A DNA stretch of 49,463 nt from positions 1 through 49,463 of the forward strand of contig JAILNC010000069.1 of the NCBI GenBank assembly GCA_024691985.1. Reading direction: 5' to 3'. Made by a program: the position numbers and the translations under genes. Below are positions 1 to 49,463 of this stretch, in pieces; position 1 is the stretch's first letter; every line of letters begins with the position of its first letter. Under the pieces are notes generated by a model, which saw only the letters and a program-made list of their open reading frames with translations, did no database searches and was not told the origin of the DNA. The stretch comes from Oscillospiraceae bacterium. GTDB taxonomy: Bacteria > Bacillota > Clostridia > Oscillospirales > Oscillospiraceae.

Positions 1-1033
<1,033 letters not shown>

Positions 1034-2338
1034 TCAGCGGATGATGGCCTTGATGAAGGCCGGGCGCTCCACGGGCGCGTCGGAGATCGTGCAGCAGGCG
1101 CGCAGGAGGTCCGCCGCCTCGGCGGCCTTCGCCGCGTTCGTGGCGTGGATGGTGCCGAGGCTCTCGCACTCGGCCACGGCGTCGCCGACCTTCTTGTGCA
1201 GCACCAGGCCGACCGACAGGTCGATGTCGCTCTCCTTGGTGGCGCGGCCGCCGCCGAGGTGCATGGAGATCAGGCCGACCTTTTCGGCCTCAATGTGGCT
1301 GAGATAGCCCGCGCGCTCCGACGGAACCTCGACCTGGACCGGAGCCAGCGGCAGGCGGGAGGGATCGTACACGTCCGCGGCGCTGCCGTCCTGGGCCTCG
1401 ACCATCTCGGCCAGCTTTTTGAGGGCCGCGCCGCTCTCTATGGTCTCGAGCAGCTTCGCCCGCGCGCTCTCCACGTCGGCAGCAAAGCCCGCCTCGATCA
1501 AAATGCAGGAGCCGAGCGTGAGGCAGAGCTCCAGCAGATCGCCCTTCTTCTCGCCCTTGAGGACGGAGATTGCCTCCTTGACCTCCAGGGCGTTGCCGAC
1601 CGCGCAGCCGAGCGGCTGATCCATGTCGGTGATCACGGCAGCACACTTTTTCCCGGCGAGCCTGCCGATGCGCGTCAGCCCCTCGGCCAGCTCTCTGGCC
1701 TGGTCCTCGGTCTTCATGAAGGCGCCGCTGCCGCACTTGACGTCCAGCACGATCACGTCCGCGCCCGAGGCCAGCTTCTTGGACATGATGGAGCTGACGA
1801 TCAGCGGGATGCTCGGCACGGTGCCGGTCACGTCGCGCAGAGCGTAGAGCTTCTTGTCGGCCGGGACGATGTCGGCCGTCTGTCCGATCAGCGAGATGCC
1901 GATGCGGTTGACGTTCTCAATGAAGCGCTCCTCGCCGATGCCGATGTTGAAGCCGGGGAAGCTCTCCAGCTTGTCCAGCGTGCCGCCGGTGTGGCCGAGG
2001 CCGCGCCCGGACATCTTGGCGATCTTGACCCCGCAGGCCGCAACCATCGGACAGAGGATCAGGCTGGTCTTGTCCCCGACGCCGCCGGTGGAGTGCTTGT
2101 CCGCCTTGACGCCCTCGATGGCGGAGAGGTCGATGACCTCGCCCGAGTGCATCATGGCCATGGTCAGATCCAGAGTCTCCCGCGCGGTCATGCCGCGGAA
2201 GAAGATCGCCATGCACATGGCCGACATCTGGTAATCTGCGACCTCCCCGGCCACATAGGAGGCGATCATCCACTTGATCTCCTCCGTGCTCAGCTCAAAG
2301 CCGTCGCGTTTTTTCGCGATCAGATCCGTCATCCGCAT
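1034..2338 (-). CDS. pdp: Pyrimidine-nucleoside phosphorylase
   Basis: Cleaves uridine, deoxyuridine and thymidine with phosphate to base plus (deoxy)ribose-1-phosphate in pyrimidine salvage. The 434-residue length is normal for the family. Visible are the N-terminal alpha domain (MTDLIAKKRDG), the phosphate loop K81-H82-S83-T84-G85-G86 (KHSTGGVGDK), and the family signature SGRGLGHTGGTLDKLE. The alpha/beta domain VIVLDVKCGSGAFMKT follows. The ATG at 2338 has AAAGGAG upstream; a second in-frame ATG two codons later is less well placed. The 434-aa form with KHSTGG and no Arg/Tyr-rich extension favours the broad Firmicutes enzyme Pdp over strictly thymidine-specific DeoA, but the two cannot be separated by eye. 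Confidence 0.95.
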   Translation of the reverse strand: MRMTDLIAKKRDGFELSTEEIKWMIASYVAGEVADYQMSAMCMAIFFRGMTARETLDLTMAMMHSGEVIDLSAIEGVKADKHSTGGVGDKTSLILCPMVAACGVKIAKMSGRGLGHTGGTLDKLESFPGFNIGIGEERFIENVNRIGISLIGQTADIVPADKKLYALRDVTGTVPSIPLIVSSIMSKKLASGADVIVLDVKCGSGAFMKTEDQARELAEGLTRIGRLAGKKCAAVITDMDQPLGCAVGNALEVKEAISVLKGEKKGDLLELCLTLGSCILIEAGFAADVESARAKLLETIESGAALKKLAEMVEAQDGSAADVYDPSRLPLAPVQVEVPSERAGYLSHIEAEKVGLISMHLGGGRATKESDIDLSVGLVLHKKVGDAVAECESLGTIHATNAAKAAEAADLLRACCTISDAPVERPAFIKAIIR

Positions 2339-2384
2339 GATGGAACATCTCCTTTTTCGTTTGTAGTGTGTACCGATCTGTTTT

Positions 2385-2413
2385 ATTATATCTCATTTTC
2401 TTCCGTTTCACAA
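2385..2413 (-). promoter_or_regulatory. Promoter of pdp-glpK operon
   Basis: On the minus strand a -35 TTGTGA (2408-2413) and a perfect -10 TATAAT (2385-2390) are separated by 17 bp, about 46 nt upstream of the pdp start codon. No other promoter-like sequence is seen before glpK, so this likely drives both genes. Confidence 0.75.
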
Positions 2414-2418
2414 TAGCT

Positions 2419-2937
2419 TTAGCGCCGAAAAACCATATAGTCCGTATCCCCGATGCGGCGAAGGACCGCCCGCGGGGCCGGAGATTTCAGTCTGGCCGGG
2501 AAGGCCACCAGCGTGCTCACCCCGTCGTGGGCGCGAAGCGTCCCGTCCGTGCATCTGAGCCAGAGCAAATCTCCGTCCCCTTCAGGGACAGGCGCGGGCC
2601 AGGGGCAGGCGGAGAGCGTCGTCTGCGGAGGTGATTCTGTGTTATGTAAACTTGTTGGCGCTTCCTCGCCGACGGCCTCCGGTGAATCGGAGGCGCAGTC
2701 GATCACGGTGGGGAGAGTGCGGCGCTCCAGGCCGCTCAGGCTTCGGCGCAGGAAGAGGCCGCCGTTTTGCGGCTCCATGAGGCCGAGATACGCGCTCTCT
2801 CCCCCGCCGTGCACATAGAGACGGACGAGGCCGCCCGGGTCCTTCGGCAGACGCGCCTCGAACACGGTATACAGGCCGCTTTTGCTCTCCGTGAGCGTTC
2901 CGGCGTGTTCGCCGCCGATGAGGAGAGGATAGTCCAT
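2419..2937 (-). CDS. Hypothetical protein, 172 aa
   Basis: I do not recognise a named family, although the opening MDYPLLIGGEHAGTL resembles small uncharacterised proteins of gut Clostridia. It is soluble-looking, with no signal peptide or membrane segment. The N-terminal half is compact with a Gly/Tyr-rich stretch (VHGGGESAYLGLMEPQNGG), and the middle (about residues 85-120) is low complexity and Pro/Ser-rich. The longer open frame to 3102 is rejected because the ATG at 2937 has GAAAGGAC just upstream, while the upstream part lies in an interspersed repeat. It ends right beside the pdp promoter. Confidence 0.7.
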   Translation of the reverse strand: MDYPLLIGGEHAGTLTESKSGLYTVFEARLPKDPGGLVRLYVHGGGESAYLGLMEPQNGGLFLRRSLSGLERRTLPTVIDCASDSPEAVGEEAPTSLHNTESPPQTTLSACPWPAPVPEGDGDLLWLRCTDGTLRAHDGVSTLVAFPARLKSPAPRAVLRRIGDTDYMVFRR

Positions 2938-2983
2938 GGCTGTGTCCTTTCTTCCGGAAAAATCTGCCGGAGCGCGGGGAGAG

Positions 2984-3063
2984 ACGGATTGCCGCACCAG
3001 TCTGCGGACAGTCAAGCATGGAATGTCGCACGCTTCCCGCGCGCCAGAATGTTCGCAATGACG
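2984..3063. repeat. Interspersed palindromic repeat (GTCATTGCGA type)
   Basis: Read on the minus strand the element opens with CGTCATTGCGAACATTCTGG and closes with CTGGTGCGGCAATCCGTC. The outer arms are imperfect inverted copies (GTCATTGCG against GCGGCAATCCG). This is the layout of the short GTCATTGCGAG...GGCAATCC repeats scattered through many Firmicutes genomes. It fills most of the gap between the hypothetical gene at 2937 and the mazF terminator and carries no reading frame worth calling. Confidence 0.6.
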
Positions 3064-3087
3064 TGCATAAGGGAGCGTGCCCGCATG

Positions 3088-3118
3088 AAAACTCCCGCCC
3101 ACAGTGTATGGGCGGGAG
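3088..3118 (-). terminator. Rho-independent terminator after mazF
   Basis: A perfect 10-bp stem (CTCCCGCCCA / TGGGCGGGAG) with a 7-nt loop is followed on the minus strand by TTTTC. It begins 13 nt after the mazF stop codon. Confidence 0.8.
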
Positions 3119-3130
3119 CGAGAGGCTATG

Positions 3131-3481
3131 CTAAGTGCCGGGGCCGAGGCCGAAGCTGACGGCCAGCGCGCTGTCCACGGCGCTCATCGTGCCCGGGTCC
3201 AGACGGCCCATGCGCTCGCGCAGACGGGACTTGTCGATGGTGCGGATCTGCTCGAGCAGGATGACGCTGTCGCGGTTGAGGCCGACGCTGCGGCCCTGCA
3301 GGGTAATGTGCGTGGGCAGCTTCGCCTTGCCGGTCTGGCTGGTGATGGCAGCCGCGATGACCGTGGGGCTGTGCCGGTTGCCCGTGTCGTTCTGGACGAT
3401 CAGGACCGGGCGCATGCCGCCCTGCTCGCTGCCGACCACCGGGCTCAGATCGGCAAAATAGATATCTCCCCGTTTGACCAT
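3131..3481 (-). CDS. mazF: MazF/PemK-type endoribonuclease toxin
   Basis: Sequence-specific mRNA interferase of the MazF/NdoA family. The 116-residue protein starts [20 protein letters not shown] and has the family hallmarks RGDIYx[19 protein letters not shown] and the conserved core TVIAAAIT. A second half with [13 protein letters not shown] matches the Firmicutes type, which usually follows an antitoxin gene or alr. Here the upstream neighbour is an SDR gene ending at 3697 behind its own terminator, and no short antitoxin frame is seen in 3482-3696. It is therefore an orphan copy in this window; its partner may be encoded elsewhere. The ribosome site (TTGGAG) is weak and distant. Confidence 0.93.
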
Positions 3482-3569
3482 GGTTTCTCACACTCCAAAG
3501 AATCGTCGCCCAAACCAGTTTATGTAGGCTTTCGATCCTTAGTCTCACCAGCAGCGGGGGAAAATATAC

Positions 3570-3603
3570 AAAAAGGCTGTCATACCGCAAAGGTGTGACA
3601 GCC
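3570..3603 (-). terminator. Terminator after SDR/plsC operon
   Basis: The stem GGCTGTCA / TGACAGCC with a 13-nt loop is followed by TTTTT on the minus strand, about 95 nt after the SDR stop codon. It separates the lipid genes from mazF. Confidence 0.75.
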
Positions 3604-3630
3604 TGTTGTTGAGCTTGTGCAGGTGGGGGC

Positions 3631-3688
3631 AACCCCCTCAGTCCGGCCTTCGGCCGGACAGCTCCCCCGGAGGGGGAGCCAAAGAGGA
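3631..3688. repeat. Interspersed double-hairpin repeat
   Basis: Two adjoining palindromes, GTCCGGCC-TT-CGGCCGGAC and GCTCCCCC-GG-AGGGGGAGC, are preceded by AACCCCCTCA and followed by CAAAGAGG. A related, shorter version lies at 5811-5848. This is the CCCTCAGTC...GACAGCTCCCCC..GGGGGAGCC element frequent in gut Clostridia. It sits between the SDR stop and the terminator at 3570-3603. Confidence 0.6.
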
Positions 3689-3696
3689 ATACACCA

Positions 3697-4428
3697 TCAG
3701 ATAGCAGGGAACCCGCCGTCGACCGCGAGGACCTGCCCGGTGACATAGCTCGCCTCGGAGAGGTAGACCACGGCCTGCGCGATCTCCTTCGCCGTGCCGA
3801 GACGGCCGAGGGGGATCTCGGCGGCGAGCGCCGTCAGCGTCTCGCGGCCGAGGACCTGTACCATGTCGGTGTCGATGACGCCGGGGGCCACGGCGTTGAC
3901 GCGGATGCCGCTGGGGGCCAGCTCCGCGGCCAGCGAGCGGGTCAGGCCGATGATGGCGTGCTTCGTCGCGGAATAGGTGCTCTCGCACGAGGCGCCGTAG
4001 CGGCCCCAGACCGAGGAGATGTTGACGATGCAGCCCGCGTGCGCGTGCAGCATATGCGGCAGCACGGCCCGGATGCAGTTGCGGCAGCCGCCGAGGTTGA
4101 CGGCGAAAAAGCGGTCCCAGGTCGCGCGGTCCACGTCCTGAAACTGCTGCTGCCCGGCAACGCCCGCGTTGTTGACCAGAAGCGAGATCGGCCCGAGCTC
4201 CTTTTCAGCATAGGCGGCCATGGCGCGCACAGCCTCCTCGTCCGCCACGTCCGCCTGAAACCACACGGCGTCGCGCCCCTTTGCGCGCAGCTTTTCGCAC
4301 AGGGCCTCGGCCAGATCCGCGCGTTCGATGCAGTTGATGCACACGCCCCAGCCCGCGTCGGACAGGGCCTCCGCGCAGGCGGCCCCGATGCCGCGGGACG
4401 AGCCCGTGATCAGCGCGGCCCGCCTCAT
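3697..4428 (-). CDS. SDR-family oxidoreductase, FabG-like
   Basis: NAD(P)-dependent short-chain dehydrogenase, 243 residues, the size of 3-oxoacyl-ACP reductase. The Rossmann nucleotide motif TGSSRGIG is at 8-15, NNAG at 86-89, and the catalytic residues are N111, S139, Y152 and K156 (YSATK). The C-terminal PGVIDTDM and VTGQVLAVDGGF segments are typical of FabG. Its ATG overlaps the plsC stop (ATGA) with GGAGG inside plsC, so translation is coupled and a fatty-acid or phospholipid role is plausible. No other fab genes are present, so it is not called fabG; other carbonyl substrates are possible. Confidence 0.9.
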   Translation of the reverse strand: MRRAALITGSSRGIGAACAEALSDAGWGVCINCIERADLAEALCEKLRAKGRDAVWFQADVADEEAVRAMAAYAEKELGPISLLVNNAGVAGQQQFQDVDRATWDRFFAVNLGGCRNCIRAVLPHMLHAHAGCIVNISSVWGRYGASCESTYSATKHAIIGLTRSLAAELAPSGIRVNAVAPGVIDTDMVQVLGRETLTALAAEIPLGRLGTAKEIAQAVVYLSEASYVTGQVLAVDGGFPAI

Positions 4429-5243
4429 GCCGACGCCTCCGATCTCTCACCGTTCAGCGCGGCCTCCATCAGGCCCCGGCTGTACGCCGCAAGCTCCTGC
4501 GTATGCGTCGCCTTGACCTTCTCGGCAGGCAGGACCTCGAGGATGCGCAGCTCCACCGGCGTCGTGCGCAGCAGGCAGTTGTGCATCACCTGCTCCGAGC
4601 CGCTGGTGCACGCAATCACAAGCGGCACGTTTGCCTTCTGCGCGATCTTGAAGGAGCCCGCGTGGAAGGGCAGCAGCTCCCCGGTCCGGCTGCGCGTACC
4701 CTCGGGATAGATGACAATGGAGCAGAAATCCTTTTTGATATAGTCCACCGCGGTCAGGATGGTCCTGAGCGCCTTGCGGTCGTTCTCCCGGTCGATCGGG
4801 AGAAAGCAGGCGCCGTAGCCCAGCTTCCCCACAAAGGGGATCTTGAGGTTCGAGGGCTTGGAGATGAAGGCGAGCCCGCGCTTCCCCAGCGCGGCCTCCA
4901 CCGTGAGCGGGTCGAAGCCGGAGCGGTGGTTGGACACCATCACGAAGCGCCCCTCCTCCGGCAAAAGCTCCTCCCCCGTCAGATGCACGCGCACCCGAAA
5001 CCAGAAGCATAGCCAGCGCGGGATGTTCCGGCAGCCGAAGCAGCAGAGGCGGTTCGGCTTTTCCAGGGGCTTTTCGTCGTCCACCGTGGAGGCGACGGCC
5101 ACCCAGAAGAGCACATACAGCACATTCAGCAGGGCAAAGCCGCCGAAGATCCACAGCCCCGCATGCCAGACGGCGGGGGCGGCGTGCATCGCGAAGGCCC
5201 CGGCGCAGAACAGGACAAAAAGCAAAATGTAGATAAGAAGCAT
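4425..5243 (-). CDS. plsC: 1-acyl-glycerol-3-phosphate acyltransferase
   Basis: Transfers an acyl chain to lysophosphatidic acid to make phosphatidic acid at the membrane. Two hydrophobic segments at about residues 2-19 and 28-50 anchor a 272-residue protein. The catalytic box NHRSGFD (H106, D111) and the substrate box PEGTRSR (P180-R186) are intact. The family is secure. GGGAGGCC precedes the ATG at 5243. It is the first gene of a two-gene operon with the SDR and is driven by the promoter at 5304-5332. A second, divergent PlsC-like gene is at 11416. Confidence 0.94.
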   Translation of the reverse strand: MLLIYILLFVLFCAGAFAMHAAPAVWHAGLWIFGGFALLNVLYVLFWVAVASTVDDEKPLEKPNRLCCFGCRNIPRWLCFWFRVRVHLTGEELLPEEGRFVMVSNHRSGFDPLTVEAALGKRGLAFISKPSNLKIPFVGKLGYGACFLPIDRENDRKALRTILTAVDYIKKDFCSIVIYPEGTRSRTGELLPFHAGSFKIAQKANVPLVIACTSGSEQVMHNCLLRTTPVELRILEVLPAEKVKATHTQELAAYSRGLMEAALNGERSEASA

Positions 5244-5303
5244 ATTTCGGCCTCCCGAATACCGTTTTGCCGCGGCGTTGATAAGAGGAACGTCTGTTTT
5301 TGT

Positions 5304-5332
5304 AGTATAGCCTATTGCCGGACGGTTTACAA
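5304..5332 (-). promoter_or_regulatory. Promoter of plsC-SDR operon
   Basis: Minus-strand -35 TTGTAA (5327-5332) and -10 TATACT (5304-5309) are separated by 17 bp, about 60 nt before the plsC ATG. Confidence 0.65.
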
Positions 5333-5344
5333 GCCTTTTTCCTC

Positions 5345-5373
5345 TTGACTGCGGGCTTGCCCGGGTTTACTCT
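5345..5373 (+). promoter_or_regulatory. Promoter of S24-like gene
   Basis: TTGACT (5345-5350), a 17-bp spacer, then TACTCT (5368-5373), 30 nt upstream of the ATG at 5403. The -35 is strong and the -10 weak. It is divergent from the plsC promoter. Confidence 0.5.
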
Positions 5374-5402
5374 GTGCCTGACCAACAACAACGGAGGAAC
5401 GC

Positions 5403-5753
5403 ATGGACGGGGATTATACGCTTTTGCCGCGAGACGCGGAAAAGGACGACGGGGCGGATTTCTGCCTGACGCTGGACAGCGACTGCATGGAGCCGGTCTT
5501 CCGCAAGGGGGCGCTCCTGCGCGTCACGCGCCGGGAGGCGCCGCGCGAGATGGCGGCGGGCGTGTTCCTCTACCGCGGCCGGGTCTATGTGCGGCAGTGG
5601 TGCGAGGACTGCGAGGGCAATCTCTACCTGCTGTGCGCCAATCCGCAGCGGGAGCGGGAGAATCTCATGCTGAGCCCTGCAGAGCGCGGCGCCTGTCTTT
5701 GTCTCGGGACCGTGCTGCCCGGCAGACCGCTGCCGAGGCCGGTGTATGTTTAG
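5403..5753 (+). CDS. Stand-alone S24/LexA-like domain protein
   Basis: A 116-residue protein that reads as a peptidase S24 (LexA C-terminal) fold without an HTH domain. In LexA-type domains the core is G-D-S-M-x-P and later V-K-R. Here the corresponding stretches are DSDCMEPVF, with C28 in place of the nucleophilic serine, and VYVRQW, with R64 in place of the catalytic lysine. The remaining pattern (RKGALLRV, then GVFLYRGRVYV) fits the fold. It therefore probably does not self-cleave and may be a structural or signalling domain. GGAGG lies 6 nt before the ATG. The pattern match is moderate, and no search was done. Confidence 0.7.
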   Translation: MDGDYTLLPRDAEKDDGADFCLTLDSDCMEPVFRKGALLRVTRREAPREMAAGVFLYRGRVYVRQWCEDCEGNLYLLCANPQRERENLMLSPAERGACLCLGTVLPGRPLPRPVYV

Positions 5754-5754
5754 A

Positions 5755-5908
5755 GAGGAGTTTGGAGAGTGGAGTTATGGTGCGCCTGCGGCGCGATTGT
5801 AATTTACCTCTATCGGCCTTCGGCCACTTCCCCCGGAGGGGGAAGCAATTCAATCATTCGCGAAGCGGATACCTTAACTCCACTCTTCACACTTCACTCT
5901 CCACACTT
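5755..5908. repeat. MITE-like palindromic element
   Basis: The gap between the S24-like gene and the terminator holds an element whose ends are imperfect inverted copies. The left end reads GGAGTTTGGAGAGTGGAGTT, and the right end read on the other strand is GTGTGGAGAGTGAAGTGTG...GAGTGGAGTTAAGG. Inside are short hairpins (TGCGCC-TGC-GGCGCG and CGGCC-TT-CGGCC) and CTTCCCCCGGAGGGGGAAG, related to the repeat at 3631-3688. No protein is encoded; it resembles non-autonomous mobile repeats. Confidence 0.55.
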
Positions 5909-5948
5909 AAAAACATCGGGGGATGCCGGAACATCCCCCGATGTTTTT
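5909..5948. terminator. Bidirectional terminator
   Basis: The stem AACATCGGGGGATG / CATCCCCCGATGTT with a short loop has T7 on the plus side and an A-tract (T on the minus side) on the other. It can end both the S24-like transcript and the nadE operon. Confidence 0.85.
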
Positions 5949-6680
5949 TTACGGATTCTCAAAGGTGCTGATCGGGCGGCGCTTGTGCTCGCTGCGGCTG
6001 TGGTAGCGCTCGATGATCGCCCGGTCTCCCTCGCTGACCGTGCCGTGGAGCAGGTACTCGTCGATGGCTTTGTAGCTCACGCCCATCTCCTGCTCGTCCG
6101 TCTGCCCGTCGAAGAGACCCGCGGAGGGGGCCTTCTCCACAATGGAGGCGGGCGCGTTCAGGTAGCGGAGGAAGGCGAAGATCTCCCCGACCGTGAGATC
6201 GCTGATGGGGTTGAAGTCACAGGCCCCGTCGCCCCATTTGGTGAAGTAGCCCATGTAGCCCTCGCTGCGGTTGCCGGTGCCGGCGACCAGACGGTTCTCG
6301 GCGGCGGCGATCGCGTAGAGCGTCGTCATGCGCAGGCGCGGCGCGATGTTCGTCAGCGCCATGTCGTTGAGGCTGCAGACCCCCTCGAGCGCCGCGATCT
6401 CCCGCTCGCGCACGGCGGTCAGATCCACGGTGCGGATCTCGATGCCGAACCGCGCGGCCAGCGCCTTCGCGTCGTCGGTGTCGCGGCCGTAGTTCTGCTT
6501 CGAGGCGCAGGGCATGAGCACGCCCACCGTGTCGTCGCAGGCGGCCTTGCAGAGGATGCCGACCAGCGCGCTGTCCTTGCCGCCGGAGTTGCCGAACACG
6601 ACGCCGTCGGCGTGAGCCTCGGAAAGCTTTGTGCGGATATAGGCCACGCGCTGTTCAAATTCCCGGCTGTAATCTCTCAT
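5949..6680 (-). CDS. nadE: NH3-dependent NAD+ synthetase
   Basis: Makes NAD+ from deamido-NAD+, ATP and ammonia in the last step of NAD synthesis. The 243-residue protein has the N-type ATP pyrophosphatase P-loop SGGKDS (32-37) and the conserved block GTGNRSEGYMGYFTKWGDGA followed by DFNPISDLTVGE. There is no glutaminase domain, so free ammonia is the expected donor. AAAGGAG precedes the ATG. It begins 14 nt after the stop of an LRR lipoprotein gene and is the last gene of that operon, an unexpected partner. Confidence 0.95.
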   Translation of the reverse strand: MRDYSREFEQRVAYIRTKLSEAHADGVVFGNSGGKDSALVGILCKAACDDTVGVLMPCASKQNYGRDTDDAKALAARFGIEIRTVDLTAVREREIAALEGVCSLNDMALTNIAPRLRMTTLYAIAAAENRLVAGTGNRSEGYMGYFTKWGDGACDFNPISDLTVGEIFAFLRYLNAPASIVEKAPSAGLFDGQTDEQEMGVSYKAIDEYLLHGTVSEGDRAIIERYHSRSEHKRRPISTFENP

Positions 6681-6694
6681 CGTATGGCTCCTTT

Positions 6695-8158
6695 TCAGTA
6701 GTACAGCGGATCGTTCCTGGAAAAGGCATAGGCCTTGTCGGTGATCGACGCGCTCAGCTCGCCGTTGAACTGCTCGATCAGCTTGACATAGCGCGGGTGG
6801 TAGTCCGTGGGGAAGCGGGTCATGTAGTTTATGGCATCATAGTCGATAAAGCGCCAGCGGCCGCTGGTCGGGTCGAGCACGGAGTCGTTGATCTCGCACT
6901 GGGGGGCGCGGCGCCGCATCTCCTCGATCTGCTCGTGCGGGACGTCGTTGAAGCCGCCGACCCACAGGCGCTCCAGCCCGGTCAGGGAATACAGCGGCGT
7001 GATGTCCGTCAGGCGGCGCAGCTGGCCGCCCTCCTGGTCTGCGCCGATGCTGCAGATATTCAGATGCCGCAGGTTCGTCAGCCCCGACAGCGGCGTCAGA
7101 TCATCGCAGAGCGTGGTCTGCATCTCCAGATACTCCAGGTTCGGACAGCTCGCGAGAGGCGTCGCGTCCGACCAGTTGCACATGGCGAGGACCGCGACCT
7201 CCAGCTTCGGCATCTCCGCCACGAATCCGATATCCGTCAACTGATCGTTGTGGCCGATGTCAAGGAACATGACGTCATGGCAGTAGTACAGGCCCTCGAC
7301 ATTATCGTTGTAGAGCATGCCGCCCACGGAGGGCTTGGAGGCCAGGATCTTCTGCACGTCCGTGCGGACGCTGTAATCGCTGCCGAACCATACGCGGAAG
7401 ACGACCTTGACGTCGGGGTATTTGAGGTTGATCTCCTCGCAGCGCCACATCGGCAGATCGCAGCTGTCCAAATCGACGCTCTTGAGCTGGGGCATGAGAT
7501 CCATGACCTGCTCGAGAAAAACGCCGTCGTCCCCGTCAATGGGAACGTGGTAGAGATTGATCGTCGTGTTCTCGAGATCGGCTTCGGTCCCGTAGAGATC
7601 GAAATCGTAGGAGATGAGAAGCGTCGGGAAAGCGGCGCGGAGGGCCGCGATGCTGTCCCAGCTCATGTCCGGGCGCTCGGCACCGAGATCGACGCGGCGG
7701 AGCGCGGGCAGGAGCGAGAGCGCGTCGGCCGCGGCCTCCAGCTCCTCACCGGTCAGGCTGCTGAGATCCGCGTTCTCCGTATCGGAATCGAGAACGCTGC
7801 CGTCGGGCAGGCGGACGGTGTAGAGCACGTCCACCCCCGGGTGCATCGCCGCCCAGGCGGCAATCTCCTTCACGTTTTCACTGCCGCTGAGATCCGCCGT
7901 TCTGAGCGCGGGCAGGCGGTCAAGCAGCCCGGTCTCGCCGTCGGAGAGAACGGCCGTGAGCGAGGTCGTGTCGACTGCGACCTCCTGTCCGCCGATCGTC
8001 AGAGTTTCGCTCGGCATACTTCCGCCGCCGCCGCTCGGCTGAGCGGTCGGGGCGGGCGTGCTCTCCTGCCGGCCGCAGCCGACGGCCAGCGTGCACAGGG
8101 CAAGGGCGAGCAGCAGACAGAGCAGCTTCACCGCGCGTGTGTTGTCGTGCCTTCGCAT
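6695..8158 (-). CDS. Leucine-rich-repeat lipoprotein (paralogue 3 of 3)
   Basis: A 487-residue exported lipoprotein. A signal peptide ends in the lipobox LAVGC, with the lipidated cysteine at 28, followed by a Ser/Pro/Gly-rich linker. The centre carries the family motif YSVRTDVQKILASKPSVGGM, also present in both upstream paralogues. The C-terminal third is a short LRR array: KLEVAVLAM, NLEYLEMQ, NLRHLNI and LERLWVGG, with D(I/L)TPL turns. It ends with the shared NDPLYY tail. The likely position is the outer face of the membrane. The role is unknown: protein binding is plausible for LRR, but no ligand can be read. The start codon lies 1 nt after the preceding gene's stop codon. Confidence 0.85.
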   Translation of the reverse strand: MRRHDNTRAVKLLCLLLALALCTLAVGCGRQESTPAPTAQPSGGGGSMPSETLTIGGQEVAVDTTSLTAVLSDGETGLLDRLPALRTADLSGSENVKEIAAWAAMHPGVDVLYTVRLPDGSVLDSDTENADLSSLTGEELEAAADALSLLPALRRVDLGAERPDMSWDSIAALRAAFPTLLISYDFDLYGTEADLENTTINLYHVPIDGDDGVFLEQVMDLMPQLKSVDLDSCDLPMWRCEEINLKYPDVKVVFRVWFGSDYSVRTDVQKILASKPSVGGMLYNDNVEGLYYCHDVMFLDIGHNDQLTDIGFVAEMPKLEVAVLAMCNWSDATPLASCPNLEYLEMQTTLCDDLTPLSGLTNLRHLNICSIGADQEGGQLRRLTDITPLYSLTGLERLWVGGFNDVPHEQIEEMRRRAPQCEINDSVLDPTSGRWRFIDYDAINYMTRFPTDYHPRYVKLIEQFNGELSASITDKAYAFSRNDPLYY

Positions 8159-8159
8159 G

Positions 8160-9542
8160 CTATGCTACCCCTTCCTCATCCTTGGGATACAGCGGATCGT
8201 TGTAGTAGAAAGAAAACGCCTTATCTGTATAGCCGCCGAACTGCACGCGCAGCAGGGCGTAGCGGTCGGTGAATTCCCAGTCGTTATAGCGCCAGTGGTC
8301 GGTGGTGGGGTCCTGCCACACCCAGGTGTTGATCTCACACTTGGGGTTGAGGCGCCGCATCTCGTCGATCTGCTCGCGCGGGATCCCGGTCATCTGGCCG
8401 ATCCACAGACGCTCCAGCTCCGTCAGACCGTACAGGCAGGTCATATCGCGTATCTTCATGTTGGTGGCGATGTTCAGATGCCGCAGATTCTTGAGCCCCG
8501 CGAGCGGGCTGAGATCTTCACACTCGGTGTCGAACATCTCCAGGTATTCCAGGTTCGGACAGTCGGCCAGGGGCGAGCCGTCCGACCAGCTGCACATGCC
8601 GACGATAGCCACCTCGAGCTTCGGCATGCCGCGGATAAAGCTGATATCCGTGACGGCGCCGCTGTGGCCGATGTCCAGATACTTGACGTCGTGGCAGTAA
8701 TAGAGCTGGGCCACGTCGTCGTTATGGAGAATGCCGCCCTCGGAGGGCCTGGAGGCGAGGATCATTTCCACGTCCGTGCGCACGCTGTATTTCTCGCCGA
8801 AGTTGATGCGCCAGATGACCTTGGCGTCGGGGAAATCCTGATTCAGCTTCTCCAGCACCTCGTTGGACAGCCCGCAGGAGTCCATGTCGACCGTGCGCAG
8901 ATTGGGCATGTGGCCCATGACCTCGCGCACCGCGGCGCCGTTGTCCTTGACTTTGATGTAGCGGAGATTGAGCACGCTGTCGTCCAGATCGAACTCTTTT
9001 CCGTAGAGCGTGAATGTCCAGTGCAGAGCCGCCCCGGGCAGCAGAGCGCGGATCGCGTCGATATCGTCCATGCCGAGCTTGTTGCTCTCGTCCCCCAGAT
9101 CGACGCTGCGCAGCTCGGGCAGCAGGGCAAGCAGCTCGGCCGCCTGCCGGATCTGCTCGGCGTTCATGGCGCTCAGATCCGCGGTATACGCGTCGGAATC
9201 GAGCACGCTGCCGTCCGGCAGGGTGACGCTGAAGCTCACGTCCACATCCGGGTGCGCCTCGGCCCAGGCGGCGATCTCCGCGGCGTTCGCACTGCCGCGC
9301 AGATCCAGAAAGCGCAGATTCGGGAGCTTGTCAAGCTGCGCGGTCTCCCCGTCGTTCATCACGGCCGTGAGGCTGGACACGTTCGGATCGACCATCTGGC
9401 CGCCGATCACGATACTGCCGTCGGACGGCGTTTCGCCCTGCGTCTGCTGCCCGTCCCCTTGTTTGCCGCAGCCGCTCAGCAGCAGGCAGGCGGCAAGCAG
9501 GAGCAGGAAGCACACGCGTATGCGTGAAGGTGTTTTCTGCAT
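8160..9542 (-). CDS. Leucine-rich-repeat lipoprotein (paralogue 2 of 3)
   Basis: A 460-residue lipoprotein closely related to the downstream gene. The ATG at 9542 has GGAGG 8 nt upstream and gives a clean signal peptide (MQKTPSRIRVCFLLLLAACL) with lipobox LLSGC (Cys25). An in-frame ATG five codons earlier overlaps the ribosome site and is rejected. The shared motif YSVRTDVEMILASRPSEGG is followed by LRR units KLEVAIVGM, NLEYLEMF, NLRHLNIA and LERLWIGQ, and by the closing YYNDPLYPKD. Multiple VDLGDESN/LYGK-type segments in the N-terminal half suggest degenerate repeats. Second gene of the operon. Confidence 0.85.
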   Translation of the reverse strand: MQKTPSRIRVCFLLLLAACLLLSGCGKQGDGQQTQGETPSDGSIVIGGQMVDPNVSSLTAVMNDGETAQLDKLPNLRFLDLRGSANAAEIAAWAEAHPDVDVSFSVTLPDGSVLDSDAYTADLSAMNAEQIRQAAELLALLPELRSVDLGDESNKLGMDDIDAIRALLPGAALHWTFTLYGKEFDLDDSVLNLRYIKVKDNGAAVREVMGHMPNLRTVDMDSCGLSNEVLEKLNQDFPDAKVIWRINFGEKYSVRTDVEMILASRPSEGGILHNDDVAQLYYCHDVKYLDIGHSGAVTDISFIRGMPKLEVAIVGMCSWSDGSPLADCPNLEYLEMFDTECEDLSPLAGLKNLRHLNIATNMKIRDMTCLYGLTELERLWIGQMTGIPREQIDEMRRLNPKCEINTWVWQDPTTDHWRYNDWEFTDRYALLRVQFGGYTDKAFSFYYNDPLYPKDEEGVA

Positions 9543-9589
9543 GGAAATGTCCTCCATAGATCGAATCGGAAAATCGCGGGTCCGCCAGA

Positions 9590-11230
9590 CTACTCCAGAC
9601 CGTAGACCTGCTTGCCGAACTTGCCCTTGTACTCGTCCGGCGCCTCGAGACCGCAGAGCGGGTCGAGCCAGTAAAAGCTGTATTCCTGATAGTTGTAGCC
9701 GAGCTGCTCGCGCAGGAGCTCATGGCGGGGGACCCAGTAATACTTCGGGATCTCGGGGTCGTAGGCGGAGAAGCGCCAGGCGTTGCCGTGCGGATCCGAG
9801 GTCGTGGTGTCGATCCTGCAGCCGGGCGCGGCCGCCTGCATCTTCGCGACCTGCTCGGCCGGGACCGGGGTCTCGCAGCCGATCCAGAGCCGCTCCAGCT
9901 GCGTGACGCCGTAGAGCGGCGAGATGTCGGTGATCTCCGGGCAGCCGGCAATGTTGATGTGGCGCAGGGCCGTGTGTCCCTCCAGCGGGCTCAGATCGCG
10001 GATATCGGGACAGGAGTTGAGCTCCAGATACTCCAGATCGGCGCAGTTTTTCAGCGGGGAGATATCGCTCACGCCGGTCATGGCGATGATGAGGACCTCG
10101 AGCTTCGGCATGTACCTGGCAAAGTTAATGTCATACATCTCCTCGTTGTGACCGAGATCCAGGTATTTGACGTCCGTGCAGTACATGAGAGGCGTCGTGT
10201 CGGTGATCATGCCGCCGACGCTCGGCTTCGAGGCCAGGATGCGCTCCGTGTCGGTGCGCACACTGTAGCAGTCGCCGAACCAGACGCGCCAGACGACCTT
10301 GGTCTGCGGGAAGAGATCGCGGATCGCGGTCAGCGCCCCGTCCGAAACGCCGGTGCTGTCCATGTCCAGAACGGTGCAGCGGTTCATGCAGCTGAGCACC
10401 GGGTAGAGGGCCGCGCCCTCGTCGTCGATCTGAATGCCGCGGAAGTCCAGCTTCTCCGCGTCCAGATCCAGCTCCTGCCCGTAGAGCGTGAAGCGATAGG
10501 AGAACTTCGCCCCCGGCGCGCTCGCCTTGAGCAGGGCGATATCCTCCCACCCGAGCTGACTGCTCTCCTGCGAGCCGAGCTCAACGGTCCTGAGATCGTC
10601 CATCTGCCCGAGGGCCATGGCCGCGGCGCGGGCGTCCTCATGCCCCAGCGCGGAGAGGTCGACGTCCGTGGAGGCGCTGTCCACCCGCTGTCCGCCGAGG
10701 ATGGCGGAGAATTCCAGCTGCATGTCCGGGAAAAGCTCGTGGATGCGCAGCAGATCCTGCAGCGTCAGCCGATCGCCGCCGACCTCGCCCAGACGGAGCG
10801 TGTGCAGCCTTTTGGCATAGGGGAGCACCCCCAGCGTCTCCGACAGGTTCCCGACGTCGACCCAGCTCAGATCCAGCACCTCGTCCCGGCTGTCGAAGCT
10901 CTTTCCGTTCGGCAGGGGGATACTGAAGCTGACCTCCGTCTCCGGATGCTTCTCAGCCCAGGCGGCGATCTCCTGATAGCAGCTGCTGCCGCGCAGGTCG
11001 GCGCTCTTCAGATTTTGGAACTTGTCCAGCTCCTCCACGTCCCAGCGGGATATGCAGGCCGTGACGCTCTCGGCGGAGGCCGGATATTTCTCCCCGCCGA
11101 GCCGGATCGTCCCGCCGCCGAACATGGGGGCGAAGGCCTCCGTCATGGCGGGGGCGGGATTGAAGTATACAAAAACAAACAGCGCCGCAAGAACAAGCAG
11201 CACCAGAAGCAGCCACAACAGTTTCTTCAA
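9590..11230 (-). CDS. Leucine-rich-repeat membrane-anchored protein (paralogue 1 of 3)
   Basis: First gene of the LRR operon, 546 residues. Its N-terminus KKLLWLLLVLLVLAALFVFV is an uncleaved anchor without a lipobox, unlike the two paralogues. The TTG at 11230 is chosen because GAGGAG sits 9 nt upstream; the earlier ATG at 11254 has no ribosome site and its codons contain that GAGGAG. The protein has two N-terminal copies of the LYG..LDL.. module (about 160-290), then YSVRTDTERILASKPSVGGM, LRR units (KLEVLIIAM, DLEYLELN, ALRHINIAG, LERLWIGC) and a SFYWLDPLCG tail. It is extracytoplasmic; function unknown. Confidence 0.83.
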   Translation of the reverse strand: MKKLLWLLLVLLVLAALFVFVYFNPAPAMTEAFAPMFGGGTIRLGGEKYPASAESVTACISRWDVEELDKFQNLKSADLRGSSCYQEIAAWAEKHPETEVSFSIPLPNGKSFDSRDEVLDLSWVDVGNLSETLGVLPYAKRLHTLRLGEVGGDRLTLQDLLRIHELFPDMQLEFSAILGGQRVDSASTDVDLSALGHEDARAAAMALGQMDDLRTVELGSQESSQLGWEDIALLKASAPGAKFSYRFTLYGQELDLDAEKLDFRGIQIDDEGAALYPVLSCMNRCTVLDMDSTGVSDGALTAIRDLFPQTKVVWRVWFGDCYSVRTDTERILASKPSVGGMITDTTPLMYCTDVKYLDLGHNEEMYDINFARYMPKLEVLIIAMTGVSDISPLKNCADLEYLELNSCPDIRDLSPLEGHTALRHINIAGCPEITDISPLYGVTQLERLWIGCETPVPAEQVAKMQAAAPGCRIDTTTSDPHGNAWRFSAYDPEIPKYYWVPRHELLREQLGYNYQEYSFYWLDPLCGLEAPDEYKGKFGKQVYGLE

Positions 11231-11272
11231 GCCAGATATCTCCTCGAGCACCATATTCTACTGCAATTTTAC

Positions 11273-11301
11273 AGTATAGCATGGGAGAGGAACGATTGCA
11301 A
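11273..11301 (-). promoter_or_regulatory. Promoter of LRR-nadE operon
   Basis: Minus-strand -35 TTGCAA (11296-11301), a 17-bp spacer, then -10 TATACT (11273-11278) preceded by TGC, an extended -10. It lies about 43 nt before the TTG start, and one transcript can cover all four genes to the terminator at 5909-5948. Confidence 0.75.
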
Positions 11302-11336
11302 GAACAACGGACGGCGAAAATAATGCCTGCCGCGCC

Positions 11337-11365
11337 TTGTTCTCCGCGGGAAAACGTGATATACT
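11337..11365 (+). promoter_or_regulatory. Promoter of acyltransferase-PAP2 pair
   Basis: TTGTTC (11337-11342), a 17-bp spacer and TATACT (11360-11365), 50 nt before the ATG at 11416. It is divergent from the LRR operon promoter 36 bp away. Confidence 0.6.
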
Positions 11366-11415
11366 ACGCGAAGCCGACAGGCTCTTTCCTGTCCGGGGAG
11401 AAGGGAGGCGCAGGC

Positions 11416-12192
11416 ATGCAGGAGAAAAAGACAACGCTGATCTACAAGATCATCTGCTGGTTCGTGCGGCTGTTCACCCCGCGCTACCGGGTCCTGGGCG
11501 CGGAAAACCTGCCGGACGGGCCCTGCATCATCGTCGGCAACCACTCCCAGATGCTCGGCCCCATCGCGGGCGAGCTGCACATGCCGGGCAAGCCGTATAT
11601 ATGGTGCGCCGGCGAGATGATGAAGTGGAAAGAGGTCCATGCCTACGCCTATCAGGACTTCTGGTCGGGCAAGCCCAAGGCCTTCCGCTGGTTTTACCGC
11701 CTGCTCAGCTATCTGATCACGCCGCTGGCCGTCTGCCTGTTCAACAACGCCCGCACCGTCCCCGTCTACCACGACACCCGTCTGATCACGGCCTACCGCC
11801 GCTCCATCGAGCTGATGCAGCAGGGGCGCCGCATCCTCATTTTCCCCGAGTGCTACGAGGAGCACAACAACATCGTGCACGGCTTTCAGGACAAGTTCAT
11901 CGATCTCGCCCGCTTCTATTACAAGAAAACCGGCGAGGCGGTCTCCTTCGTGCCCGTGTACCTCGCGCCGCGCCTCGGGACGATGAGCTTCGGCGCTCCG
12001 CTGCCCTTCGATCCCACAGCGCCGATCGCCGAGGAACGGCGGCGCCTGTGCGCCGGGCTCATGGACGCCATCACGGAGATGGCCGTCTCCCAGCCGCTGC
12101 ACACCGTGATCCCCTACCCCAACATTCCCAAACGCGACTATCCCAAAAATCTCCCGCTCGAGGTCTATGATCATGAAAAGACAGAGGATTGA
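11416..12192 (+). CDS. PlsC-like lysophospholipid acyltransferase, atypical active site
   Basis: A 258-residue member of the LPLAT/PlsC superfamily. The start ATG at 11416 has GGGAGG 8 nt upstream; the longer frame is non-coding. The catalytic box appears as NHSQMLGP: His43 is present, but the aspartate four residues further on in HxxxxD is replaced by Gly48. The second box is FPECYEEH instead of FPEGTR (Pro144, Glu145). The membrane-associated segment is at about residues 92-112. The altered boxes suggest a different acyl acceptor or donor, or a non-canonical catalytic arrangement. It overlaps a PAP2 gene, so a lipid or glycolipid role is likely. Confidence 0.82.
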   Translation: MQEKKTTLIYKIICWFVRLFTPRYRVLGAENLPDGPCIIVGNHSQMLGPIAGELHMPGKPYIWCAGEMMKWKEVHAYAYQDFWSGKPKAFRWFYRLLSYLITPLAVCLFNNARTVPVYHDTRLITAYRRSIELMQQGRRILIFPECYEEHNNIVHGFQDKFIDLARFYYKKTGEAVSFVPVYLAPRLGTMSFGAPLPFDPTAPIAEERRRLCAGLMDAITEMAVSQPLHTVIPYPNIPKRDYPKNLPLEVYDHEKTED

Positions 12193-12844
12193 CTACAGCG
12201 GCTTCAGGCTCTCCCGTATCAATGAGCCGCAGTTCCGGCATCTCAAGCTGCTCTGGGGATGGGTCTTCTACTTTGTGATGTATTTTCTCACGGAGAACCT
12301 GATCCCGCCCGAGCGCTGCCACGTCATGCACTGTGCGCTCGACGACCTCATCCCCTTCAACGAGTTCTTCCTGATCTTCTACGCCGGCTGGTACTTCCTG
12401 GTCCTCGGCTTTGTGCTGTATTACCTCCTCTACGACGCCGAGCAGTTCTCCAGGCTCCAGGTCTTTATCATCGTCACGCAGGTCGTGGCCATGGCGATCT
12501 ATATCATCTGGCCCAGCCGTCAGGATCTGCGCCCCGCGGTCTTCCCGCGGCAGAACATTCTGACCGCCCTGATGGGCTACATATACTCCTTCGACACCAG
12601 CACGGGCGTATGTCCCTCGCTGCATGTGGCCTACTCGCTCGGCATCCTGTCGGTGGGGCTGAAGGACAGGTTTATGCCCGTGTGGGGCAAGGCGCTGCTC
12701 ACGTTCTTCGTGCTGATGGTCTGCGTCGCCGTCTGCTTCGTCAAGCAGCACTCCGTGCTCGACGTGCTGGCCGCGCTGCCGGTCTGCCTGCTGGCGGAAT
12801 ACCTGACCTTCCACGTGGTTTTCCCCGACAAAACGAAGGCCTGA
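12173..12844 (+). CDS. PAP2-family membrane phosphatase
   Basis: A 223-residue integral membrane protein with about six hydrophobic segments. The C-terminal half carries PAP2 boxes: CPSLHVAYS (C147-H151), standing for the PSGH motif, and KQHSVLDVLA (H193, D197), standing for the final His-Asp motif. The pattern resembles the inositolphosphorylceramide-synthase-like branch of PAP2 more than PgpB. It probably dephosphorylates or transfers a lipid phosphate at the outer membrane face. The ATG at 12173 has GAGG 9 nt upstream; an ATG two codons earlier is too close. It overlaps the acyltransferase gene by 20 nt, so the two are co-translated. Confidence 0.82.
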   Translation: MKRQRIDYSGFRLSRINEPQFRHLKLLWGWVFYFVMYFLTENLIPPERCHVMHCALDDLIPFNEFFLIFYAGWYFLVLGFVLYYLLYDAEQFSRLQVFIIVTQVVAMAIYIIWPSRQDLRPAVFPRQNILTALMGYIYSFDTSTGVCPSLHVAYSLGILSVGLKDRFMPVWGKALLTFFVLMVCVAVCFVKQHSVLDVLAALPVCLLAEYLTFHVVFPDKTKA

Positions 12845-12915
12845 ACACGTTTCATCCTCTGCCCCGGACGGCGGAAACGCCCCGCGCGGAGGGTGAAAAA
12901 ATGTAAAAATCACTC

Positions 12916-12944
12916 TTGACAAACAAAGTGGCATTTGCTATTAT
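12916..12944 (+). promoter_or_regulatory. tRNA operon promoter
   Basis: Consensus TTGACA (12916-12921), a 17-bp spacer and TATTAT (12939-12944) end 11 nt before the tRNA-Asp 5' end, as expected for a strong stable-RNA promoter. Confidence 0.85.
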
Positions 12945-12955
12945 ATCCACGCTGT

Positions 12956-13032
12956 GGCCGGGTAGTTCAGTCGGTTAGAACGCCGGCCTGTCACGCCGGA
13001 GGTCGAGGGTGCAAGTCCCTTCTCGGTCGCCA
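12956..13032 (+). tRNA. tRNA-Asp (GTC)
   Basis: A full cloverleaf with 7-bp acceptor stem GGCCGGG/CTCGGTC including two G-T pairs. The D-arm has GTTCAGTCGGTTAGAA, the anticodon stem CCGGC/GCCGG shows GTC at 12990-12992, and the T-arm is GAGGGTGCAAGTCCCTT. The discriminator G is the aspartate identity base and CCA is encoded. Confidence 0.96.
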
Positions 13033-13066
13033 CAAATATGCCCCTTTTTCAAGGGGCATATAATTT

Positions 13067-13137
<71 letters not shown>

Positions 13138-13142
<5 letters not shown>

Positions 13143-13182
13143 AAACAAAAGCCAGCTCACAGAGCTGGCTTTTGTTTTGGAG
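13138..13182 (+). terminator. tRNA operon terminator overlapping the tRNA 3' end
   Basis: A long perfect stem CTCCAAAACAAAAGCCAGCTC/GAGCTGGCTTTTG... with an ACA loop. Its outer five base pairs use the CTCCA at the 3' end of tRNA-Thr. The T-rich right arm is the usual terminator sequence. Confidence 0.8.
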
Positions 13183-13183
13183 C

Positions 13184-13400
13184 AAGTTTGCTTCGCAAAC
13201 TTATCCGCGCGGCGGGGTTATTGGACGTGAAAGACACCCCTCCTGGGTTTCTTTCACAATATCTTCCTTCCCGAAGTTTTCGAATTCCCGACAGCTATGG
13301 TGTTTATGCTGTACATGCAAACGAGGCATCCCGTTCGGGGTGCCTCGTTTGCATTCAGTCGACAACCGTATTCGAACCGGGGAGCTCCCGCGCGAAGCGC
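13184..13400. repeat. Cluster of hairpins and a tRNA-tail-like remnant
   Basis: This 290-nt gene-free stretch holds three more palindromes: AAGTTTGC-TTC-GCAAACTT (13184-13202), GTGAAAGA...TCTTTCAC (13227-13257) and ATGCAAACGAGGCA...TGCCTCGTTTGCAT (13315-13354). On the minus strand, 13365-13392 reads CCCCGGTTCGAATACGG, like a tRNA T-arm, but no full tRNA is attached. The 13315 hairpin resembles those at 18836 and 20912. Confidence 0.6.
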
Positions 13401-13429
13401 GTCAATTCCAACAGCGAAGCCCCGCGTAT

Positions 13430-14197
13430 CTAAAAAGCAGTTTCCCGCAGAATCACGATCTCTTCGCCGTCTTTCGGAATGAGCAGCTGCTCCGGGCTGA
13501 CCCCGGCAGCGTCCGCCGCTTCGCGCAGCGACTTGCGGGTCACGGTGCAGTGGTCGCAGCACTCCATGTGGATCGCGATGACCTTCGCGTTCGGCGCGGC
13601 TTTGCACACCTCGATCACCTGGGCTGCATCCATCACGATCAGCTCGCCGTTCCAGAGCGCCCCGCCCGCGTGCACGACGATCACTTCCGGCATGAAGACG
13701 TCGATCGCGTGCTTCACCGCTTCGTACCAGACCGTGTCGCCGGCCCAGTAGACGGTGGGTTCGCCCGCCGCGGAAAACACGATGCCGCTCGCCTCCCCCA
13801 TGTCCGCGAGGACTTCGGGAGACGTCCCGTGCCTGGCAGGGACTCTTCGCATCGCCACCCCGTTGAACAGGCCTCCTTCCTCCAGCGGCCGCACGTCTTT
13901 GAACCCGGCCAGCAGTTCATGACCCGCCTCTGACGGCTGGCAGAACACCGGATGAGCCTTGTCCAGGGCTTCCGCCGCCGCGGCGTCGAAGTGGTCGGAG
14001 TGGATGTGCGAGATCACGACGGCGTCTGTACGGCTCTCGGCCTCCCGCATCATGCAGGGCATGTCGACGAGGGGGCTGCGCCTTTCTCCCGCATAAGACG
14101 GCCCCGTGCCTTTTTTCGCGAAAGCCGGGTCCAGCAGGAAGACGGAGCCTCCGTAGGAGAGCCTGGCCGTCGCGTTCCGGATGAGTTGATATTTCAC
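13430..14197 (-). CDS. MBL-fold metal-dependent hydrolase
   Basis: A 255-residue metallo-beta-lactamase-fold protein of the UlaG/RomA-like type. The metal box SHIHSDHFD (H64, H66, D68, H69) is intact, with later ligands in RVPARHG, YWAGDTVWYE and IAIHMECCDH. The substrate is unknown; relatives are L-ascorbate-6-phosphate lactonase-like or nucleic-acid/phosphoester enzymes. It starts at a GTG (14197) with GGAGGTGA 9 nt upstream. It is single, running convergently towards the tRNA operon and divergently from the large secreted protein. Confidence 0.88.
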   Translation of the reverse strand: MKYQLIRNATARLSYGGSVFLLDPAFAKKGTGPSYAGERRSPLVDMPCMMREAESRTDAVVISHIHSDHFDAAAAEALDKAHPVFCQPSEAGHELLAGFKDVRPLEEGGLFNGVAMRRVPARHGTSPEVLADMGEASGIVFSAAGEPTVYWAGDTVWYEAVKHAIDVFMPEVIVVHAGGALWNGELIVMDAAQVIEVCKAAPNAKVIAIHMECCDHCTVTRKSLREAADAAGVSPEQLLIPKDGEEIVILRETAF

Positions 14198-14394
14198 AGG
14201 TCGTCACCTCCGCTGCTGCAGCAGCTTGTATCCCTAATGTATCACTTTTCCTGTCTGTTGTCGAGGCATGTTGTCGGGCTCTCCTGATTTCAAACAGGGA
14301 GAGTACATCCCGCCCGATTTCAAAGGGGCTTTATTATTATTTCTCAGCCATCCCGGGCGCGCCCCAAGCCGTTCCATTCTGTTCCAGAATTTTC

Positions 14395-14438
14395 TTGACT
14401 TTTCCAGTATGTATACTTTCCAGTATGTATACTATAAT
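14395..14438 (+). promoter_or_regulatory. Candidate phase-variable promoter with 16-bp tandem repeat
   Basis: TTGACT (14395-14400) and TATAAT (14433-14438) flank two exact tandem copies of TTTCCAGTATGTATAC (14401-14416 and 14417-14432). The present spacer is 32 bp, too long for sigma-70 recognition; with one copy it would be exactly 16 bp. The transcript would lead to the ATG at 14528. The rest of the 14198-14527 gap shows only short AT-rich stretches. Confidence 0.65.
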
Positions 14439-14527
14439 AGATAAGATATCATGGTAGATTATGGTAAAATGGTTGGAGTATCGGCTCCGACCGAATTCCG
14501 GATTCTCTTCATCAGGAGGAAGCTGAC

Positions 14528-17500
14528 ATGAAGCAATGGAAGCGCGTTCTCTCCCTCACCCTATGCCTGGTTTTGATCGGGGGCTTTTTCCCGGCCCGTG
14601 CCTTTGCTGAGGACGGGATCGAAATCAATGAGGATACCTCGACGACCCCGCCGACGATCACCGATGTGACGGTCACCTCCGGCGAACACACGGTCAGCAG
14701 CGACGTCACCGGCAGCGTCTCGGTAAGTCCGGCGGCCGGCGGCTCCGCCTCCGTCACGGTGGAAGGGGCTGTGGGCACTCTCTCCGTGGAAAGCACCGCC
14801 GGCGGCAGCGCCAACGCCACGACCGGAGACCTGGAGTACTCCCTCCGTGTCAGCAGTGACGGGGGCTCCGCGGAGTTCGCCACCGGGGCCGTTTCAGAGG
14901 AAATATATATCGAAGCGAACAACGGCGGCTCCGTGGAAGGCACGGTCGACGGCGACTTTGTCAGCGACGTCGAGGGCGGCGTCGAGGTGATCGCGGATAA
15001 CGGGAGCCAGATCACCCTCGCTGTGACAGGCAGCGTGGACGGCTTTGTCCTTGTTGACGCACACAACCAAAGCTCGGTGGAGATCATCACCGGAGACGTC
15101 TCAGAGCACATAGAGCGCACGGACTCCGGCACCATTTTCGTGACGAGCGCTTCCGGCTCCTCCTCCAGCGTGACGGCCGGCAATGTGGATGGCGTCGTCC
15201 TCTCCTATACCTTTCCCACGAGCAACTCCTCGAACTCCTATCCCGACGAGGCCCAGGGGCATTCGACCGTTCAGGTGAACGGCTCCGTCTCCCAGTGGAC
15301 ATATTGCGATTCTTACGAGTATGACGAAGAAACCAATACAAATACCACCATCTATTCCAAGCCCAACGGCAAGGTGGTATTCAAAGAAGTATCTTCGCGC
15401 GGAAGCGACGGCAGCCGCACCGATTCGTATTATGACGGCGACGGCCAGCTGCTGGTGCGATACGAGTGGGACGGGAACACCAATAAGTATTATAACGGCG
15501 CAGGTGAATTGATTTCCTCAGCAGAGTATTACGCGATTTACGAGTCGTATGAAAACTATGTGCAAACGCACGAATCTTTCGAACACTCCGCTATTGTGGC
15601 CGCGGGGACGGATTCTTCCGTCAACGTGACCGGGAGCGTGGACGTCGCGCTGTTTACCGAAGAATCGTCCTGCCTCGAGGACCGCGATCTCGCGGAGCTC
15701 GGCCTGAGTAATTACGATTACTATGGGGCCGGTTATGCCGCCGTCATCGCGGCTGACGGCAGCGTCAAGGTCGGCGAGGATCTGAACCTCAGCATCGACT
15801 TCGAAGAAGACAACGATCGCTACGGCGAGTATATCTGCATCTCCGGCGCGCTGCTGGACGGCACCGCAACCGTGGAGATCAACGGAGACGTCAATGCGTC
15901 GGTCGGCACGAATCCTTTCACCGTCATCCTCCCCGGCGACACCCGCATCGACCCCAACGCTTATTTCTTTGAGGCCTCCGCGCTGAGCCATCACACCATC
16001 GGCGTCAACAACGAAGGCGGCAAGGCCACAGTCGGCGGGGACGTCAACGTGACCGAGAGCCAGTACGGCATCGGCCTCGACACCGGCAAGAAGTATGTCG
16101 TCAACGCAAACGGCAGGCAGGACCTGGACCTGGACATTGAAAACCTCCAGGAATTCGTTCTCAACTACCTCGGGCTGGAAGGCTCCGAATACGATCTGTC
16201 GAGCAGCTTCCCGGAGGGCTTTTTCGACGGGCTTGCCGATCTTATCGCAGAGGTGGCCGCCATCGCCCGGGATCCGGGCAGCGCGGATGCCGCATACAAC
16301 GCGGAGGAATACTTCGCCGCGCCGCTGCCGACCGATTCCGTGACCACGGTGGCCGGCGACGTCAGCGCCGCCGGCGGCATGTACGCCAAGGGCATGTACG
16401 TCCGCTCCAACGGCGACGTCACGGTGAACGGGAACGTCGAATCCGGCAACCTGGGCTTTACGGAAGAACAGCTCCTCACAGACGAGTATCTTGAGGCGGC
16501 AAACAACGACTGGACTTCACAGTTCCATTATTACGTAGCGTATGACGACAACGATCAGATCCTGCAGGCGGTAGAGTGGGATGAATACGGTTACCCCACC
16601 AAGGTCGTCGATGAAAACGGACAGGAGCTTGAAAGCGGGAGCTGGAACTACCGGCAGGCCGAGCACGTCTCGGAGCTGACGGATGAACAGAAGGCCAGAC
16701 TGACGGATATGACCGGCATCCACAACCAGGGCATCGTTGTGCAGGGCTACTCCGGCTGGCTCTCCGACGAGACCCGCCAGGCCATCTACGATGTGATCAA
16801 GGATCAGGATTATTACGGATCCCCCGTCTGGAGCTATTACTACGGGAGCGAGAACTTCCTCCCCTCGGACGTAGTCCTGGAGAGCGGGAGCTATTTCTAC
16901 GACGGCAACGGACATGACATGTCCCCGGATGAGGCTTTCTGGACGGCCATGGCGAAGGCCATCCTCGCGGACGGCGACGCGGCCAAGGCCACGGTCGAGG
17001 GCGACGTCTCGGCCTACGGCGCGCTGGTGACCAAGGGCGTCGCCAACTACGACGGCGACGTCACGGTCGGCGGCCAGCTCAGCGCCGACGGTCAGTCCGC
17101 GGTCGGCATCCTCTCCGTCGGCGACGACGCCGTCGCCTCCGTGGGCAAAGGCATCACCGTCTCGGGCGTCAGCAGCGCGGCGGGCATCGCCTCCCTCGGC
17201 GGTATGACCGCGCTCACCGGTGATCTGGCCGTGACGAGCGAGGAACACGCCACGGGCCTTCTGGTCCGCGCGGGCGAGGTACGCGTGGACGGCGACGTCA
17301 CGGTGGACGCGGAAAACGGAACCGGCATCAAGACCTTCTCCCTTGACAACGGCGCTCTCGCCCTCATGGCGATGATGATGCAGGGTGGACAAGGCGGTTA
17401 TCCGACCTACTACGAAGCCGTTTGGAACTGCATCAACCGCTATGCGGACGGTATGGCCCCCGGCGAGATCCTTCCCTATTTCTTCGCTGAGGACGAATCT

Positions 17501-18793
17501 CAGACCGTGGTCGTGGACGGCACGATCACGGCGGCTACCGGTATCACCGCCCTTGACAACGCAATGAGCGCCAAGCTCGCGGAGGATTTCCTGGTCAGAG
17601 CCTACTACGGGGAAGGCGACTACGCCCTCTATGTCGAGCAGGGCAAGAACCCGCGGGATATGACGAACGATGAGCTTGAGGCTCTGATCGAACAGGGCGC
17701 TTACAACTCCGCTCTCTACCAGGCCCAGCTGGCGATCCGCGCGCTCGGAGAGCAGGAGGACAGCGGCCCCGACATCACGGTCTGGAAGGTCGCGACCGGG
17801 GAGAATCCCGAAGGCGGGAACGAGGTCGTCAACCACGGCGTCGAGAGCTTCTCCTGGAAGGATTTCGTGGCCAACTGGACCTTCGTCCTGCCGGGTGAAG
17901 AATACGGAGTGGAAGCGTACGACTGGCCGGACGATGATGTGGTGACCTTCGACTTCACCGGCTCGACCTACGCCGACCAGGTGCAGGCGGACATCAACTA
18001 CATCGTCAAGGTCAATTCCGTCCAGGATACGGACGGCAACGCTCTGGACCTCAGTTTACTCACCGTGTCCGGCACGACCGATCATCAGGGCTTCGCGACC
18101 GCGAGGGAGGGTGAGATCCTGACCCTCTCGTCCGGCAGCGATCAGTATGTGCTCAACCGCGTCTGGAACGGCGAGGGCGAAACCGACGACGGCTGGGGCG
18201 TCGAGCGCCAGCGCAGCGGCAGCGAGAGCTTCAATTACTCGGTAATGCGCGGCGGCGGCATCCTGCTCAACGCGGTGCTGGAAAAGATCAACACCGAACC
18301 CGATCCCGACCCGAACCCCGATCCGGATCCCGACCCGAACCCCGATCCGGATCCCGACCCGGATCCCGATCCCGACCCGGATCCCGACCCGAATCCCGAG
18401 CCCAATCCCGAGCCTGTGCCGCAGCCCGCGATCGTGGACGAGGCAAAGGGATATGGGGCCGAGGCGCTTGGAGGCGGCAAGATCCGCGTCACCTGGGCGG
18501 ATATCATCCGCGCTTCCCACAGGGATGCAGAGCTCGTCTTTGACGGCACGCACATGAAGACGACCGTGTTTGACATCTGCGGCGACTATGCCCACGCCAT
18601 TGATGAGCGGCCCGACGTCACCGTGACGATCGAGTTCACGGACGGCGGAAAGATCGTCAGCATGACGTTCGAGCCCGGGACGGACGTCCTCGGCGCGCTC
18701 GAGGACGCGGGGCTGAACGACTACGACCCCATCCCCTTCACGCAGCTCGCCGATGTGGTCGGCGTCCCGTACGCCGAAGTCTCCGCCGCCTGA
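14528..18793 (+). CDS. Large secreted repeat protein, 1421 aa
   Basis: Exported protein of unknown function. The signal peptide MKQWKRVLSLTLCLVLIGGF ends at ARAFA|ED (cleavage after residue 27). The body is acidic and full of short Gly-Asp-Val turns (NGDVTVNGNVES, EGDVSAYGALVTKG, GGQLSADGQSAVG) that look like a right-handed beta-helix or bead-like adhesin fold. A Pro-Asp/Asn linker of about 43 residues (encoded at 18294-18424) separates a C-terminal domain of about 115 residues. No LPxTG, SLH or lipobox is present, so it is secreted or bound by that domain. AGGAGG lies 8 nt before the ATG. Its promoter may switch (14395-14438). Confidence 0.88.
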   Translation: MKQWKRVLSLTLCLVLIGGFFPARAFAEDGIEINEDTSTTPPTITDVTVTSGEHTVSSDVTGSVSVSPAAGGSASVTVEGAVGTLSVESTAGGSANATTGDLEYSLRVSSDGGSAEFATGAVSEEIYIEANNGGSVEGTVDGDFVSDVEGGVEVIADNGSQITLAVTGSVDGFVLVDAHNQSSVEIITGDVSEHIERTDSGTIFVTSASGSSSSVTAGNVDGVVLSYTFPTSNSSNSYPDEAQGHSTVQVNGSVSQWTYCDSYEYDEETNTNTTIYSKPNGKVVFKEVSSRGSDGSRTDSYYDGDGQLLVRYEWDGNTNKYYNGAGELISSAEYYAIYESYENYVQTHESFEHSAIVAAGTDSSVNVTGSVDVALFTEESSCLEDRDLAELGLSNYDYYGAGYAAVIAADGSVKVGEDLNLSIDFEEDNDRYGEYICISGALLDGTATVEINGDVNASVGTNPFTVILPGDTRIDPNAYFFEASALSHHTIGVNNEGGKATVGGDVNVTESQYGIGLDTGKKYVVNANGRQDLDLDIENLQEFVLNYLGLEGSEYDLSSSFPEGFFDGLADLIAEVAAIARDPGSADAAYNAEEYFAAPLPTDSVTTVAGDVSAAGGMYAKGMYVRSNGDVTVNGNVESGNLGFTEEQLLTDEYLEAANNDWTSQFHYYVAYDDNDQILQAVEWDEYGYPTKVVDENGQELESGSWNYRQAEHVSELTDEQKARLTDMTGIHNQGIVVQGYSGWLSDETRQAIYDVIKDQDYYGSPVWSYYYGSENFLPSDVVLESGSYFYDGNGHDMSPDEAFWTAMAKAILADGDAAKATVEGDVSAYGALVTKGVANYDGDVTVGGQLSADGQSAVGILSVGDDAVASVGKGITVSGVSSAAGIASLGGMTALTGDLAVTSEEHATGLLVRAGEVRVDGDVTVDAENGTGIKTFSLDNGALALMAMMMQGGQGGYPTYYEAVWNCINRYADGMAPGEILPYFFAEDESQTVVVDGTITAATGITALDNAMSAKLAEDFLVRAYYGEGDYALYVEQGKNPRDMTNDELEALIEQGAYNSALYQAQLAIRALGEQEDSGPDITVWKVATGENPEGGNEVVNHGVESFSWKDFVANWTFVLPGEEYGVEAYDWPDDDVVTFDFTGSTYADQVQADINYIVKVNSVQDTDGNALDLSLLTVSGTTDHQGFATAREGEILTLSSGSDQYVLNRVWNGEGETDDGWGVERQRSGSESFNYSVMRGGGILLNAVLEKINTEPDPDPNPDPDPDPNPDPDPDPDPDPDPDPDPNPEPNPEPVPQPAIVDEAKGYGAEALGGGKIRVTWADIIRASHRDAELVFDGTHMKTTVFDICGDYAHAIDERPDVTVTIEFTDGGKIVSMTFEPGTDVLGALEDAGLNDYDPIPFTQLADVVGVPYAEVSAA

Positions 18794-18835
18794 AACGGCG
18801 CGGGCTTCCCCAATTCGAACACAGCAAACAGCCAT

Positions 18836-18878
18836 ATACAAAACGAGGCGCCCCTGTATGGGGCGCCTCGTTTTGTAT
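18836..18878. terminator. Bidirectional terminator with GAGGCGCCCC stem
   Basis: A perfect stem ATACAAAACGAGGCGCCCC / GGGGCGCCTCGTTTTGTAT with a 5-nt loop lies between two convergent genes. It belongs to a family of look-alike hairpins in this window (13315, 20912). A GGATTCGAAGC stretch follows at 18884-18894, as at 13370. Confidence 0.8.
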
Positions 18879-18919
18879 CTTTCCGGATTCGAAGCGGGCA
18901 GCGGACTCCGCCGAGCCGC

Positions 18920-19531
18920 TCAGAAAGCCTTGTAAACCGTGATCTCCGCGCTTGAGCCCACGATCCAGACTTTGACCTCGTCCGCGAGCTTGGCGATGAT
19001 CGACTTCTCCAGTTCGTCCCAGGCCTCGCCCTTATCCTTCGTGAGGCTGCCTTCGACTTCCTCCCTGTACTGATTGAGAGACCAGAGATAGGCGTCGGCC
19101 CCGGTGCTCTGTCCGATCGCGCTCGCCGTGCTCATGAGGCTCATGGCCAGGCCGCTGGCGATAACAGCCTCCGAAGACCTGGAGAGAAAGACCTCGCCGA
19201 TCATCAGGCGGATCTTCCCCATGATGCCCTTCCCGGCGGCATTCTCACCGCTGGTGGACGCGGAGATCAGCTGCTCGCGCATTTCGTCGGTGAGGCTTAC
19301 CTCCGACTTCATGTGAAGCTCAAACTGCCTGTCTTCCTTTATGATCCAGTATTCTGCCGCAAGCTCCCCGGCAACGCTGCGCAGCATGCCGAACAGCTCC
19401 TCCGCCAGGAGACGCAGGTGCAGCTTTTCCTCCTCGGCCAGGCCGCTTTCCGCCCCGAGGGACTCCGTCATGGCAAGCGCTTCCTCCATACCCTGCCCCT
19501 GGCTGTTGATCGTGATGATTTCCGTCTTCAT
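18920..19531 (-). CDS. Small conserved protein, possible GHKL-like ATPase fold
   Basis: A 203-residue cytoplasmic protein. The segment KLHLRLLAEELFGMLRSV (about 37-54) resembles the N-box helix of RsbW-type anti-sigma kinases, and STSGENAAGKGIMGKIRLM (92-110) resembles a glycine box. A middle alanine-rich region and a C-terminal half predicted helical are not recognised. The match is weak, so the function should be taken as unknown. The start ATG at 19531 has AAAGGA about 10 nt upstream; the longer frame to 19552 has none. An extended -10 TGTTATAAT lies upstream at about 19571-19579 (minus strand). Confidence 0.6.
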   Translation of the reverse strand: MKTEIITINSQGQGMEEALAMTESLGAESGLAEEEKLHLRLLAEELFGMLRSVAGELAAEYWIIKEDRQFELHMKSEVSLTDEMREQLISASTSGENAAGKGIMGKIRLMIGEVFLSRSSEAVIASGLAMSLMSTASAIGQSTGADAYLWSLNQYREEVEGSLTKDKGEAWDELEKSIIAKLADEVKVWIVGSSAEITVYKAF

Positions 19532-19726
19532 GGTCTGTATTCCTTTCTTCATGCTTGTATGTGTAGGGTATTATAACACGTCTTGCCGCCAAAGGGAAGC
19601 GTGCTTTCGCCGGGATCGCTCCGTCCGGCGAAAAAAACGACGAAAAAGACCGCTCACCGGGCGCGCCCTGTGCGGCCGGACGCGTTCGGGGAATATGAAA
19701 AGCCGCTGTCAAAGGTCCTTCGGGAC

Positions 19727-20836
19727 TTATGCGTCGGCATAGCCGAGCTCGATGTACAGCGGGTAGTATTCGTCGTACAGTCCGCAGCAGGCGTCCATGC
19801 CCAGATTGGCGCTGAAGGCCTTCTGAAGCACCATTTCCCAGGAGCCGTATTTCGCATACAGCTCGTCCGGGGTGGGGCCGTCCTCGTGTCCGAAGGATTT
19901 CAGATTGCTCTCCTTCACCTCGGCCAGACCTTCCGGATCGTTGTCATAGGCGGCAAGGCGCAGACGGTTCCGCTCCGTCGAGACAGCCCGCGCTATCTCC
20001 TCGACCGTGGCCCCCTCGGCCTGCATCTGATCCAGCATGTCCGACATGGACTTGAAAGACTCATGATACGCCCTGCGGTCCTCCTTCGCCTTCGCCACGA
20101 CCTCCGGGTCCGTCCAGTCGTAGCCGGCGTAGGAGCCCAGTCGCGTCGACGCGGGGTCCGGCGAGAAGCCGTAAACGGCGTCGGGGTTGACGACGATGTC
20201 CTTCATCGCCTCGGGATTGTCCCTCGGGTCGTGGACATACGAAAACGCGCCGGTCTGAGACGTCGGCTCCGCCGCGGGAGCGTTCCCGGACAGCGCCTCG
20301 GCGATCGCCAGAAGATCGAAGCCGTCCAGATCCTTTGCCGTGACGCTGACGGAGCAGGCGACGCCGGGTCCGTCGTCATACCAGGCGCAGAGATCCGCGT
20401 ACCCGCTGTCGTCGACGCAGCGGAAGCAGCGGCACGCGAGCGTCCCGTCCGCCCAGGTCTTCAGTGTCTCCTCCGTCCGGTAGGTCCAGTCGTAATACAT
20501 GCCGGAGATATCGGCGTCCCTGTCGTCCGTGCGCTGCTCTCTGGCCGTGAAGTGATTCCCGTCCAGATCGAAGGAGAGCTGCACCAGCGCGCCCGGCACG
20601 CCGGAGGGATCCGCGCCGGCCTCCATCACGCTCCACCGTGCGTTTTCAGCCCCGTCCGGCACAGTAAAGGACGCGGGGCAGAGCGCCTTTGCCTCGTCCT
20701 CCGTGACGTCGCGCCAGGGATTGGGGATCTGTACCGCTTCGCTGACCGGCGCAGACGCCGCACCGTGTCCGTGCCCGCAGGCCGCGAGCGTGAGCAGCAG
20801 GCAGACCGCCAGCAGCAGGCAGATTCGTTTCTTCAT
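19727..20836 (-). CDS. Lipoprotein of unknown function, 369 aa
   Basis: Exported lipoprotein: MKKRICLLLAVCLLLTLAAC with lipobox LAAC (Cys20), followed by GHGHG. An N-terminal domain (about 35-200) contains NPWRDVTEDEAKALC and DISGMYYDWTYRTEETL. A C-terminal domain (about 210-369) begins NPEAMKDIVVNPDAVYGFSP and includes TVEEIARAVSTERNRLRLAAY and PTPDELYAKYGSWEMVL. Both halves look like uncharacterised Clostridia surface domains. AAGGAGG lies 7 nt before the ATG at 20836. It is transcribed alone; 19532-19726 upstream of the neighbour holds a weak hairpin but no gene. Confidence 0.8.
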   Translation of the reverse strand: MKKRICLLLAVCLLLTLAACGHGHGAASAPVSEAVQIPNPWRDVTEDEAKALCPASFTVPDGAENARWSVMEAGADPSGVPGALVQLSFDLDGNHFTAREQRTDDRDADISGMYYDWTYRTEETLKTWADGTLACRCFRCVDDSGYADLCAWYDDGPGVACSVSVTAKDLDGFDLLAIAEALSGNAPAAEPTSQTGAFSYVHDPRDNPEAMKDIVVNPDAVYGFSPDPASTRLGSYAGYDWTDPEVVAKAKEDRRAYHESFKSMSDMLDQMQAEGATVEEIARAVSTERNRLRLAAYDNDPEGLAEVKESNLKSFGHEDGPTPDELYAKYGSWEMVLQKAFSANLGMDACCGLYDEYYPLYIELGYADA

Positions 20837-20911
20837 GTTCGGCCTCCTTGTTCTTGCGTGCTTTGATCGGATATACTTTAGCAAAACGGAGCAAAAAAGT
20901 AAAGCGATAGT

Positions 20912-20945
20912 AAAACGGGACGCCCTGTTTGGGCGCCCCGTTTTG
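20912..20945 (-). terminator. Terminator after the 64-aa gene
   Basis: AAAACGGGaCGCCC / GGGCGcCCCGTTTT with a TGTTT loop and one mismatch. The stem resembles the hairpins at 13315 and 18836. It follows the small gene on the minus strand by 16 nt. Confidence 0.7.
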
Positions 20946-20960
20946 CTGTTTCCGCACAGC

Positions 20961-21155
20961 TCAGTATACGGTCCCGTCGGCGGCGACGATGGTCAGGATG
21001 CCGCGGTGCAGGATGTACCGGTTCCCCGCCTCATCGAAAAAGCAGCGGTAGAGGTGGGTCGGTTCAAAGTCCGTGCGCCGTACGAGCGCCCCCACGATGC
21101 GAAAGCCGAGACTCTCGGCTTGGGTCTGGATCCCCATATCTCGTTCCCCCTTCAT
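20961..21155 (-). CDS. Small hypothetical protein, 64 aa
   Basis: A compact protein (MKGERDMGIQTQAESLGFRI...) of mixed character, with FEPTHLYRCFFDEAGNRYIL in the centre and TIVAADGTVY at the end. It has no membrane segment or metal motif. AGAGGA precedes the ATG at 21155. Its upstream region (21178-21219) contains the 42-bp sequence also found before the 38-aa gene at 22384, so both are likely controlled by the WYL regulator between them. Confidence 0.6.
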   Translation of the reverse strand: MKGERDMGIQTQAESLGFRIVGALVRRTDFEPTHLYRCFFDEAGNRYILHRGILTIVAADGTVY

Positions 21156-21177
21156 GTTTTTTCCTCTTTTCGATGCT

Positions 21178-21219
21178 ATCCTAACAGAAAACCTGTCGTA
21201 AAAATTTCCCTCGATTCTT
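21178..21219. promoter_or_regulatory. Shared 42-bp operator-like sequence, copy A
   Basis: Identical at 34 of 42 positions to copy B at 22415-22456. Its core ACAGAAAACCTGT (21184-21196) is an inverted repeat. On the minus strand TAGGAT sits where copy B has TACAAT, a shared -10 facing the small gene at 21155. Copy A also abuts the -35 of the WYL gene promoter. Confidence 0.6.
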
Positions 21220-21246
21220 GCTTTCCCGCGCGCTCTCTGCTATACT
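21218..21246 (+). promoter_or_regulatory. Promoter of WYL regulator
   Basis: TTGCTT (21218-21223), a 17-bp spacer and TATACT (21241-21246), 26 nt before the ATG at 21272. It adjoins operator copy A, consistent with autoregulation. Confidence 0.65.
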
Positions 21247-21271
21247 GGCGGCGGAAAGCGAGGGATGCCGC

Positions 21272-22261
21272 ATGGCCGCAGGCGACAATCAGAAGCTCAA
21301 AATGCTCTATCTTGTGAAGGTCTTCTCCGAGGAGACGGACGACGCGCACGGCCTGTCCCTGCAGGAGATCGCCGCCCGGCTCGAGGGCTATGGCGTCAAC
21401 GCGGACAGGAAGACCCTGTACAAGGACTTCGCCGAACTGGAGAAGTTCGGACTGGAGATCCTCAGCGAGCAGGCGGGGCGGAACGTGCTCTACCATCTGG
21501 CCGGGCGGCAGTTCGAGCTGCCGGAGCTCAAGCTGCTGGTGGACGCGGTGCAGGGCTCCAAGTTCATCACGGAGAAGAAGTCCCGCCAGCTCATCCGGAA
21601 GCTGGAGTCTCTCGCCAGCGTCCACGAGGCCCGGCTCCTCCACCGGCAGGTGCTCATCAGCGGCCGCATCAAGGCCATGAACGAGAGCATCTACTACAAC
21701 GTGGACATGCTGCACGACGCCATCAACGCCGACCGGCAGATCCGCTTCCAGTACTTCCGCTGGAACGTGCACCGGCAGCAGGAGCTGCGGCACGGCGGCG
21801 CCTGGTACCAGCTCAGTCCGTGGAGTCTGCTGTGGGACGACGAGAACTACTATCTCGCCGCCTACGACGCCGCCGACCGGATGATCAAGCACTACCGCGT
21901 GGACAAGATCGTCCGCCTCTCCATCACGGACACGCCGCGCGAGGGCAAGCGGGAGTTCCAGAAGCTCGACCCCGCGACCTATACCCGCGGCCTGTTCGGC
22001 ATGTTCGGCGGCGAGCTGACGCGCGTGACGCTCGAGGGCCGGAACGACATGGTCGGCCCGCTGATCGACCGCTTCGGCAAGGACATCACGATCATCCCGC
22101 AGGACGACGAGCGCTTCACCGCCCACGTCGAGGTCGCGGCCAGCCGGCATTTCATCGGCTGGATCGTCGCCCTGGGAGACGGCGTGCGCATCACAGGGCC
22201 TGCGGAGCTGGTCGAGCAGATGCGCGACGAGGCCAAGCGCCTGGCCGCGCTGTATCCCTGA
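21272..22261 (+). CDS. WYL-domain transcriptional regulator
   Basis: A 329-residue HTH-WYL regulator. The N-terminal winged HTH (about 8-65: LYLVKVFSEETDDAHGLSLQ, then RKTLYKDFAELEKFGL) binds DNA. The middle WYL sensor (about 145-235) has RQIRFQYFRWN and WYQLSPWSLLWDDENYYLAA. A C-terminal extension (250-329) follows the usual WCX layout. WYL proteins sense ligands, often nucleic-acid fragments, and act in stress or defence regulons; here no defence gene is adjacent. GAGGG precedes the ATG at 21272. It lies between two small genes sharing an operator-like sequence with its own promoter. Confidence 0.9.
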   Translation: MAAGDNQKLKMLYLVKVFSEETDDAHGLSLQEIAARLEGYGVNADRKTLYKDFAELEKFGLEILSEQAGRNVLYHLAGRQFELPELKLLVDAVQGSKFITEKKSRQLIRKLESLASVHEARLLHRQVLISGRIKAMNESIYYNVDMLHDAINADRQIRFQYFRWNVHRQQELRHGGAWYQLSPWSLLWDDENYYLAAYDAADRMIKHYRVDKIVRLSITDTPREGKREFQKLDPATYTRGLFGMFGGELTRVTLEGRNDMVGPLIDRFGKDITIIPQDDERFTAHVEVAASRHFIGWIVALGDGVRITGPAELVEQMRDEAKRLAALYP

Positions 22262-22267
22262 GCGCGC

Positions 22268-22384
22268 TCACGCCGCGTCGTCCTCCTGCTCCACGGCCTC
22301 GTAATAGTCGCTCTCGCAGCTGAAGAGGACGTAGCGTCCGTCCACATAGCCGTAATAGCCGTTCCCCGTGTAATAGCCTTTCAT
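22268..22384 (-). CDS. Small Tyr-rich protein, 38 aa
   Basis: A tiny gene with a strong ribosome site (GGGAGG 8 nt before the ATG at 22384). The product, MKGYYTGNGYYGYVDGRYVL..., is rich in Tyr and Gly and ends acidic (EQEDDAA). Similar GYVDGRYxLF.SE.DYYE mini-proteins occur in Clostridia, which supports a real gene. The longer frame to 22468 crosses the operator and lacks a ribosome site. It is convergent with the WYL gene with 6 nt between stops, and is likely in its regulon. Function unknown. Confidence 0.65.
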   Translation of the reverse strand: MKGYYTGNGYYGYVDGRYVLFSCESDYYEAVEQEDDAA

Positions 22385-22414
22385 GTCCCGTGCCTCCCTT
22401 GTTTTTCTGTCTTC

Positions 22415-22456
22415 ATTGTAACGGAAATCCTGTCTCAATAATTTCCCTCGTTTCTT
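22415..22456 (-). promoter_or_regulatory. Shared 42-bp operator-like sequence, copy B
   Basis: The core ACGGAAATCCTGT is at 22421-22433. On the minus strand the -10-like TACAAT occupies the same place as TAGGAT in copy A, facing the 38-aa gene. The missing -35 suggests an activated promoter or a repressor overlapping it. Confidence 0.55.
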
Positions 22457-22529
22457 TCTCTTCTGCAAACCGGGGGAATTTTTCGGGACATGATCGCACG
22501 TCGGACGGAAAGGGATGTTTTTCCGGAGC

Positions 22530-22562
22530 TTTCAAGTAAATTTCAGGTTGGGCTGTTAGAAT
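22530..22562 (+). promoter_or_regulatory. Candidate response-regulator site and promoter of efflux operon
   Basis: Two TTTCA boxes spaced 11 bp apart (22530-22534 and 22541-22545) precede an extended -10, TGTTAGAAT (TAGAAT at 22557-22562), in the place of a -35. An 11-bp period is typical of OmpR/PhoB-family activator sites. The operon encodes such a regulator. The remainder of 22457-22529 shows nothing else. Confidence 0.5.
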
Positions 22563-22660
22563 ACGGAAGATGAACATGATATCCTTGCAGCACTGTATGT
22601 ACATATCGGGAAATCTTTGATTTCGCCGAAGCGAACTCTTGCGACAGGAGGGAACCCGCA

Positions 22661-24177
22661 ATGGATGAATTTGGAGAAAATACCGCCCGGGAGGCGCAGG
22701 CGCAGACCGCCGAACGGGATGAGGCGCTGTTCCATTCCCTGCAGAAGAAAAAGAAGGCGCGCAGGCGCCGCGTGATCCGTACGGTCATCATTGTCGTCGT
22801 CCTCGTCGCGATCGCGCTGACCGCGGGCGTGCTCTACCTGCGGCGGAGCATCGCACGGCGTCTCGTCTCCGACGACGACGTCAGCTCCGCCAGGGCCGAG
22901 CGCGGCAGCATCAGCACCACGGTCTCCGGCTCGGGGACGCTGGCCAACGTGGACGAGGAGGAGATCACCGTCCCCGTCGGCGTCGTCATCGACGAGGTGG
23001 TGGTCAAGGCCAACGAGAAGATCCGCGAGGGCGATGTGATCGCGGAGCTGGACAAGGCCTCGCTGCTCAACGCTATGGAGACCGTGCAGGGCGAGCTGGA
23101 GAAGCTGGATGAAGAGATCTACAGCGCCCGCAGCGACGAGGTGCAGAACTACATCACCTCCGGCGTCGAGGGCACCGTGACCAAGATCTACGCGATCAGC
23201 GGCGACCTCGTGATCGACGTCATGGCCGAGCACGGCTGCCTTGCGGAGATCCTGCTGAAAAACGGCCAGACCATCCGCGTCACCGGCCTGGCAGGCACCA
23301 TCTCGACCGTGGCTGTCAAGGAGGGCGCGCAGGTCACCAGCGGCATCGTTCTCTTCACGCTCAGGGACACCTGGTTCAGCGCCAACTATGACGCCTACGT
23401 CCAGCAGCGGCAGGAGAAGGAGGACTTCCTGCTCCAGCTCATGCAGCTGTACAACAACGACGGCGCGCTGCTCGCCCCCTACAGCGGCTCCGTCAGCTCC
23501 GTCGATTACGACGAGGCCAACGACTATTCCGAGGTGGACGAGTTCTCCGTCGTCACCATGTCGCCGGACAAGCAGATGGAGGTCGAGATCAGCGTCGACG
23601 AGACCAACATCCTCTCGCTCGAGGTCGGGCAGACGGCTATCCTGACCGTAAGCTCCATCGGCAGCGACAGCTACGAGGGCACCGTGACCGAGATCAGCAA
23701 GACCGCGACCAGCTCCTCCGGCGTGACGCGCTACAGCGCGATCATCACGCTGGACAAGGCCGAGGAGATGCTGCCCGGCATGACGGCCCGCGCCGTGGTC
23801 AATATCCGCGGCGTGGAAAACGCCCTCATCATCCCGGCCGACGCCCTGCACCAGACCAGCACCAAGTCCTTCGTGTACACCTCCTACGACAAGGAGACCG
23901 GCGAGTACGGCGGGCTCAAGGAGGTCGAGGCCGGCATCTCCAACAGCGACTATGTGGAGATCCTCTCCGGCCTTGAGGAGGGCGACACCGTCTGGTACGT
24001 CGAGAAGGAGGACAACCCCTGGGGCAGCTTCGCCTTCCCCGGCGGCGGCATGCCCTCCGGCGGAATGCCTTCAGGCGGTATGTCGTCCGGCGCCAGACCC
24101 TCCGGCGGCTACGGCGGCAGCGGCGGCGGCATGCCCTCCGGCGGCTACGGCGGCGGTATGGGAGGAGGCGCACGTCC

Positions 24178-24181
<4 letters not shown>
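22661..24181 (+). CDS. Efflux adaptor (membrane fusion protein), first copy
   Basis: A 506-residue MacA/HlyD-like adaptor for the adjoining ABC pair. A basic N-terminus (KKKKARRRR) precedes one membrane span (about 40-60). The outer part has the lipoyl half GSGTLANVDEEEITVPVG, a hairpin region, the barrel segment VEISVDETNILSLEVGQTA and IIPADALHQT. The C-terminal tail is a Gly/Met/Ser-Pro repeat (GGGMPSGG...) of about 45 residues. AGGAGGG lies 8 nt before the ATG. It is the first gene of a six-gene operon, and its stop overlaps the next GTG. The cargo is unknown. Confidence 0.9.
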
Positions 24182-26033
<1,852 letters not shown>

Positions 26034-26034
26034 G

Positions 26035-27825
26035 ATGGAAAACAACACAAAACGGTCCGTAAAGAAATACGTTTTTCTCGTACTGGTGCTGCTGCTCGTC
26101 GCCGCGCTCACGGCGCTGCCCTTCGCGCTGGACAAAATGAACGCCGAGAAGGGCGATGGGTCCAGCATCCTCTCCGCCACGGTCACGCGTGCCGACATCA
26201 GCAGCACCGTCTCCGGCACGGGCACGCTGGAGGCCAAGGACGCCGTTAAGCTGACCGTGCCCGAGGGCGTGGTCCTCACCGGCTACACGGTCAAGGACGG
26301 CGATATGGTGCACAAGGGCGACAAGGTCGCCTCTGTCGACCGCGTCAGCGTCTACAAGACCGCCGCCGAGCTGGGCGACGCGCTCGCGACGGTCACGGAG
26401 GAGCTGTCCGCCGTGCAGGACCTCGCGGGCAAGCTCCAGACCGTGTACAGCACCGTGGTCGGCAAGGTCGTCGCGGTCTACGCCGAACAGGGCAGCGACA
26501 TCGCGCAGGTCATGCGCGAGCACGGCGCGCTCGCCGAGATCGAGCTCGACGACGGGACGGTGCTGAAGCTCACCGGGACCAGCGGCACGATCTCCTACTT
26601 CTACTTCCCGGTCGGGACCGTCGTCTACGTCAACGCGCCCATCTACGCCTACACCGACGCGGAGGGCTCCGGCACCTATACGGCTCTGGTGCAGAAGCAC
26701 CAGAAGATCGAGGAGCAGCTCGCGCAGCTCTTCCAGATGTACCGGGACGGCTACGCCGTCGCCCCCGGCGACGGGATGATCACGGGCCTCGACGAGACGC
26801 TGGTCAAGGAGCTCGGCTATGCCGACGGGGACGGGCTGCAGGTGCAGCTGTTGGGGAATTTCAGCCTGGGTGAAGGGATGGAAGTAAGGTTGCTGGAGGG
26901 CGAGACGCCAGAAAGTCCAGAGACGCCAAAAAGTCCATATTACATAACAGGTACTCTGACGCAGAATAACACGGTCAGTATCAACGGAAGAGAAGAGAAC
27001 GTAGAAGGTCTGGACGCCTTGCTTATTAAAAAACCGGATGCAAAACCGGGTGATACTGTTTTCTTGCGGTGTGATGTCATTAATGAACTGGATGATAATG
27101 GGAAAGTTACTGGAACTCATGTCGTCTATACAGCATTACTTATTCAGTCGGCAAAATCAAATGAGGAAATCAACAAGAACAATCAAAACTCCAACATGAC
27201 CGACGGCATGGGCGGCGGAGGCGGCGGCATGGGCATGGGCGGCAGCTCCACGAGCGGCACAGCCGAGGAGGAGCAGGAGGCCACGCTCGCCACCACGCTG
27301 ATCGCCTCGGTCATCCCGATGGACGAGGTGCTGGTCACGATCACCGTCGACGAGCTCGACATCCTCTCCCTGCACGAGGGGGACAAGGCGCTGGTCACGG
27401 TCGACGCCCTGCCCGGCCACTCCTTCGACGGCGTTGTCACCGGCGTCAACACCTCCCGCAGCAACAACGGCGGCAACAGCAAGTACACCGTCGAGGTCAC
27501 GATGGCGCGCAGCGACGACATGCTCGCCGGGATGAACGCCTCCTGTCTCGTCACCGTGGAGACGTATCCGGACGTGCTGAGCATCCCCGCCGCGGCCCTC
27601 TGCGACCTGGCGGGCGGCCTCGTGGTCTACACCGCGCTCGGCAAGGACGACGGGGTGCTCTCGGCCCCCGTGCCGGTGGAGATCGGCATCTCCGACGGCG
27701 AGAGAGTGGAGATCGTCTCCGGCCTGACCGAGGGCGAGACGATCTGGTACAGCATCTTCGACACGCCGGAGTACAGCGTGCCGAGCAGCGGCGGCGGCAG
27801 CCCTTTCGGAAACAGAAGATTTTGA
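26035..27825 (+). CDS. Efflux adaptor, second copy, with inserted domain
   Basis: A 596-residue HlyD-like adaptor paralogous to the first gene. One N-terminal span (12-32) is followed by lipoyl segment STVSGTGTLEAKDAVKLTVP, VAPGDGMITGLDE, barrel VLVTITVDELDILSLHEGD and LSIPAAALCDLAGG. Relative to the first adaptor it contains about 115 extra residues (about 272-387). These are encoded by visibly AT-richer DNA (26848-27195) and include two 18-bp tandem copies encoding ETPESP and ETPKSP. A Gly-Met-rich patch (GGGGGGMGMGG) closes the insert. GGAGG overlaps the permease stop. Role: second partner of the same exporter. Confidence 0.88.
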   Translation: MENNTKRSVKKYVFLVLVLLLVAALTALPFALDKMNAEKGDGSSILSATVTRADISSTVSGTGTLEAKDAVKLTVPEGVVLTGYTVKDGDMVHKGDKVASVDRVSVYKTAAELGDALATVTEELSAVQDLAGKLQTVYSTVVGKVVAVYAEQGSDIAQVMREHGALAEIELDDGTVLKLTGTSGTISYFYFPVGTVVYVNAPIYAYTDAEGSGTYTALVQKHQKIEEQLAQLFQMYRDGYAVAPGDGMITGLDETLVKELGYADGDGLQVQLLGNFSLGEGMEVRLLEGETPESPETPKSPYYITGTLTQNNTVSINGREENVEGLDALLIKKPDAKPGDTVFLRCDVINELDDNGKVTGTHVVYTALLIQSAKSNEEINKNNQNSNMTDGMGGGGGGMGMGGSSTSGTAEEEQEATLATTLIASVIPMDEVLVTITVDELDILSLHEGDKALVTVDALPGHSFDGVVTGVNTSRSNNGGNSKYTVEVTMARSDDMLAGMNASCLVTVETYPDVLSIPAAALCDLAGGLVVYTALGKDDGVLSAPVPVEIGISDGERVEIVSGLTEGETIWYSIFDTPEYSVPSSGGGSPFGNRRF

Positions 27826-27849
27826 TTTGAAAACACGGAGGAATCCCAT

Positions 27850-28536
27850 ATGCGCGTGCTGATCGCGGAGGATGAACAGGGGCTCGCAAAGGGGCTGAAA
27901 TTCCTGCTGGAGAAAAACGGCTTCACGGTCGACGCCGTGGACAACGGTCTCGACGCCCTGCACTACTTTCACGAGACGGCCTACGACGGCCTGATCCTGG
28001 ACATCATGATGCCCGGGAAGAACGGGCTGGACGTGCTGCGCGAGATCCGCAGCGAGGGCTCCGCCGTCCCGGTGATGATGCTGACGGCGAAGTCGGACGT
28101 CGAGGACCGCGTGATCGGCCTGGAGACCGGCGCGGACGACTATCTCCCCAAGCCCTTCGCAACAAAGGAGTTCCTCGCGCGGGTCAAGGCGCTGACCCGG
28201 CGCAGCGCCGGGGGACTGGGCTACGCGGGGCAGACCCTGAGCTTCGGGAACGTCAGCCTGGACTGCGAGCGCTACGAGCTGCGCTGCGGCGGAAAGCTCG
28301 AGCGGCTGAGCAACAAGGAGTTCCGCATCCTCGAGCTGCTGTTTCGCTACCCGAGGCGGGTCTTTTCCTCCGAGCATATCATGGACGCGATCTGGGCGCT
28401 GGACTCGGACGCGGGGATCGAGGTCGTGTGGACCTACATCGGCTTTCTGCGCAGGAAGCTCAAGGCCATCGACGCGGACGTGGAGATCCGCACCATACGC
28501 GGCGCGGGCTATTCGCTGGAGGAGAGCACATGCTGA
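27850..28536 (+). CDS. OmpR-family response regulator
   Basis: A 228-residue two-domain regulator. The receiver has acidic pair E7-D8, phospho-acceptor D51 (LILDIMMPG), T79 and K101. A winged-helix DNA-binding domain (about 130-225) carries RLSNKEFRILELL and the closing TIRGAGYSLE. GGAGG precedes the ATG at 27850. It lies 24 nt after the adaptor gene and overlaps the kinase start by 7 nt. It is likely the regulator of the operon, probably via the TTTCA boxes at 22530. Confidence 0.95.
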   Translation: MRVLIAEDEQGLAKGLKFLLEKNGFTVDAVDNGLDALHYFHETAYDGLILDIMMPGKNGLDVLREIRSEGSAVPVMMLTAKSDVEDRVIGLETGADDYLPKPFATKEFLARVKALTRRSAGGLGYAGQTLSFGNVSLDCERYELRCGGKLERLSNKEFRILELLFRYPRRVFSSEHIMDAIWALDSDAGIEVVWTYIGFLRRKLKAIDADVEIRTIRGAGYSLEESTC

Positions 28537-29750
28537 AAAAGCTGCAGCAAAAGTTCATCCTTTCCGCCATGCTCGCCTTCGCGCTGGTGCTGCTCGCGCT
28601 GATCGCGGGGATCAACCTGCTCAACACCCTGGCGCTGCACCACTCGCAGGAGAACATGATCGACCGCATCCTTGAGAGTGAGCTGTCGGAGAGAGAGGGG
28701 CGGAAGCGGCCTCCTCTCAGCGAGACGCCCTGGGCGGGCGACGGCGAAAGCGGCTTCACCAGCCCCTTTTTCGTGGTGCACTGCGACGAAAACGGGCAGA
28801 TCAAGGCCTTTGACGACGACTCCTTCTACGCGGTGGACGCCGAGACCGTCGAGGAATTCACACGGGCGGCGCTCGCCGCCGGGAAGGAGCGCGGCACCTA
28901 CAAGAGCTTCCGCTACCGCGTCGCGGAGGCGGAGGACGGGCGCACGCTGGTCTTCCTCAACGTCTCCGACGCGGTCGGGAACCAGCGGCGGCTGCTGCTC
29001 GTCTCCCTCTCGGTCGCCGCGGTCAGCCTCTGCTGCGCCTTCGCGCTGGTCATCCCGCTCTCGCGCTCGGCCATGAGGCCCTATCTCGAGAACATCAAGC
29101 GGCAGAAGCAGTTCATCACCGACGCGGGCCACGAGCTGAAAACGCCCATCACCTCCATTTCGACCAGCGCGGACATCGCGGCCATGGAGTACGAGGACGA
29201 CGAGTGGATCGCGAACATCCAGAAACAGACGCAGCGGCTGTCAAAGCTCGTCACCGATCTGGTGACGCTCTCGCGTCTGGACGAGGAGCTGCCCTTCCCC
29301 GAGCAGGAGAGCTTCTCCCTGAGCGAGGCCTGCGCCGAGACCGCCGAGTCCTTCCAGCCGCGGGCCAAGGCGGAGGGCAAGCGCTACAGCGTCGAGATCC
29401 AGGACGATCTCACGCTTTATGGGGACAGGGGCGCCGTCCAGCAGATGCTCTCGATCCTGCTCGACAACGCGCTCAAATACTCAGACAGGGACGGCGAGGT
29501 GAGCCTGCGCCTGTCGCAGAAGCACGGCAGGGCGGTGATCGAGGTCCGCAATACCTGCTCGAGCCCGCTTCCGGAGGACCCGGAGCGCCTGTTCGACCGC
29601 TTCTACCGCCCGGACGAATCCCGCTCCACCCGCACCGGCGGGACCGGGCTGGGACTGTCCATCGCCCGGGCCATCGCGGAGAGCCATAAGGGTTCTCTCA
29701 CGGCCGGTACGCCGGAACCGGGCGCGATCCTGTTCCGCGCGACGCTGTGA
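28530..29750 (+). CDS. Sensor histidine kinase
   Basis: A 406-residue membrane kinase partner of the regulator. Spans at about 10-32 and 153-177 bracket an extracytoplasmic sensor of about 120 residues. H-box FITDAGHELKTPITSI has H201, the N-box is LLDNALKYSD, and G-box is GGTGLGLSIARAI. There is no clear HAMP segment. The ATG at 28530 has GGAGGAG upstream; the longer frame runs inside the regulator gene. The sensor likely detects envelope stress or an exported toxic agent, but no ligand motif is visible. Confidence 0.94.
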   Translation: MLKKLQQKFILSAMLAFALVLLALIAGINLLNTLALHHSQENMIDRILESELSEREGRKRPPLSETPWAGDGESGFTSPFFVVHCDENGQIKAFDDDSFYAVDAETVEEFTRAALAAGKERGTYKSFRYRVAEAEDGRTLVFLNVSDAVGNQRRLLLVSLSVAAVSLCCAFALVIPLSRSAMRPYLENIKRQKQFITDAGHELKTPITSISTSADIAAMEYEDDEWIANIQKQTQRLSKLVTDLVTLSRLDEELPFPEQESFSLSEACAETAESFQPRAKAEGKRYSVEIQDDLTLYGDRGAVQQMLSILLDNALKYSDRDGEVSLRLSQKHGRAVIEVRNTCSSPLPEDPERLFDRFYRPDESRSTRTGGTGLGLSIARAIAESHKGSLTAGTPEPGAILFRATL

Positions 29751-29764
29751 TAATGCTGCCTTGT

Positions 29765-29855
29765 GTCATCCCAAGCGCAGTCGAGGGATCTTGCAAGGAA
29801 AGATTTCCAGCGTTTTGGATCTTTCGACTCCGGCTTCGCCTCCGCTCAAGATGAC
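29765..29855. repeat. Interspersed palindromic repeat (GTCATC type)
   Basis: The left end GTCATCCCAAGCGCAGTCGA and the right end (other strand) GTCATCTTGAGCGGAGGCGA are imperfect inverted copies. A second arm GAGGGATCTT/GAAAGATCC lies inside. It is a MITE-like, non-coding element between the kinase gene and the operon terminator. Confidence 0.65.
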
Positions 29856-29875
29856 AAGTTTAATATTTGTCTGTA

Positions 29876-29915
29876 AAAGAGCCTCCGCTGCGAGCAGGCA
29901 GCGGAGGCTCTTTTT
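29876..29915 (+). terminator. Terminator of efflux-two-component operon
   Basis: GAGCCTCCGCTGC / GCAGCGGAGGCTC with loop GAGCAG is followed by TTTTTGCTTTTTT. The stretch 29916-30093 holds an extended -10 (TGGTATACT, 30041-30049) for the next gene. Confidence 0.88.
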
Positions 29916-30093
29916 GCTTTTTTGCAGGGCGAAGCGCACAAACGGAGCGCGCCCGCTTTGTGGAGAACGCTGAAAAACGCCGCGGCGGCGAAAAAAGCCC
30001 GCAAATCGGGAAAGAGAGCTCCCAATGTTGCGGGAGAATATGGTATACTGTTTTCAACACCGGAGAAAAGAAAAGGGAAATGAGGTGGACGAT

Positions 30094-30423
30094 ATGTTTT
30101 CCATGAAGAAGGAGGCGCTTGCGGCACAGGCCGGTCAGCTGCTGCTGGACCAGCTCCCCGTCGACGCCGCCAAGCTGAAAAAGGCGGCAAAGTATATGGA
30201 GCCGAAAAACATCAAGCGCATCGCGATCGCGGCCGTGGGCGGCTCGGCCCTGCTGTCTCTCGTCGGCTCGCTGGGGCACGACAGGCTCTACCGGGCAGCC
30301 GTCGCGCGGGAGCTGAAAAAGCAGCTCGAGCCGATCCAGAAGCAGCTCGACGAGCTCGCAGAGCAGAACGAGGCGCTGATCCGCCAGAACGAGGCCCTGC
30401 AGGAACAGTTAAGCAGAGCCTGA
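30094..30423 (+). CDS. Small helical protein with coiled-coil tail, 109 aa
   Basis: A hydrophobic segment (about 50-70, IAIAAVGGSALLSLVGSLG) is followed by a charged heptad-rich tail (KKQLEPIQKQLDELAEQNEA), read as a short coiled coil. It is probably a membrane-anchored helix-bundle protein; no family is recognised. The ATG at 30094 has GAGGTGG upstream; the earlier frame to 30025 crosses the promoter. It lies upstream of glgA by 100 nt but may be a separate unit. The gap contains TATAAT (30459-30464), a weak promoter for glgA. Confidence 0.7.
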   Translation: MFSMKKEALAAQAGQLLLDQLPVDAAKLKKAAKYMEPKNIKRIAIAAVGGSALLSLVGSLGHDRLYRAAVARELKKQLEPIQKQLDELAEQNEALIRQNEALQEQLSRA

Positions 30424-30522
30424 GCAGGTTTCGCCGCTTTGCGCCCCGCACGCGGCGGTATAATCGGCAGCAGCCCGGGCTCCGGTCCGGCGCGCCCATC
30501 TGATCAACCAAGGAGGAATACG

Positions 30523-32268
30523 ATGTCTGCGAAAAAGACAGAGACTTCAAAAGCCATAGAAGCAGCCCCGAGCGAGGAGAAGAAGGCCGCCCCGAAGAAG
30601 CCGGCGGCCAGGAAGACTGCGGCCGCGGCGGAAAAGAAGCCCGCCGTCAGAAAGCCGCGGAAGACGGCCGCCCCCGCGGAGGAGCCGGTCGTCGAGGCTG
30701 CGGCCCACGTGCCCGCGGAGGAGCCGGTCGCCGAGGCTCCGGCCCCCGTGGAGGAAAAGCCCGCCGTCGAGGAGGCGGCCCCCGCTGTTCCGGCCGCGGA
30801 GGAGGAGCTGCCGCAGCCGCGCCGCAGCGTCGCCTTCATCGGTTCGGAGTGCTATCCCTTCGTCAAGACCGGCGGACTCGGCGACGTGATGTACGCCCTG
30901 CCCAAGGCCCTCGTCAAGCAGAACTGCGACGTCAAGGTCATCCTGCCCCGCTACGCCTGCATCCCCCTGAAGTATCAGGAGAAGATGGTCTACCGCGGCT
31001 CGTTCACGATGGATCTGTGCTCGGACGGCCGCGCCTTCTTCGTCGGCATCATGGAGTACGTCTGGGACGGCGTGGTGTACGACTTCATCGACAATGAGGA
31101 GTTCTTCCGCGCGGGCAATCCCTACATCAATCTGATCGACGATATCCCCCGCTTCTGCTTCTTCGCCAAGGCCGCGCTGGCCGCGCTCAACTTCATGAAC
31201 TGGATCCCCGACATCATCCACTGCCACGACTGGCAGGCGGCGCTCGTCCCGCTGTATCTGCGCACGCTCTTTGCCAACACGCCGATCGGCGGGGCCAAGA
31301 CGATCCTGACGATCCACAACCTGCGCTTCCAGGGCCTGTACAGCCTCCCGACGATCAAGTACTGGACGGGGCTGCCGCACTACCTCTTCACGCATGAGGT
31401 GCTCAAGCAGGGCTACGACGACGCCAACATGTTCAAGGGCGGTATCGCCTACTGCGATCTGGTCACCACGGTCAGCAACACATATGCCAGAGAGATCCAG
31501 ACCGTCTTCTACGGCGAAAATCTGGACGCGCATCTGCGCTACCACTCCGCCAAGCTGCGCGGCATCGTCAACGGCATCGACGTCGAGCAGTGGGACAGCG
31601 CGACGGACAAGCTGCTCCCCGCCCCCTACGACGCCTCCGACGTGGTGGAGAAAAAGAAGCTGAACAAGCGCGCCCTGCAGGAGCAGCTCGGTCTCGAGGT
31701 CGACGAGGGCAAGATGGTGCTCGGCCTGATCTCCCGCCTGACCGACCAGAAGGGTCTCGATCTCGTGAACGCGGTCCTGCCGCAGCTCGTCGACGGGAAC
31801 ACCCAGGTCGTCGTGCTCGGCACCGGCGACGCCATTTACGAGGACGCCTTCCGCAAATTCGAGAACACCTACAAGGGCAGCGTCGTCGCCTACATCGCCT
31901 ATGACGAGGCCCTGGCCCACCGCATCTACGCCGCCTCCGACGCTCTGCTCGTGCCGAGCATGTTCGAGCCCTGCGGCCTGACGCAGCTGATCGCGATGCG
32001 CTACGGCACCGTGCCCATCGTGCGCGAGACCGGCGGTCTCAAGGACACCGTGGAGCCGTACAACCAGTACACCAACGAGGGCAACGGCTTCACCTTCGAC
32101 CGCTACGAGGCGGGGCTGCTGCTCGACGCGATCAACCGCGCGAAGACCCTGTACTTCACCGAGCGCGAGCGCTGGGACGAGATGGTCGTGCGCGACATGG
32201 CCAAGGACGTCTCCTGGGACAACGCCGCCAAGCAGTACCGCGCACTGTACCTCGAGCTCAAGCCCTGA
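30523..32268 (+). CDS. glgA: Glycogen synthase with histone-H1-like N-terminal tail
   Basis: Builds alpha-1,4-glucan from ADP-glucose in glycogen synthesis. The catalytic part, from about residue 101 (SVAFIGSECYPF), has the ADP-glucose motif KTGGLGDV (K115) and NGIDVEQWD. Later come VPSMFEPCGLTQLIAMRYGT and ETGGLKDTVE of GT-B family 5. At 581 residues it is about 100 longer than usual. The extra is a Lys/Ala/Pro/Glu-rich, disordered-looking tail with KKPAARK and RKPRK blocks, like histone H1 or AlgP tails. AGGAGG lies about 8 nt before the ATG at 30523. No other glg gene is in the window. Confidence 0.93.
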   Translation: MSAKKTETSKAIEAAPSEEKKAAPKKPAARKTAAAAEKKPAVRKPRKTAAPAEEPVVEAAAHVPAEEPVAEAPAPVEEKPAVEEAAPAVPAAEEELPQPRRSVAFIGSECYPFVKTGGLGDVMYALPKALVKQNCDVKVILPRYACIPLKYQEKMVYRGSFTMDLCSDGRAFFVGIMEYVWDGVVYDFIDNEEFFRAGNPYINLIDDIPRFCFFAKAALAALNFMNWIPDIIHCHDWQAALVPLYLRTLFANTPIGGAKTILTIHNLRFQGLYSLPTIKYWTGLPHYLFTHEVLKQGYDDANMFKGGIAYCDLVTTVSNTYAREIQTVFYGENLDAHLRYHSAKLRGIVNGIDVEQWDSATDKLLPAPYDASDVVEKKKLNKRALQEQLGLEVDEGKMVLGLISRLTDQKGLDLVNAVLPQLVDGNTQVVVLGTGDAIYEDAFRKFENTYKGSVVAYIAYDEALAHRIYAASDALLVPSMFEPCGLTQLIAMRYGTVPIVRETGGLKDTVEPYNQYTNEGNGFTFDRYEAGLLLDAINRAKTLYFTERERWDEMVVRDMAKDVSWDNAAKQYRALYLELKP

Positions 32269-32291
32269 GCGTTTTTGAAAAACTACATACA

Positions 32292-32336
32292 GATCCCCCA
32301 TGGAAAGCACTTTCCATGGGGGATCATTTTCTTTTT
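32292..32336. terminator. Bidirectional terminator after glgA
   Basis: A 16-bp stem GATCCCCCATGGAAAG / CTTTCCATGGGGGATC is followed by ATTTTCTTTTTT on the plus side. It also lies just after the hydrolase stop codon on the minus strand. Confidence 0.85.
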
Positions 32337-33316
32337 TATACCGCCGTGCTTTTTGCCATTTCCTCCGCGAGGACGATACGGCGCACGGTCTCGCCCCAGC
32401 GCACGGGCTCGTTCTTGATCGGCGAGTGGGCGGACTCCTCGAACCAGATCCACTCCTTGCGCGGGGCCTCGAGCTGATCGAACCAGGCCTGCGCGAGGGG
32501 GATGGGCGTGTTCTGGTCGTGGCGGCCCTCCGTCAAATAGACCGGGACTTTGAGCTCCGGCACGGTTTTGTCGAAGCAAAGGCCGACCACCTCGTCCCAC
32601 ATGCTGTTGAGACAGAAGAACGCGCCCTTGTAATACTTGTACATGTCCGCAAGGCTGTACTCCGGCGAGCGGAGGATCGGCATGATCACGGCCTTCATGA
32701 TGCCGTCGCTCTCGCCGTAATCCTCGCCGCCGTATTTGGTCATCAGATCGCGCTGGACCATGAGATCGTCGATGCTTGCATAGTGCCCGTCCTTCGGCCA
32801 GCCGATACGCGCGAGGTCCTCCAGCGCCTTTTTGTCGCCCCGCTTCTTGGCCTCCTCCAGCACGAACTCGTAGCTTAGGCGCTCGTTCTCCGGGCCATTG
32901 ACGAACTGGCCCATGCCGATGTAGGCGGCGGCGTCCTCCGGATACTTCTGACACAGCAGGGTACCCAGGACCGAGCCCCAGGAGTGCCCGACCACGTAGA
33001 CCGCCGTCCTGTGAAAGCGCTGCTTGAGGTAAGCGATCAACTCGTGCGCGTCCTCCACGAAGCGGTCGATCTTCATGTCCTCGCTTTTGAGCTTCGGGCT
33101 CCAGCTCAAACCCGCGCCGCGCTGGTCCCAGCAGACCATGGTCGCGATCTGCGCGAGGCCGGACTGATTGCCCAGCACCCAGTGCCGGTCGCACACGCCG
33201 GGGCCGCCGTGCAGGAACAGCAACACGGGCAGGGACGCGTCCGTGGAGCGGATGCGTACGCTCTGTGGGATCCCCCCGATCGTCAGCGTCAGCTTTTCGT
33301 CGATGGCATATTTCAT
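32336..33316 (-). CDS. Alpha/beta hydrolase, proline-iminopeptidase-like
   Basis: A 326-residue hydrolase of the prolyl aminopeptidase/haloperoxidase-like branch. The oxyanion loop LFLHGGPGVCDRHW and WDQRGAGLS are typical, the nucleophile elbow GHSWGS holds the catalytic serine, and the terminal histidine is in ESAHSP. The cap domain lies in the centre. The substrate is unknown; N-terminal peptide cleavage is possible. GGAGG lies 8 nt before the ATG at 33316; the frame's earlier start is a GTG inside that ribosome site. It is the last gene of the operon led by the membrane protein at 35438. Confidence 0.85.
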   Translation of the reverse strand: MKYAIDEKLTLTIGGIPQSVRIRSTDASLPVLLFLHGGPGVCDRHWVLGNQSGLAQIATMVCWDQRGAGLSWSPKLKSEDMKIDRFVEDAHELIAYLKQRFHRTAVYVVGHSWGSVLGTLLCQKYPEDAAAYIGMGQFVNGPENERLSYEFVLEEAKKRGDKKALEDLARIGWPKDGHYASIDDLMVQRDLMTKYGGEDYGESDGIMKAVIMPILRSPEYSLADMYKYYKGAFFCLNSMWDEVVGLCFDKTVPELKVPVYLTEGRHDQNTPIPLAQAWFDQLEAPRKEWIWFEESAHSPIKNEPVRWGETVRRIVLAEEMAKSTAV

Positions 33317-33334
33317 GCAAAGCACCTCCGTTTT

Positions 33335-34093
33335 TTATTTCTGCAGAAAGCCCAGATACTCGTCGAAGACGTTGAAGAGCATGTCCCCCGAGCAGACCGG
33401 CAGGACCATGTCCCTTTCGCCGATGGGGACGAACTCGAAGCGCTCCCGCGCGCCGGTCAGCACCAGCACGGGGATGATCTCGTACGCGGGGCCGAAGACG
33501 ATCTCCAAATACGGGCTGTACTTGGCCGCCTGCTGTACCTCCTCCGGCTCGACGCGGTCCTTCATCTTGAATTCCAGCGAAAAGACCTTGTCCACCGTGA
33601 TGACCAGCACGTCCGCGTAGATGCGGACATGGCGCGAGCGCTTGAGGCGCAGCTCGAAGGCGAGCTCCCAGTCGAGGCAGGCCTCGCCGAGCATCCCGCG
33701 GAGGTCCCCGAAGAGCCCCAGCACCGTCGCCCGGCAGTCGCGGAAGGAGTGGAGCAGACCGCGGGTGTCGCTGAGACTGCGCCCGATGTTGCCGCAGCCC
33801 TCCGTCAGCTGTGCCAGCCATTCGGACTCGCCGAGGGCGAGGAAGTCCCGCGCGCTGCCGTACCAGCCGGCAAACTCCTCCAGCCCCAGATGCGGCCGGG
33901 CCTGCCGGACCAGACCGTGCCAGCGGTAGTCCCGGTCCTGCCAGCACAGCTCTTTCATCAGCGGCGAGCTGTACAGGATGTGGTTGACCGTCTGGCGGTC
34001 AAGGTCCAGTTGGGCTGCAATCTCTCGCGCGCGGAGCCCGTCGCTCCGGCAGATGGCGGCGCAGACGGCCCGGTCGAGGTCCCGCGCCGTCAT
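33335..34093 (-). CDS. HTH-PD-(D/E)XK nuclease-like protein
   Basis: A 252-residue protein with an N-terminal helix-turn-helix (about 5-48: GLRAREIAAQLDLDRQTVNH) and a C-terminal nuclease-like fold. The core is visible as D161 (YADVLVI), E174-F-K176 (SLEFKMKD) and then a QxxxY motif (Q188 to Y192, QAAKY), as in RecB/Cas4-type nucleases. A late conserved segment, SGDMLFNVFDEYLGFL, ends the protein. It is not attached to a helicase or ATPase here. The start ATG overlaps the stop of the DUF4298 fusion (ATGA). The target and role are unknown; a DNA-repair or defence function is inference only. Confidence 0.72.
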   Translation of the reverse strand: MTARDLDRAVCAAICRSDGLRAREIAAQLDLDRQTVNHILYSSPLMKELCWQDRDYRWHGLVRQARPHLGLEEFAGWYGSARDFLALGESEWLAQLTEGCGNIGRSLSDTRGLLHSFRDCRATVLGLFGDLRGMLGEACLDWELAFELRLKRSRHVRIYADVLVITVDKVFSLEFKMKDRVEPEEVQQAAKYSPYLEIVFGPAYEIIPVLVLTGARERFEFVPIGERDMVLPVCSGDMLFNVFDEYLGFLQK

Positions 34094-34845
34094 GCCTTCG
34101 AGGCCTGGTAGGCCGTCAGCTTTTCCTTTAAAAGCTCGTAGCGGGCAAACTTGTCCGCGTCGGCGAAGTGGGTCTCCCGCAGCTGCTCGGGCCTGTCGGC
34201 GTAGTCCAGCTCCTCGCCGCCGAACTGCTCGCTGGTCAGGTCGAAGACGCAGTCCCCCACAACGTTGAAGCAGTGGAAGCCGCCCTCCGGCAGCGGGACG
34301 CCGTAAACCTTCCCGCCGTACAGATCCTGCACCAGGAAGGAGGTGATGGAGCACTGGCCCCAGGTGAGATTGTCCTCCGACCACTGCGGGCGCAGACGCG
34401 GCGCGCAGGTCTCCGGACACCAGACGTGTTTGAGGTCGCGGTAGAGCTCCCGGATCTCCTCCGGCACGGCCTCCGCGCCGTAAAAGCCGCAGGACTGTTC
34501 TTTCCCGGTTTCTTTGTTGTTCATGGTATCCCCCTCACATTCGGCTGTGTTTTTCAAAAGCCCGCGGCCCGAGTCCTCGAGGCGGCCGCGGTATTCCTCC
34601 AGCACGTTGTAGATCCCGTCCTCGGAGAGGACGCCGCGCCGGAGCGTCTTCGGCAGAAGCCCGGCCTCGTCGTCGGCGAAGTCGCGCTTCCATGCCTCGC
34701 TCCCATAGTAGCGCCCGAGGGCTTCTGCCTTGTCCCGGAGAGACGCGGGCAGCGCCGCGTCCGCTTCGGAGAGCGCCTGTGCAAGCTCCCGCAGGAGCGA
34801 CTCGTAATATGCGATGCGCCGGAGCTGCTCTGTCCTGTCCGTCAT
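34090..34845 (-). CDS. DUF4298 domain fused to a YunG-like domain
   Basis: A 251-residue in-frame fusion. Residues 1-90 match DUF4298 (KAEALGRYYGSEAWKRDF and GVLSEDGIYNVLEEY). From about residue 115 it matches the separate Clostridia family with WCPETCAPRLRPQWSEDN and GQCSITSFLVQDLYGGKVYG. Between them, Met108 has GAGGGGG 6 nt upstream, so the second domain may also be made alone. The ATG at 34845 has GGAGGAG upstream; the frame to 34944 crosses the upstream gene's stop region and is rejected. Neither half has a known function. Confidence 0.75.
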   Translation of the reverse strand: MTDRTEQLRRIAYYESLLRELAQALSEADAALPASLRDKAEALGRYYGSEAWKRDFADDEAGLLPKTLRRGVLSEDGIYNVLEEYRGRLEDSGRGLLKNTAECEGDTMNNKETGKEQSCGFYGAEAVPEEIRELYRDLKHVWCPETCAPRLRPQWSEDNLTWGQCSITSFLVQDLYGGKVYGVPLPEGGFHCFNVVGDCVFDLTSEQFGGEELDYADRPEQLRETHFADADKFARYELLKEKLTAYQASKA

Positions 34846-34865
34846 TTTCTCCTCCGTTTCGGGCC

Positions 34866-35438
34866 TCACGCGTTCTGCAGCAGCAGGAGGGCCATGCAGA
34901 TCAGAAAGCTCCCCAGCAGCATGAGCGCAAGCGAGATCGGCCATTTCCCGCTCTTGTTGAAGCCGTAGAAATCCTCCCAGCGTCTGTCCGCCGGGGCGCG
35001 GAGCACCATGTGGTGATACAGCACGCTGTAGAGCGCGACGGGCAGCATGCCGAGCAGGGCCGCGCCGAAGGACAGGCCCCGCTTCTCAAAGACGCAGAAG
35101 GACACGAGCGCCGCGAGCGGCGTGAACAGGTGCATGAAGAGATCGCGCCCTGTCAGAAGCAGCTTGTAGCCTATGGTGGGGCCGAGGAACAGCAGCACCG
35201 TCAGCATGGTCACGGTCACGGCGGCGGTGCCGACGTATTTGAGCAGCCAGACCCAGGTCCGGTCGGCGGCAAAGCACATCAGCAGCGCGGCCGCGGCGCA
35301 GAGGATGTTGCTCAAAACCGTGAAATAGCGAAAGGCCTCCCGGCCGTTAGAGAGCTTCCACGTCCCGTCCACGCGGAAAAAGCCGAGCGTGATGACAAAG
35401 GTCACGAGGAAGACGCCCGCGTTCAGAATCAGATCCAT
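34866..35438 (-). CDS. Integral membrane protein, Pr6Pr-like
   Basis: A 190-residue protein with about six hydrophobic helices, starting MDLILNAGVFLVTFVITLGF. It is reminiscent of the Pr6Pr/FAR-17a-like membrane family, though the similarity is by eye and weak. Polar loops include GRDLFMH and YHHMVLRAP, possible metal or redox sites. It is the first gene of a four-gene operon (membrane protein, DUF4298 fusion, HTH-nuclease, hydrolase) and is driven by 35478-35507. The AAGG ribosome site lies 10 nt from the ATG at 35438. Confidence 0.72.
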   Translation of the reverse strand: MDLILNAGVFLVTFVITLGFFRVDGTWKLSNGREAFRYFTVLSNILCAAAALLMCFAADRTWVWLLKYVGTAAVTVTMLTVLLFLGPTIGYKLLLTGRDLFMHLFTPLAALVSFCVFEKRGLSFGAALLGMLPVALYSVLYHHMVLRAPADRRWEDFYGFNKSGKWPISLALMLLGSFLICMALLLLQNA

Positions 35439-35477
35439 ATCAAGCCCGCCTTGCAAAAAACAATTCCTTACAAACAA

Positions 35478-35507
35478 ATTATAGCACAGCGCGGAGGCGG
35501 ATGTCAC
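35478..35507 (-). promoter_or_regulatory. Promoter of membrane-DUF4298-nuclease-hydrolase operon
   Basis: Minus-strand GTGACA (35502-35507), an 18-bp spacer and a consensus extended -10 TGCTATAAT (TATAAT at 35478-35483), 40 nt before the ATG at 35438. Confidence 0.75.
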
Positions 35508-35515
35508 TCTTTTAG

Positions 35516-35544
35516 TTGACTGTTTTCCTTTCCCGGGATATAGT
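35516..35544 (+). promoter_or_regulatory. Promoter of the 222-aa membrane protein
   Basis: TTGACT (35516-35521), a 17-bp spacer and TATAGT (35539-35544), 43 nt before the ATG at 35588. It is divergent from the operon on the other strand. Confidence 0.75.
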
Positions 35545-35587
35545 ATTTTTATACTCGGCGTTACTAACAAACAAGGAGGGCTTTGCC

Positions 35588-36256
35588 ATGTTCGTATTCT
35601 GGGGCGACGGCTCGCAGGAGGCCATGCGGCTGGTCGAGAGCATCCGGGTCAGGAGCACGGAGAACTTCAACTGGACCTTCATCTTCATTCTGGCCGTTGT
35701 CTTCTACGTCTACTGGACGGAATTTCACAACAAAAACACAGAGGTGCTCTGCGCCGGACTCGCGCTCTACGGCGTGCACTGGCTGTACGAGATCGCCAAC
35801 GCGGTGATCGGGCACGTCTTCGGCTATCCGCTGTGGTCCGTGTCCAACGCGTCGACCACCTATATTCTGCTGATCGGCGTGTGCTGGGAGCTGTCGATGA
35901 TGTTCTCTCTGGCGGGCATGATCTCCTTCAAGATGCTGCCCCATGACCGGAGCAAGCGCTATTTCGCCAGGGACGGCAAGGGCGGGATCGACTGCAGGCT
36001 CGTCGGCGCGCTGGAGATGGCGCTGCTCTTCGCCCTGTTCGAGTCCTTCCTCGCCGGGACCAGCAACCACTCCTTCATCTGGGTCTACAAGTGGTGGGGC
36101 GTGCTGCCGGTGTTCATCACGACCTATGTCCCCTTCTTCCTGGCGAGCAACTATGTCCCGGACATGGAGCCGAAGAAGCGGCGGGCCTTTCTGATCGGCG
36201 AGTGGGGCCTTGTCGCCCTGCTGCTGATCGTCCTGATCCCGCTGGGCATTATCTGA
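35588..36256 (+). CDS. Integral membrane protein, 222 aa
   Basis: A multi-span protein with about six hydrophobic segments (for example FIFILAVVFYVYW, WELSMMFSLAGMISF and LVALLLIVLIPLGII). No named family is recognised. Loops carry TEFHNKNTEV and KRYFARDGKGG. AAGGAGGG lies 8 nt before the ATG at 35588, and the frame to 35516 is upstream of the promoter. It is a single-gene unit ending at a bidirectional terminator. Confidence 0.75.
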   Translation: MFVFWGDGSQEAMRLVESIRVRSTENFNWTFIFILAVVFYVYWTEFHNKNTEVLCAGLALYGVHWLYEIANAVIGHVFGYPLWSVSNASTTYILLIGVCWELSMMFSLAGMISFKMLPHDRSKRYFARDGKGGIDCRLVGALEMALLFALFESFLAGTSNHSFIWVYKWWGVLPVFITTYVPFFLASNYVPDMEPKKRRAFLIGEWGLVALLLIVLIPLGII

Positions 36257-36262
36257 AACAGG

Positions 36263-36307
36263 CATGGCGAAACGGCCGTCGGAAAAACCGACGGCCGTTT
36301 TGCCATG
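36263..36307. terminator. Bidirectional terminator between convergent genes
   Basis: CATGGCGAAACGGCCGTCGG / CCGACGGCCGTTTTGCCATG with a five-A loop and a T-tract on each strand. It lies between the 222-aa membrane gene and the YczE-like gene. Confidence 0.8.
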
Positions 36308-36328
36308 TCTGTTATGCGGGATGGGAAA

Positions 36329-36976
36329 TCAGAGCCGCTGCAGGCATTTCTTGACCAGCCCTGCCGAAAAGGGCATGCAGAATTCCGCGACCGGGCCCAC
36401 AAGGAAGGCGCAGATGATCGTCCCGATCCCGAACTTTCCGCCGAGGAGAAAACCGCTCAGCACAAAAAACACGTCCGTTGCGATCCGGACCGCGCCGAAG
36501 CGCCACCCGCTCTTGTCGCTGATCACGACGGCCACCAGATCGTTCGGCCCCGTGCCGGCCTCCGAGCGGATCACGAGCGACATGCCCAGGGCCAGGATGC
36601 CGCAGCCGAGGATCAGCACCGCGAGCTTGACCGGCAGCGCCGCGCTCCCGATCCCGAGGCCGCCCAGCAGCCAGGTGAAGACATCGATGATCGGCCCGCC
36701 GCAGAACATGCACACGACGGTGCCGAGCTTCACATAGCTCCTGTCGACAAACAGGAGGATCAGAATGATCAGAAAGCAGACGCACATGTGCACGGTCCCG
36801 TGCGTCGGCGCAAGGCCCGTCTTCATCACGAGCAGGCGCAGGCCCTGGATCATCACGTTGAAGGGGTCCGCGCCGAGCTCGGAGAGCAGAAACAGCGTGA
36901 CGCCGAGGTGCGCCACGATCAGCCCGGCGAAAAGGAGCAGCAGCCGCACCACGGCCTCCTTTGTTTTTGTACTCAT
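36329..36976 (-). CDS. YczE-like membrane protein
   Basis: A 215-residue protein of the YczE/YyaS/YitT type with about five spans and the pattern SELGADPFNVMIQGL and EAGTGPNDLVAVVISDKSGW. Its function is unknown. TAAGGAGGG precedes the ATG at 36976. An extended -10 TGGTATTAT lies upstream (about 37013-37021, minus strand). It is transcribed alone. Confidence 0.85.
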   Translation of the reverse strand: MSTKTKEAVVRLLLLFAGLIVAHLGVTLFLLSELGADPFNVMIQGLRLLVMKTGLAPTHGTVHMCVCFLIILILLFVDRSYVKLGTVVCMFCGGPIIDVFTWLLGGLGIGSAALPVKLAVLILGCGILALGMSLVIRSEAGTGPNDLVAVVISDKSGWRFGAVRIATDVFFVLSGFLLGGKFGIGTIICAFLVGPVAEFCMPFSAGLVKKCLQRL

Positions 36977-37119
36977 CCGTCTCCCTCCTTATCATTGTGC
37001 TCGTCATTGTGTTTGTTATAATACCACAGCAGTATGGAAACGCATAGCCCAAAATCCGTTCTCATTGCGTATAATTGAAATAATCCTGTATTCCCTTCTT
37101 TTCCCGTATAAAACGGCGA

Positions 37120-37157
37120 AAGAGCCCCGCGCGATCCGAATCGTGCGGGGCGCTTTG
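37120..37157 (-). terminator. Terminator of the cbi operon
   Basis: A stem-loop GCCCCGCACGAT...ATCGCGCGGGGC followed by TCTTT on the minus strand, about 15-50 nt after the cbiO stop codon. Confidence 0.7.
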
Positions 37158-37169
37158 TTCTGCGTACGG

Positions 37170-37892
37170 CTATCGTCTCCCGGCCAAGCTGAGGGGAAGC
37201 TCCATGCGGTTGGCCTCCAGCAGCGCCCTGTCCCGCAGGATCTCCTCCGCCGGGCCGTCGGCGACAAGGCGCCCGCCGGAGAGCAGGAGCACGCGCGTGC
37301 AGGTGTCCAGGATCATGTCCAGGTCGTGGGAGGTGATGAGCTTCGTCTGCGTGAGGTCCCGGATCGTGTTGATGACGATGCGGCGGTTGCAGGGATCCAG
37401 CGCCGAGCTGGGCTCGTCCATCAAAATGGCCTCCGGCTCCATGGCCAGCACGGTAGCGATGGCCGCCATGCGCTTTTCCCCGCCGGAGATCTTATGGTTG
37501 TAGCGGTGCTTGAGTTCCGTGAGCCCCAGGCGCGCGAGCACCGCATCCACCCGCCGCTCGGTCTCCTCGCGGCTGAGCCCGTAGTTGAGCGGGCCGAAGA
37601 TCATGTCCTCGTACACCGTGGGCATGAACATCTGGTTGTCGGAGTTCTGCAGGACGAAGCCGAGCTTCCGGCGGATGACGGCGAGATTCGCCTTGCTGAC
37701 CTCGGTCCCGTCCACGAGGATGCGCCCCTCGCCGAAGAGCAGGCCCAGCAGCAGCTTCATGACCGTGGACTTGCCCGCGCCGTTGGCCCCGATCAGGCCG
37801 ACCGCCTCCCCGCGGGCGATGGAAAAGGACAGGTCCCGGAGGACCGGGCGGCCCTTCTCGTAGGCGAAGCTCACGTTTTGAAATTTGATCAT
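37170..37892 (-). CDS. cbiO: Cobalt/nickel ECF transporter ATPase
   Basis: A 240-residue ATPase of the group I ECF importer. Walker A GANGAGKST (35-43), Q-loop FVLQNSDNQMF, signature ISGGEKRMAAIATVLAM, Walker B AILMDEPSSALDP and switch ITSHDLDMIL are intact. The ATG at 37892 lies 5 nt after the cbiQ stop, with GAGGTGA as ribosome site. It is the last gene of cbiMQO. The longer frame upstream to 38327 is a GC artefact inside cbiQ. Confidence 0.95.
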   Translation of the reverse strand: MIKFQNVSFAYEKGRPVLRDLSFSIARGEAVGLIGANGAGKSTVMKLLLGLLFGEGRILVDGTEVSKANLAVIRRKLGFVLQNSDNQMFMPTVYEDMIFGPLNYGLSREETERRVDAVLARLGLTELKHRYNHKISGGEKRMAAIATVLAMEPEAILMDEPSSALDPCNRRIVINTIRDLTQTKLITSHDLDMILDTCTRVLLLSGGRLVADGPAEEILRDRALLEANRMELPLSLAGRR

Positions 37893-37897
37893 CTCTC

Positions 37898-38701
37898 TCA
37901 CCTCACGATCACTTTTCCCAGCAGCGCGGCCACGTGGACATAGCGCAGCAGCAGGAAGGCGGATATGCTCAGCGCCGCGTACAGCGCGTCCTTCAAGGCA
38001 AAGGGCCGGACGGGGGCGTAGTGAAAATGCTCGTGATAGCCGCGCAGCAGCATGCTGGCATACAACTCCTGCGCCCGGTCCATGCTGCGCAGCAGCAGCT
38101 GGCCGAGGAAGGAGCCCCAGGCCGAGATGTGGATGCCCTTCTGCCCCGGGGCGCGCAGGTGGTAGGCCTCGGTCATCACGGCCAGCTCTCCCGTCATCAC
38201 GCCGACATAGCGATAGGTCAGCAGCAGGAGCGTGACCAGCAGTTTCGGCACGTGCCACATGCGCAGCGCGGCGCAGAGCTTGTCGATGGGCGTCGTCGCC
38301 ATCAGCAGGAAGGAGGCCATCAGGCACAGCAGGCCCTTGAGCATCAGCGTAAGCATCGAGATCACGCCGCCCGAGACGGCGAGCGTCCCCAGCTGCAGGA
38401 CGATCCGGCGGTCAAAGAGCGGATTGAACAGGCCCACCGCCATCACCAGCGGCAGCACAATGCGCAGCTTGTAAAAGCAGGTGCGCACGGGGATGCCGCT
38501 GAGCTGGAAGAGCAGCACCGGCCAGAGCAGCATCGGCACGAGACCGCTGAGATCGTACTTGTCAAAGGAGACCGTCACCACGATGTATGCAATTGTACTG
38601 AGCAGCTTCGCCGCCGGATGCAGCCGGTGGATCGGGGAGCTGCGCGCCGCGAGCTCGTCCATCTCGGACAGCTCGTACAGCGCCTTTTCCATCTTGTTCA
38701 T
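37898..38701 (-). CDS. cbiQ: Cobalt/nickel ECF transporter transmembrane protein
   Basis: A 267-residue membrane component linking the substrate unit to the ATPase. Family features are HRLHPAAKLLSTIAYI and the cytoplasmic coupling helices RMWHVPKLLVTLLLLTYRYV and RAQELYASMLLRG. About five spans are present. No ribosome site precedes the ATG at 38701; a strong hairpin (38709-38736) lies directly upstream, and a TTG at 38713 is the alternative. It may be translated by coupling or reinitiation from cbiM. Confidence 0.9.
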   Translation of the reverse strand: MNKMEKALYELSEMDELAARSSPIHRLHPAAKLLSTIAYIVVTVSFDKYDLSGLVPMLLWPVLLFQLSGIPVRTCFYKLRIVLPLVMAVGLFNPLFDRRIVLQLGTLAVSGGVISMLTLMLKGLLCLMASFLLMATTPIDKLCAALRMWHVPKLLVTLLLLTYRYVGVMTGELAVMTEAYHLRAPGQKGIHISAWGSFLGQLLLRSMDRAQELYASMLLRGYHEHFHYAPVRPFALKDALYAALSISAFLLLRYVHVAALLGKVIVR

Positions 38702-38708
38702 AAGCAGC

Positions 38709-38736
38709 GACAAGGGGCATCGAAAAGATGCCCCTT
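38709..38736. promoter_or_regulatory. Hairpin between cbiM and cbiQ
   Basis: AAGGGGCATC-GAAAA-GATGCCCCTT lies between the cbiM stop (38759) and the cbiQ ATG (38701). It could be an mRNA-processing or attenuation hairpin limiting cbiQO against cbiM, or a weak terminator. Confidence 0.5.
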
Positions 38737-38758
38737 TCTCCTTATTGGATCACGGGTT

Positions 38759-39808
38759 TCAGGTCTCGGTCATCTTCTTGCGGAAGAAGCCGCCTGCCAG
38801 GCAGATCAGCACGGCGACGCCGGCCACCATGGCCGAGCCCACGATACCGGACACGCTGGTGCCCACCGCGGAGTCGCTGTCGGCAAAGGCGTAGTCCGGC
38901 AGGAAGGCGGTCTTTTCCTGGATCGCCTCCGCCGTATCGGCCGCGGCGCTCTCCACGCCGTAGGCCTCCTCGTCCAGACCCATGTTCTCGGCATAGCCCT
39001 CCTCGGCGTTGCCGAAGAGCGCCCACTCCAGCCCGTCCGGGTTGGAGCTGGCCAGCAGGCTCAGCCCGCCGCCCACCAGCAGCGCCACGACGGCCAGCAC
39101 CGCCACCACGGCCTTGAGCGAACGCTTCGACCCGTCAGCCTCCGCCTCCACATCCATCAAGAGCTCGGGGCGGGACTCGTAGACGAAGAGCAGCACCGCG
39201 GTGGTGATCAGACCCTCGACAAGGCCGATGGCCAGATGGATGGGCTGCATCAGCGCGACGAAGGTGCCGAAGGGCAGCTCGGTGATGCCGGAGAGGCTGG
39301 TCTCCAGCACGACGGAGAAGGCGCCGAGCTGCAGCGTGATGATGCAGCCGAGCACGGAGGCCAGCGCGATGCGCGCGCGCATGGCCGGCTTCCCCTCCCC
39401 GAAGAGGCTGCTCTTGACGATGGGGCGCCAGATCAGGTAGTAGCCGACGAAGCAGCCGTAGAAGGCCATGTTCCACACATTGGCCCCCAGCGCCAGCAGG
39501 CCGCCGTCGGCAAAGAAGAGACATTGTATCGCCAATATCACGATCATCGACAAAAAGCCCGCCTGCGGCCCCAGCAGCGCCGACAGCAGCATGCCGCCGC
39601 ACATGTGGCCGGAGGAGCCCGTGCCCGGGATCGTGTAGTTGATCATCTGTCCGGCGAAGACCAGCGCGGCGGTGACCGCCATGACGGGCAGCTTGCGCGG
39701 TTCGTCGTCCTTTTTCAGCTTGTGGATCGAGACCCCGGCGACCGCGCCGGAGGCCACGTACATCGTCGCGGCGACGGCCGGGGAAAGCAGTGCGTCAGCC
39801 ATGTGCAT
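38759..39808 (-). CDS. cbiM: Cobalt/nickel-binding ECF component with CbiN-like tail
   Basis: A 349-residue substrate-binding unit. The N-terminus MHMADALLSPAVAAT is the CbiM/NikM signature, with the N-terminal amine, His2 and later His residues (SSGHMCGG) binding Co or Ni. After about residue 225 the chain adds a span and the PDGLE segment (SSNPDGLEWAL) that stands in CbiN or NikN as a separate protein, so this is a CbiM-CbiN fusion. Co versus Ni cannot be told. GAGGTG precedes the ATG at 39808; the frame extends no further usefully. Confidence 0.94.
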   Translation of the reverse strand: MHMADALLSPAVAATMYVASGAVAGVSIHKLKKDDEPRKLPVMAVTAALVFAGQMINYTIPGTGSSGHMCGGMLLSALLGPQAGFLSMIVILAIQCLFFADGGLLALGANVWNMAFYGCFVGYYLIWRPIVKSSLFGEGKPAMRARIALASVLGCIITLQLGAFSVVLETSLSGITELPFGTFVALMQPIHLAIGLVEGLITTAVLLFVYESRPELLMDVEAEADGSKRSLKAVVAVLAVVALLVGGGLSLLASSNPDGLEWALFGNAEEGYAENMGLDEEAYGVESAAADTAEAIQEKTAFLPDYAFADSDSAVGTSVSGIVGSAMVAGVAVLICLAGGFFRKKMTET

Positions 39809-39830
39809 ACAGGACACCTCTTTGTCTCTG

Positions 39831-39891
39831 ATTATATCCAACCCTTTGGATATGTTGTGTCAAGTATAGCCCGGCTTTTTCCCCCGCACAA
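39831..39891 (-). promoter_or_regulatory. cbiMQO promoter region with perfect palindrome
   Basis: Minus-strand TTGTGC (39886-39891), a 17-bp spacer, TATACT (39863-39868) is one promoter. TTGACA (39858-39863) with a distant TATAAT (39831-39836) 21 bp on is a second. Between these lies a perfect 8-bp inverted repeat ATATCCAACCCTTTGGATAT (39834-39853). The long spacer with a dyad recalls MerR-type or metal-repressor operators. No cobalamin riboswitch is seen. Confidence 0.6.
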
Positions 39892-39928
39892 GCCCCCCGG
39901 GGGGATACAAATTCAGGACTTCGGGTAT

Positions 39929-41146
39929 TTAATCACGCTCCGGGGCCGCGGCGCAGATCCTCATGCACCCGTTCACCGTCAGCACGCCCCAGGTGATCCT
40001 GTTTGCGGGGGAGGCCGGCGGGATGAACACGGCCTCCGCGACGCAGTCGCTCTCGATTTTGCCGAGGTTCGTCACGCAGCAGCCGCCGCGCTCGGCATAG
40101 CCGAACATCCTGCCGCCCACAAAGCGCCCCGCCGCGCTGTCAAAGCCGCCAAGCGCCGAGATCGCCGCGGCGTCGAGCAGCTCCGGGCGCATGCGCAGAT
40201 AACAGGCAAGCACGAGCATCTCCCGCTGCGGCTCTCTTCGGATCGAGGAAACCTGCATCGCGGCGATCTTCGCAAGCGGGAAAAGGTCGTCGTTCTTTCT
40301 TCTGACCGAAACGCTGAAGGCCGTGGAGCAGTTGCCCATCGCGCCCTGCGGCCAACCTTTGACGCGGCGGCGGATATCCGCGGCGATGACGAGCTTCTCC
40401 GTGTTCTCCTCCACCATCATCTTCGCGATCAGCCAGTCGTTGACGGAGACGCCCTCCCGCCTGCAGCGGCTTAGGATCTCCCCGAGCTCGTCGCCGCCGA
40501 TGGTTTTGATCTCCCTCTTTATGGGGTTTTCGCGGAGAAAACGCTTTTCGAACGCCAGGTATTCCTCATAGGATACGCGATGCCGTTCCCTGTCCCACCT
40601 GCGGTTCGCGTCGCTGACCACGATTTTGCTGATCAGCGGCAGGTCGGCCTTCTTCGGCAGATCGTCAAGCGAGGCGATCAGCCGCTCTCCGACGAAGGCC
40701 GGGGCAACGCCCTTTACATAGTGCTCCGCAAATTCCCGCACGAGCTGCAGGAGGCCCCGCCCGTCACAGAGCAGGTGATGGACCGTGAAGAGGACGTCGA
40801 AGCCGTCCCCGCCCGGATAGACCAGCAGGCGCAGCAGGCTCTCCCGACTCACGTCCCAGCCCCGCGACGCGAGGGCGTCGTAGTCCCGCTGCCATGCAGA
40901 GACGTCGGTCTTCTCAAGGACAGGGATCTCCAGGCTCTCCTGCGCTTGATAATACAGCGCCCCGCCGTCGTCCTGCGCGATCAGGCTGCGCAGGAAGGGG
41001 TGGGCCTGCTGCAGGGCACGGACGCTCCCGCGCAGCTTTTCCGCGTCGTACGGCGAGAGGATGCGCGCCAGGATGCCGAAGTGCATGTTCGGGCACATAT
41101 AGTGCGCCCGCTCGCTGCGGATGTAGTTTCTGCCGCTCCCATCCAT
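39929..41146 (-). CDS. Condensation-fold acyltransferase
   Basis: A 405-residue protein of the condensation/wax-ester-synthase-like acyltransferase superfamily. The active box HHLLCDG (H123, H124, D128, G129) matches HHxxxDG. The protein ends SPANRITWGVLTVNG, typical of the second subdomain. No carrier-protein or adenylation domain is attached and no NRPS gene is near, so it is likely an alcohol or polyol acyltransferase. AGGAGGG precedes the ATG at 41146. Upstream lies an AT-rich repeated operator (41161-41204). Confidence 0.8.
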   Translation of the reverse strand: MDGSGRNYIRSERAHYMCPNMHFGILARILSPYDAEKLRGSVRALQQAHPFLRSLIAQDDGGALYYQAQESLEIPVLEKTDVSAWQRDYDALASRGWDVSRESLLRLLVYPGGDGFDVLFTVHHLLCDGRGLLQLVREFAEHYVKGVAPAFVGERLIASLDDLPKKADLPLISKIVVSDANRRWDRERHRVSYEEYLAFEKRFLRENPIKREIKTIGGDELGEILSRCRREGVSVNDWLIAKMMVEENTEKLVIAADIRRRVKGWPQGAMGNCSTAFSVSVRRKNDDLFPLAKIAAMQVSSIRREPQREMLVLACYLRMRPELLDAAAISALGGFDSAAGRFVGGRMFGYAERGGCCVTNLGKIESDCVAEAVFIPPASPANRITWGVLTVNGCMRICAAAPERD

Positions 41147-41160
41147 GCGCCGTCCCTCCT

Positions 41161-41204
41161 GTTATCTTATGTTAATTATGTTATGTAAATTATATTATGA
41201 TAAC
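41161..41204 (-). promoter_or_regulatory. AT-rich repeated operator upstream of acyltransferase
   Basis: A 44-bp, almost purely AT island bounded by GTTATC and GATAAC, containing TTATGTTA twice (41167, 41176) and TTATGTAA (41181). The minus-strand TATAAT at about 41189-41194 is a likely -10. The repeated half-sites are typical of TetR/MarR-like operators; the regulator is not in the neighbourhood. Confidence 0.5.
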
Positions 41205-41223
41205 TTCCCGTTCATCCTGCGGC

Positions 41224-41784
41224 TCAGCCCACGGGCAGCCCGGCCTCCACGCCGCACAGGACGATGCCGAGTACGGCGGCCAGAACGATGGTCCGCGCCA
41301 CGCTCCACTTGAGGCGGATCAGCGTCAGCAGCGAGACGAGGCCGATCACCACGGCGGGCCATGAGACGAAGCCGAACAGCGTGCCCGCGTAATTGCCGAT
41401 GCTCTGCTGGACGATGACGGCGGAGATCATGCCGATGCACACCGGCCGGATGCCGAACAGCGCCTCGTCCAGGAGGCGGTTCTGCTTGAACTTCTCAAGG
41501 AACATGGCCGCCAGCACGGTCAGAGTGAGCGTCGGGAACAGCACCCCCACGGAGGCCGCGATCGCCCCGGCCAGACCCGCCGTGCGCGCGCCGGCAAAGG
41601 TGGCACAGTTGAGCCCCAGCGGGCCGGGCGTCATCTCCGCGATGGCCACGATGTCCGCAACCTCCGAGGCGGTCATCCAGCCGTGGGATAGCATCTGATC
41701 GCTGATCAGCGGGATCATGGACAGACCGCCGAAGCTGGTGAAGCCGATCATCAGGAAGGAGAAAAACAGTTCAAGAAAGATCAT
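41224..41784 (-). CDS. Chromate-transporter family protein, second half
   Basis: A 186-residue half-size CHR family protein with about five spans. Conserved FTSFGGLSMIPLISDQML and MTPGPLGLNCATFAG are visible. CHR proteins act as full-length or as heterodimers of two short chains, and this is one chain of such a pair. The start overlaps the upstream partner by 14 nt. Chromate is the named substrate of the family, but an undetermined anion is possible. Confidence 0.88.
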   Translation of the reverse strand: MIFLELFFSFLMIGFTSFGGLSMIPLISDQMLSHGWMTASEVADIVAIAEMTPGPLGLNCATFAGARTAGLAGAIAASVGVLFPTLTLTVLAAMFLEKFKQNRLLDEALFGIRPVCIGMISAVIVQQSIGNYAGTLFGFVSWPAVVIGLVSLLTLIRLKWSVARTIVLAAVLGIVLCGVEAGLPVG

Positions 41785-42334
41785 GCCGCAGCTTCGCCTC
41801 CCGATAGAAAAGCCCCGCCGCCGCGCCCATGAGCACGATGAGGACGTTGCTCATGTCCGTGAACAGGCACAGACAGAATGCGGCGGCCGCGATCAGATAG
41901 CAGAACGCGTCCTTCATGCCGGATCTGAACAGCTTGAGCAGAGCGCTGAAAATGACCGGGACCACCGACGCGCGCACGCCGACCATCGCCCGGGCCACAT
42001 AGAGATTGTCCTTCACCAGATCGTAGAGATACACGACGCCCAGCATGACGATGATCGGCGGGATCACCATGCCCAGGAGCGCGGCCAGCGCGCCGGGGAC
42101 CCCCGCCGCGTGATAGCCGAAGAGCACGCTGGTGTTGCCGATCATCAGACCCGGCGTGGAACGCGCGACGGAGGTGAAGTCCAGCAGCTCCTCATTGCTG
42201 ATCCAGCCCTTTTTCTCCACGTATTCCTTCTGCATCTGCGCGACGATGCTCCAGCCGCCGCCGAAGGTGAAGCAGCCGAATTTCAGAAAGGTTTTGAAAA
42301 CAGACAGGGTCCGCCCCCAATTGTCCTTTGTCAT
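41771..42334 (-). CDS. Chromate-transporter family protein, first half
   Basis: A 187-residue partner of the downstream CHR gene. It shows KFGCFTFGGGWSIVAQMQ and RSTPGLMIGNTSVLFGYHAA, the other half of the two-chain CHR pair. About five spans. GAGG lies upstream of the ATG at 42334. The overlap with 41784 points to co-translation and a 1:1 complex in the membrane. Confidence 0.88.
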   Translation of the reverse strand: MTKDNWGRTLSVFKTFLKFGCFTFGGGWSIVAQMQKEYVEKKGWISNEELLDFTSVARSTPGLMIGNTSVLFGYHAAGVPGALAALLGMVIPPIIVMLGVVYLYDLVKDNLYVARAMVGVRASVVPVIFSALLKLFRSGMKDAFCYLIAAAAFCLCLFTDMSNVLIVLMGAAAGLFYREAKLRHDLS

Positions 42335-42385
42335 AGCGATACCTCAAGACTGCGGCGCGTGCACCCGGCCGCGTCCTCCACAAAT

Positions 42386-42985
42386 TTAAAGCTGCTTTTC
42401 CCAGACGCCGTCCTTCTCCGTGAAGCCGAGCTTTTTCAGATAGGGCAGGTGCTCCGCCTCCGCGCCGCCGTAGCAGAGCCTGAGCGGGCGCGGCAGATTT
42501 TCAAGCAGGAAGGCGCCCACGGAGCAGTCCCGGTAGGCCGGGGTGGAATAGTCCAGACCGACGTCGAGAACGCCGTCCTCCTCCCGGCCGAGCAGGATCC
42601 CCGCAGGCTCGGCGCCGTGGAAGACCATGTAGGCGCGGTTGGGATCGACCTCCTCCGGGCGGCGCTCCGGGAAGCAGCGCGCGATATCCTCTTTGCAGCT
42701 GCGCAGGAAATCCTGCACATAGCCCTCCTCCGGCTTCAGCGCGAGCAGGCGGTAGCTGGGGTCCTGACGGCGCAGCTTCCAGAGGAAGCGGAGGTTGATG
42801 CACACCAGGCAGAAGTTCATGATCGCCGTCGGATAGGAGCGGATGATCAGCGCGTAGATCGCGAAGATCATGCTGCCGACGGTGTTGACGACGCGCAGCT
42901 TCACCACCGAGCTCATCAGGAAGGAGACGAGCACCAGCGCGGAACCGAGATAACCAAAGGCCTCGATCAGAGTGGACGTATTCAT
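42386..42985 (-). CDS. YgjV-like membrane protein with GNAT-like tail
   Basis: A 199-residue protein. Its first half (about 1-75: FGYLGSALVLVSFLMSSVVK, then NFCLVCINLRFLWKL) is a YgjV/inner-membrane-protein-like three-span module. The second half (about 90-199: AYMVFHGAEPAGILLGREED, LDYSTPAYRDCSVGAFL) resembles an acetyltransferase-type fold. GGGAGGG lies 8 nt before the ATG at 42985. It precedes the CHR pair by 52 nt and may be its operon leader. Function unknown. Confidence 0.75.
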   Translation of the reverse strand: MNTSTLIEAFGYLGSALVLVSFLMSSVVKLRVVNTVGSMIFAIYALIIRSYPTAIMNFCLVCINLRFLWKLRRQDPSYRLLALKPEEGYVQDFLRSCKEDIARCFPERRPEEVDPNRAYMVFHGAEPAGILLGREEDGVLDVGLDYSTPAYRDCSVGAFLLENLPRPLRLCYGGAEAEHLPYLKKLGFTEKDGVWEKQL

Positions 42986-43079
42986 GGAAAGCCCTCCCAA
43001 GCAACAGAATCTGAACTCATTTTAACAAATCAGCCCCGGAAATTCAACGGGTTGGCGGCAGCAAAAATGTAAAGTGTGC

Positions 43080-43131
43080 TTGACATCCCGGCCAAAGGGT
43101 GCTACAATGCGATTGTAAAGGAAGCTTTACA
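43080..43131 (+). promoter_or_regulatory. XRE gene promoter with palindromic operator
   Basis: TTGACA (43080-43085), a 17-bp spacer and TACAAT (43103-43108), directly followed by TGTAAAG-GAAG-CTTTACA (43114-43131), a perfect 7-bp inverted repeat. A third half-site TGTAAAG is at 43068-43074. The operator overlaps the transcript start, so autorepression by the encoded XRE protein is likely. Confidence 0.75.
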
Positions 43132-43151
43132 TTCTGACGGGAGGTGCCGCC

Positions 43152-43349
43152 GTGAAAAACCGTATCGAAGAAATACGCAGCGAAAAGGGCATACGCCAGG
43201 AGGAGTTTGCCCGGCAGATGGGGGTTTCGCGCCAGACGATCAGCTCGCTGGAGAACGGGCGCTACAATCCCTCGATCCTGCTTGCGTACAAGATCGCGAA
43301 ATATTTTGGGATGACGATCGAAGAAGTGTTCATTTTTGAGGAGGACTGA
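43152..43349 (+). CDS. XRE-family transcriptional regulator
   Basis: A 65-residue single-HTH repressor, starting at GTG 43152 after GGGAGGTG. The HTH runs about residues 14-40 (QEEFARQMGVSRQTISSLEN, then GRYNPSILLAYKIA), and the protein is the common short Clostridia form with no sensor domain. It is 3 nt ahead of the DUF2178-like membrane gene, a recurring pair in which the regulator controls its own operon. The palindrome at 43114-43131 is the probable target. Confidence 0.93.
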   Translation: MKNRIEEIRSEKGIRQEEFARQMGVSRQTISSLENGRYNPSILLAYKIAKYFGMTIEEVFIFEED

Positions 43350-43351
43350 GC

Positions 43352-43759
43352 ATGTATTACAACAATAAGAGACTTGCACTCAGTTTTTTCTGGGTGATCG
43401 CGGGCGCCGTGCTGCTGGCGCTGAGCATCGCCGAAAAGCTGGATTCCTCGCTGTATGCCGGTATGGGCGGCGCACTGATCGCCGTCGGCGTCCTGCAGAT
43501 CATGCGGAACCTGAAATACCGAAAGGACCCCGCCTACCGCGAGAAGGTCGACGTCGAGGCGGGCGACGAGCGCAACCGTTTTCTGCGCATGAAGAGCTGG
43601 TCCTGGGCCGGTTACGTCACGATCCTTGTCGAGTGCGTAGGCGTGATCGTCGCCATGGTCATGGGCGAGCGGACGGTCATGACGCTGCTCTCCTACTCGG
43701 TGTGCCTGATCCTCTGCGTCTACTGGATCTCCTATCTGGTGCTCAACAAAAAGTATTGA
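43352..43759 (+). CDS. DUF2178-like membrane protein
   Basis: A 135-residue protein with four spans (for example FFWVIAGAVLLALSI and SYSVCLILCVYWISYLVL) and a cytoplasmic loop NLKYRKDPAYREKVDVEAGD. This layout is that of the DUF2178 family found beside short XRE regulators. Function unknown. Operon with 43152, ended by the terminator at 43771. Confidence 0.85.
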   Translation: MYYNNKRLALSFFWVIAGAVLLALSIAEKLDSSLYAGMGGALIAVGVLQIMRNLKYRKDPAYREKVDVEAGDERNRFLRMKSWSWAGYVTILVECVGVIVAMVMGERTVMTLLSYSVCLILCVYWISYLVLNKKY

Positions 43760-43770
43760 GTGAGAAAAGC

Positions 43771-43813
43771 ACGAGCGCACTTTGCGGAAAACCGCGAAGT
43801 GCGCTCGTTTTTT
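43771..43813. terminator. Bidirectional terminator
   Basis: ACGAGCGCACTTTGCGG / CCGCGAAGTGCGCTCGT with an AAAA loop is followed by a T-tract on the plus side and by TTTT on the minus side. It separates the DUF2178 gene from the nitroreductase. Confidence 0.85.
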
Positions 43814-44600
43814 ACCGCCAGTCGATCTGCGCCTTTCTGCGCGGGACGGTCCGTTGGTACTCCACGGCGGGCGGACCGAGGGCGAGGCAGGTGACGACCG
43901 TGTCCTCCGGCTTGAGCCCGAGGAAGCTGCGCAGCGCTTCGCTGTGCGCGGCGAGGCGGGCGAAGAAGCCGACATAGAGCGCGCCCAGACCGAGCGCCGC
44001 GGCCTCCATCTCCATATTGCAGGAGGCGATCGCGGCATTGACCGCGTGCGGCGAGACCGTGAGGATCACCGCCGGGGCGCCCTTGAAGAGGAAATCGTCG
44101 TCCTCGAAGTGGACGCGGCTCAGGCTCATGGGCGGCGGGAAGACCGTGTAGAAGGCCTGTTCGTCATCCTTGAGCTTCCGCAGCTCCGCCATGGCCAGGG
44201 CCCGGAGCCGCTCTGTCCCCTCGGTGAACACGATGTAGGAGACGTTCTGCGCGTTGCTCGCCGTCGGGCTGAAGCACCCCGCCTCGAGTATGGTCTCGAG
44301 CTCCGCACGGCTCGGGCACTCCCGGCCGAACTGCCGGATCGAGCGCCGCGTTTTGACGGCGTGGAGAAAAGCCTCCGCGCCGACGCCGAAGCCCGCGCCC
44401 ACGGGCTCAACGTCGCGCATGTCGTAGTCCCCGCCCTCGATGCGCACGGCCTCCGCCGGGCAGATCGCGACGCAGTGGCCGCAGTGGAAGCAGCCCTTGA
44501 CGATCGCGGCCCTGCCGTCCTCCACGGAAATGGCCCGCGCCAGACAGTCGAGCGCGCACAGTCCGCAGCCGACGCATTTTTCTCTGTCGATGATTACCAT
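43812..44600 (-). CDS. Ferredoxin-nitroreductase fusion
   Basis: A 262-residue protein with an N-terminal two-[4Fe-4S] ferredoxin (C9, C12, C15, C19 and C37, C40, C43, C47, as CVGCGLC and CFHCGHC) and a C-terminal FMN-dependent nitroreductase fold (KTRRSIRQFGRE, SPTASNAQN, GLGALYVGFF). The two modules let it take electrons directly from ferredoxin-type donors. The role is probably reduction of flavin-linked substrates in an anaerobe. GGGGAG precedes the ATG at 44600; the frame to 44900 has no support. Confidence 0.9.
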   Translation of the reverse strand: MVIIDREKCVGCGLCALDCLARAISVEDGRAAIVKGCFHCGHCVAICPAEAVRIEGGDYDMRDVEPVGAGFGVGAEAFLHAVKTRRSIRQFGRECPSRAELETILEAGCFSPTASNAQNVSYIVFTEGTERLRALAMAELRKLKDDEQAFYTVFPPPMSLSRVHFEDDDFLFKGAPAVILTVSPHAVNAAIASCNMEMEAAALGLGALYVGFFARLAAHSEALRSFLGLKPEDTVVTCLALGPPAVEYQRTVPRRKAQIDWR

Positions 44601-44786
44601 TGTCTGCTCTCCCCTTTCTTTTGGAATGATTATATACGATAATCTCTCAATATGGCAAGAAGGGACAGAAAATGCGGTATTTGATTCTGAAACAGGCAGG
44701 GGGCGGCGCTTCGCCGTGTCCTGCTTGTTTTCACCTGCCGATTGTGCTATTCTTTTTGTGATCTGACGACACGGGAAGGGGTTTCC

Positions 44787-45578
44787 ATGTTCTGGCTTTA
44801 TGAGGAGGAGCTGCCGGCAGGCGTCGGGAGCGAGGCGTTTGGCGCGGGGCATCTTATGTACCTCGCCTTCTTCCTGGCGCTCACGCTCTGCTGCGCGCAT
44901 GTTTACAAAAAGCTGGATTCAGGCCGCAGGAAACGCGCCGACCGCATCCTGAGCGCGGCCGTCTTTTTCTTCGCCCTCTGCGCCTACGGCATCACCGCCC
45001 TGCTCGGGCATTTCAGCCGGTATGCGCTGCCGCTCCACGTCTGCAGTCTGATGTTCTTTCTGGCCCCGGTCCACGCCCGGACGGCCGGGGCGCGCCCCGG
45101 CTCCTTTGCCGAAAAGCTCCACGGCTTTCTCGGCGCGGCGCTCTTCCATCCGGGCCTGCTTGGCGCCCTGTCCGCCCTGCTGTTTCCGGACTGGCTGGAC
45201 TGTCCCTTCTGGCATTATCTGAGCATCTCCGCTTTTCTGGCGCACGGCCTGCTCCTCGTCTACGGGGCGTCGCTCCTCGTGGGCATTGCGGAGGCGAAGG
45301 ATCAAAGGGGGCTTTTCCTGCGCGATCTGAAAAGCTCGGCGCTGTTCTTGAGCGTCGGCGCGCTCGTGATGTTCTTCTTTGACAGGGCGACCGGCACCAA
45401 CTACTGGTTCATGGCCGGGCCGAGCAGCGGTTCCCCGTTCACCGGGATCTATGCGCGCAGCGGCTACGGCGGGTATCTGCTCGCATATATCCTCACGGCG
45501 CTCGCCGTCACCGCGCTGTGGTACGGTCTGCGCTATGCTCTCTTCGTATGCGGGAGAGGAACTGCCAAACTGAAATAA
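44787..45578 (+). CDS. TIGR02206-like membrane protein
   Basis: A 263-residue multi-span protein (about six to seven spans). The pattern HFSRYALPLHVCSLMFFLAP and RATGTNYWFMAGPSSGSPF matches the TIGR02206 (YwaF-like) family of unknown function. AAGGGG precedes the ATG at 44787, and an extended -10 TGCTATTCT lies about 40 nt upstream. It is 14 nt ahead of the next membrane gene, probably in one operon. Confidence 0.8.
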   Translation: MFWLYEEELPAGVGSEAFGAGHLMYLAFFLALTLCCAHVYKKLDSGRRKRADRILSAAVFFFALCAYGITALLGHFSRYALPLHVCSLMFFLAPVHARTAGARPGSFAEKLHGFLGAALFHPGLLGALSALLFPDWLDCPFWHYLSISAFLAHGLLLVYGASLLVGIAEAKDQRGLFLRDLKSSALFLSVGALVMFFFDRATGTNYWFMAGPSSGSPFTGIYARSGYGGYLLAYILTALAVTALWYGLRYALFVCGRGTAKLK

Positions 45579-45592
45579 CAGAGAAAGGCGGA

Positions 45593-46204
45593 ATGAGAAT
45601 GAACAGGACGATACCAAGGATCGGCGCAGCAATTGTCGCAGTGACGGTGTTTTTGTTTGCACTCTGTCTGATCGTTGATTTTTCCTTTGGCTCCTACTTC
45701 GTGTGCATGCTGCTGCCGATGGGGTACATCATGACGGCGGCGGGCCTGCATCACGAATGCTCTGATGAGCGGCGCGTGGCCGCGGATATCGGGATGGTTT
45801 TCGCCGCCGTCTATGCGGTGCTGATCCTGCTTGTATATTTCGCGCAGACGACCAGCGTCCGTTTGGGCGGCCTGAACGAGCAGGCACTGGACATTCTGGA
45901 TTTCAAAAGGGGCGGCCTGATGTTCGGTTACGACCTGCTCGGGTACGGGATGATGGCGCTCTCCACGTTCTTCCTCGGCCTGTCCATGCGGGGGGAGTGC
46001 GGAGCGGACCGGTGGCTGAAACGGCTGATGATGCTGCACGGCGCCTTTTTCCCGGGCTGCTTTCTCATGCCGATGACGGGCATGTTCGGCGCCATGTCGT
46101 CCGGAGAGACAAGCGGCGGCGGTGTGATCGCGCTTGTCCTGTGGTGCGCATACTTCCTGCCCGTTGGTATCCTGGCGTTCAGGCACTTCGGAAAGGAAGC
46201 CTGA
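45593..46204 (+). CDS. Integral membrane protein, 203 aa
   Basis: About six spans (for example AAIVAVTVFLFALCLIVDF and ADIGMVFAAVYAVLILLVYF) and no recognised family. ATG at 45593 (MRMNRTIPRI) or 45599; AAAGG lies 4 or 10 nt away, so the start is uncertain by two codons. It follows TIGR02206 by 14 nt and ends at the terminator 46235-46282. Confidence 0.7.
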   Translation: MRMNRTIPRIGAAIVAVTVFLFALCLIVDFSFGSYFVCMLLPMGYIMTAAGLHHECSDERRVAADIGMVFAAVYAVLILLVYFAQTTSVRLGGLNEQALDILDFKRGGLMFGYDLLGYGMMALSTFFLGLSMRGECGADRWLKRLMMLHGAFFPGCFLMPMTGMFGAMSSGETSGGGVIALVLWCAYFLPVGILAFRHFGKEA

Positions 46205-46234
46205 GATCCCAGTACTTTTCACGATATTATCCAG

Positions 46235-46282
46235 AAAAGAGCATCCCATGAACGACGACGCCGTTCATGGGATACTCTTTTT
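46235..46282. terminator. Bidirectional terminator
   Basis: AAAAGAGCATCCCATGAACG / CGTTCATGGGATaCTCTTTTT with a 7-nt loop lies between the membrane gene and the amrS stop codon. One mismatch is visible in the stem. Confidence 0.8.
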
Positions 46283-47137
46283 CTACATATTCCCCGGGTA
46301 GACCCGGCGCAGGCGCTCGCGCGCAAGGGAGACGAGGCGCAGGATGCTCTGCCGCTCGGTCGCCCTCCGGTCCGTCATTTTGTAGCGCGGGAAAAAGCGG
46401 GTCAGATGCAGGGGGATGTCCTCGCCGTTCGGAAGCGAGGCGATCCACTCGGTCAGCGCGCGTATCTCCTCCTCGGAGTCGTTCATGCCCGGCACGATCA
46501 GGGTCGTGAGCTCGACATGGCAGCGCTCGGCCGCCATGTCGATAAAGCGCTTGACGGTCTCCAGCTCGCCGCCGAGGAGCTTTTCATAGGTCTCCGCCCG
46601 GAAGCACTTGAGGTCGATGTTCAGCGCGTCCGTCAGCGGCAGGATCTGCTCCGCGATCTCTTCGTTGACGCAGCCGTTGGTGACGAGCACGGTCCTGAGC
46701 TCCCGCTCACGCAGGAGCAGGGCCGTGTCACGCACGTATTCCCAGCCGATCAGCGGCTCGTTGTAGGTGAAGGCGACGCCGAGATTGCCCCGGCCGCGCA
46801 GCCTGTCCGCGAGCTCCGCCAGCTTTTCCGGCGGGAGATGGCAGTCGGCGTCCCGGACGAACTCGCGCCCGTCGGACGCGGAGATCTCCCAGTTCTGGCA
46901 GAAGGGGCAGCGCAGATTGCAGCCGAAGCTGCCGACCGAGAGGATGACGCTGCCGGGATGATAGCACGCCAGCGGCTTCTTCTCGATGGGGTCCAGGGCG
47001 ATCGAGGAAACGACGCCGTAGTTCAGGGGGACGATCTCGCCGCTCCGCATCCCCCGCGCGCGGCAGAGCCCGGTCTGCCCCTCCGACAGCGTGCAGCGGT
47101 GCGGACAGACGCTGCAGGCGCGTCTTTCCTCAGACAT
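46283..47137 (-). CDS. amrS: AmmeMemoRadiSam radical SAM enzyme
   Basis: A 284-residue radical SAM protein. The cluster motif CNLRCPFC (C73, C77, C80) binds the [4Fe-4S]/SAM centre. An N-terminal Cys set (C8, C11, C15, C25) and FTYNEPLIGWEY, NIDLKCF and IPLHLTRFFPRYKM match the family that partners Memo and AMMECR1 proteins. Its substrate is not known. It overlaps the Memo-AMMECR1 gene by 8 nt, consistent with the conserved amr locus. Confidence 0.93.
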   Translation of the reverse strand: MSEERRACSVCPHRCTLSEGQTGLCRARGMRSGEIVPLNYGVVSSIALDPIEKKPLACYHPGSVILSVGSFGCNLRCPFCQNWEISASDGREFVRDADCHLPPEKLAELADRLRGRGNLGVAFTYNEPLIGWEYVRDTALLLRERELRTVLVTNGCVNEEIAEQILPLTDALNIDLKCFRAETYEKLLGGELETVKRFIDMAAERCHVELTTLIVPGMNDSEEEIRALTEWIASLPNGEDIPLHLTRFFPRYKMTDRRATERQSILRLVSLARERLRRVYPGNM

Positions 47138-48517
47138 GGCGCACCACCTCGAAGCGCTCCAGCTCGTAATTTTTCTCCCGCTCCGAGAGCCCGGCCTTGC
47201 GCAGCGCGATCGAGACCTGCTCGTCCACGGTATCCACGCCGTCGAGATTGGGAAGCAGCAGGCCACGCTTCCGGCCCTTAGTGACGATCACGCCGTAGCG
47301 CTTGACGTCCAGCTCGTCCTTCGAGGCGATCTTCTCCGCCGGGGCGAGCACGTCGACGCTGATCTCCAGCGCGTCCAGCTCGTCGGGGCGCACGGGGCTG
47401 AAGCGCGGGTCGCGGCTCGCGGCGGAGATCGCGTTGGCGATGATCTCCTCCGCGACACTTTCCCGCGTTGGGCTGATGGTGCCGATGCAGCCGCGCAGCC
47501 GCCCCTCCTTGTGGAGCGAGACGAACACGCCCGCGCGCTCGGCAAGCATTTCGGCGGGCAGGCCGTCGGGGATCCCGATCCGCCGCCGTCCGCCGACCCA
47601 GGCCTCGACCTCGGCGCGGGCCAGCCGCACCCAGGGGTCCTCCTTCTGCCGCCGCTCCTCGAGAGCCTGTCTGCGGCGCTCCTCCCATTTCTGCAGGAGA
47701 CGCCGCCCGGGATCGTCGCCCGTGACGCGGTAGGTGCAGATCCCATAGCCGACGCCGAAGATCCCCTCATGGCTCAGACACTCCGTCTCCAGGGACTTGC
47801 CGTCCAGCGCCCCGGCCATCATGCAGAAGCTCCGGTGGCCGCACTCGGCGGCCTTGTCGCAGAAGCTCTCGTCGAAGTCCAGCAGCTCGTCAAAGGCCGC
47901 CCTGCCCATCACGTCCATGATGCGCCCGTCATAGGCCGGGCCCTCCTCGGCATAGCCGTAGGGCCCCTCCGCCAGCAGCTTGTGGGAGAGATCCCCGCTG
48001 CCGATGAAGAGGACGCGCCGGTCCAGCTTCTCCGCCGTCTGCGCGATCATCTGACCCAGCCTGTAGTGGTCGGCCAGCGGCAGACCGGACAGGCCGATAC
48101 GGACGAGTCGGTAGTCTGTGTAATATTGGTTTACATAATATAGCGGGATCATCGTCCCGTGGTCGAGCTCCGCCTTTCGCTCCCCCAGCGTGCCCGCCGG
48201 GAAGCTCTCCCGCTCGGCAAGTCTCTCGAGTTCCAGCGTGAAAGCCTCGTCATAGCTCACGTGAAAGCGCAGCTGCGGCACGCGGAACTGCCCCATGTCC
48301 CCCGCGCGCTTTTGCCCGGCGAGATGTGGAACCAGTCCGCGTACATCGCGGCGTGCGGCGAGCTCAAAACGATGGTGTCCGGTTTGAGCCGGGCTGCGAG
48401 GGCGGCCGCTTTGCGGTAGGCCCGGTCGCTCGCCGCGATCTTTTTCTCTTCTCCCCTGCCGACCTCCGGCAGGATGATCGGCGGATGCGGGACCATGATC
48501 GCACCGACAACAGACAT
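47130..48517 (-). pseudogene. amrBA: Memo-AMMECR1 gene with a one-base frameshift
   Basis: The first 86-residue frame (48257-48517) starts MSVVGAIMVPHPPIILPEVG with AGGAGGAG upstream. It covers the N-terminal Memo half up to YADWFHISPG, then shifts. The rest runs in another frame (47130-48296). That frame gives the Memo remainder (MGQFRVPQLRFHVSYDEAF, FIGSGDLSHKL) and the complete AMMECR1 domain (GRLRGCIGTISPT). The break falls in a run of five C at 48299-48303 (plus strand); six would restore GCG CGG GGG GAC ATG. It may be a real pseudogene, a sequencing slip or a switch. Confidence 0.88.
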
Positions 48518-48623
48518 TTTCTGCTCCTCCTGATCCAGCCCTGCGGCTGAAAAACGTGATGTTATCTCATTCCTTATGCCTGTGACGAGGGCGGCAGAGC
48601 TTGTCCCTACCGCCCTCGTGCTG

Positions 48624-49463
48624 TCAGCCGCTCCTGCTCAGGGACGCGCCGCCCCTGTACATCTCCGGGAAAGCCTGTTCCTCCCAAGTCTCATAGTATT
48701 CCAGGATGCCGTCGTCGCTTTCGCAGGTCTGATAGCTGTAGCGCACGCCGTTGGCAGACTCGGCCTGCACTCTGTATCCGCCCGCGGCGGTCTTTTCAAG
48801 GCGGGCGATCCGATCGGCGTGATCGGCGATAAACTCCCCGTCTCGCATATGCCCGTAGACGACTTCGGTATCCGTAAACCGCACATAGTACTCGGGCGCC
48901 ATCGTCCCGTCCGCCTCAAAGCCCATGGACGCCGTCTGCCATGTCCCCGCCGGAGCGCTCCCCGCGCTTCTGTCGATGACCGTCAGGGTGTTGAGCATAT
49001 AGGCGAAGCGCCTGCCGAAGCCCTCGGCCCCCTCTGCGGCGTAGTGCGCTATGGCGATGCGGCAGCCGTCCGGCGTCGGGAGGATATACACCGCCTGCAG
49101 CTGATCCGCCATGTTGTTGGTGCCCTTGATCACGGAGGCTTCGATGCGCATGCAGCTGCCCGCGCGCTCGAGCTCACGCGTGCTCTCAAGGAGCTCATAC
49201 TCCTGCGAAAGCGCCTCCCGCACAGCCGCGGCGACCGTGTCGGCGTCCTCCGTGCTGCATGTCAGCTCAAGATAGTTTTCGGGAACCTCGGGCCTGTCCC
49301 AGCATGAGACAAAGCATTCGCGCTCCGCTTCGCCGCTTCGGATGAAGCGTTCATAGTCATAGTCTATCTCGATGCCGATCGTGTCGTTTCTGACGTGCTC
49401 ATAGCAGACCGTCTCCTCCATGCCCTCGACCACGATCGTCGTCTCGAAGCGCTCGCCGTCCTG
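48624..49463 (-). CDS. Hypothetical protein, 5' end cut by window edge
   Basis: At least 279 residues; the frame continues past the right edge (upstream codons QDGERFETTIVVEG are open). The readable part starts with EGMEETVCYEHVRNDTIGIE, then IDYDYERFIRSGEAER. Two beta-rich blocks follow (CSTEDADTVAAAVREA and PDGCRIAIAHYAAEGAEGFG), and it ends YRGGASLSRSG. No family is recognised, but the layout recalls secreted domains of Gram-positive lipoproteins, so the missing N-terminus may hold a signal. 48518-48623 carries a weak palindrome CGAGGGCGG/CCGCCCTCG but no T-tract. Confidence 0.7.
   Translation of the reverse strand, partial: QDGERFETTIVVEGMEETVCYEHVRNDTIGIEIDYDYERFIRSGEAERECFVSCWDRPEVPENYLELTCSTEDADTVAAAVREALSQEYELLESTRELERAGSCMRIEASVIKGTNNMADQLQAVYILPTPDGCRIAIAHYAAEGAEGFGRRFAYMLNTLTVIDRSAGSAPAGTWQTASMGFEADGTMAPEYYVRFTDTEVVYGHMRDGEFIADHADRIARLEKTAAGGYRVQAESANGVRYSYQTCESDDGILEYYETWEEQAFPEMYRGGASLSRSG

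Follow-up and report, generated by a model that had tools for sequence, protein, structure and literature searches.

A probable tandem duplication of a whole promoter spacer upstream of a secreted-protein gene candidate in an Oscillospiraceae genome

The locus and its genes

The stretch of DNA analysed here (the window; 49,463 nucleotides of an Oscillospiraceae bacterium, contig JAILNC010000069.1) contains a 330-bp intergenic gap that separates a hydrolase gene from a divergently transcribed gene of 1421 codons (Table 1). Within this gap lie, in order, TTGACT, a 16-mer, an identical 16-mer and TATAAT, with zero extra bases between them. An initial annotation had described two promoter boxes 32 bp apart whose spacer is exactly two 16-bp copies, and both its letters and its coordinates are confirmed. 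The T at the sixth position of the -35 box is the second commonest base there, found in 15 of 56 TTGAC..TATAAT pairs with spacers of 15-18 in the same genome.

Table 1. Features of the divergent intergenic region and the genes that flank it
Feature	Position	Strand	Basis or remark
Metallo-beta-lactamase-fold hydrolase gene, divergent	13430-14197	-	neighbour, not part of the switch
-35 box TTGACT (5/6 consensus)	14395-14400	+	read from sequence
Spacer copy 1, TTTCCAGTATGTATAC	14401-14416	+	sequence and Tandem Repeats Finder
Near-palindrome AGTATGTATACT, copy 1 (possible operator)	14406-14417	.	
Spacer copy 2, TTTCCAGTATGTATAC, identical to copy 1	14417-14432	+	sequence and Tandem Repeats Finder
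Near-palindrome AGTATGTATACT, copy 2	14422-14433	.	overlaps first base of -10
-10 box TATAAT (6/6)	14433-14438	+	read from sequence
Alternative extended -10, TATGGTAAAAT (rival promoter)	14460-14470	+	independent of repeat number
5'-leader stem-loop of the 1421-codon gene	14471-14492	+	9 pairs and 4-base loop
Ribosome binding site AGGAGG	14514-14519	+	read from sequence; just upstream of ATG 14528
1421-codon gene	14528-18793	+	signal-peptide-like N-terminus (by eye), repeat-rich body, D/P-rich linker, C-terminal domain

The leader sequence (14445-14545) folds with a z of -2.25 (3/200 shuffles equally good), and its stem-loop is followed by no run of T. The inverted repeats that typically flank an invertible promoter are absent, the sole inverted pair listed in the intergenic region being 8 nt. 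Rfam yields no accepted family (two matches at E up to 1 score 18.2 against a gathering threshold of 100 and 14.3 against 45), and a generic sigma-70 scan of 13500-15500 makes no call at TTGACT/TATAAT, its sole call being on the minus strand at 14264-14236. Elsewhere in the window an AT-rich 14-mer occurs in three imperfect copies (82% matches) at 41162-41203, in a possible promoter region just 5' of the minus-strand ORF 39929-41146.

The product of the 1421-codon gene had been described as a secreted protein with adhesin-like repeats. Its signal-peptide-like start makes secretion likely, and the repeats are there to be seen, but calling the protein an adhesin is a guess: it shows no adhesin domain, and no LPXTG wall anchor is visible by eye in the translation. 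Pfam and NCBIfam match the protein in the D/P-rich linker only, far below cut-offs, and residues 1-1251 have no sequence relatives in the PDB at E up to 0.1. A whole-protein search of 60 genomes (37 of the genus, own genome included) gives matches in 40; those outside the own genome overlap the D/P-rich linker, the one exception being G097, where the N-terminus is weakly matched (E 3.4e-4). The C-terminal domain (18476-18790, about 100 residues) recurs in two more proteins of the own genome, at 60 and 68% identity. Across 102 genomes of the genus it occurs in two, three times in the own genome and once, weakly, in G036; judged from these sequences, it is a small lineage-specific family.

The neighbouring hydrolase gene is found at E <= 1e-40 in one of the 102 genus genomes, its own. 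The region 13426-14211 matches a gene in a metagenome-assembled genome from goat ileum (L092) at 94% identity over 771 nt and a gene in one from water-buffalo rumen (L091) at 88% over 787 nt. The flanks of the hydrolase loci (up to 3 kb; 7 of 11 loci compared) show no blastn match. The gene seems to have been acquired horizontally and moved as a single gene, while loss elsewhere, rather than transfer, is a possible account of the same distribution. Also near the locus, three consecutive minus-strand ORFs at 6695-11254 have leucine-rich-repeat (LRR_4) matches.

The tandem repeat and promoter spacing

The 16-bp tandem in the promoter (period 16, 100% matches, Tandem Repeats Finder score 66) is not a chance product. 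Simulating the window 40 times with a first-order Markov model yields no exact two-copy tandem of period 14-20, and the window's only other exact tandems of period 10-60 lie inside the D/P-rich coding repeat, at 18302-18391. A sample of the own genome (20 stretches, 278,155 bases) contains two exact tandems of period 10-60, both of 12-mers, and none of period 16. The 16-mer itself is not repeated elsewhere in the own genome: the 8 further sites at <= 3 mismatches all carry 3, and the reversed 16-mer finds 10 sites. Among the 102 genus genomes it has two further matches at <= 1 mismatch (reversed control, 5), in G020 and G026, neither of them between promoter boxes.

Promoter spacing in this genome (2.39 Mb in 139 contigs, 79% complete) can be read from 71 TTGAC..TATAAT pairs with spacers of 12-42, a count in which one TATAAT on contig C80 is entered twice for the two TTGAC upstream of it; the reversed control gives 5. 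Spacers of 13 (n = 1), 15 (n = 2), 16 (n = 9), 17 (n = 34) and 18 (n = 11) are followed by 14 longer ones spread over 20-42. With 54 of 71 pairs at 16-18, the ordinary sigma-A spacing holds in this lineage, and the arrangement at 14395-14438, the only one with a 32-bp spacer, breaks the rule. Across the genus, TTGAC..TATAAT pairs with spacers of 30-36 have matches in 98 of 102 genomes; the longest direct repeat within such a spacer (period >= 8) is 9 nt among the first 77 matches of the listing (G001 to part of G013), against 16 here.

Judged from sequence by this tally, one copy of the 16-mer would give a spacing that the sigma factor uses, and two copies would not. Promoter scores, which combine textbook hexamer frequencies with the spacer tally of the own genome rather than the organism's mapped start sites, separate the two forms. 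The best promoter in the one-copy form is TTGACT-16-TATAAT, scoring 15.1, and 16 of 3000 dinucleotide shuffles score as high; the initial annotation had called this arrangement near-consensus, and the shuffles bear it out. The one-copy form would thus be a strong-looking sigma-A promoter. In the assembled two-copy form the best is TGTATA-17-TATAAT at 10.4, reached by 756 of 3000 shuffles. The companion claim, that the two-copy state offers no good -35, stands insofar as this score is unremarkable, but it must be qualified by the presence of both TGTATA-17-TATAAT and the extended -10 TATGGTAAAAT. For comparison, a relative of the protein, encoded on contig C33, has TTGACT-17-TATTAT upstream, with no repeat by eye, and this promoter scores 16.9.

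Duplication of the spacer and its alternatives

Our preferred explanation, to which we give a probability of roughly 60%, is that the 16-bp spacer of a sigma-A promoter, TTGACT-16-TATAAT, in front of the secreted-protein gene was exactly duplicated in tandem, leaving an allele that is weak and in principle reversible. A strong promoter appears only once one exact repeat is removed, which would be difficult to account for had the repeat not arisen within a functional promoter; the ancestral state would be the one-copy form. RNA polymerase would be unable to contact both boxes across 32 bp, so the two-copy allele should be weak and transcription should have dropped. What transcription remains would start from TATAAT with a poor -35, or from the extended -10 downstream. 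Slippage or short-repeat recombination could delete one of the copies and so bring the promoter back, and it is this single step that would make the allele reversible. As to origin, GACT stands just before copy 1, and copy 2 follows TAC with a T. Purely as a suggestion, a slip between ACT triplets might have produced a 17-bp duplication, which then shed a single T from the second T run to reach the present 16-bp period.

The 1421-codon frame is intact and has a good ribosome binding site, which counts in favour of this reading, although the intact frame also argues against long silence. TATAAT with TGTATA at 17 may still be functional, and TATGGTAAAAT could drive the gene whatever the copy number. 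If either of these promoters transcribes the gene, the duplication would be neutral and the copy number irrelevant. Both occur in the two-copy form, and the relative on C49 has a putative promoter that scores just as low (10.6, close to the 10.4 of the two-copy form). The TGn of an extended -10 is also commoner in the genome's other long-spaced pairs, preceding the -10 in 4 of 13 pairs with spacers above 18 against 5 of 57 pairs with spacers up to 18; the four may be extended -10 promoters, and the TATAAT of Table 1 has no TGn in front. A neutral duplication nevertheless seems unlikely: the alternative promoters score at the level of shuffled sequence, whereas the one-copy promoter lies far above chance.

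The repeat had alternatively been read as twin operator half-sites. In such a reading AGTATGTATACT would be the site of a repressor or an activator, present twice so that binding across the promoter is cooperative. In its favour, each copy carries a near-palindrome, and AGTATNNATACT is present in both, over the -35/-10 interval. At <= 1 mismatch AGTATNNATACT has 24 sites in the genome, including the pair here, where the reversed control has 12, and by eye at least two further sites (on C32 and C94) stand a short way 5' of an ATG. This excess is modest, however, and the motif includes the -10-like TATACT; AT-rich promoters would match AGTATNNATACT anyway, which may explain it. Only three AGTATNNATACT sites in the genome are exact, two here and so one elsewhere, and 14 of the 22 other sites, inspected by eye, have no common layout. 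The paired site is found in one of 102 genus genomes, the own genome only. A 16-bp period sets the copies on opposite faces of the helix, and an operator leaves the 32-bp distance between the boxes unexplained. We rate a doubled operator as very unlikely. The two copies together could also fold into a 12-pair stem with loop TTCC, which is not unusual (z -1.56; 16/200 shuffles equally good).

Spacer duplication, the explanation preferred here, has a stronger form, a dedicated phase switch, in which two-copy OFF and one-copy ON cells coexist and are kept by selection on the surface or secreted protein. The promoter geometry (a spacing of 32 against 16-18, and the shuffle scores) fits such a switch, the product of the gene looks like a secreted protein with repeats, and a tandem repeat does lie between -35 and -10, as in spacer-length phase-variable promoters. 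But phase-variable promoters usually carry a multi-copy, highly mutable tract, even if this is not strictly required, and classical tracts have many short units; here the unit is long and there are just two copies of it. Short-unit tracts change far more readily than a two-copy 16-mer loses a unit. Regain is rarer again, and the one-copy form offers no tandem template for it. An occasional, in principle reversible duplication is therefore favoured over a dedicated switch. Of three related proteins of this genome, those on C33 and C49 have by eye no such repeat upstream; the third, on C37, comes from a gene truncated at the 5' end.

No variant was found in the collections searched. A DNA search of the genus with 14150-14650 returns only the locus itself and an unrelated 26-bp match (2 of 102 genomes), in genome collections that comprise one genome per species. 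The one-copy 28-mer, sought across 394 genomes of the order at <= 3 mismatches, reveals no second allele; its one match, a near-one-copy promoter (3 mismatches, 16-bp spacer) from another family, with none in the reversed control, stands before a different gene that we take from its translation to be phosphofructokinase-like. That such a promoter occurs there speaks for the preferred explanation. The one-or-two-copy pattern has 0 matches in a broad collection of genome contigs, from which the own and very near genomes are possibly absent, and no second allele was found in viral contigs, phages or plasmids, some of these collections possibly being without them as well. We think occasional mutation likelier than a dedicated phase switch, which appears doubtful. 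It is likewise only a tentative idea that the locus is a long-unit, one-step switch, in which duplication of the whole spacer silences, exact loss restores, and the secreted-protein gene exists in both forms within cell populations. As for the 26-bp match, it links 14284-14309 (96% identity) with the beginning of a small gene of G076, in a neighbourhood that is phage-like by eye, and may be a relic or chance.

Comparison with known systems

In porA of Neisseria meningitidis and hifA/hifB of Haemophilus influenzae, repeats set the distance between -35 and -10 and their variation alters transcription (PMC3899988), a precedent that also speaks for phase switching at the present locus. As there, repeat number here would set the -35/-10 distance and thus the transcription of a gene for a surface protein. 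The tracts described in that source are poly-G or TA repeats, porA varying by single nucleotides, whereas here a 16-bp unit is doubled, taking the spacer from 16 to 32, and is known from one assembly. A second parallel is CT533/lpxC of Chlamydia trachomatis, where a poly(A) tract in the predicted upstream -35/-10 spacer varies in populations (PMC4514472). Both cases involve a change of spacer length between predicted promoter boxes, but the CT533/lpxC tract is a homopolymer with observed population variation, and the 16-bp tandem has a single allele found. In pil1 of Streptococcus gallolyticus, 22 short GCAGA repeats vary in number (PMC3894217). These too are tandem repeats 5' of a gene for a surface structure or protein, and their number changes expression; in the account given by that source, however, they act through leader-peptide length and attenuation, with promoter spacing not involved, unlike the proposal made here. 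Deletion rates from PMC3519483, considered as a guide to copy loss, are unsuitable, the repeats in the part of the source consulted being 38 bp long and about 1 kb apart.

A literal-word search of the open-access literature, covering titles and the beginnings of abstracts, found no report of a whole-promoter-spacer duplication, a result that proves little. If copy number at this locus varies in nature, spacer-length switching would no longer be confined to short simple repeats but would include duplication of a whole spacer; if it does not, the locus is a good example of one duplication disabling a promoter. By analogy with the systems above, the proposed mechanism is of a known kind, a repeat-driven change of spacer, with an unusual unit, the whole spacer.
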